Source: a virus. Taken from it: a stretch of 31,583 nt of DNA. This document shows positions 1-31,583 of the stretch, one piece after another (positions within the stretch are counted from its first letter, which is position 1; the number at the start of each line of letters is the position of its first letter). Both the position numbers and the translations under genes were made by a program. The DNA lies in IMG/VR virus record IMGVR_UViG_3300032242_001847, positions 1 through 31,583 of that record. One strand, 5' to 3'. The notes beneath the pieces were generated by a model, which was not told the DNA's origin, searched no databases, and saw only the letters and a list, made by a program, of their open reading frames with translations.

Positions 1-87
1 GCCGGTTCAATCGAACGCGCGCGTCAGATCATCACCGGAGATCGCGTCTACGGATACACGTTCTCAGCAAGCGAATGGCGACGATGA
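1..87 (+). CDS. C-terminal end of a truncated unknown protein
   Basis: The frame is open from the first base to a TGA at 85-87 and encodes 28 residues ending in YGYTFSASEWRR. The start lies outside the window. The stop overlaps the ATG of the next gene in an ATGA junction, which supports it as a translated gene end in the same operon. The tail weakly recalls the DNA-contacting repeats of NUMOD/HNH-type proteins (short basic helix followed by a GY-F/W motif), but this is too little sequence for a family call. Confidence 0.5.
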   Translation, partial: AGSIERARQIITGDRVYGYTFSASEWRR

Positions 88-452
88 CCGAAAGCTATTT
101 TTCGTTTGCAGAAGCTCGAGGCGCAGCTCATCACGCAAGCCTTCGTCAAATCGACGCTGAACGCGAACGAGTGCGAACAGCGGAAGAAGCAGCTCAAGCC
201 GAACAGGATTACCGACGCAAACTGAGTCGCAAAATTGTTGAACTGCATTCGGAGGGCACAGCCTGGACTGTTGCTGCTGACATTGCAAGAGGCGACGACC
301 AAGTTTCCGCTGCAAGGTTTGAACGCGATGTGAAACAAGCAGTCGCAGCAACGCAGGAGCAAGCAAGTTTTCGACTGCAAGCCGATCGCCGCATTCTTGA
401 ACGTTTCTGCGAATGGTCAATGCGACGCGAACTGGCAGAAGGTGGCGCATAG
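84..452 (+). CDS. Small charged coiled-coil phage protein, unknown function
   Basis: I do not recognise the family. The 122-residue product is almost all helix, rich in Glu, Arg, Ala and Gln, with long heptad-like stretches at both ends and no membrane segment or signal peptide. An in-frame ATG lies at 75, but ATG 84 forms an ATGA overlap with the preceding stop and is the more likely start. The gene ends in a TAGTG overlap with the excisionase-like gene, so it is translated in one unit with the integration genes. It could be an accessory DNA-binding or nuclease-inhibitor protein; that is a guess from position only. Confidence 0.7.
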   Translation: MTESYFSFAEARGAAHHASLRQIDAERERVRTAEEAAQAEQDYRRKLSRKIVELHSEGTAWTVAADIARGDDQVSAARFERDVKQAVAATQEQASFRLQADRRILERFCEWSMRRELAEGGA

Positions 453-688
453 TGTCAGCGACCGTTCACAACCTTTCCGAAGCCCGTCGACCATCCGATC
501 GTGAACGCATTGACTGGACTGAACGACTTGTCACTCGAGCACAACTTGCAGATCATCTTGGTTTCAGTTCACGCTGGGTCAGTCAAAAGGTCTCCGAAGG
601 AATGCCTCACTTGAGAATGGGCGGTAGTCTCAGGTTTCAAGTGAGTGTCGCGGCAGCATGGCTGCTGGAACAGGAGAACAGCAAATGA
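452..688 (+). CDS. xis: HTH DNA-binding protein, probable excisionase (recombination directionality factor)
   Basis: The 78-residue protein carries a helix-turn-helix of the MerR/excisionase type: TRAQLADHLGFSSRWVSQKV around residues 29-48, then a wing and an aromatic/aliphatic helix ending in AAAWLLEQ. The GTG start at 452 overlaps the previous stop (TAGTG) and follows an AGAAGGTGG-like ribosome site; an upstream in-frame ATG at 413 lies inside the previous gene. The stop overlaps the integrase ATG (ATGA, 685-688). A small HTH protein directly upstream of a tyrosine integrase usually controls excision, hence the call. It could instead be a transcriptional regulator of the integrase. Confidence 0.7.
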   Translation: MSATVHNLSEARRPSDRERIDWTERLVTRAQLADHLGFSSRWVSQKVSEGMPHLRMGGSLRFQVSVAAAWLLEQENSK

Positions 689-1734
689 CCGTCTTTCAAA
701 AGGGCAAACGATGGGTTGCTCAGGTTCATGATTCCGCTACTGGCAAAGCACGGCACGTTGGCACGTTTGACACGCGTCGCGAAGCGATTCAAGCTGAAGC
801 TCGAGCATTCGAAACTCGCGTTTCAAAGATTGAAACAGTTGGCAGCTTCACTGCACGTTGGACGACAGATTTTCCCCGGCTGCAGCCATCAACCAACAAG
901 CACAATGCGGAGCGCATTCGCAAATTCGCAGACGCGTACAAAGCCCGTCGCATGGATTCCATTACGCGCCAGCAAGCGCGCGCCTGGGCTCTTGAGCATC
1001 CCGGCGAACATTCAGCTCTGAGAGCAATGTTTGCCGACGCGCTCAGAGACGACATCATCAACGCAAATCCGTTTGCTGATCTTGGCATCAGGAAGAAAAC
1101 ACCAAAACGCAGAATCGACCCTGATTGGATGAGTCAGCAAAACGTGCACGATCTTGCCGAAGCTGCATACCTTGTTCACAAACGCGGCACTGCTGACATC
1201 GTAAGCAACGCAATCATTGTTGCGGCGTACACGGGCATCAGGCCAGGGGAACTCTTCGCGCTTGAATTGTCCGATGTTCGAGTTGACGAATTGCTCATTT
1301 CAAGAGCAGTGCAATCACGAACAAACACGATCGGCCCTCCGAAGAACGGGCAGTCACGAGTCATCACTCTTCCTCGAGTCGCACGTTTGGCAATTGAGAA
1401 CACGCCTCGCAATCACGAAAAACTTGTCTTCACAAGCCCGACCGGACGACAGCTTTATCAAAGCAATTGGCATCAGCTTTGGAATCCCGTTCGAGTTGCA
1501 GCCGGTCGCGAAGCGATGCACTTTTACGAGCTGCGGCATTGGTGCGCAACACACTTGCTCGAGCTCGGTCTCAGTCCGTCCGACGTCGCTGTTCAACTGG
1601 GTCACACTGATGGCGGCATTCTCGTTCAGACCGTTTACGGGCATCCCAGCGAGGTCGGAGCACGCGAGCGCATTCTCAATCGAATCAACGAACCACAGCC
1701 CGTCCACAGCCGACCGCAGCGGAAAGCTCAATAG
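685..1734 (+). CDS. int: Tyrosine-family site-specific integrase
   Basis: The 349-residue protein has the full phage integrase layout: an N-terminal AP2-like arm-binding domain (GKRWVAQVHD, then a GTFDTRREA helix), a core-binding SAM-like domain at about 55-140, and a C-terminal catalytic domain. Catalytic positions visible are R186 (YTGIRPGEL), K220, R284 (YELRH), H307 (LGHTD) and the nucleophile Y318 (VYGHP). The usual first His of the H-x-x-R box is Tyr (Y281), a known variation. ATG 685 overlaps the upstream stop; an alternative ATG at 658 would add nine residues. No attP core is recognisable in the tight flanks. The protein would integrate and excise the phage chromosome. Confidence 0.96.
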   Translation: MTVFQKGKRWVAQVHDSATGKARHVGTFDTRREAIQAEARAFETRVSKIETVGSFTARWTTDFPRLQPSTNKHNAERIRKFADAYKARRMDSITRQQARAWALEHPGEHSALRAMFADALRDDIINANPFADLGIRKKTPKRRIDPDWMSQQNVHDLAEAAYLVHKRGTADIVSNAIIVAAYTGIRPGELFALELSDVRVDELLISRAVQSRTNTIGPPKNGQSRVITLPRVARLAIENTPRNHEKLVFTSPTGRQLYQSNWHQLWNPVRVAAGREAMHFYELRHWCATHLLELGLSPSDVAVQLGHTDGGILVQTVYGHPSEVGARERILNRINEPQPVHSRPQRKAQ

Positions 1735-1755
1735 CTGCAAGGATCTGCAAGGTGA

Positions 1756-2418
1756 ATGATGACCTCTCCCCGACTCAATCAAACTCTGAGCAATCCCTTG
1801 CAGAATGAGGAAAACACCGAGTTTTCTCAATCACAGCAGTCAGAAGCCATAAGCGCGGAAACTCAGGCGATTGAGGCAGCCTCTTTCGCAAACCACAGCA
1901 TTTCCACAGCCGCAAGCGGCTCAGACCACAGCCAACTGAGCCCGGAGCAATTCGAAGCAATGATTGACGCTCGAATGCAAGGCGCGCTCGACGAGCTGTC
2001 AACGTGTTCTCAAGTGCGCAGTTCAGCGCCATCAGCTCGAGCCGCTGATTCAAACGGTCACGGATTGCCCGTCAGCTCACAAGGCAACGCGCTCGGTGAC
2101 GATCCGGTCGGCGACCTGAGCCGCAAGTATCGACGCGCCGATCGCATTTATGACTTTGAACGACGTGTGCAACAAAAATACTGGTTGCTGAAAGAAGCTG
2201 AATTTGAGTTGAGCAGCACAAAATGGGCACGTCGCAAAGCGTCTGATCTTGGCGGCAACGGACGACTCGAGGTTGCAAAGTTTGCTCGCGAGCACGGCAC
2301 TCGTCGAGCTGCAGAGGCGTACTGCCTAGATCCAACAGACCCCAAAAGCGTTCGAAACATGATGCGCAACGTTCAGCGATACGTAATCGAACTTGACAAG
2401 ATTGAAAAAGCGCGATGA
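1756..2418 (+). CDS. Unknown protein with disordered N-terminus and basic helical C-terminus
   Basis: I do not recognise this 220-residue protein. Residues 1-110 are Ser/Gln/Asn/Ala-rich and look disordered. Residues 115-220 are helical and charged, with a segment (AKFAREHGTRRAAEAYCLDP) that resembles a helix-turn-helix. Start candidates are the consecutive ATGs at 1756 and 1759; AAGG-type ribosome sites lie at 1739 and 1749. The stop overlaps the next ATG (ATGA). Its place between integrase and a wall-lytic enzyme suggests an accessory or regulatory role, but function is open. Confidence 0.7.
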   Translation: MMTSPRLNQTLSNPLQNEENTEFSQSQQSEAISAETQAIEAASFANHSISTAASGSDHSQLSPEQFEAMIDARMQGALDELSTCSQVRSSAPSARAADSNGHGLPVSSQGNALGDDPVGDLSRKYRRADRIYDFERRVQQKYWLLKEAEFELSSTKWARRKASDLGGNGRLEVAKFAREHGTRRAAEAYCLDPTDPKSVRNMMRNVQRYVIELDKIEKAR

Positions 2419-2894
2419 GTCGTGAGCAGCGCATGATCGTTGCATTGTCAGCAATCGTCATTGTTCTTGCTGTTGACTTGCTATGTGTCAAAGCGGCAAA
2501 CGGGACGCCAGCTCGACTCCCAGAAAACTCAACAGATCGCATTGCTCACATTGCGCGAACAATGCCAGTCACGAGCCAATGGCAATCAGTGCTTGAGACG
2601 TACACTGGCGGCAGTTACGGAGTTGCGCACGTCAACGCACTTTGGCCGCGATCGCCTCACGGCGCAAAGCGCAAAACGATTATCGGAGCAGCCATTCATC
2701 ATCACGTGCCCGCAAGACTGCTGCTCGGCGTTTGGGGCGCAGAATCAGGCTTCGGCGCATACGCTTGCAACTTTGGTTTGACCGGATACTTTCCCGGCAC
2801 TGGCACAAGCGGCAGCTTTTGGAAAGACGCGCACCTCGCCGCTGATCTGTTCGATCGGCTTTACCGCTCACGCTATGGCCGACGCGCGTTCTAA
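2415..2894 (+). CDS. Membrane-anchored lytic transglycosylase-like (lysozyme-fold) protein
   Basis: The 159-residue protein starts with a hydrophobic helix at residues 7-28 (signal anchor or signal peptide) followed by an SLT/lysozyme-like domain. The candidate catalytic glutamate is E110 in LLGVWGAESGFG, preceded by the helix HHHVPARLL typical of transglycosylases and followed by a Gly/Thr-rich turn and an AADLFDRLY helix. It would cleave peptidoglycan outside the membrane. It lies far from the main lysis cassette at 21478-23296, so a role in superinfection control, DNA entry or late lysis is possible. The start overlaps the previous stop (ATGA). Confidence 0.72.
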   Translation: MSREQRMIVALSAIVIVLAVDLLCVKAANGTPARLPENSTDRIAHIARTMPVTSQWQSVLETYTGGSYGVAHVNALWPRSPHGAKRKTIIGAAIHHHVPARLLLGVWGAESGFGAYACNFGLTGYFPGTGTSGSFWKDAHLAADLFDRLYRSRYGRRAF

Positions 2895-3114
2895 ACCATA
2901 CGAGCCGACAGCTCGAGTACCGAGACCGCTCTCGCTTTGGATTGAAAAAGCAACGGGACGCGTCGTGTCAATCAACTCAATTTTCAACACTGGATCTGAA
3001 GCCGGAGAGCCCTGGACTGATCTTGTAAACGTTCAGCACGGATACAAAGCGTCTAGCTGCTGGAACGTCAAACTCTCAGAATTTTTCGAGCTGTTCGAAG
3101 TTTCAGGCTGTTAG
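2875..3114 (+). CDS. Small unknown protein (79 aa)
   Basis: The frame begins at ATG 2875 inside the end of the transglycosylase gene (20-base overlap). The product is soluble and mixed alpha/beta, with an ATGRVVSINSIF hairpin and a C-terminal LSEFFELFEV segment. No family recognised. The ribosome site is weak, so expression may depend on coupling to the upstream gene. It is the last gene before the structured intergenic region. Confidence 0.55.
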   Translation: MADARSKPYEPTARVPRPLSLWIEKATGRVVSINSIFNTGSEAGEPWTDLVNVQHGYKASSCWNVKLSEFFELFEVSGC

Positions 3115-3124
3115 AAAGTTCCGT

Positions 3125-3146
3125 CCGACTCACCAACTAGAGTCGG
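3125..3146 (+). repeat. Hairpin 1 of the 3115-3262 intergenic region
   Basis: CCGACTC (3125-3131) and GAGTCGG (3140-3146) are perfect inverted repeats around an eight-base loop, 11 bases after the stop at 3114. No T-run follows, so it is not a typical intrinsic terminator. It may be an operator, an RNA stability element or part of a larger structured element with the next two hairpins. Confidence 0.7.
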
Positions 3147-3150
3147 CGAC

Positions 3151-3189
3151 AATGACTGTACGCTGCTCGAAAAGCAGCTCGCAGTCATT
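3151..3189 (+). repeat. Hairpin 2: two-tier inverted repeat
   Basis: AATGACTG (3151-3158) pairs perfectly with CAGTCATT (3182-3189), and nested inside GCTGCT (3162-3167) pairs with AGCAGC (3173-3178) around a CGAAA loop. Three bases on each side form an internal loop. The arrangement is too regular for chance in an intergenic stretch of 148 bases, and it begins five bases after hairpin 1. Confidence 0.8.
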
Positions 3190-3200
3190 TCGCGTGCAGC

Positions 3201-3260
3201 AAGCCCCCGTTTCAAATAGCCAGCTTTCACGACTGGCATACCTATTTAGCTTGGGGGCTT
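3201..3260 (+). promoter_or_regulatory. Hairpin 3: three-tier structure that sequesters a ribosome site
   Basis: AAGCCCCC (3201-3208) pairs perfectly with GGGGGCTT (3253-3260). Inside are AAATA (3214-3218) with TATTT (3243-3247) and GCCAG (3219-3223) with CTGGC (3233-3237), with a five-base internal loop on each side and a five-base bulge. The right arm contains the only purine-rich stretch before the ATG at 3263, so folding would hide the ribosome site. This suggests translational control of the following gene, or a structured DNA/RNA element with another role. Confidence 0.6.
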
Positions 3261-3262
3261 TC

Positions 3263-3508
3263 ATGCTTAGCGATCAACGCGGTCTCGATTGGTGCTCGGT
3301 CAACCAAGAAATCGTGAAGCTCAAGCAGCTTCAACCTCGAGTCAGTTGTTCCGGCTGGAAATATCACTGCATATGCCCTGAACACGCCAACGTGACCGGC
3401 GGCATTCTCAGTCAATATCGGCGACTACTTGAAGCGGGCGATTCCAACAATGCCGCTGTCGTACGCAAAGAAATACGACACCTGCAGAAAACGCTAGGAC
3501 GCAACTGA
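3263..3508 (+). CDS. Small unknown Cys/His-containing protein (81 aa)
   Basis: The start is taken as ATG 3263, five bases after a GGGGG stretch; the same frame extends up to ATG 3152, but that part runs through two hairpins and looks non-coding. The product contains WCSVNQEI, then CSGWKYHCICPEH with three Cys and two His that could bind a metal, then a basic helix (ILSQYRRLLEAG ... RKEIRHLQKTL). No family recognised. The stop overlaps the next ATG (TGATG). Confidence 0.6.
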   Translation: MLSDQRGLDWCSVNQEIVKLKQLQPRVSCSGWKYHCICPEHANVTGGILSQYRRLLEAGDSNNAAVVRKEIRHLQKTLGRN

Positions 3509-3780
3509 TGTCAGACGAGGTTCGGGGGCGAACCATTTATGAAAAAGCCCTCGACCTCATTGACGAAGGCATCTCAGTAGCAATCGTCCCGATCTGCTCA
3601 GCCGACAGAGACAAGATCGGACTGTACGCACTCACAGTTGATCTTGACGTCTATCCGGAAATGAAGAAAGACGCGTACAGCTCGCACATTCGAGAACGCG
3701 AAACGTTCGCGCTCGGCATGACTGTCATCACGTCCGAATCAGCTCAAGACAAGAACTATCGTCATCGGCGCGTGCCCTAA
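3508..3780 (+). CDS. Small unknown protein (90 aa)
   Basis: I do not recognise this acidic, soluble alpha/beta protein. It has a central beta-rich core (ISVAIVPICSADRDKIGLYA) and charged ends. The start overlaps the preceding stop, so the pair is probably co-translated. The gene is followed by the hairpin-rich leader of the tail-fibre genes. Confidence 0.6.
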   Translation: MSDEVRGRTIYEKALDLIDEGISVAIVPICSADRDKIGLYALTVDLDVYPEMKKDAYSSHIRERETFALGMTVITSESAQDKNYRHRRVP

Positions 3781-3809
3781 ATCTTCGCCAGCGCTTCGAT
3801 CATCGCGGC

Positions 3810-3857
3810 GAATGGGGCGGCACGGCTGCCATTCCCCCGAGGCACGTCGTGCCGCCC
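3810..3857 (+). promoter_or_regulatory. Competing inverted repeats (attenuator-like leader) before the tail-fibre genes
   Basis: Three overlapping pairings are visible: GAATGG (3810-3815) with CCATTC (3829-3834); GGGCGGCACG (3815-3824) with CGTGCCGCCC (3848-3857), a perfect 10-base stem; and GGCAC (3841-3845) with GTGCC (3849-3853). The last two exclude each other. No T-run follows. The element sits 12 bases before the AGGAG ribosome site of the next gene. It could end transcription of the left genes or switch between two RNA folds. Confidence 0.6.
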
Positions 3858-3883
3858 AACCATTTACACAGGAGCTTTGAAAC

Positions 3884-4231
3884 GTGGACGCAACCGAATA
3901 CAACCTGCGTCGCCACTACCTCGACAGCTTGAACTTGAACGTCGTCTTCACACAAGACGACGGTGTGACTCCGATCAACCTGACCGGATACACGGCGACT
4001 TTCAACGTTTACGACCGCAAAGGCGGTTCGATTGTTGCAACGCTCACAAACGGTTCTGGCATCACGGTTACTGCAGCAGCGGGCAACATTCAGGTTGATC
4101 GCAGCCCAGCTCAGATCACAGCTTGGAAGCTCAGCGATGGTAAAGGCGCATACGACCTCTCGATCGCATCATCGTCCGGCACGACAAATCGTGTGCTCTT
4201 GAAGGGCACGCTTGAAATCACTCGTTCATGA
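3884..4231 (+). CDS. Baseplate/fibre-associated Ig-like beta protein (BppU N-terminal type)
   Basis: The 115-residue protein is all-beta, with the pattern of the BppU-type baseplate domain: VVFTQDDGVTPINLTGYTAT, a central VDRSPAQITAW segment, then GAYDLSIAS and a final VLLKGTLEI strand. The GTG start at 3884 has AGGAG at 3870-3874. Its stop overlaps the ATG of the fibre gene (ATGA), so it probably docks the fibre to the tail. Family assignment rests on motif shape only. Confidence 0.7.
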   Translation: MDATEYNLRRHYLDSLNLNVVFTQDDGVTPINLTGYTATFNVYDRKGGSIVATLTNGSGITVTAAAGNIQVDRSPAQITAWKLSDGKGAYDLSIASSSGTTNRVLLKGTLEITRS

Positions 4232-6504
4232 CGCTTGTCAAGGTTGAAGAAACTGTTCTCGGTCTCAGGATCGGCAACGACACGGTCGTCGTCAGTCCAA
4301 CGAGCACTGAAACAATCATCAAACTCGCAGCAAGCGGGCCTCAAGGCCCAGCGGGAACAACGCTGACCGCCGGTGGCACGTGGACTGCCCAGGCTTATTC
4401 AAAAGACACGTTCGTCGCGTATCAAGGCTCAAGTTACGTTTCAACGTCCGCAACCGCTGCGGGCGACGTTCCCGGCAGCTCGTCAAAATGGATGTTGCTT
4501 GCAGCGCAAGGGTCAACCGGCGCAAAAGGCGACACGGGCTCGCAAGGCATTCAAGGCGTCAAAGGTGACACCGGAAGTCAAGGCTTGCAAGGTCTGCAAG
4601 GTGTTCAAGGCGTCAAAGGCGACACGGGCACGACGGGCAATGGAATTGCATCAGTCGCCTGGACATCGTCAACCGGAGGTTCAAGCGCTGGCATCGCTGG
4701 CGCGACCGACACTTACACGATCACGTATACGAGCGGATCGACCGCGACGTTTACTGTCAAGAACGGTGCGAACGGCACCAATGGCATCAACGGCACCAAC
4801 GGAACGAACGGTACTAACGGCAGAAGCGTTTCAAGCATTAGTCGCACCTCCGGCACAGGAGCCGCTGGCACGTCTGACACGTTCACAATCAGCTATTCAG
4901 ATTCAACAACTTCGACGTTCTCGGTTTACAACGGTGCAAACGGCACCAATGGGACAAACGGCACAGCCGGTCGCGGAATCACGTCAATCGCTCGAACAAA
5001 TGGCACTGGCGCTGCTGGAACGACCGACACGTACACGATCAGCTATAGCGATTCGACAACTTCAACGTTTGCAGTAGTCAACGGCTCAAACGGCACGAAC
5101 GGCACTAACGGTCGAGCGGTTTCAACAATCAGCAAGACAAGTACGTCAGGCAACGTTGACACGTACACAATTACGTATTCAGATTCAACGACTTCAACTT
5201 TCACGGTCACGAACGGAACCAACGGCGCAAACGGATCAAACGGCACCAACGGTCGCGGAGTCAGCTCAATCAGTCGCACGTCTGGCACCGGAGCTGCAGG
5301 CACAACAGACACTTACACGATTACCTATTCGGACAGCACAACTTCGACGTTCACAGTCGTCAACGGATCGAACGGCACGAACGGCACGAACGGCACCAAC
5401 GGCACGAACGGCACCAACGGCGCTCAGGGCGTAAGCGGCATCGCTGGCTTGACTTACATTGGCGCATATTCCAGCTCGACAACGTACTCGACCAATCAAG
5501 CGGTCAGCGTCGCAGGCTCAACAACAACCTATTACGTCAGCTTGATTAACAGCAACCTGAATCACGATCCGACAACGACGTCAGGTTATTGGGCTCAGAT
5601 CGGCTCAGGTCTCTCGATCAACACGAGCACCGGCGCATTGCAAGCAAACATTGCAAGCACAAGCTCAACCGCCGCTGGAACATCAACGGAACTCATCAGC
5701 GGCGCTGACAAACGAATTGTCAGCAGCACAAGCACGCTGAATCTGGGCGGTCTTGGCAGCACAAACCTTGTCATGACCAACGGCACCGGAGTGTTCCTGA
5801 GCGGCGCTGCAGTCAACATTCCAGGAAACGCCAGCTATAACAACGTGGCAGTCGACAGCTTCGCTTCGTCTCAATCGACAACAGCGGGCGTCATCTTCAA
5901 AGGCAACAGCGGCAGCCCAGCAAACCCGAACACGGGCGCAACAGGCTTACTCGTCCCAGCAATGGCGACAACGACTTACACGATTGCAACCGGACTCAAA
6001 GCAAACAGATTCTTCACGCCGATCGCATTGACCGTCTCCGGAGTTCGCATCTACGTCGCAACAGCACCGTCAGTCGCATGGAACCTATACGCCGCGATCT
6101 TCGACGAGACCGGCACTAGCAGGCTCATTTGGTCAAACACGACAACGCTTCCGACATCAGGCACGACAGCATCAGCCAACGTGAACATTCCATTCGCGAA
6201 CTACCTGAGCGGCACATCATCGACCACACTGCTACCCGGCTCAACGTACTACGTTGCAGTCGGATTCACAGGCGGCACAGGCGGCACTGTTGGCGGCAAC
6301 AACATTCAAGGCTTGAATGCTTGGGGCATGGCCGGTGGCAACTCAAGCATCAACAACTACGCCGACACAAAAGGCGTTTATTCAACCGGCGCACAACTGT
6401 TCTCGCACGGCACATACAACCTTTCAGCCATTGGCAGCGCAACAGGCGGCGCATCAACAACCGGCACAAACAGCGCGGCGCAGGTTCAATGCCTCATCTA
6501 CTGA
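4228..6504 (+). CDS. Collagen-like receptor-binding tail fibre with repeated modules
   Basis: This 758-residue protein is probably a trimeric fibre or adhesin. Residues 1-30 look like an attachment domain. A carbohydrate-binding-like segment follows (WTAQAYSKDTFVAYQGSSYV), then a short collagen-like G-X-Y stretch (GAKGDTGSQGIQG). Between about 4636 and 5421 come five modules of roughly 45-60 residues, each a beta segment (TDTYTISYSDSTTSTF) followed by Gly-Thr-Asn repeats. A second carbohydrate-binding-like domain (YIGAYSSSTTYSTNQAV) and a Ser/Thr/Gly-rich C-terminal domain complete it. Unusually, it lies upstream of the terminase genes instead of after the tail hub, which suggests an exchangeable host-range cassette. 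Confidence 0.88.
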   Translation: MTLVKVEETVLGLRIGNDTVVVSPTSTETIIKLAASGPQGPAGTTLTAGGTWTAQAYSKDTFVAYQGSSYVSTSATAAGDVPGSSSKWMLLAAQGSTGAKGDTGSQGIQGVKGDTGSQGLQGLQGVQGVKGDTGTTGNGIASVAWTSSTGGSSAGIAGATDTYTITYTSGSTATFTVKNGANGTNGINGTNGTNGTNGRSVSSISRTSGTGAAGTSDTFTISYSDSTTSTFSVYNGANGTNGTNGTAGRGITSIARTNGTGAAGTTDTYTISYSDSTTSTFAVVNGSNGTNGTNGRAVSTISKTSTSGNVDTYTITYSDSTTSTFTVTNGTNGANGSNGTNGRGVSSISRTSGTGAAGTTDTYTITYSDSTTSTFTVVNGSNGTNGTNGTNGTNGTNGAQGVSGIAGLTYIGAYSSSTTYSTNQAVSVAGSTTTYYVSLINSNLNHDPTTTSGYWAQIGSGLSINTSTGALQANIASTSSTAAGTSTELISGADKRIVSSTSTLNLGGLGSTNLVMTNGTGVFLSGAAVNIPGNASYNNVAVDSFASSQSTTAGVIFKGNSGSPANPNTGATGLLVPAMATTTYTIATGLKANRFFTPIALTVSGVRIYVATAPSVAWNLYAAIFDETGTSRLIWSNTTTLPTSGTTASANVNIPFANYLSGTSSTTLLPGSTYYVAVGFTGGTGGTVGGNNIQGLNAWGMAGGNSSINNYADTKGVYSTGAQLFSHGTYNLSAIGSATGGASTTGTNSAAQVQCLIY
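4636..5421 (+). repeat. Five in-frame fibre modules ending in a 9-bp tandem array
   Basis: Modules begin near 4636, 4819, 4969, 5110 and 5250 and share the TDTYTI-YSDSTTSTF core at protein and DNA level. The last ends in five back-to-back copies of AACGGCACG/C at 5371-5415 plus a partial copy. Because the unit is 9 bases, copy-number slippage keeps the frame and only changes fibre length. Confidence 0.9.
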
Positions 6505-6902
6505 CCTACGGCGGCGACGGTCTAACCGCATACCGTCGAACCGAAGACAACGGCGAAGCACTCGAACTTGTCGAAACAATTAGCGGTGGCACAATCGGTC
6601 TGATCCGCTGGCACACATCGCCAGACAATCCACTGCACACAATCCTCACACAGTTCACAATCGACGAGCCCTGGCAAGCACGAGGCTACGGTCGATGGAA
6701 CGGCGGCGCACTACTTGACGAGCTCGAGGCGCAAGGGCAAACACGGATCATCGGAGTCGGCATGACTAACGAGCAGCCGATCGTCAGCAGAGGCGCAGAC
6801 GACACGCCAAACGGAGTTGAGCTTGACCTCACAGATCAAAGCAATCCGTTCCGACAATGGGTCAGAGCAACATCGACACCGACCCGACCGCCGCTCCAAT
6901 GA
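6489..6902 (+). CDS. Possible GNAT-fold protein downstream of the fibre
   Basis: The 137-residue frame starts at ATG 6489, overlapping the fibre gene by 16 bases; upstream extension of the frame only shadows the fibre gene. Residues around 31-90 resemble the GNAT acetyltransferase core: a GLIRWH strand, ILTQFTIDEPW strand, then QARGYGRWNGGALLDELEAQG, which matches the Q/R-x-x-G-x-G/A acetyl-CoA loop and following helix. The rest is short for a full GNAT domain and unlike it. It could modify the fibre or a host component, or be a fibre chaperone. The match is suggestive only. Confidence 0.6.
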   Translation: MPHLLTYGGDGLTAYRRTEDNGEALELVETISGGTIGLIRWHTSPDNPLHTILTQFTIDEPWQARGYGRWNGGALLDELEAQGQTRIIGVGMTNEQPIVSRGADDTPNGVELDLTDQSNPFRQWVRATSTPTRPPLQ

Positions 6903-7219
6903 GAACGTTATGCCTCAACTGCGGCACGCTGATACCAACGAACACCGGCAGTCGATGCTCAGCGTGCAAACCAAAGCGCCAGCGTGCAACGGGACAAGGG
7001 CGCGCGTATCGCACTGCAGCTTGGCAACGCATCAGAGCTGCCGCGATTAGCAGAGCCGGACACATGTGCACCAGATGCGGCACACGAGATCAATTGCAAG
7101 TGCATCACATCCTTCCACTGGCAGACGGTGGCACTCACGATCAACACAACCTTCAGGTTGTCTGCAGATCTTGCCATCCGATCGTAGAAGCTGAACACAA
7201 AGCATCACGACGGGCATAG
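6899..7219 (+). CDS. HNH endonuclease of the DNA-packaging module
   Basis: The 106-residue protein has an N-terminal zinc knuckle (C5, C8, C20, C23) and an HNH core with C57/C60 and C89/C92 as structural zinc ligands and the H69-H70, N84, H93 catalytic set (VHHILPLADGG ... HNL ... CRSCH). ATG 6899 overlaps the previous stop (ATGA); an in-frame ATG at 6857 is less likely. HNH proteins next to terminase genes are known to assist cos cleavage and packaging (HK97 gp74 type), which fits its place just before the terminase genes. Confidence 0.92.
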   Translation: MRTLCLNCGTLIPTNTGSRCSACKPKRQRATGQGRAYRTAAWQRIRAAAISRAGHMCTRCGTRDQLQVHHILPLADGGTHDQHNLQVVCRSCHPIVEAEHKASRRA

Positions 7220-7333
7220 AACAAGGGGTACGGGGGCAATCCCCTGCAACGGCGGGCTTTTTAGGCTCGCCGCGCTGAATCCCGCTGCCGTGAAGCCGTG
7301 AAAATAAGCCAGTTCGGGAGGGGATCTACCTAA
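7220..7333 (+). promoter_or_regulatory. GC-rich intergenic region, candidate cos or terminator between HNH and TerS
   Basis: The 114-base gap holds AGGGG (7224-7228) facing CCCCT (7241-7245) with extra G-runs between, and a second hairpin GGCGGGC (7251-7257) / GCTCGCC (7265-7271) with a T-rich loop TTTTTAG. No gene is visible. Cos sites of phages with HNH-TerS-TerL order often lie here and are GC-rich, so this is the best cos candidate in the window. The GGGAGGGG at 7316-7323 is the TerS ribosome site. Confidence 0.45.
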
Positions 7334-7771
7334 GTGACCAAAAGAGCAGCGAGGTTCACGCTTGAACGTCGAGAGTCGTACGTCGAACTCTTGAAGAGTG
7401 GTCAAACGCAAACATCGGCTTGCGAAGAGCTCAACATTTCAACCGACACGATCGGTCGTTGGCTTAGGCGTGGACGTAAGGAAACTTCAGGCGAATATTT
7501 TGATTTCGCTCAATCTCATGACGCAATAAAGCCGCCGCGCAGGAAGCGCAGACCGAGCGAGCTTGTAAGCGCGGAGCGAGCCGGGGGGCTTGACGTTCCG
7601 ACGCTCGTCGCATTGTTGGAAGCAGAAGCCCTCAACGGCAATGTGCAAGCAATCAAATATTTGCTTGAGCGACCCTGGGAGCGTAAGCGTGACGACGAAG
7701 ACCAACAAGTCAAGACAGAAGACGTCTTCGACGACCTTCAAGCACTCAGAGAACGCAAAGCAAGAGCTTGA
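7334..7771 (+). CDS. terS: Terminase small subunit
   Basis: The 145-residue protein has an N-terminal DNA-binding helix-turn-helix (YVELLKSGQTQTSACEELNI, then STDTIGRWLRRG, residues about 16-50), a linker, and a helical C-terminus (VPTLVALLEAEALNGNVQAI) of the oligomerisation type. It binds the packaging site and recruits the large subunit. The GTG start at 7334 follows a GGGAGGGG stretch at ten bases. It overlaps the large-subunit gene extensively at its 3' end. Confidence 0.85.
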   Translation: MTKRAARFTLERRESYVELLKSGQTQTSACEELNISTDTIGRWLRRGRKETSGEYFDFAQSHDAIKPPRRKRRPSELVSAERAGGLDVPTLVALLEAEALNGNVQAIKYLLERPWERKRDDEDQQVKTEDVFDDLQALRERKARA

Positions 7772-9185
7772 GCTCTTTTCAAAGTTTGCGCGAGAGCATC
7801 TAGTCACCGAAAACGGCGGGCCTCTCGTCCTCGAGGAATGGCAAGAAGAAATCTTCCTCGATCATTTTGACGGAGCTCAAGAAATGGTCGTTCTCGTTGG
7901 CAAAGGGAACGGCAAAACAACGATGTTCGGAGCTCTTGCAATTTGGCATTTGCTTTCAACGAAGGAAGCACGCTGCTACATCGCTGCAGCTTCAAGAGAT
8001 CAAGCATCGTTGATGTACCAACATGCTCAAGGTTTCGTTCAACGCTCCGAACGTCTTGCTCAAGCGATCAGCGTGCGATCTGGGTATCGCGAGCTCAGGT
8101 CAAAGCAAGATAGTGGTTTCATCAAGGTTCTTGCTTCTGATTCGAACACGAGCGACGGTGTTGCTCCCAGTTTGGCACTCGTCGATGAGCTGCATCGGCA
8201 CAAAACGCCTGACTTGTACGCAGTGTTTCGCGATGGACTGAATAAACGTCAGGGCCAAATGGTCACAATTTCCACGGCGGGAGCTGATCTTGACAGTCCG
8301 CTCGGCAAGCTCCGTGAGCAAGCTCATCTTTTGGAAGATCGCGAACAAGACGGCTTTCATCTTCGCGCGCGCAGCAGCGATCGTTCTTTCGTTGCACACG
8401 AGTGGATGGTTCCGATCGGACAAGATGTCGACGATGTTGAAATCGTCAAAAAGGCAAACCCGTCGAGCTTCGTAACTGTTGAAGATTTGCGACGCCGGCA
8501 CGAGAGCCCGTCAATGCACAAACGCGAATGGCTTCGCTATTCGTGCAACCAATGGGTTCAAGGGCTTGAAGACGCATGGATTTCGCCTGGACTTTGGGCG
8601 GGACTTTATGACTCAAACGCTTATCTGCAACAGGGGCAACAGGTTTGGGTCGGTGTTGACATTGGTTTGAGATCTGACACAAGCGCGGTTGTCATCATTG
8701 GCAAACGCGACGACGGCAGATGGGTTGTTGAAGCAGAAGTTTTCACACCGCCGGAGGGAGGCGAGGTCGCACTCGCTGAGGTCGAGGGATACATCATGAA
8801 TCTCTTTGACAAATTTGAAGTGCAAGCAGTTGTCTACGATCGCTGGGCTTTCAGTCGATCAGCTCAGGAAATTGAGGCGAGGCGTCCTGGCGCGACCGTT
8901 GAGTTTCCAATGACAAACGAGCGAACTGTTCCGGCTTGCTCAAGATTGCTTGAAGCGATCAACCGAGCAGAGCTCTGTCACAACGGCGACACAACTCTCG
9001 AAGCTCACGTTGAAGCGGGCACGGTCAAAATGACCGAGCGTGGCTGGCGCATCGCTAAAGCGCCTCGAGGTCGAGCGGGTCGAGGAAAGATCGACGCGCT
9101 GATCGCGCTGCTGTTGGCATTTACCGTCGCGAGTAGCACGGACGCTCAATCCGTCTACGAGGATCGCGAACTAATCATTCTCTAA
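7689..9185 (+). CDS. terL: Terminase large subunit (packaging ATPase and nuclease)
   Basis: The protein has an N-terminal ATPase domain with Walker A GKGNGKTT (K76) and Walker B ALVDE (D166, E167), and a C-terminal RNase H-like nuclease with acidic residues D324 (GVDIG), D384 (VYDRW) and D469 (KIDAL). It translocates DNA into proheads and cuts it. The frame is open further upstream only as a shadow of TerS. GTG 7689 is chosen because GGGAG lies seven bases before it; this gives 498 residues and an 83-base overlap with TerS. ATG 7641 is an alternative with no ribosome site. The N-terminus is therefore the least certain part. Confidence 0.95.
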   Translation: MTTKTNKSRQKTSSTTFKHSENAKQELELFSKFAREHLVTENGGPLVLEEWQEEIFLDHFDGAQEMVVLVGKGNGKTTMFGALAIWHLLSTKEARCYIAAASRDQASLMYQHAQGFVQRSERLAQAISVRSGYRELRSKQDSGFIKVLASDSNTSDGVAPSLALVDELHRHKTPDLYAVFRDGLNKRQGQMVTISTAGADLDSPLGKLREQAHLLEDREQDGFHLRARSSDRSFVAHEWMVPIGQDVDDVEIVKKANPSSFVTVEDLRRRHESPSMHKREWLRYSCNQWVQGLEDAWISPGLWAGLYDSNAYLQQGQQVWVGVDIGLRSDTSAVVIIGKRDDGRWVVEAEVFTPPEGGEVALAEVEGYIMNLFDKFEVQAVVYDRWAFSRSAQEIEARRPGATVEFPMTNERTVPACSRLLEAINRAELCHNGDTTLEAHVEAGTVKMTERGWRIAKAPRGRAGRGKIDALIALLLAFTVASSTDAQSVYEDRELIIL

Positions 9186-9195
9186 GGGAGTTTCA

Positions 9196-10398
9196 ATGGG
9201 CCTATTTGACCGACTGTCGAAGCGTGCAAACGATCCGATTGTCGAATTCGTCAACGAAGAGGTTGTTTTTCTCGAAGGCCCGTATTCCGGCGAACGCGTC
9301 GATGCTAAATCAAGCATGTCGCTCGTTCCCGTTTGGGCTTGCGTTCAGTTGATTTCAGGCGCTCTTGCAAGCCTTCCGATTCGCGTTTATCGCACTGATG
9401 CAAACGGCACGAAGTACGAATCGCCAAATCATCGAACTGCGAAGCTGCTTGCAAATCCGAACCCGTACATGAGCGGTGACGAGCTGATCGAGTGCGCTTC
9501 CAGTCACCTGCAGCTTTGGGGAAACGCGTTTCTCTTCAAGGTCAAGAACGGTGGTCAGGTTGACGAGCTTTGGCCGCTCGATCCTTCCCGCATCAAGGTC
9601 ACGCAGAGCAAGGAAGGTACGCCTCTCTACGTGCTTGACGGCAAGAAAGGCCCGTACACGCAAGACACAATTTTGCACATTCGCGGCTTGTCATGGGATG
9701 GTCTTGTCGGCCTAAGCCCAATTCAGCAGGCTTATCAAACTTTGGGCAATTACAAGGCTGCAGAGCGCTTTCAGGGTCGTTTCTGGGCGAACAATGCAAC
9801 ACCGGGCGGTGTTCTGACACATCCGTCCAGATTGAGCCCAGATGCCGCGAAACGGCTTCGTGCACAGTGGACTTCAGCTCACGCTGGAAACAACAGCTCA
9901 AGCACTGCCATTCTCGAAGAGGGAATGAGTTACGTTCCGCTAACGCTTCCGATCGCAGACGCTCGCTTGCTCGAGTCAATCGAAGCAAACGTGCTTGATT
10001 GCGCACGGCTTTGGCAGGTTCCAGCTTCAATGCTGCAAGCCAGTCCCGGCAAACAAGGCTTGCACTACACAAGCACTGAAATGGAATACGAACATTTCGT
10101 GCGTTTCACGCTTCGCCGCTGGCTTTCACGCATCGAAAAGAGCCTGCAGCGCGACCGAGACCTTTTCTCACCCGTCGGTCTCGGCAGTCAATTCACGGTC
10201 GCGTTTGACACAAGCGATTTGACAAGAGGCGACAACAAGACGATTGCCGACATCAACATTGCCCTTTTCAAAGAGGGAATCATTACCAAAGACGAGGTTC
10301 GAGCCGAATTGGGCCGTCAACCTCTCGACCCTGCTCTCGATCAGGCACCTGCACTCGCAATGCCGACCGAGACTCTTCCAACACAGACGCAGTCCTGA
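9196..10398 (+). CDS. Portal protein (HK97 type)
   Basis: The 400-residue protein matches the HK97-family portal: VPVWACVQLISGALASLPIR near residues 36-55, HLQLWGNAFLF, a stem/wing region (GLSPIQQAYQTLGNYKAAERF), and the LTRGDNKTIADINIALFKEGIITKDEVRAELG motif shared by these portals (split here as seen at about 340-375). It forms the dodecameric DNA gate at the head vertex. A strong AAGGGAG site precedes the ATG, ten bases after terL. Confidence 0.95.
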   Translation: MGLFDRLSKRANDPIVEFVNEEVVFLEGPYSGERVDAKSSMSLVPVWACVQLISGALASLPIRVYRTDANGTKYESPNHRTAKLLANPNPYMSGDELIECASSHLQLWGNAFLFKVKNGGQVDELWPLDPSRIKVTQSKEGTPLYVLDGKKGPYTQDTILHIRGLSWDGLVGLSPIQQAYQTLGNYKAAERFQGRFWANNATPGGVLTHPSRLSPDAAKRLRAQWTSAHAGNNSSSTAILEEGMSYVPLTLPIADARLLESIEANVLDCARLWQVPASMLQASPGKQGLHYTSTEMEYEHFVRFTLRRWLSRIEKSLQRDRDLFSPVGLGSQFTVAFDTSDLTRGDNKTIADINIALFKEGIITKDEVRAELGRQPLDPALDQAPALAMPTETLPTQTQS

Positions 10399-10418
10399 TC
10401 CGAAGGAGAACGTTTCGA

Positions 10419-11729
10419 ATGTCAGTCAGCGAACCAATTGAGCCCGACGAGGGCACCGCAGAAGATGCCGTCGTCGATCGTGCCGACTGCATTGAAGAGC
10501 TTTCCGAAGCGCTTGCGGATCTCATCAGCTTCGTTCATCGAGCACACGCTGCTCACTGGAATGTGAAAGGCCCAGCATTCGGGGCATATCACGCACTCTT
10601 TGAATCGGTCTACACGTCCGGTCAAGAGCACGTCGATGGACTTGCTGAACAATTGCTCCGATTGGACACTGACGCACCAAACTCGCTCGCTGAAATCGTT
10701 CAACGCGCAACCATTCAGCCAGGGCCGCTCAACAGCGACGATCCTCAAGTGCTCGCAACTGACCTTCGTGACCTCAACGACATGCTGCTCGACAGTCTCG
10801 AAGACGCATATGACTGCGCCAATGAGCTTGACGAGACGATCGGCACCGCCAATTTCCTTGCTGAGATCATTGACGATCAACGCAAATGGCGCTGGCAACT
10901 TACGCGCTCGATCAGCAACGCTGCTGAAGCTCCGGTCGTCGCGCCAATGAATCCGCCAGAAGGATCAGAGATTGAAGAGGAAGACGATATGCCAATGCGT
11001 GCAATGCGAGTTGTTGACGCGGTCGAGGTTCGAAAGAATCCTGAAATCGTCGCAGAGTTGCGCTCAGGCGATGTTGCAGAACGGCGCGTCGCTCCGGCAA
11101 CAACTGAAATTCGCACCAATGAAGACGGATCATGGACGCTCGTTGGACACGCAGCGGTGTTTGAGGGAAAGAACGGTGAAGGAAGAGCTGACCTGGGCTC
11201 GTTTACCGAATCCATTCAAAGGGGCGCATTCAGGCGCATTTTGAAGCAAGACGGGCTTGACGTTCGAGCCTTGTTCAATCACGATCCAAACCTCGTCCTC
11301 GGTCGCACACCGGGCACGCTCACATTGCGCGAAGATCCGAAAGGCCTTGCCTATGAAGTGAACGTCGCTCCGACGACCGCAGGCAACGACCTGCGCATCT
11401 TGCTTGAGCGCGGCGACGTCACACAATCCTCATTTGCGTTCCGTGTTGGCGCTCAGGATTGGGAAGATATGCCCGACGGCACACTTCATCGCACAATCAC
11501 AGATTTCAAAGATCTGCTTGATGTTTCGCCGGTGACGTATCCGGCATACGGAAACACGACTGCAGGAGTCCGTTCAGAAACTTCATCAACCGACAAGTCA
11601 GAGCACGAGCCAGGGGGCACCGCCACGCAGCCCGAAGCTCAGGCTGACTCGTCGTCCCGGCGGGCCGATGAAGACGACGCGCATCGACTCAGATTGCGTC
11701 GTCAGCGCTTGCGCGACCGCGCAGCGTAA
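10419..11729 (+). CDS. Fusion of a Dps/ferritin-like domain with an HK97-type prohead protease
   Basis: Residues 20-170 form a complete Dps-like four-helix domain with the HWNVKGPAF signature. The five ferroxidase positions are H46, H58, E62, D73 and E77, spaced 12, 4, 11 and 4 residues, exactly as in E. coli Dps (H51, H63, D67, D78, E82), with Glu for the third. A Pro/Glu-rich acidic linker (about 171-190) follows. Residues 205-380 are an S78-type prohead protease: GHAAVF, H288 in LFNHDP, the probable nucleophile S338 in QSSFAF, and D368 in LLDVSPVTYPAY. The C-terminal tail is Ser/Asp/Arg-rich. The gene lies between portal and capsid genes, the normal protease position. The frame is unbroken. 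An internal ATG with a ribosome site could make protease alone. Confidence 0.93.
   Translation: MSVSEPIEPDEGTAEDAVVDRADCIEELSEALADLISFVHRAHAAHWNVKGPAFGAYHALFESVYTSGQEHVDGLAEQLLRLDTDAPNSLAEIVQRATIQPGPLNSDDPQVLATDLRDLNDMLLDSLEDAYDCANELDETIGTANFLAEIIDDQRKWRWQLTRSISNAAEAPVVAPMNPPEGSEIEEEDDMPMRAMRVVDAVEVRKNPEIVAELRSGDVAERRVAPATTEIRTNEDGSWTLVGHAAVFEGKNGEGRADLGSFTESIQRGAFRRILKQDGLDVRALFNHDPNLVLGRTPGTLTLREDPKGLAYEVNVAPTTAGNDLRILLERGDVTQSSFAFRVGAQDWEDMPDGTLHRTITDFKDLLDVSPVTYPAYGNTTAGVRSETSSTDKSEHEPGGTATQPEAQADSSSRRADEDDAHRLRLRRQRLRDRAA
10977..10991 (+). promoter_or_regulatory. Possible internal ribosome site and start for free prohead protease
   Basis: GAGGAAG at 10977-10983 precedes an in-frame ATG at 10989 (residue 191 of the fusion). 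Starting here would give a 246-residue protease without the Dps domain, close to the usual size of stand-alone prohead proteases. The purine run also encodes the acidic linker (EEED), so it may be a by-product of coding. Confidence 0.4.
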
Positions 11730-11771
11730 TCAAACAAAAGCCCTCCGGGGCAACTTGAAAGGAGTGATCTA

Positions 11772-12950
11772 ATGTCTTTGGACAAGATCACCGAGCTTCG
11801 CCATAAGGCAGCTCATCAGCTCGCAGAGATGCGCAGCATTGTTGACGAGAATGAAACGCTCACAGCAGAGCAGGCAGCAGAGTACGACCGTCGTGAGGCT
11901 AACCTCGACGAGCTGAACGCTCAGGTTGAGCGTCTTGAAAAGCTGGCCGGTATTGCACCTGAGCCAACTTTCGCAGAGGGTCGCGGTATGGCTCTTGGCG
12001 ACCGTGATGATGTTGAGATCGGCGAGACTGTTGCTCCTGAGTCAACTGATTCAGCCGCAATGATGGATCGTTACCTCCGTTCGAAGGGCACCGATGCAGA
12101 AGCTCGCGCTTCAATGCTCGTTGGTACTTCAAACGCTGGTGGTTCATGGGTTCCGCAGATCTGGCAGAGCAATCTGATTCAGTCGCTGGTTCTCAGCACC
12201 AAGCTGTTTGACGTTGCCAATGTTCTTGAGACGAGCAACGGTCAGATCATCAACATCCCAACGCAGACTGCGGATGAGCAGCTTGCGCTTGTGGCCGAAG
12301 AGGGTACCTACACGAACCCGAATCCGACTACTGGCGTCGCTCAGCTGAACGCGTACAAGTACGGCGCGATCGTCAAGGTAAGTGAGGAGCTCCTTGCTGA
12401 TGCAGCGTTCGATATCAGCGCTTACATTCAGCGTCAGGCCGGTCGCTATCTCGGCAACCAAATTGGCAAGGTTCTTGCCGTTGGTACCGGCTCAAGTCAG
12501 CCGCAGGGCATCTCAAACGCGACTGTCGGAGTTACTGCGGCAGGCACGACTGCAACCACATCCGATGAAATTTTCGATACTCAGCATTCGCTGTCGGCGC
12601 CTTACCGCGCTAACGCTGCTTGGTTCGTCAATGACACTTGGCTCAAGGGCATTCGTAAGCTGAAGACAACGTACGGTGATTACATCCTTCAGCCTGGTCT
12701 TCAGGCTGGCGCACCGAACACGCTGCTCGGCTCACCCGTTTACATTGAGCAGCTTGACGCTCCTGCCACTGGCAAGGTTCCGGCTGTTTACGGTGATCCT
12801 CAGTCATACGTGATCCGTCGCACACCGCTCAACATCACAGTGCTCAGGGAGCGCTTTGCTGACGCCGGTGACATCGGATTCAAGGTCAACGTTCGCGTTG
12901 ACGGACGCATTGCCGACACCAACGGCATGAAGGCCTTCAAGCAGGCCTAG
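11772..12950 (+). CDS. Major capsid protein (HK97 fold, with N-terminal scaffold segment)
   Basis: The 392-residue protein begins with a coiled-coil delta/scaffold segment (residues 1-65: LRHKAAHQLAEM ... LNAQVERLEKLAG) that the protease normally removes, then an HK97-fold capsid domain: GGSWVPQIWQSNLIQSLV, the E-loop region IINIPTQTADEQ, the spine helix DISAYIQRQAGRYLGNQIG and the A-domain LLGSPVYIEQLD. AAAGGAG lies seven bases before the ATG. The gene uses CAG for Gln almost only, plus GGT and CGT, unlike most neighbours, consistent with very high expression. A strong hairpin follows it. Confidence 0.95.
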   Translation: MSLDKITELRHKAAHQLAEMRSIVDENETLTAEQAAEYDRREANLDELNAQVERLEKLAGIAPEPTFAEGRGMALGDRDDVEIGETVAPESTDSAAMMDRYLRSKGTDAEARASMLVGTSNAGGSWVPQIWQSNLIQSLVLSTKLFDVANVLETSNGQIINIPTQTADEQLALVAEEGTYTNPNPTTGVAQLNAYKYGAIVKVSEELLADAAFDISAYIQRQAGRYLGNQIGKVLAVGTGSSQPQGISNATVGVTAAGTTATTSDEIFDTQHSLSAPYRANAAWFVNDTWLKGIRKLKTTYGDYILQPGLQAGAPNTLLGSPVYIEQLDAPATGKVPAVYGDPQSYVIRRTPLNITVLRERFADAGDIGFKVNVRVDGRIADTNGMKAFKQA

Positions 12951-12960
12951 TTGTGAAAGT

Positions 12961-12992
12961 CCTCCGGTCTGCTCGTTTGAGCGGGCCGGAGG
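12961..12992 (+). terminator. Strong hairpin after the capsid gene (partial terminator or mRNA processing site)
   Basis: A near-continuous 14-pair stem: CCTCCGG (12961-12967) with CCGGAGG (12986-12992), TCT/GGG as two T-G wobbles and one C-G pair, then GCTC/GAGC around a GTTT loop. Only a short ATCTTT follows, so termination would be partial. It would let the capsid gene be transcribed in excess over the tail genes. Confidence 0.6.
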
Positions 12993-13044
12993 CCACCATC
13001 TTTCCGCAGTAACAAATCGAATCCCACAAGGGGGAACAGTTCAC

Positions 13045-13239
13045 ATGTCAAACGTCAAGGTGAAGCTGCTCGTCGGTCGAATTGACGGCGATACGAGCAA
13101 CGCTTTCGGAGACATCATCGACGTGCCTGCTGCTGAAGCAAAGGCACTGCTCGAATCAGGTCAGGCTGAGCCCGTTGCTGCTGCAAAAGCAAAGCGCTCA
13201 ACTAAGGCCGTCGCTGCTGCAGACGCAGAGAGCCGATAG
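13045..13239 (+). CDS. Small unknown head-tail region protein (64 aa)
   Basis: A small beta-type domain (VKVKLLVGRI ... GDIIDVPAAEAKALLESGQAE) with an Ala/Lys-rich tail, of the type often found between capsid and connector genes. It resembles the N-terminal part of the 80-residue protein at 14536-14778. AAGGGGG precedes the ATG. Function unknown; a capsid decoration or joining role is possible. Confidence 0.75.
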   Translation: MSNVKVKLLVGRIDGDTSNAFGDIIDVPAAEAKALLESGQAEPVAAAKAKRSTKAVAAADAESR

Positions 13240-13241
13240 TC

Positions 13242-14093
13242 ATGCAACGTGTCGTCAAGGGCATTCCGGCAAAGCTCACATTGCCGGTTGAATATCCGGT
13301 CACGAGCGGCACGGTGTCAATCACGCGCGATCGGGACAGTGCGTCCGTTGTAAGCAACGCAACAGTGAACGTTGATGCTGCTGCAGTGTCATACACGCTC
13401 GCAGGGCAACCTGACGAGGCAAACCTCACTGCAACTTGGTCGCTGACAACGTCGGCGGGCGCAATGACAATCAGCGAGCCCGTTCAGGTTGTTGCGTTTG
13501 CAAGCGTCAGTCTTGCCGAACTGCGCCTGCGCAGGCCATTGGACGACGTGACGCGCTATCCAGACGCGCTCTTGCTGCGCGCTCGAGCACAACTTGAAGA
13601 TCAGCTCGCAGAACGTGCAGGCGTCAGTTTCGTCGGAGGCGAATTCTCAGTCGTAGTTGACGCGCCTGACAAACGAGAGCTGTTCTTGCCAGTCGCACGC
13701 GTTCGCAAGCTGACAGCGGTCAACATCAACAAGCAAGACCTCACTCAAGCTGAAATTGACGAAATCATCGTTGACGAACGGCAAGGCAGCTTGTACCGCC
13801 GCTGGGGATGGCACTACTTTGGCTACGACAGTTGGTTCAATCAACGCCTGAACGTCAAGATCACAGGCCTTGCAGGTTTCTCACAGCCTCTCGGCGGACT
13901 GTCGTTCGCAATGGCAAAGGGCATTCGATACATGCTTGTCGATAGTCCAACTAACGACCGGCAAATCAGCGTCAGCAACGAAGCAGGAATGACCGAAAAC
14001 TTGATGGTCGCAGGATTGCGAAACGCAATCTTTGCCATTCCAGAGCTGAACATGCTCGTTGAGCAAGCTCGCAGCACATTCGGAGTCGCATAG
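13242..14093 (+). CDS. Head-tail connector (adaptor) protein with N-terminal Ig-like domain
   Basis: The 283-residue protein has a beta-sandwich N-terminal part (residues 1-85, TSGTVSITRD ... TATWSLTTSAG) and a helical/beta C-terminal part (SLAELRLRRPLDDVTRYPDALLL, ARAQLEDQLAERAG) with the pattern of HK97 gp6-like adaptors that form the ring under the portal. The position just after capsid supports this. The Ig-like N-terminal addition is less usual and might face the virion exterior. Confidence 0.7.
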   Translation: MQRVVKGIPAKLTLPVEYPVTSGTVSITRDRDSASVVSNATVNVDAAAVSYTLAGQPDEANLTATWSLTTSAGAMTISEPVQVVAFASVSLAELRLRRPLDDVTRYPDALLLRARAQLEDQLAERAGVSFVGGEFSVVVDAPDKRELFLPVARVRKLTAVNINKQDLTQAEIDEIIVDERQGSLYRRWGWHYFGYDSWFNQRLNVKITGLAGFSQPLGGLSFAMAKGIRYMLVDSPTNDRQISVSNEAGMTENLMVAGLRNAIFAIPELNMLVEQARSTFGVA

Positions 14094-14095
14094 TC

Positions 14096-14533
14096 GTGAC
14101 AAACGCGCCAAAAATTCAGCGCGCACTGATCGACCTGATTGCTCGCACGCCTGCTTTCTCAACTCGACAAGTGAGCTTGATGCATCCTGGCGCACTGCTT
14201 GAAATGGAAGCCGTGTTCATCAACGGCGTTTCGGTTCGAGAGACAGCTCGCTCGATCGGCAAATCACACCGGCGAGAGGTTTTGACAATCACACTTGCTC
14301 TCGTTGCAGAAGTGAACGCTGATGACATGCAAGACGCGTTCGATCGTGCGTATCGAATGTTCAACGATCTTGAAGACGTGATTGCAGCAAACCCGGATCT
14401 CAATACTGAGCATGTTCTTTTCGCCCAGGTTGCAAGCTGGGAACAGTCAAATTTTGCCGGTGATGGCAAGCGCGCAGTTGAAATGACCGTCGACGTTGAG
14501 GTCACGGCAAATAAAGACCCGGAGGTCAATTAG
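14096..14533 (+). CDS. Probable tail terminator / neck protein
   Basis: The 145-residue alpha/beta protein starts at GTG 14096, two bases after the connector stop. It has an N-terminal helix (IQRALIDLIARTP), a central strand pair (REVLTITLALVAEVNADDMQDAF), helices and a final MTVDVEVTAN strand. This order matches tail-terminator (gpU-like) proteins, and the gene sits between connector and tail-tube genes. An alternative is a head-closure protein. Confidence 0.6.
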   Translation: MTNAPKIQRALIDLIARTPAFSTRQVSLMHPGALLEMEAVFINGVSVRETARSIGKSHRREVLTITLALVAEVNADDMQDAFDRAYRMFNDLEDVIAANPDLNTEHVLFAQVASWEQSNFAGDGKRAVEMTVDVEVTANKDPEVN

Positions 14534-14535
14534 TA

Positions 14536-14778
14536 ATGGCTTTTTACAAGTACGTTGGTCCGAACGACGCTGTCGAGGTTGCAGGAGTTGGACGCGTCGC
14601 GACTGGCGAAAGCGTCGAAATTCCAACGGAGCTCGAGGCCGGTCTTCCTTCTGAACTTTGGAAGAAGACCACAAAGAAGGAAGCGCAGGCTCAGGCCAGC
14701 ACAGCGGACGCAATCGCGTCTGATTCATCAACCGCAGCTCCGGCTGCTGACGCGCCTGCGGGCGACGAAGGGAACTAA
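14536..14778 (+). CDS. Small unknown tail-region protein (80 aa)
   Basis: An N-terminal beta-rich half (FYKYVGPNDAVEVAGVGRVA, then GESVEIPTELEAGLPSELW) and a disordered Ala/Ser/Asp-rich C-terminus. It resembles the 64-residue protein at 13045-13239 in layout. It is only two bases downstream of the terminator-like gene and six bases before the tail tube gene. A head-tail joining or decoration role is possible; no family recognised. Confidence 0.7.
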   Translation: MAFYKYVGPNDAVEVAGVGRVATGESVEIPTELEAGLPSELWKKTTKKEAQAQASTADAIASDSSTAAPAADAPAGDEGN

Positions 14779-14783
14779 GCCAA

Positions 14784-15797
14784 ATGGCATATTCAGCAGG
14801 AGATCTTCAGGTCGGTTTCGGCATTGAGGCGATTCCGGGCGCAACTTCGGGATGGAATCCCGCTACGACTGCATCCGCAACGCGTTTCATTGAGGTCATT
14901 TCAGAGTCAGTAAAGGCGTCATACGATCGCATCGACTCAAAGGGTCTGCGCTCTCAACGCGTTCTTGAAGGCAAAGACAAGTTCGTCGCAGGCAAGGTTG
15001 ACATTTCCGGTGACATTGAGTTCGAGCTGCAGACAAAGGGTCTCGGTTTTCTCTTTGGTCACATGCTCGGTTCGACCGTAAGCACCGCAACTGCAACAGG
15101 CGGGTCGACCGCAAAGACGCACACGTATTCAATGACCGCTGGCACGACGACTGATGGCGCTGGTCTGATGGCGCAAATCGTTCGCGCTGATAACACCGGC
15201 GCTCAGCAGGCGTTTTCGTACACTGGCTGCAAGGTTCAGTCTTGGGAACTGATGGCCGCTCAAAATGAGGTCTGCACCGCAAAGCTCACGCTCGACGGCG
15301 CAAACGAAAAGGTCGGCACGACTCCGGCGACCGCCAGTTACAGCAGTTCAAGCACGCCGCTCGTTTTCACTGGTGCTGCGATTCTGGTTGGCGGTTCAGC
15401 GTTTGAGTGCAAGAGCGTTTCAATCAAGGGCGACAACAAGCTCAAGACTGATCGGTACGTTCTCGGTTCGAACATCAAGAAGGAGCAGCTCAACAGTGGT
15501 GTTCGTGAGATCACAGGTCAGCTCGGTCTTGAATTCAGCGGCGTGACTGCATACAACAGAGTCGTGAACGCAGATTCGGTTGCTTTTCAGGCAACGTTTG
15601 CAAGCGTCGCGAACATTGAAACGGGCGTCAAGTCAAGTGTCGTTGTCACAATCCCAGACATTCGGTTTGAGGGCGAAACTCCGAACGGCAGCGGACAGAT
15701 CATTGAGCACAATTTGAGCTTCAAGGCGCTTGACGACGAAACGACCACAACTGCGCCAATCACGATCGCGTACACGACTCTCGACACGACTCCGTAA
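14784..15797 (+). CDS. Major tail (tube) protein
   Basis: The 337-residue protein is beta-rich and Thr/Ser/Gly-rich, with the phage tail-tube pattern: GFGIEAIPGA at the start, a long strand-loop (RIDSKGLRSQRVLEGKDKFV) and DISGDIEFELQTKG, then a second beta half (SVSIKGDNKLKTDRYVLGSN ... EITGQLGLEF). It polymerises around the tape measure. Gln codons are mostly CAG, as in the capsid gene, consistent with high expression. The order tail tube, then chaperone, then tape measure fits. Confidence 0.87.
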   Translation: MAYSAGDLQVGFGIEAIPGATSGWNPATTASATRFIEVISESVKASYDRIDSKGLRSQRVLEGKDKFVAGKVDISGDIEFELQTKGLGFLFGHMLGSTVSTATATGGSTAKTHTYSMTAGTTTDGAGLMAQIVRADNTGAQQAFSYTGCKVQSWELMAAQNEVCTAKLTLDGANEKVGTTPATASYSSSSTPLVFTGAAILVGGSAFECKSVSIKGDNKLKTDRYVLGSNIKKEQLNSGVREITGQLGLEFSGVTAYNRVVNADSVAFQATFASVANIETGVKSSVVVTIPDIRFEGETPNGSGQIIEHNLSFKALDDETTTTAPITIAYTTLDTTP

Positions 15798-15800
15798 GTC

Positions 15801-16280
15801 ATGTCGCAAGACGGCGACATCAAGCTCAGTGACAACACTGTTCTGCTTGTAAATGCGCTGAAACGCTGGGAGCCGGATACGGCAAAGATCATGAAGAAAG
15901 AGCTGAACTCGCTTGGCACGCAAGGCAAGCGGCAGCTCGTCGCAAACACTCCGTCAAAGACGGGCTTCACTAAATCTCGATGGGCGAAGCGAACTTCGGT
16001 CACAAAGACCAAAGTGAAGGTTGCGGTCACGATCAGTTGGCCGTCCGGAGTGCCTCGCTATCCGTTTATGGTCGAGCACGGTCGCAAAGCTGGACTTGCT
16101 GGCAACCCTGGCAAACGTCGTCGTTTCCTTGCGAAGATTCGTGTTGTCGATCAGCCTCGTCGAGTCACGGCAATGGAACCGCGCAAATACATTGCGCGCA
16201 CTCGCGAGCAGCTTGCGCCAAACGTCGCAAAGACAATTGACGCGATCCAAACTCAAGCGTCTGACGCTTTCACAATGTAG
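15801..16280 (+). CDS. HK97 gp10-like head-tail joining / tail completion protein
   Basis: The 159-residue basic protein has the gp10-like core: a helix (MKKELNSLGTQGKRQLVANT) followed by PSKTGFTKSRWAKRTSVTK and strands ending in VPRYPFMVEHGRK. These proteins join head and tail or complete the tail end. Here it lies after the tail-tube gene, while in many siphophages it comes before it. Confidence 0.7.
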   Translation: MSQDGDIKLSDNTVLLVNALKRWEPDTAKIMKKELNSLGTQGKRQLVANTPSKTGFTKSRWAKRTSVTKTKVKVAVTISWPSGVPRYPFMVEHGRKAGLAGNPGKRRRFLAKIRVVDQPRRVTAMEPRKYIARTREQLAPNVAKTIDAIQTQASDAFTM

Positions 16281-16304
16281 TCAATCCACAAGGGGGAATC
16301 GGAC

Positions 16305-16628
16305 ATGAACGAGAGTTCTGTTCTACGCATCAAAATCAACGGCGTCGAGTATTCACTTGATCTCAGCGAGCTCACTTTCGGCGAGCTTGAACTGCTTGAA
16401 AAGGAAACCGGGCGCAGCGTTTCGGAGCTTGATACGGCTTCCGCAACAACGTTGCTCACGTTGGCATGGCTTGCGCGCAGGCGCAAGGAGCCAATGTTCA
16501 CAATCGAAGAAATGCGAATGCTGCCGTTCAGCGCGGTTGAGGTGGTTGAAGAGCCCGACCCTACGCAGCCCGTCGACGACGGGGCAACAGAGGCGCAGTC
16601 GGCAGAAGAGCTTGGCAGCCAGTCTTAG
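16305..16628 (+). CDS. Tail assembly chaperone, short form (gpG-like)
   Basis: The 107-residue acidic protein sits just before the tape measure and has the usual chaperone core: a beta hairpin (LRIKINGVEYSLDLSELTFG), helices (ELELLEKETGRSVSELD, ATTLLTLAWLARRRK) and an acidic disordered tail (EEPDPTQPVDDGATEAQSAE). It binds the tape measure during tail assembly. A -1 frame downstream probably extends it (next entry). AAGGGGG precedes the ATG. Confidence 0.85.
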   Translation: MNESSVLRIKINGVEYSLDLSELTFGELELLEKETGRSVSELDTASATTLLTLAWLARRRKEPMFTIEEMRMLPFSAVEVVEEPDPTQPVDDGATEAQSAEELGSQS

Positions 16629-16741
16629 CAGACAGATTTGGCATTTTGCCCTGGCGAATGAGTGACCTTCGGGTCAATGAATACAACGCGATCAGGCGTT
16701 ACCTAGAAGAAGAAGAACGCGAGTCAAGAAAGGCTTCATGA
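16550..16741 (+). CDS. Probable -1 frameshift extension of the tail assembly chaperone (gpGT-like)
   Basis: The -1 frame is open from 16550 to TGA 16739-16741, two bases before the tape-measure ATG. Its distal part reads FGILPWRMSDLRVNEYNAI then RRYLEEEERESRK, matching the C-terminal T domain of siphophage chaperones (P-x-[IL]-x-x-L-x-x-x-E-[FY]-x-A-I). It has no ribosome site; an ATG at 16658 would cut off the conserved start. The coordinates mark the open frame, not the exact slip point. No classical X-XXY-YYZ heptamer is visible, so the mechanism is unclear. Confidence 0.6.
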   Translation, partial: RARPYAARRRRGNRGAVGRRAWQPVLADRFGILPWRMSDLRVNEYNAIRRYLEEEERESRKAS

Positions 16742-16742
16742 A

Positions 16743-18677
16743 ATGGCAAAAAATACTGTCGTCATTAGCCTTGTCGCGGAGAACGAGCGTCTCAACGCGG
16801 CTCTTTCTCAATCTGAACGGAAACTGAAAGCGTTTCAACGTCAGATGGAAAACTCCAAGAAGGGCGGCGACGGCGTTTTTTCAAAGCTGCGCTCGTCGGC
16901 TGCTGGAAGCATCGGCCCGCTCGCAGGCGTCGGAGCTGCTTTCGCTTCTGTTGGCGGAGCTGCTGCGTATCTTGAAGACAGTGTCAAAACGACTGAGAAT
17001 CTTGCTCTTGCAACAAAGAAGATCAGTCGCGAAACGGGCATGGATCTCAAGACTTCGTCTGAATGGTTGAGTCTTGCCAAAGAACGCGGCATTGACACGA
17101 ACAAGCTGAGTTTGAGCTTTGGCACATTGTCAAAGCAAATGCACAACGCTGAAGGCGGCAGCAAGTCTGCAGCAAAGGCACTCGCTTCAGTTGGTGTCAG
17201 CGGCGCTCTGATCTCATCGGGCAATCTAAACGGCGCACTCGGCAAGATCGCTGACCGTTTCAAGGCAATGAAAGACGGGCCTGACAAGACCGCTCTTGCC
17301 TTGCAACTCTTTGGTCGCCAGGGCAAAGCGCTCATTCCGATTTTGAATCAGGGCAGCAGCGGCGTTAGCAAACTTCGTGAAGAAATGGACAAGGCTCATC
17401 TTTCAATGGGCCCACGTCAAATCGCTGATGCTGACAAGGCTCGCAAGGCTCAAAAAGAGTTGCACAAGACCCTTGAGGGATTGAAGGTCACAGTCGGTTC
17501 AGCCTTGATGCCCGCATTTGCGAGCGCGGCTGGCGCATTGTCTCATTTCGTCGATCAGGCAATGCAAGGCAAGGGCGCCGGCGGACTTTTGAAGACCGTT
17601 GTTGTCCAGGCATGGAAAGCCGCTGAAGGATTGTGGAAGACGATCGGCCCGGTTGTGAAAACGATTGGTGATTGGGTCAGCAAAAATCCTGAGCTTGTCA
17701 AAACTGGCGTGACGATTGTTGCGATTGCAGTCGCGGGCGCAAAGCTCGGCAAAGCAATTTCAACGCTGAACACAATTCTTGCTGTTTCCGAAGGCGTCTT
17801 CGCAGGCCTTGAGGTTGAAATGCTGCCGTTCATTGCAGTTGGCATTGCGATCGTTGGCATCGCGTATCTCATCATCACCAACTGGAAACCGATCAGCAAA
17901 TTCTTTTCAAGCGTTTTCAAGACAATCGTTGACGCTGCTCGCACGTATTTCAACATTTGGCGAACAATCATTGTGACCGTCATGAACGTCATCAAGACAG
18001 TGATCGTCACAGTCTGGAATGGCATTCGCGGCTTTTTTATTGGCGCATGGAACGCGATCAAAAACCTTTTCAGCAGTGCAGCAACGTTCATTTTGAGCGC
18101 GGCAAAGTACGGCTTTCTCGGGCCAATTCCGTTCATCCTTTCTCACTGGAAGACCGTGCTCGCGTTTTTCAAAAGCCTTCCGGGTCAAATCGTAAACTTC
18201 ATCAGCTCAATTCCCGGCAGGCTCGGCAGCCTTATCAGTCGGTTTGCGCAGGTTGGCTCAGACATTGGCAGCAGCTTCATCAACGCGCTCGGCAACGCAA
18301 TCCAATCCGCTGGCAGCTTCCTTGCCGATCTCGGCAACGGAATTCGAAACTGGATCAACGATCACACGATCTTCGGAGATGACGTGCACATCGGCACGCC
18401 GCTCGGCAGCATCAACTTTCACATTCCAGCTCTCGCAACAGGCGGCATGTTCAACGGGGCTCAAATCGCAATGATCGGCGAAGACGGGCCAGAGGCAGTC
18501 ATTCCTCTTTCAAAAAAACATCGTGCTCGAGGCGCAGCTCTTTACGCGCAAGCCGGATCTGCAATGGGTCTCACCGGCGGTCACACGTTCGTTGTCAACA
18601 ACTACGGCGGCGAACTTGACGAAACGCAGCTTGCAGCTAGTTTCGCATGGCAACTGCAGACAAGGAGTGCGTTCTAA
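16743..18677 (+). CDS. Tape measure protein
   Basis: The 644-residue protein has an N-terminal coiled coil (ENERLNAALSQSERKLKAF), a helical minor-tail-protein region (TGMDLKTSSEWLSLAKERG ... QLFGRQGKALIPIL), several hydrophobic segments at about 320-440, and the C-terminal tape-measure motif IAMIGEDGPEAVIPLSK. By the known proportion of about 0.15 nm per residue the tail would be near 100 nm. It sets tail length and probably forms a pore during injection. Confidence 0.95.
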   Translation: MAKNTVVISLVAENERLNAALSQSERKLKAFQRQMENSKKGGDGVFSKLRSSAAGSIGPLAGVGAAFASVGGAAAYLEDSVKTTENLALATKKISRETGMDLKTSSEWLSLAKERGIDTNKLSLSFGTLSKQMHNAEGGSKSAAKALASVGVSGALISSGNLNGALGKIADRFKAMKDGPDKTALALQLFGRQGKALIPILNQGSSGVSKLREEMDKAHLSMGPRQIADADKARKAQKELHKTLEGLKVTVGSALMPAFASAAGALSHFVDQAMQGKGAGGLLKTVVVQAWKAAEGLWKTIGPVVKTIGDWVSKNPELVKTGVTIVAIAVAGAKLGKAISTLNTILAVSEGVFAGLEVEMLPFIAVGIAIVGIAYLIITNWKPISKFFSSVFKTIVDAARTYFNIWRTIIVTVMNVIKTVIVTVWNGIRGFFIGAWNAIKNLFSSAATFILSAAKYGFLGPIPFILSHWKTVLAFFKSLPGQIVNFISSIPGRLGSLISRFAQVGSDIGSSFINALGNAIQSAGSFLADLGNGIRNWINDHTIFGDDVHIGTPLGSINFHIPALATGGMFNGAQIAMIGEDGPEAVIPLSKKHRARGAALYAQAGSAMGLTGGHTFVVNNYGGELDETQLAASFAWQLQTRSAF

Positions 18678-19559
18678 ATGCTCTCAGCAGTGCAGTTCAC
18701 GCCTCCGGGCGGCTCACCGATCACGTTGCATTCATCTGTTGCCTCAACAAGCCTTGTCACGTACGACTCTCACTATTCGATCACTCGAGCAGAAGGCATC
18801 TTCGGCACGCCTGACACACGCGACATTGTTCGCATTGCGCCAGGGCGCGACGGCTCGATCGACGACACACACTTTCTCAACGAACGCAAGATCACGCTCG
18901 AAGGCGAAATTCTCGGCTCAACACCTGCAGACGTGTTGTCTCGCTGGCAAACAATGAGCTCAGCATTTCAACTCAGCTTGCTTCAACCGGGAAAGCTCAC
19001 GATCACGCTTGCAGATGGAACGTCTCAACGCTGGACAAACGTCATCTTGAGCGGATCTGCTCAACCTTCCCTTGAGGGAGGCTCAGCGTACTTGCAATAT
19101 CAGTTGACGTTGCGCGCTCCCGATCCGCGCTGGTATGGCATGACGCTCAACACAAGCAGCAGCTCTGTCACGGTCACATCGGGAACAAGCCCGGTCACAT
19201 CAAGCGCGGTCACAATCACGAACGCAGGCACGGCACCGTCTCTGCCCGTTGTGACTTTCACTGGCGCGCTGACCGCAACGGGAACAGTCACGGTGACCGT
19301 TCCGAACCCGGCATACACAAACATCAGCCCTCAAGGGGCAACGATTCCGCTCGTCATGCAGTCGCTTGTCGGCGCGACAACTTACACGGGCACCGTTGAT
19401 TGTGGACTGAAGACGGTTTCAGGCGTTTACGTTGACGCTTTGACCGAATGGCCGGTTCTCTATCCCGGTTCTAGCAGTTGGACTTTGAAGGTCAATGCGA
19501 CTCCGGTCAGCTCACAGAGTTTCAGCAGTCAAGTGTCTTGGTATGACGCTTGGTGGTAA
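18678..19559 (+). CDS. Distal tail protein (Dit-like)
   Basis: The 293-residue beta-rich protein follows the tape measure directly. Residues 1-150 fit the Dit N-terminal fold (DIVRIAPGRDGSIDDTHFL, KITLEGEILG, PDPRWYGMTL) and residues 155-293 form a Thr/Val-rich galectin-like or Ig-like beta domain. It forms the hexameric ring at the tail tip. Confidence 0.8.
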   Translation: MLSAVQFTPPGGSPITLHSSVASTSLVTYDSHYSITRAEGIFGTPDTRDIVRIAPGRDGSIDDTHFLNERKITLEGEILGSTPADVLSRWQTMSSAFQLSLLQPGKLTITLADGTSQRWTNVILSGSAQPSLEGGSAYLQYQLTLRAPDPRWYGMTLNTSSSSVTVTSGTSPVTSSAVTITNAGTAPSLPVVTFTGALTATGTVTVTVPNPAYTNISPQGATIPLVMQSLVGATTYTGTVDCGLKTVSGVYVDALTEWPVLYPGSSSWTLKVNATPVSSQSFSSQVSWYDAWW

Positions 19560-19562
19560 ACG

Positions 19563-20645
19563 ATGAACCAATGGTCGTACACACTCGAAACCGCATCAGG
19601 ATCGGTTCTCAGCTACTTGAACAGTCTCGGCGGCATGACGCTCACAATGCCGTTGAACGCGCCTGCAACGCTCACAGCGGACATTGCTCACAACACAAGC
19701 GACATGCAAGCGCTCGACACGCAACTCGCGTCCGGCGCTGTCATTTTGCGAGCTTCTCGAAACGGTGTCACACGATTCGTCGGCACCTTGTCAGACATGC
19801 AAGTTTCGTTCGCTGATGACGCAAAAGCAAGCCTGACGTTCACTGATTTCGCTGGCGCATACGCAAGCGTCTCAAACTATTCGATCAGCGGCGGTCGCAT
19901 CAAGCCCTATCAAAAACAGTCGCCTGCAACGTGGACTGGAACAATCGACCAATTGCTGAGCTATGGCAGCCCGATCGTGCCATTGACGCGCAGTGGTTCT
20001 CCGACTGGACGCATTCCAACTCCGGAAATCATTCAGAAAGCAAACAAGCAAAAGACAAAAGTGCACGTTTGGAAGCCCTCTTCTACAACGGTACTTGAGA
20101 CGCTGCAGGAGCTTTCAGGTTTTGCGCCTGGTATCGAATGGTACGTCTCTCCCGACGCACTGTTCGTCGTCAAAAACGTGCTCGGCTCAGACAAAAGCAA
20201 GAGCGTCTTGTTTCAATACGGGCAGGGCACATTGTCAAACGTGCTCGCGGTAAACGCGCAATATCAACCGCCGCAAAACGATCTGTTTTGGACGGATGCG
20301 AAAAGCACGATTCATCGCAGCCGTAGCGGATACAACACATCGTCGATCAGCTCGTTTGGTGATTACTCGGTGACTTACAATCAGATGACGAAGTCATCGC
20401 AGACCGACGATTACAAGGTTGCGAGCAGGTTGCGTTCGAAATGGCGCATCGTTTGGGATCTTGTTGCTGAGCCAACGCTTGCACCGCAGCCCTGGACTGA
20501 CTATTTTCTCGGCGACACGATCTCCGTCAGAGTAAAGCGTGACGCGTTCGATCAGTCACTCAAGCAACGCGTCAATCAAATCACGGTCACAACCGATGAA
20601 GGCGGCAACGAAAACGCTCATCAGTTGACCTTTGAGGTGATCTAG
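19563..20645 (+). CDS. Tail hub / tail-associated protein (Gp37-like)
   Basis: The 360-residue protein starts MNQWSYTLETASGSVLSYLN, has the tail-hub style beta core (LTMPLNAPATLTADI, VTRFVGTLSDMQVSF), a middle part (LQELSGFAPGIEWYVSPDAL) and a final RVNQITVTTDEGGNENAHQL segment, matching Tal/Gp37-type siphophage hub proteins. It closes the tail tube under Dit. Its stop overlaps the following GTG start (TAGTG). Confidence 0.75.
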   Translation: MNQWSYTLETASGSVLSYLNSLGGMTLTMPLNAPATLTADIAHNTSDMQALDTQLASGAVILRASRNGVTRFVGTLSDMQVSFADDAKASLTFTDFAGAYASVSNYSISGGRIKPYQKQSPATWTGTIDQLLSYGSPIVPLTRSGSPTGRIPTPEIIQKANKQKTKVHVWKPSSTTVLETLQELSGFAPGIEWYVSPDALFVVKNVLGSDKSKSVLFQYGQGTLSNVLAVNAQYQPPQNDLFWTDAKSTIHRSRSGYNTSSISSFGDYSVTYNQMTKSSQTDDYKVASRLRSKWRIVWDLVAEPTLAPQPWTDYFLGDTISVRVKRDAFDQSLKQRVNQITVTTDEGGNENAHQLTFEVI

Positions 20646-21460
20646 TGCCGTACTTTGAACGCAAACCAACGCTGCCTAGTGCCTTTCGAGAGCATCACTA
20701 TCGCCTTCGAACACTCGAGCGAATTTCTCAAGAAAGCGCAACTCAAACGTTCGCTTTTCAAGCCAATGTCTATCCGGACTGGTACGAAACGACGTACACG
20801 AGCGGCGCTCGAGTGAACTACACGTATTTGAACTCAAGCGGAGACATCACGAACAGCGATTTTTCGTGCACGTCAACTCAAAGCGCTGTTTTGCCTCCGG
20901 TTGACAGCTCCGGCACGACTAACAGCGGATGGTCAATATTGACCTCGTCAAACTTGACTGAGACGCGCGCTCGCAATCAAGACGGCTTGCTTTTGAACAA
21001 CATTGGCGCGCAGTCAACGACTTACGGAACGCAACGCATGACGTTGCTGCAAACGACAATCAGCTCATCGAACGCTGGACTGATCGAACTTTATGCTCGA
21101 CTGTCCGCTGACGCGCCATCCGGTGACCTTTTGATGAATGTCTACGTTGATGACGGAAACGGACACTTCACAAGTCAAGCAAACTATTTGAGCTGGGTTT
21201 CGGGCTCGTCGCTCACTGAACGTCGAACCGCGCCAGCTTCCACTGCGGGCACAACAACGCAGCAAGGCGCTTTCGTAGTCGTCGACAACACTCTTCCAAA
21301 CGTCGTCTACGACGAAAGCTCAAGCACGCTCATCGCAAGCGCACTTGACGGACTTGTCTTGAACGAAGGCCTTCACACACTTCGAATTGACCTTGTATCC
21401 AGCTCAAGCGGCAACAACGGCAGCCTTGCAAACGGCACCGTTTCAATCCGCGCAACCTAA
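20645..21460 (+). CDS. Minor tail protein, possible receptor-binding tip protein
   Basis: The 271-residue protein has a basic N-terminus (PYFERKPTLPSAFREHHYRL) and a long Ser/Thr/Asn-rich beta domain. It follows the hub gene and starts at an overlapping GTG. No enzymatic motif is visible. It probably decorates the tail tip, working with or instead of the collagen-like fibre for host recognition. Confidence 0.7.
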   Translation: MPYFERKPTLPSAFREHHYRLRTLERISQESATQTFAFQANVYPDWYETTYTSGARVNYTYLNSSGDITNSDFSCTSTQSAVLPPVDSSGTTNSGWSILTSSNLTETRARNQDGLLLNNIGAQSTTYGTQRMTLLQTTISSSNAGLIELYARLSADAPSGDLLMNVYVDDGNGHFTSQANYLSWVSGSSLTERRTAPASTAGTTTQQGAFVVVDNTLPNVVYDESSSTLIASALDGLVLNEGLHTLRIDLVSSSSGNNGSLANGTVSIRAT

Positions 21461-21477
21461 CCAACACTTGAAAGATC

Positions 21478-21777
21478 ATGTCTTCCGACGACGTTGCACG
21501 ACTAGAAAAATACTTGACTCGCGAAATGGACATCAGCCGTCAAGCGGCTGAAAAAGCACACAACAGTCTTCACAACGAGCTCACCGGCTTGCGTAAGCGA
21601 GTCGAAGAGATCGCTTCGCGTCTTGAAACGGTCGAGGACACGCACGCTGAAGAACTCGCTCACGAGCAAGGCAAGCATCAAATCGTTCAGCTCTTCGGAC
21701 GACTTGCCGTAAACATTGTCTCAGTCACAGTTGCAGTCGTCGGCGCTTGGTTCGTCATCGCCGATCACATCAAATAA
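21478..21777 (+). CDS. Coiled-coil protein with C-terminal membrane helix, holin or holin partner (XhlA-like)
   Basis: Residues 1-65 form a charged coiled coil (LTGLRKRVEEIASRLETVED), followed by one membrane segment at about 76-95 (LAVNIVSVTVAVVGAWFVIA) and a short charged end. This layout matches XhlA-type lysis proteins. It lies right before the endolysin gene, with a second membrane protein gene after it. Confidence 0.75.
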   Translation: MSSDDVARLEKYLTREMDISRQAAEKAHNSLHNELTGLRKRVEEIASRLETVEDTHAEELAHEQGKHQIVQLFGRLAVNIVSVTVAVVGAWFVIADHIK

Positions 21778-21804
21778 GTCACGCCTAAGACCGGGAGGTC
21801 TTTC

Positions 21805-23106
21805 ATGAGTCAAAATGGACGCTTGCGCGCCAGCGAACTTGCGCCGATTATCGGCGGAGGACAACTCGCAAAACCGGCTGCTCAATCATGGAACGCATTT
21901 GCGCGCATGATGAAAACCGAACACGGATTTGACGTTCACGTCAACGACAGCTATCGACCATTGGGTCAACCGGGCGATCTTGCGCGCGGCGTTTGGTCGC
22001 AGCAAGCAGCTTGGGAGCGATACCGGCAAGGCGGAAATCTGGCAGCTCGTCCAGGCACAAGCAATCACGGTCTTGGCATGGCATTGGACTTAGCACCTGA
22101 CACGATCGCAGCAGTCGCAGCACACGGCGATCGCTTCGGCTGGAATCACGCGCACACAGATGCACCTTCTGAAAGCTGGCATCACCTTTGGCTTGACTCG
22201 CAAACCGATCACAAGCTCGTTGCACGCTGGACTTCTGTTCAACCGGGCGACACTTTGCATCCCGGCGACACGGGCTCAGGGATTCTTGCTCTCAAGCATC
22301 GTTTGCAAGTTTGGGGCGCATGGCCGCGACTTTGGCCGGTAAACAACAAGTACGCCGGTCGCACAATTCTTGCAGTCAAAGCGTTTCAGAAGGCACATCA
22401 TCTTCACGCTGACGGCATTGTCGGGCCGACTACATGGCGCGCGCTGAATTCAACTCCTGCAGGCCCAGCTCGCAAACCAATTGTCAAACCAAAGCCAGCA
22501 TCTCCGAAAGCCTTTCCAAAGTTCGCTGACATCTTTGCCGATGATGCGTTTGACGCAAAAACTTACAAGGCTGCAGGGCACACGCTCATTTCGATGAAAG
22601 CAAGCGAAGGTCACGACTTCACCGACTCAAAGGTTGCTGAAAACGCTGCTGCAGCTCGCAGCGTTGGTCTTGACGTTCACTTCTACCATTTCGCACGACC
22701 CAGCAACAACGCGCCAGAAGCAGAAGCCGAGCACTTCGCAACAGTCGCAAAATCACTTGGCGTCGGCGTTCACGATCGCCTCTGTCTTGATTGGGAAGAT
22801 CCAAAATGGGACGCTCACCCAGGCGCGGCAAATTGGATCATGCGTTTTTCTCAGACGATCGGCAAGCACGGTCTGACATTGCGCATCTTGTATTCGGGAG
22901 GCCCGTACCTCAAGAGCGGCGACGTCAAGGTTATGCCCGTCGATCACACCCAGAAGCCGTTGCGCTTTTGGCTTGCAGCTTACGCGTCAAATCCTGAACG
23001 GTATTGCCCGTCTTGGGCTCGCAAAGCTCTTTGGGCAGTGCAGTTCACAGACAAGGAAAAGGTTGCCGGCATTGGCAATCCATCTGACTACAGCTATTTG
23101 AAATAG
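21805..23106 (+). CDS. lysA: Three-domain endolysin: M15 peptidase, peptidoglycan-binding, GH25 muramidase
   Basis: Residues 1-135 resemble a VanY/M15 zinc peptidase: SYRPLGQPGD, the S-x-H-x6-D motif with H88 and D95, and WHH (H126/H127) as the third ligand. Residues 145-215 are a peptidoglycan-binding repeat domain (LKHRLQVWG, AVKAFQKAHHLHADGIVGPT). Residues 230-433 are a GH25 lysozyme with SMKASEGHDFTDS, FYHFARP and catalytic LDWED (D329, E331). It would cut both peptide and glycan parts of a Gram-positive-type wall. GGGAGG precedes the ATG. No signal peptide is seen, so it needs a holin. Confidence 0.93.
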   Translation: MSQNGRLRASELAPIIGGGQLAKPAAQSWNAFARMMKTEHGFDVHVNDSYRPLGQPGDLARGVWSQQAAWERYRQGGNLAARPGTSNHGLGMALDLAPDTIAAVAAHGDRFGWNHAHTDAPSESWHHLWLDSQTDHKLVARWTSVQPGDTLHPGDTGSGILALKHRLQVWGAWPRLWPVNNKYAGRTILAVKAFQKAHHLHADGIVGPTTWRALNSTPAGPARKPIVKPKPASPKAFPKFADIFADDAFDAKTYKAAGHTLISMKASEGHDFTDSKVAENAAAARSVGLDVHFYHFARPSNNAPEAEAEHFATVAKSLGVGVHDRLCLDWEDPKWDAHPGAANWIMRFSQTIGKHGLTLRILYSGGPYLKSGDVKVMPVDHTQKPLRFWLAAYASNPERYCPSWARKALWAVQFTDKEKVAGIGNPSDYSYLK

Positions 23107-23122
23107 ATAGCGAAGGGAGTTC

Positions 23123-23296
23123 ATGCAAATGAGCAAGGCAAAGCTGAGCGCTATTTTTGGCGTTCTTGTCGCAACAGCGTCCGCGCTGATCTCAAGCGGA
23201 CTTTTGGGCGGAGCAAACAGCTCGACCGCTCAGGTCATTTTGAATGCAGTGGTCGCGTTCGCTGCGACTGTTGGCATTCGTTCCGCTCGACCGTAG
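23123..23296 (+). CDS. Small two-helix membrane protein, probable holin
   Basis: A 57-residue frame beginning MQMSKAKLSAIFGVLVATAS contains two hydrophobic segments at about 8-30 and 38-52 and ends with basic RSARP. GGGAG lies a few bases before the ATG; ATG 23129 is an alternative start. Two membrane helices, tiny size and position just after the endolysin and before the terminator fit a class II-type holin. Confidence 0.75.
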   Translation: MQMSKAKLSAIFGVLVATASALISSGLLGGANSSTAQVILNAVVAFAATVGIRSARP

Positions 23297-23304
23297 AGCG
23301 CAAG

Positions 23305-23333
23305 TGTTGCGCGCTGCGCAACATGCAATTGCA
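23305..23333. repeat. Inverted repeat plus palindrome between holin and terminator
   Basis: TGTTGCGC (23305-23312) and GCGCAACA (23316-23323) are perfect inverted repeats with a GCT spacer, followed at once by the palindrome TGCAATTGCA (23324-23333). It lies between convergent transcription units. It could be a protein-binding site; no T-run follows. Confidence 0.6.
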
Positions 23334-23340
23334 GGCCGCA

Positions 23341-23374
23341 GAGCCCTCACACCCAAAGGTGTGGGGGCTCTTTT
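23341..23374 (+). terminator. Intrinsic terminator of the late operon
   Basis: GAGCCCTCACACC (23341-23353) pairs with GGTGTGGGGGCTC (23358-23370), with one T-G wobble, around a CAAA loop, and TTTT follows. It ends the rightward virion/lysis transcript just before the convergent minus-strand operon, whose last gene stops six bases later. Confidence 0.9.
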
Positions 23375-23379
23375 GCGTT

Positions 23380-23595
23380 TCAGGCTGCGTTGACGATCTG
23401 TTGAATGCGCGGTCGGCTCAAACCGGACAGCTCGGCTAGTTGCGCATACGACAAGCCCGATGTGCTCGCTTCACGAATAAGAACGTCTCGCCGCGCGACT
23501 GCTGCTCGAGCATTGTTGACGTGCGCTGCAGTGACAAGTGACGTCAATCGAACTTGCTCTTCAATGGTCTTGTCAGAGTGGTCAACTTTCGTCAT
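23380..23595 (-). CDS. Small HTH DNA-binding protein
   Basis: The 71-residue product ends in a clear helix-turn-helix: LSYAQLAELSGLSRPRIQQI (about residues 48-67), like sigma-70 region 4 or XRE proteins. The start at 23595 overlaps the end of the preceding minus-strand gene; a longer reading of the frame only shadows that gene. It is the last gene of a three-gene minus operon and may regulate it. Confidence 0.75.
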   Translation of the reverse strand: MTKVDHSDKTIEEQVRLTSLVTAAHVNNARAAVARRDVLIREASTSGLSYAQLAELSGLSRPRIQQIVNAA

Positions 23596-23851
23596 TGGGC
23601 ACCTCGTTTTCAATGTGGCACCAGAACTCATCGCGGAATCCCTCAACGGTGTAACGCACCCATTTTGACGGTTCTGGCAATGGCACCATGACTGCCTGCT
23701 GAATCCATGCGCGAGCTTCATTGGGTTGATCGAAAGAGCCCATTTCAAGCTGACGTGTGCCAGGCGCTTCTTCTTTGAACTCAATGCGCCATTTCTGGTC
23801 GCCTGCGAGGTCTTGCCAAATCGTGATGCTGGTTGGAATTGTGATGCTCAT
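23582..23851 (-). CDS. Small unknown protein (89 aa), minus-strand operon
   Basis: I do not recognise this acidic, aromatic-rich alpha/beta protein: a strand (KWRIEFKEEAPG), a helix (QPNEARAWIQQAV) and strands with WVRYTVEGFRDEFWCHIENE. It overlaps both neighbours (ATGA upstream, 14 bases downstream), so all three genes are translated together. Confidence 0.7.
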   Translation of the reverse strand: MSITIPTSITIWQDLAGDQKWRIEFKEEAPGTRQLEMGSFDQPNEARAWIQQAVMVPLPEPSKWVRYTVEGFRDEFWCHIENEVPNDES

Positions 23852-24159
23852 GCTGCCTCGTTTAGGTTGAGAGCGGCAAACGCGCGACGATCAAGTTCTG
23901 CGTCAAGTTCGTTGAAAAGCCATTCGAGATGCTCTGTTCGAGCTTGATTGTGCAAACGAGTGTTTCGCAGCCGGGAAACATTGCGCAAACGTCGTTCGAG
24001 TTGTTCATCTGAATGTGTTGACCACCAATCTTCGCGCAAGCTTACTGACGAATTCTTCGTGTTGTTTGGATGCTTTGACCAAACGTCTGCAGCAACAGTG
24101 CTGAGCCCTGCATCGAGCTTGTTGAGGTCTTCGGATGTGATGTGATTGATGTTGCTCAT
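23848..24159 (-). CDS. Small unknown helical protein (103 aa), first gene of minus-strand operon
   Basis: The product has an N-terminal soluble part (NHITSEDLNKLDAGLSTVAA) and a strongly helical, Arg/Glu/Leu-rich C-terminus (DEQLERRLRNVSRLRN ... LEWLFNELDAELDRRAF). No family recognised. AGGAAA lies four bases before the ATG. The palindromic control site at 24178-24195 is just upstream. Confidence 0.7.
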   Translation of the reverse strand: MSNINHITSEDLNKLDAGLSTVAADVWSKHPNNTKNSSVSLREDWWSTHSDEQLERRLRNVSRLRNTRLHNQARTEHLEWLFNELDAELDRRAFAALNLNEAA

Positions 24160-24177
24160 TATTTCCTACTGAGTTGT

Positions 24178-24195
24178 TGTATAGACAACTATACA
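24178..24195. promoter_or_regulatory. Palindromic operator overlapping divergent -10-like boxes
   Basis: TGTATAG (24178-24184) and CTATACA (24189-24195) are perfect inverted repeats with an ACAA spacer, and each strand carries TATACA, a good -10-like hexamer. The -35 matches are weak on both sides. The site is 19 bases before the minus-strand ATG, so a repressor bound here would block leftward and perhaps rightward transcription. Confidence 0.55.
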
Positions 24196-24242
24196 CAACA
24201 GCAAACAGATTGCAAGCAGATGCGGTAAAAATCTTTCAAATG

Positions 24243-24323
24243 CAAATCAGGCAACTCGAAAAGCGCAGCAAATCAACACAAATAAAGCCAATTGAAATGC
24301 TTGTCGGTCAACACAAATCAACA
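24243..24323. repeat. A-rich short direct repeats in the divergent intergenic region
   Basis: CAAATCA occurs at 24243-24249, 24269-24275 and 24314-24320; TCAACACAAAT occurs at 24273-24283 and 24308-24318. The stretch is markedly A-rich compared with surrounding genes. It may be a regulator-binding or origin-type region. Nothing else is supported in 24196-24373. Confidence 0.5.
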
Positions 24324-24373
24324 GCAGGCGTTTGCGGTGTCGTTCCGTCCGACGTGGCGCTCACGCTTTTAGT

Positions 24374-25831
24374 GTGGGAAAGCACACCTTTCCAGGCGCA
24401 GACGAGCTTGTCGATCTGGTCACTAAGCACGGCACTCTGACGCAAGTCAGTCGCGCTCTTGGCATTCCTCAACAAACGCTGCACGCGTACATCAGTCGTC
24501 AAGAGGCAGGCGAGCATCCGACTCTCAGATCTCGCATTGACAAGGCACGTCAAAGTTCAACTGCAGAGCGACCTGAGCGCGGCAGTCAAATTGACTGGCC
24601 GGCAAAACCGCAGCTTGCAAAACTCGTTGAGGAAGCTCCGACGCTCGTGTCTGCAGCAGCGTCTCTTGGTGTTCCGGTTCAATCGCTCATCAGTCGTTGC
24701 ACAAAGGTCGGTATTGACACGAGAGAGGCGCGTCAAACGAAGCGCTCGGTTGTAAAGGGCGATCGAGCTGAGCTGACAAGCTCTCAGTTGCGCGACGCTC
24801 ACGAGCTGATGGCTGAGCGCGGTCTCAATCCTGACGAATGGTCAGTGAAGTCTTGCGTCGTGAATGAATGGGGGCTTGATCCTGAGTCGGGAGAGCCGTA
24901 CAAGCAGTTCAAGCTGATGCTTGAGCGCAAACCGGATCTTGAATGGGTATTCCCAGCAACAAACCTGTCGGCAAGACCAATTGCACCGTCAAAGAAGCCT
25001 TCTAAGGGCACTCCGACGCGATGCGTCCTTGTCGGTGACCATCAGGCTCCGTATCACTCTGCAGGCGCTCACGATGCGTTTTTGCGTTTCCTTGACTCTG
25101 CAGGCTCATTCGATCGGATTGTTCACGTCGGAGATCTGCTCGACCTTCCAACGATCAGCAGGCATCGCGACTCAGCGGTCTACAACGCAAGTGTTCAAGA
25201 CTGCATCGACATTGGCTGTCAAATCTTGAAAGAGATCTCCGAACACGCTCGAGCACAAAACCCTGACGTGCACATTGACTTCATTGTTGGCAATCACGAC
25301 GAGCGCATTCGAACAGAGCTGCTGCTCAGAGCGGAACGCATGTTCAACATCAAGCCAGCTCAAATACCCGGTTTCGGAACGCAAGACGACTCACTCAGCC
25401 TTCGACGCCTCTTGCACCTAGACGGGCTCGGCATTGAACTGCACGACGATCCCGCCGGATACAAGCACGTCGAACTTCAACTGTCCGACCGTTTCGTTGT
25501 CAGGCACGGCTGGCTGACTGGACAAAACGCAGCAAAGAAAACACTTGAGGTCAGGGGCACCGGCATTGCAGTTGGACACACGCACGCAAAGCGCTCAACT
25601 TGGGTTTCAAAATATGTGGACGGCAAAGCTCGAACTGACATCGGTGTTGAGCTGGGAACAATGAGCCAGACGAAGACCGGCATTGGATTTGCCGTGCTTC
25701 CTGACTGGCATCCCGGCTGGGCAACGGTGACGATCCACGACGATGGACTTGTCAGCGTCGATCATGCCGTCTATCACGAAGCAGCCAACAATGGAAAAGG
25801 GGAAGTGCTTTGGCGAGATCAGCGGTTCTAA
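24374..25831 (+). CDS. Metallophosphoesterase with two N-terminal helix-turn-helix repeats
   Basis: Residues 1-40 and about 80-115 contain two similar HTH segments (LTQVSRALGIPQQTLHAYI and LVSAAASLGVPVQSLISRC). The C-terminal half is a calcineurin-like phosphoesterase with D222-H223-Q224 (GDHQAPY), GDLLD (D254, D257), GNHDE (N307, H308, D309), H378 (RHGW) and GHTH (H402, H404), a full metal-binding set. It could be a DNA-directed phosphatase or nuclease. The start is uncertain: GTG 24374 gives 485 residues, and TTG 24332 would add 14. Neither has a strong ribosome site. Confidence 0.88.
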   Translation: MGKHTFPGADELVDLVTKHGTLTQVSRALGIPQQTLHAYISRQEAGEHPTLRSRIDKARQSSTAERPERGSQIDWPAKPQLAKLVEEAPTLVSAAASLGVPVQSLISRCTKVGIDTREARQTKRSVVKGDRAELTSSQLRDAHELMAERGLNPDEWSVKSCVVNEWGLDPESGEPYKQFKLMLERKPDLEWVFPATNLSARPIAPSKKPSKGTPTRCVLVGDHQAPYHSAGAHDAFLRFLDSAGSFDRIVHVGDLLDLPTISRHRDSAVYNASVQDCIDIGCQILKEISEHARAQNPDVHIDFIVGNHDERIRTELLLRAERMFNIKPAQIPGFGTQDDSLSLRRLLHLDGLGIELHDDPAGYKHVELQLSDRFVVRHGWLTGQNAAKKTLEVRGTGIAVGHTHAKRSTWVSKYVDGKARTDIGVELGTMSQTKTGIGFAVLPDWHPGWATVTIHDDGLVSVDHAVYHEAANNGKGEVLWRDQRF

Positions 25832-26229
25832 CCTGCGAACACGTTCGCAACAACGATCCACGACACATCAACTCATGTGTCAGATGCGGCGAAGGGCTTG
25901 AGCCCGTGCCAGTCATTGAACGAGACGCAGAGTACGAACGCAAGGTCATTGAGAACGCTTGCGAAGCTGTCGGTCAAGCGCACCTTGCCGACACGATCGT
26001 CGCGTTCGTGTCAAAGCGCATCTTTGACGGGCCGGTTCAAATGCCACCGGGACGCAATCTCGTTCGTGAATGGTTTGAAGAGGTTGCAGACGGTTTCGCG
26101 TACGGCGCGTTTGAGCTTCAACGACACATGGCAGACCCGCGAAACGACGTTGACGTCATCTATTTGCAAGAAGCGCTTCGGCATTCTGTTCTCACTTTTG
26201 CCGCATTGAAGAAAGCTGCGTCATGCTAA
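25810..26229 (+). CDS. Unknown protein with possible zinc-binding N-terminus (139 aa)
   Basis: The TTG start at 25810 overlaps the phosphoesterase gene by 22 bases and follows a very good AAGGGGAAG site. The N-terminus has a C-x-H ... C-x-x-C arrangement (CEHVRNN, then CVRCGE) that could hold one zinc. The remainder is helical (ENACEAVGQAHLADTIVAFV ... EWFEEVADGFAYGAFELQRH). Function unknown. Confidence 0.7.
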   Translation: MARSAVLTCEHVRNNDPRHINSCVRCGEGLEPVPVIERDAEYERKVIENACEAVGQAHLADTIVAFVSKRIFDGPVQMPPGRNLVREWFEEVADGFAYGAFELQRHMADPRNDVDVIYLQEALRHSVLTFAALKKAASC

Positions 26230-26246
26230 CTGCTAAGGGTTTTTCC

Positions 26247-26288
26247 GTACCGGCAAACCGACCGCAAGCAGACTAGGTATATTTGCCG
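26247..26288 (+). promoter_or_regulatory. Possible promoter/operator upstream of 26310
   Basis: CGGCAAA (26251-26257) and TTTGCCG (26282-26288) are perfect inverted repeats that flank GGTATATT, a possible -10. GTACCG at 26247-26252 is the same hexamer found twice upstream of the repressor gene. No clear -35 box is seen. Confidence 0.4.
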
Positions 26289-26309
26289 TCCGAAAACGAA
26301 AGGCAGAGA

Positions 26310-26501
26310 ATGTCACTAGCTAGGGCCGAAGCTATTTCAGAGATTCCTCAAACAATCGCGGACAAAGGTTGTCTCAACGACGCTTTTGACCTGGCTGCGA
26401 CGTGCACGTCTCTTGCCGCAAGGTTGCCAAAAGCATCACCGGGCAGGAAACTGCTTGAAGAATTTGCTGACGCGATCAGCGACGCTCTAGATACTGAATG
26501 A
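26310..26501 (+). CDS. Small unknown helical protein (63 aa)
   Basis: ATG 26310 is preferred, with AAAGGCAGAG just before it; the frame also opens at TTG 26283. The product is helical (DAFDLAATCTSLAARL ... LLEEFADAISDALD). It ends 26 bases inside the convergent repressor gene. Upstream, 26247-26288 contains GTACCG and a CGGCAAA/TTTGCCG inverted repeat around a GGTATATTT stretch, probably its control region. Confidence 0.55.
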   Translation: MSLARAEAISEIPQTIADKGCLNDAFDLAATCTSLAARLPKASPGRKLLEEFADAISDALDTE

Positions 26502-26805
26502 GCTGATCGCCTAAGAACGGCGCAAGCCGACGAGCAAGTCGGTCAAGTTCTTCATCGGTAAAGCGCTCAACTGTTGGCAATACGTCGACGTACGACCACA
26601 GTTCGTCAAAGTCAACGTTGAACGCTTCAGCAATCTTTCGAATCGTTTTCGGCGTCGGTCGTTTCGTTGTCCCAAGCTCGATTCGCTGCCAACTGTTTGA
26701 CGAAAGGCCCGCTCGAGCTTCAGCTTCGTGCTGAGTAAGACCGCCGCGCAGCGCTCGAAGGCGTTTGCTGATCGGTGTTGAGTCACTGTTATTCGGTTGC
26801 ATCAT
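26476..26805 (-). CDS. XRE-family HTH repressor, probable lysogeny (immunity) repressor
   Basis: The 109-residue protein has an N-terminal HTH_3 domain: ISKRLRALRGGLTQHEAEAR, AGLSSNSWQRIELGT and TPKTIRKIAEAFNVDFDELW, then an acidic/basic C-terminal helix pair probably for dimerisation. It lacks the LexA-like self-cleavage domain, so induction would need another route. It is divergent from the rightward replication operon, the classical position of a phage repressor, with palindromic sites in between. Confidence 0.85.
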   Translation of the reverse strand: MMQPNNSDSTPISKRLRALRGGLTQHEAEARAGLSSNSWQRIELGTTKRPTPKTIRKIAEAFNVDFDELWSYVDVLPTVERFTDEELDRLARRLAPFLGDQLIQYLERR

Positions 26806-26811
26806 CTTTCA

Positions 26812-26889
26812 CGGTACAGAGGTCAGCAGGAATTTGGGACTTCCTCTCGAAAATCATGCAAAATGCGTACCGCATCTGAATACGGTATT
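26812..26889. promoter_or_regulatory. Operator cluster of the repressor/early switch
   Basis: Visible elements are CGGTAC (26812-26817, the complement of GTACCG), ATGCG-TAC-CGCAT (26863-26875) containing GTACCG at 26867-26872, and AATAC-G-GTATT (26879-26889). The last two palindromes are centred 15 bases apart. They lie between the repressor and the rightward early genes. The promoters themselves cannot be assigned with confidence. Confidence 0.6.
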
Positions 26890-26960
26890 GAATCCGTCCG
26901 ACCATTATGCGAGTCTGCGCAGCGATCGAAGCCCGCTCCCAGCGGGAAAGGGGAAAAGCC

Positions 26961-27128
26961 GTGAGTCACGTTTTTGCAGCAGCACAAGTTCATGATGAAT
27001 ACGGCGGCATTTTGATCGTTGCAACAGCGATCGCCTATCACGCCGCGCAAGCCGTCTACTACTACGCCAAAGACGTTTGCTATTACCGCGCTCGCAAACT
27101 CGTTCGTGATCGTGAGGCGATTCGATGA
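26961..27128 (+). CDS. Small hydrophobic, Tyr-rich protein (55 aa), first gene of the early operon
   Basis: GTG 26961 follows AAAGGGGAAA and is preferred to ATG 26907. The protein has a membrane-like helix (GGILIVATAIAYHAAQAVYY) and a basic tail (RARKLVRDREAIR). Its position is where a Cro-like protein would be expected, but it has no HTH. The stop overlaps the next ATG (ATGA). Confidence 0.55.
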   Translation: MSHVFAAAQVHDEYGGILIVATAIAYHAAQAVYYYAKDVCYYRARKLVRDREAIR

Positions 27129-27772
27129 AAGGCCCGACCGATTACATCGAAGTGAAAGACCGACTCGTCTTGTTCTTCGAGAAATACCCTGAAGGCAGCG
27201 TTCAAGGTAGCTACGACCTGACCGAAGTCAACGGCGAACCAACGTACATCTACGAAGCGCGCGTCTACCGTCATCCCGAAGACGCTCGACCGGGCATCGG
27301 ACACGCCTCCGAAACGATCCCAGGGCGCACACCTTTCACAAAGCACAGTGAACTTGAGGTCGCAGGCACTTCAGCCATCGGTCGCGCACTCGTCTGCTTA
27401 GGCATTGCAGCTCACAAAGGCGTCGCAAGCGCTCAAGACGTTCGCATCGCACAAGCAAAGAATTCTTCATCTGCTCCGGTCGGCCCTGCACCGTCTCGTT
27501 CGGGGGCGGACGGTCGTCGGTCAAAATCACGGTCGACCGGAGCGCCTCTCTCAACCGAACAAGCACTCAGCCTTCAGCTTGAAGTAGACACGCGCCATAT
27601 CACCGACGGTCAGCTTGTCGGCGTGATGTGCGAGGTGATGGGAGTCGACAAGCCAGAACTTGACGAGCCCGCAGCAGCTAAATGGGCAGACAAAGCCTTT
27701 GCACGCTTTCCCGCAGACAGATACGACGAGCTACTCGATCGAGTAAAGCGTTTCGCGAGTGAGGCTGCCTGA
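27125..27772 (+). CDS. Erf/Rad52-like single-strand annealing protein
   Basis: The first 110 residues contain the annealing-protein pattern: DYIEVKDRLVLFFEKYPEGS, VYRHPED, GRTPFTKHSELEVAG and TSAIGRALVCLGIAAHKGVA, which resembles the T-S-x-x-G-R-A-L signature of Erf-type proteins. The rest is a Ser/Arg-rich linker and a helical C-terminus (residues 140-215), possibly for partner binding. It would anneal single strands in recombination-dependent replication, together with the resolvase-like protein and SSB downstream. Confidence 0.65.
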   Translation: MKGPTDYIEVKDRLVLFFEKYPEGSVQGSYDLTEVNGEPTYIYEARVYRHPEDARPGIGHASETIPGRTPFTKHSELEVAGTSAIGRALVCLGIAAHKGVASAQDVRIAQAKNSSSAPVGPAPSRSGADGRRSKSRSTGAPLSTEQALSLQLEVDTRHITDGQLVGVMCEVMGVDKPELDEPAAAKWADKAFARFPADRYDELLDRVKRFASEAA

Positions 27773-28011
27773 TGCCAGCTCGCAAAAAGGTTGTTCGCAA
27801 AGACAAGCCCGTTCGCGAAACGTGGATCGTTTGCGACAAGAACGGTGTTCTCAAGTATCCGCCAAAGATCGGCCTGCAAGCCGAAGGTTTCAGCGAAGAG
27901 AAAGCACGTCGACTCGCCGAACCCGCTCACGAATCACACGCCTGGACATGCCTTCCGATCAGCCAATGGAAACAGCTTGTCGGACATGACACACAAGAGG
28001 CAACGTCTTGA
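27772..28011 (+). CDS. Small basic unknown protein (79 aa)
   Basis: A Lys/Arg-rich N-terminus (ARKKVVRKDKPVRETW) is followed by a short mixed domain with IVCDKNG, FSEEKARRLAEPA and WTCLPISQW. No family recognised. It sits between annealing-protein and resolvase genes, with overlaps on both sides, so a DNA-binding role is possible. Confidence 0.65.
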   Translation: MPARKKVVRKDKPVRETWIVCDKNGVLKYPPKIGLQAEGFSEEKARRLAEPAHESHAWTCLPISQWKQLVGHDTQEATS

Positions 28012-28373
28012 GCGGCAATCACTCACGACTGAAAGGCGCTCGAGGCGAGCTTGAGGTGCAAGAACTGTTCCGCGCACGCTCATTTGCTTGCACGCGCGGT
28101 TTCGCGTCTGGCGCGTCTGGCGGCGGAGATCTTGCAGGCGACCTGCCAGATCACGTCGAGATCAAGCGAGCTGAGCAGGCGCGCTTGTACGCGTGGATCG
28201 ACCAAGTCACCGAGTCGATCGCGAGCGGTGTTGTAACTGCAGCCGTCGGGCAAGCGTTTCGATGGGTCATTTTTCATCGACCTTCGCGGCGCGAATGGAC
28301 GGTCACGATGCCCGCTGAGCGGTATCTCGAGCTCATCAGCAAAGAGCGCGAGCTTGATCGGAGCGAAGTTTGA
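28008..28373 (+). CDS. PD-(D/E)XK nuclease, probable Holliday junction resolvase (Hjc-like)
   Basis: The 121-residue protein shows the Hjc/VRR-like nuclease core: KGARGELEVQELF with E14, GGGDL with D41, and HVEIKR with E51 and K53, followed by a helix (AEQARLYAWIDQVTESIASG) and strands (FRWVIFHRPSR). It would cut branched DNA before packaging. The TTG start at 28008 overlaps the preceding stop. Confidence 0.8.
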   Translation: MSGNHSRLKGARGELEVQELFRARSFACTRGFASGASGGGDLAGDLPDHVEIKRAEQARLYAWIDQVTESIASGVVTAAVGQAFRWVIFHRPSRREWTVTMPAERYLELISKERELDRSEV

Positions 28374-28516
28374 TGTTCCGGCGTAAGCAAAAACAGCTCG
28401 CAGCAATTCTTGAACTCGTGACGCGCCTTCAGGCTGAGTTCTACATCTTGTCCGCGCGCATTCAAGAGCTTGAAGAGCACGCGATCACAAAGCAATTCAA
28501 GCGGGGGCAACTATGA
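28373..28516 (+). CDS. Very small coiled-coil protein (47 aa)
   Basis: The frame starts at ATG 28373 (TGATG overlap with the resolvase) and stops at 28516 with an ATGA overlap to the next gene. The product is helical and charged: LAAILELVTRLQAEFYILSA, RIQELEEH. Both overlaps support a real gene. Function unknown. Confidence 0.65.
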   Translation: MFRRKQKQLAAILELVTRLQAEFYILSARIQELEEHAITKQFKRGQL

Positions 28517-28851
28517 CGCAAAAACAACGCGTCATGGCCGCTCTTGAAAAAGCCGGAGCTGCTGGCATCAGCCCAGAAGACTTCCTGCTGCCAAACGTCA
28601 TTGACGGCGGCAAGCCAATTTTGCGCCTGCCAGCTCGCATCAACGACCTTCGGAATGACGGTCTTTCAATTGACACTGAACACACTCGAACGACGGCGAT
28701 TTACACGCTGCGCGGTTCGGTCGGAGCAGCGTCGTCAACGAGGGTCGAACGCGTCTCCTGGGAAACGTCGCGTTTGGTTGATGACGCTGCTTCGAGCGAG
28801 TCGTTTTGGGATGAAGACGAACTGATCGTTGAGGATTTGGTTTGGGTATAA
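28513..28851 (+). CDS. Winged-helix DNA-binding protein
   Basis: Residues 1-68 form a winged helix: KQRVMAALEKAGAAGISPED, then LRLPARINDLRNDGLSIDTE as recognition helix and wing and a final TAIYTLRG strand. The remainder is an acidic tail (SFWDEDELIVEDLVWV). Such proteins are frequent in phage early operons and act as regulators. Confidence 0.75.
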   Translation: MTQKQRVMAALEKAGAAGISPEDFLLPNVIDGGKPILRLPARINDLRNDGLSIDTEHTRTTAIYTLRGSVGAASSTRVERVSWETSRLVDDAASSESFWDEDELIVEDLVWV

Positions 28852-29138
28852 GCGAAAAGCAAGTGAAGCTCGTGTTTGCTCGAGCTGGCCGCAGGCGCAT
28901 TCCAAACGGAATGCTTGTCGAGCTCATTCATCGTGCCGCAGGCAGTCACGACGATCGACCGCTGTTGCACGGTGAAACGCACGCTCGAACATGGATTGAA
29001 GAGAATCTGCCCAGTTTTCAAATGTCAATTGTTGACGGAATTCTTGAGCTGATTGAAGAGAACGATTGTCGTTCTGAGACTGAAAAAGCTCGTCTTGCTC
29101 ACAAAAGGCATATGCGCGATCGAAGGTATTACGACTGA
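28842..29138 (+). CDS. Unknown helical early protein (98 aa)
   Basis: TTG 28842 is taken as start because GAGG lies seven bases before it and it overlaps the previous gene. The product has a basic N-terminus (KQVKLVFARAGRRRIP), a middle helix pair and an Arg-rich end (KRHMRDRRYYD). No family recognised. Confidence 0.6.
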   Translation: MGISEKQVKLVFARAGRRRIPNGMLVELIHRAAGSHDDRPLLHGETHARTWIEENLPSFQMSIVDGILELIEENDCRSETEKARLAHKRHMRDRRYYD

Positions 29139-29359
29139 TGAATCAGTACCTCGAAGCATTGAACGAGTCAGCGCTCGATAACGGCTTGCACATTGGGCTT
29201 GCCAATCGCGATACCGGCTGGGCTCTTTACGCCTGCAGGCCGATTACCGGCGCGATCTTGAACGAACTTCCCGTCAGAAACCTCAACGGATCGCTTGACG
29301 CTGCCGCAGACATTCTGCGTGCATGGATCGAAGACGGGCCGAAAGGAGCAGCGCAATGA
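29138..29359 (+). CDS. Small unknown early protein (73 aa)
   Basis: A compact alpha/beta protein: helix (YLEALNESALDNG), strands (LHIGLANRDTGWALYA) and a final helix (DAAADILRAWIED). It overlaps both neighbours. No recognised function. Confidence 0.65.
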   Translation: MNQYLEALNESALDNGLHIGLANRDTGWALYACRPITGAILNELPVRNLNGSLDAAADILRAWIEDGPKGAAQ

Positions 29360-29529
29360 ATCCTGATGACCTTGCTCGACCGCTGCCGACACCGATGAAC
29401 GTTCGTGTCGATCAGCTTCAGAGTCGTGTCAAACACCTCGAAACGCTCGTGTCTGAAATGACAGACGCTCTTGTCATTGCTTCGCAGGCGATCGGGAAGC
29501 TCGCTGACCGGGAGAAAGGCGATGCCTGA
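29356..29529 (+). CDS. Small coiled-coil protein (57 aa)
   Basis: ATG 29356 overlaps the preceding stop (ATGA) and follows AAAGGAG; the frame also opens at 29323 inside the previous gene. The product is a coiled coil (VDQLQSRVKHLETLVSEMTD). Its stop overlaps the replication gene start (TGATG). Confidence 0.65.
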   Translation: MNPDDLARPLPTPMNVRVDQLQSRVKHLETLVSEMTDALVIASQAIGKLADREKGDA

Positions 29530-30044
29530 TGGCTTGGTTCCGCGCTGATGACAAAACCGTTGAGCATCCGAAATTCATTTCGGCTCGTGCTCAAGGCGGA
29601 TATGCAGCCGTCGGCGTTTGGTTTCACGCTGGCACCTGGTCAAACGCTCAGATGACCGATGGTTTCATTCCTCGCTCCTGGGCGATCCTCAATCGAACCG
29701 AAGATGAGATCTCAGTGCTTGTTGAGGTGGGACTTTTCCACGAAGACGCGAGTCGTGACGGATGGCAGATGCACGACTACAGCGACTATCAACCGACTCG
29801 AGCTGAGCTTGAAGAGAAACGCGCAAAGGACTTAGAACGCAAGAAACGCGGCGGTTCTCGCACCGTCCAAACGGATTCCGCGCGGAATCCAGACGGAATC
29901 CAAAACAATTCCGGAAGTCCCGTACCCGTACCCGTACCCGTCTCAACAGCTAAAGCTGTTGAGAGAGCGCGACGCGTTTCACCGAAAGAATCTCGCAACA
30001 GGAAACGTCTTGGTCTTGAACCGATCGAGGGAGGCGCAACATGA
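29529..30044 (+). CDS. Replication initiator-like protein (O/DnaD type)
   Basis: The first 90 residues match the phage replication-protein N-terminus: AWFRADDKTVEHPK, AAVGVWFHAGTWSN, MTDGFIPRSWAIL and a winged-helix-like EDEISVLVEVGLF. Then come a charged helix (ELEEKRAKDLERKKRGG), a low-complexity linker with a PVPVPVPV run and a basic C-terminus (RRVSPKESRNRKRLGLEP). A helicase-loader-like gene follows with an ATGA overlap. The linker DNA carries an origin-like block (separate entry). Confidence 0.75.
   Translation: MAWFRADDKTVEHPKFISARAQGGYAAVGVWFHAGTWSNAQMTDGFIPRSWAILNRTEDEISVLVEVGLFHEDASRDGWQMHDYSDYQPTRAELEEKRAKDLERKKRGGSRTVQTDSARNPDGIQNNSGSPVPVPVPVSTAKAVERARRVSPKESRNRKRLGLEPIEGGAT
29873..29963. 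other. Candidate replication origin inside the initiator gene
   Basis: In 91 bases lie a perfect 18-base palindrome GGATTCCGCGCGGAATCC (29873-29890), a 9-base direct repeat CGGAATCCA (29883-29891 and 29894-29902, 11 bases apart), an inverted half-site ATTCCG (29908-29913), three tandem GTACCC units (29922-29939) and an inverted repeat CTCAACAGCT / AGCTGTTGAG (29942-29951 / 29954-29963). The lambda O gene has its origin in the same relative place. The block encodes a disordered linker, so it is free to evolve as a binding site. Confidence 0.6.
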
Positions 30045-30355
30045 CTCGCGAAGAGTTTGCTCAAATCGCAGTCGTCCTCGATCAGTGCTGGCCGGGAGAC
30101 TTTGGCGAGACAGCCGAAGCAGCGTATTTCGCTCTCTTGCAAGACATTGACCTGCAGCGCTGCGAAACGGCTTTAAGGCAGCTCAGAGGACAGCGTTTCC
30201 GTCCCAGCGTGCCGGAGATCGTCCAGGCTGCAGGCAACACCGATCGCGCTCGGTTTCTCGAACTGCAGCGCTCAATTTGCGCGCACCGATACGGCATCGA
30301 AAAAGCAAACGAGCTCTTCGAACAGCTTGAGCCGCTGAAAGAACTGCCCGCATGA
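30041..30355 (+). CDS. Probable helicase loader (G39P-like)
   Basis: The 104-residue helical protein resembles the N-terminal domain of G39P-type loaders: TREEFAQIAVVLDQCWPG, AAYFALLQDIDLQRCETALR, and RFRPSVPEIVQAAG, with the conserved P-x-x-x-E-I near residue 57. It would load the replicative helicase at the origin. It overlaps the initiator gene (ATGA) and sits before SSB. Confidence 0.65.
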   Translation: MTREEFAQIAVVLDQCWPGDFGETAEAAYFALLQDIDLQRCETALRQLRGQRFRPSVPEIVQAAGNTDRARFLELQRSICAHRYGIEKANELFEQLEPLKELPA

Positions 30356-30423
30356 CTGCTCAACACATTGCAATCGGCTGCCTCGTCTTCATGGCGATTC
30401 GCGGTCACCTATCAAGGAGGTAG
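30352..30423 (+). CDS. Possible 23-aa hydrophobic leader peptide before SSB
   Basis: ATG 30352 overlaps the loader stop (ATGA) and the frame (MTAQHIAIGCLVFMAIRG and four more residues) ends at TAG 30421-30423. Its last codons contain the SSB ribosome site AAGGAGG, so ribosomes translating it would pass over that site. It may couple translation of SSB to the upstream gene. It is very short and could be chance. Confidence 0.35.
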   Translation: MTAQHIAIGCLVFMAIRGHLSRR

Positions 30424-30427
30424 TGAA

Positions 30428-30802
30428 GTGCCATCCAACATCAACCGAGTGACCATTTCAGGAAACCTCACATCAGATCCAGAGCTGAGAGAGGCTGCGT
30501 CAATGAGCGTTTGCCAAATGCGGATAGCGAGCAACTCGTCTCGCAAGACGCAAGCTGGCGAATGGGAAGACAAGCCAAACTATTTTGATGTGATCGTTTG
30601 GGGGCAAGTTGGGATCAACTGCAGCAAGTTTTTGACAAAGGGTCAGCGAGTAACAGTTGACGGTCGGCTTGATTGGTCAGAGTGGGAGAAAGACGGCGTC
30701 AAGCGTCAAGCAGTGAAGATCGTTGCAAATCAGGTTGAGTTTCCGTCCAGGGGCAGCGCTCCGGCAGAAACGTCAGCAAATCACGACGAGATTCCGTTTT
30801 AG
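30428..30802 (+). CDS. ssb: Single-stranded DNA-binding protein
   Basis: The 124-residue protein is a single OB fold (NRVTISGNLTSDPELREA, SRKTQAGEWEDKPNYFDVIV, GQRVTVDGRLDWSEWEKDG) with a short linker and the SSB tip HDEIPF that binds partner proteins. GTG 30428 follows AAGGAGGT, a perfect match to the ribosome-binding consensus, at seven bases. The same frame opens at ATG 30368, but that start has no ribosome site. It covers ssDNA in replication and works with the annealing protein. Confidence 0.95.
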   Translation: MPSNINRVTISGNLTSDPELREAASMSVCQMRIASNSSRKTQAGEWEDKPNYFDVIVWGQVGINCSKFLTKGQRVTVDGRLDWSEWEKDGVKRQAVKIVANQVEFPSRGSAPAETSANHDEIPF

Positions 30803-30804
30803 TC

Positions 30805-31122
30805 ATGAACGTTGTCGAACAACGATTGACAGCGCTCGAAAAAGCGAATCGCATTCGCATGATGCGCGCAGAGCTGAAACAAGAGATTCGTTCGCTTGGC
30901 ACCGTTGACGGCAAGGCTGTCGCAGCGCAAGCCATTGAGGTTCCGCCAAACGACATCGAAACGATGCGAGTCGAAACGCTTTTGATTGCAATTCGGCATT
31001 TTGGCACGCGGCGGACGCATCGAGTGATGCTTGACGCTGGCATTCCTCCGAAGCGCGAAATCGGTCGTTTGACCCGCGAACAACGCAAACGGCTTACAAC
31101 GATTCTCAGAGAGGCACGCTGA
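30805..31122 (+). CDS. Actinobacterial integration host factor-like protein (mIHF/sIHF family)
   Basis: The 105-residue basic protein matches the mIHF layout: a long N-terminal helix (RLTALEKANRIRMMRAELKQ), the RVETLLIAIRHFG segment corresponding to the M-R-V-x-x-L-L region, and a helix-two-turns-helix-like end (RTHRVMLDAGIPPKREIGRL, TREQRKRLTTIL). The G-V-G-K turn of cellular mIHF is replaced by GTRR. mIHF bends DNA and helps actinophage integrases, so a phage copy would support its own integration or compact its DNA. Confidence 0.75.
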   Translation: MNVVEQRLTALEKANRIRMMRAELKQEIRSLGTVDGKAVAAQAIEVPPNDIETMRVETLLIAIRHFGTRRTHRVMLDAGIPPKREIGRLTREQRKRLTTILREAR

Positions 31123-31123
31123 C

Positions 31124-31327
31124 ATGAATCTTGTTGACGGCGTAACGATTCGAGGTCTCAAAGATGAGCTCAACGAAGCGATTGACGAGCTAAATGAGCT
31201 GCGTCGAGAACGAGTAGATCTGCGAAGCAAGCTGACAGAAATCATGAATGATTTTCGCGTGATGCAAGCTGATGTCAAAGGCAAGCAGCGGTTGATTGAC
31301 CGTCTTGAAGCGGAGTTACGTCGATGA
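31124..31327 (+). CDS. Small coiled-coil protein (67 aa)
   Basis: Almost entirely coiled coil (LKDELNEAIDELNELRRERV, KGKQRLIDRLEAELRR). The start is one base after the mIHF-like gene stop and the end overlaps the next ATG (ATGA). Function unknown. Confidence 0.7.
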   Translation: MNLVDGVTIRGLKDELNEAIDELNELRRERVDLRSKLTEIMNDFRVMQADVKGKQRLIDRLEAELRR

Positions 31328-31515
31328 GCACTTTTCTTCAGCGATGGGACGTTGCGATCAAAGCGGCGAAAGCGTTTGGATATCCGATCGTGTTGTCTCG
31401 CTGGGAGCGAACGGCAGCGTCGGAAGACAAGGCGATCGCAACTGCACGCACGAGGCATCCCGCATTCATGTTTGAACGTCCCGTCAAGCACGATCCGGAG
31501 CGCGACAATGTCTAA
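31324..31515 (+). CDS. Small unknown protein (63 aa)
   Basis: A basic/aromatic small protein: STFLQRWDVAIKAAKAFGYP, then IVLSRWERTAASEDKAIATA and a basic end. It overlaps genes on both sides. No family recognised. Confidence 0.65.
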   Translation: MSTFLQRWDVAIKAAKAFGYPIVLSRWERTAASEDKAIATARTRHPAFMFERPVKHDPERDNV

Positions 31516-31583
31516 GCGTCGAGACTGGACTTCCGCCAGGGCAAAGGTTGAAGCTGACAACAACGGCAGATGTCGCGTTTGCA
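31508..31583 (+). CDS. N-terminal part of an HNH-type nuclease (cut by window end)
   Basis: ATG 31508 starts an open frame that runs off the window: SKRRDWTSARAKVEADNNG followed by RCRVC. The pattern R-x-K-V ... G-R-C-R-V-C is the usual start of a small HNH endonuclease domain with the first Cys pair of its zinc site. It overlaps the previous gene by eight bases. Confidence 0.6.
   Translation, partial: MSKRRDWTSARAKVEADNNGRCRVC

Follow-up and report, generated by a model that had tools for sequence, protein, structure and literature searches.

In phages of the HK97 type, the prohead protease becomes incorporated into the prohead; a member of the family is expected to cut itself and the capsid protein there. 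For context on this enzyme (Peptidase_S78/TIGR01543), see PMC10275583 and PMC3185693. A ferritin-like cargo inside an HK97-fold shell is known from encapsulins, in one case, from Pyrococcus furiosus, by fusion to the shell itself, and the Dps-like protein IMEF is a further encapsulin cargo (PMC11202242). Phages also carry genes of this superfamily: ferritin-domain genes of freshwater phages have been proposed as a defence against reactive oxygen species (PMC6802176), and a gut-phage Dps has been described in terms of oxygen tolerance (PMC8008677). The sections of these two papers that deal with phage-borne Dps/ferritin and oxidative stress mention neither a fusion to the prohead protease nor targeting to the capsid. 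Our literature search found no paper with a relevant connection between Dps or ferritin and a prohead protease or head maturation protease.

The locus studied here joins these two proteins. Within the window, i.e., the whole stretch of 31,583 nucleotides that was analysed, a single frame encodes a Dps-type domain followed by an HK97-type (S78) prohead protease. The preliminary description had proposed this fusion from the sequence; Pfam matches both parts, and the boundaries given for the gene were correct. The features of the region are:

9196–10398, plus strand: portal protein gene (context; profile matches)
10403–10408, plus strand: AAGGAG, Shine-Dalgarno-like, 10 nt 5' of the ATG of the fusion gene
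10419–11729, plus strand: Dps–prohead protease fusion gene, open frame of 436 amino acids plus stop
10476–10928, plus strand: Dps domain, residues 20–170, four-helix bundle with a short BC helix (residues 90–96)
10554–10556, plus strand: codon of H46, ferroxidase-ligand position, invariant, inside the search pattern
10590–10592, plus strand: codon of H58, ferroxidase-ligand position, invariant, outside the search pattern
10602–10604, plus strand: codon of E62, fifth ligand position, not conserved in the family
10635–10637, plus strand: codon of D73, ferroxidase-ligand position, invariant
10647–10649, plus strand: codon of E77, ferroxidase-ligand position, invariant
10929–11078, plus strand: linker, residues 171–220, acidic, of low model confidence and probably flexible
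10977–10980, plus strand: GAGG, with an in-frame ATG at 10989–10991, candidate internal start for the protease alone
11079–11582, plus strand: S78 prohead protease domain, residues 221–388, with H288 at 11280, S338 at 11430 and D368 at 11520
11649–11723, plus strand: predicted C-terminal helix, residues 411–435 (full-length model)
11772–12950, plus strand: HK97-type major capsid protein gene (context; profile matches)

The fusion gene sits between the portal and major capsid genes with the terminase nearby (Pfam, PHROGs), and its product resembles the usual HK97-type prohead protease in profile, catalytic residues and this portal–capsid position. Unlike that enzyme, it bears a Dps domain, and its relatives add Hva1_TUDOR, HAD phosphatase-like and phrog_2859 domains. 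The likeness to encapsulins is one of working principle, a ferritin-superfamily protein inside an HK97-fold shell, sometimes by fusion. Encapsulins are defined by such a shell without phage packaging genes and by cargo that has a targeting peptide or is fused to the shell, whereas profile searches found terminase, portal and tail genes all in the window; here the fusion is to the protease and not to the shell, and the phage domain is of the Dps type, unlike the encapsulated-ferritin fold.

Elsewhere in the window, a tyrosine-type phage integrase is encoded at 658–1734, so the phage may be temperate. A collagen-repeat, tail-fibre-like gene (4228–6504) lies upstream of the terminase and away from the tail genes, and an HNH endonuclease gene (6857–7219) stands immediately 5' of the terminase genes, an arrangement common in HK97-like phages. 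Scans of the window for tRNA genes and for Rfam families gave no match.

The assignment of the N-terminal domain was examined with profiles and with a structural model. Pfam Ferritin matched residues 25–165 (E = 2.6e-17, 63.5 bits, cut-off 24.5), and the best PHROGs family was the Dps-like phrog_3636; the NCBIfam Dps equivalog scored 44 bits, below its cut-off of 114. An AF2 monomer model built on 58 relatives (mean pLDDT 90.3) had four long helices, with a short one lying between helices B and C, a predicted layout that is the Dps pattern. Its closest solved structures in a PDB search were Dps chains (VIA Z ~20–22 across ~145–155 residues), and both approaches bear out the Dps-like character claimed for this domain. 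The bacterial proteins of Vibrio cholerae (3iq1), Pseudomonas aeruginosa (8ff9) and Thermosynechococcus (2c41) share with it the four-helix bundle, the BC helix and the ligand positions occupied by H46, H58, D73 and E77 (TM-score ~0.78/0.87). In contrast to bacterial Dps, the phage domain is fused to a protease in a head operon, is strongly acidic and has, across the family, mostly lost the fifth ligand.

All five residues named in the preliminary description as ferroxidase ligands (H46, H58, E62, D73 and E77) are present in the window with the spacing given there, and they align to the ligands of solved Dps chains, in which the ferroxidase site (His, His, Asp/Glu, Asp, Glu) is shared between subunits. 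Conservation was assessed in the non-truncated sequences from the best 80 matches per scan (n = 241). H46, H58, D73 and E77 were invariant in 241 of 241 sequences, and since the last three lie outside the search patterns, their invariance is not a selection effect. Position 62, in contrast, ranked 99 among 143 columns in conservation, was acidic in only 18 of the 241 sequences and was mostly Q, L, G or N. The full set of five residues is therefore present in the window, but only four of them are conserved family-wide, and a five-ligand site as a family trait is ruled out. Metal binding may well survive without the fifth acid, because solved Dps sites require one or two histidines plus a bridging glutamate (PMC11202242). 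The absence of this acid from most of the family may weaken or change the ferroxidase activity. Where position 62 is not acidic, most relatives carry E or D at position 66 (T66 in the window, 10614–10616), one helix turn further on; an acid occurs there in 42 of 50 representatives, and the window reverses this pattern with E62 and T66. The acid at 66 may be a shifted or compensating ligand, with a weak link to the loss at 62.

Iron oxidation and storage characterize Dps proteins, and DNA binding through a basic tail is not universal in the Dps family. The net charge of the phage domain is −18 in the window and −8 to −20 in the family (mean −13). Because the domain is so acidic and has no lysine-rich tail, DNA binding or coating is unlikely, and the DNA protection that had been proposed for it is unlikely to work by this route. 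Dps proteins that protect without binding DNA are known, going by the title of 1o9r.

The C-terminal part was matched by Peptidase_S78 (PF04586) at residues 230–388 (E = 3.6e-34, 118.7 bits, cut-off 21), by TIGR01543 (NCBIfam; 91.8 bits, cut-off 59) and by the head maturation protease family phrog_80. The proposed catalytic residues H288, S338 and D368 are all present. H288 and S338 were invariant in the proteins of 56 relatives, and position 368, read from the sequences, is E in many of them. The full-length model consists of two confident domains, a C-terminal helix and a low-confidence linker, in which residues 171–195 mostly have pLDDT below 50.

Scanning viral contigs with profiles gave hundreds of matching stretches, and we read the 80 best from each scan. 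Two independent contigs provided early examples: L002 carries the same fusion (query P0001; 64% identity, residues 8–422), and L003 was found with the Dps part as query. In the first census of these best matches, Dps and S78 shared one frame at 147 of 156 loci; the other nine were contigs that end inside the frame. The search for the fusion beyond the window thus turned up many phage contigs, and L002, L003 and the 147 loci, as independent contigs, rule out an assembly error or chance joining. Taken together, all sets comprised 253 loci, corresponding to ~182 distinct stretches when single contigs listed under two ids are allowed for. Among these, again within the best 80 matches per scan, 143 stretches had Dps before the protease, two (L075 and L248) had the protease before Dps, and 13 had a third layout in which Dps and an acidic, coiled tail come after a divergent S78 domain. 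One stretch (L305) carried Dps in another head protein, 11 had free-standing Dps genes and 12 were cut by the contig end. The local profile missed the S78 domain of the third layout, which nevertheless passed the Pfam cut-off in each of the six proteins scanned.

The Dps-first proteins vary further. They may bear an extra N-terminal phrog_2859-type domain, and some include a HAD phosphatase-like domain or, between Dps and protease, a Hva1_TUDOR domain; the linker, ~44 to 283 residues long, may itself contain additional domains. In L075 (3633–5486), a phrog_2859-like domain (RHxVDK...WGGD type), recognized there by eye, also forms the C-terminus of the portal protein, and it is the N-terminus of the Dps–protease in L002 (2392–2740), as in most relatives. 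Judged from these sequences, it appears to be a mobile domain of the head module. In L115 (2103–4439), L124, L135 and L151, the HAD phosphatase-like domain precedes Dps and protease in one frame, with matches to Acid_phosphat_B and to the polynucleotide-kinase family phrog_415. The prohead protease thus seems to bear several enzyme domains. The L305 protein (2807–5824, 1006 amino acids) combines a phrog_2859 domain, Dps and a Zeta-toxin-type kinase, and matches a minor head protein family.

Such fusions seem to be in UniProt already under the automatic name 'Prohead protease': in a structure search, A0A6J7WPK9 (763 amino acids) and A0A6J7WIS1 (432 amino acids), both from 'uncultured Caudovirales phage', aligned to the full model over 401–429 columns and, by this alignment, look like the same fusion. 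The INPHARED records of cultured phages matched the protease 524 times and Dps, weakly, 19 times, and no match spanned the fusion. An actinophage had been assumed in the preliminary description. The only two fusion copies in genome bins fell into different phyla, one in an Actinomycetota bin and one in a Betaproteobacteria bin, and we rejected a host assignment on this basis. The freshwater-phage literature and the contig names suggest calling these phages 'lake-type'.

The fused genes belong to the head operon and the free-standing ones do not. Among the best 80 matches per scan, the portal gene was directly upstream at 155 of the 168 Dps-first loci with enough flank, and the capsid gene directly downstream at 158 of 160. 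The capsid gene also came next at all three protease-first loci with room, and in the third layout the portal gene lies ~0.8 kb upstream and a capsid-like ORF follows in L317. For the free-standing Dps genes among these best matches, portal or capsid adjoined in none of the ten with room. Both domains are under purifying selection (pN/pS 0.12–0.35 for Dps, 0.22–0.43 for the protease), which in four of five comparisons with the window was at least as strong on Dps as on the protease; L004 was the exception. In the Dps tree, the architectures require at least eight changes, where the minimum possible is four. In the protease tree, the window clade stands among unfused proteases, separate from the large Dps-first clades. 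A single Dps-first origin was recovered in 0% of the bootstrap trees of the protease, but the AU test did not reject it (p = 0.23). This tree suggests that the Dps-first fusion arose several times, and the differing domain orders by themselves imply more than one joining event.

Our favoured reading, which we consider as likely as not, is that the protease takes a Dps module that binds metal with it into the prohead, and that this module detoxifies iron and peroxide there, close to the packaged DNA. The protease domain would serve as the address, since S78 proteases are built into the interior of the HK97-type prohead as it assembles, and the Dps domain would enter the head along with it. If it survives in the virion, its metal site (two histidines, one aspartate and one glutamate) would bind ferrous iron and probably oxidize it with oxygen or peroxide. 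This chemistry, rather than any coating of the DNA, would curb Fenton damage to the packaged DNA or, if Dps is ejected, to the cell just infected, to the benefit of the phage. That the fusion recurs in different orders adds weight to the carriage of Dps into the capsid. The strongest argument for delivery is that head proteins have been fused repeatedly while the same phage Dps family also occurs free outside the head operon. Against delivery, the protease and its attachments may be broken down or ejected before the head is filled with DNA, nested starts may yield most of the protease without Dps, and each subunit of a putative Dps dodecamer would bear a 25-kDa protease.

A structural role is rather unlikely, in our view. 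Here, Dps would be an oligomerization module, dimeric or dodecameric, that clusters the protease and nucleates or fills the prohead core like a scaffold, with metal needed for folding or irrelevant. Dps domains self-assemble as 12-subunit cages (PMC11202242), the ORF list of the window contains no separate scaffold gene between the protease and capsid genes, and the acidic, coiled tails of the third layout resemble scaffold. However, the invariance of four metal ligands across very different sequences exceeds what an oligomer needs, and most S78 proteases function without a Dps module, the S78 loci in genome bins being unfused in 78 of 80 cases.

Alternatively, Dps may act against reactive oxygen species in the infected cell, with the fusion serving co-expression and internal starts supplying Dps-free protease. 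In the window as well as in L002 and L003, the GAGG lies eight bases before the linker ATG, a distance kept despite a one-codon difference in linker length, and in many relatives a second motif with an ATG falls 17–18 codons ahead of the protease. AAGGAG/GAGGAG-type motifs at fixed spacing precede 28 of 94 Dps-start ATGs, compared with 18 expected from synonymous codons, and 17 of 117 protease-start ATGs, compared with 9.3 expected, a modest excess in counts that are not independent, as they come from related sequences. Outside these two starts, AGGAG-type motifs showed no excess over the synonymous-codon expectation. Nested products, with free protease made by internal initiation, are plausible from these motifs, and the linker ATG with its GAGG could supply free protease instead of the linker cutting proposed earlier. 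Free-standing phage Dps genes also fit a role in the cell. Nevertheless, this explanation does not account for why head proteins alone were fused, repeatedly and in both orders, or why the frame has stayed open, and the reverse-order and third-layout proteins cannot free the protease by an internal start. We regard it as decidedly unlikely.

That Dps senses the iron or redox state and so times the activity of the attached protease is very improbable: the covalent link and the invariant metal ligands would suit such a switch, but a linker of so variable a length, with other domains inserted and an order that is reversed in some proteins, fits poorly with tight allosteric coupling. An artefact or a decayed, functionless passenger domain is scarcely credible, since only the lost fifth ligand speaks for it, whereas the fusion occurs on independent contigs, recurs, keeps invariant residues and is under purifying selection.

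The family of Dps–protease fusions is large. We know of no tailed phage shown to have a virion-borne defence against iron and peroxide. If delivery by the protease is correct and Dps enters the head, these virions would own one, the prohead protease would be a delivery vehicle for enzyme domains, and the system would be a phage parallel to the encapsulins with ferritin-like cargo in HK97-fold shells. Tentatively, the prohead protease may have been turned repeatedly, in several lineages of tailed phages, into a carrier that loads the virion with a functional mini-ferritin and further enzyme domains, an internal antioxidant system that would shield the genome in sunlit water rich in peroxide or inside a freshly infected cell.
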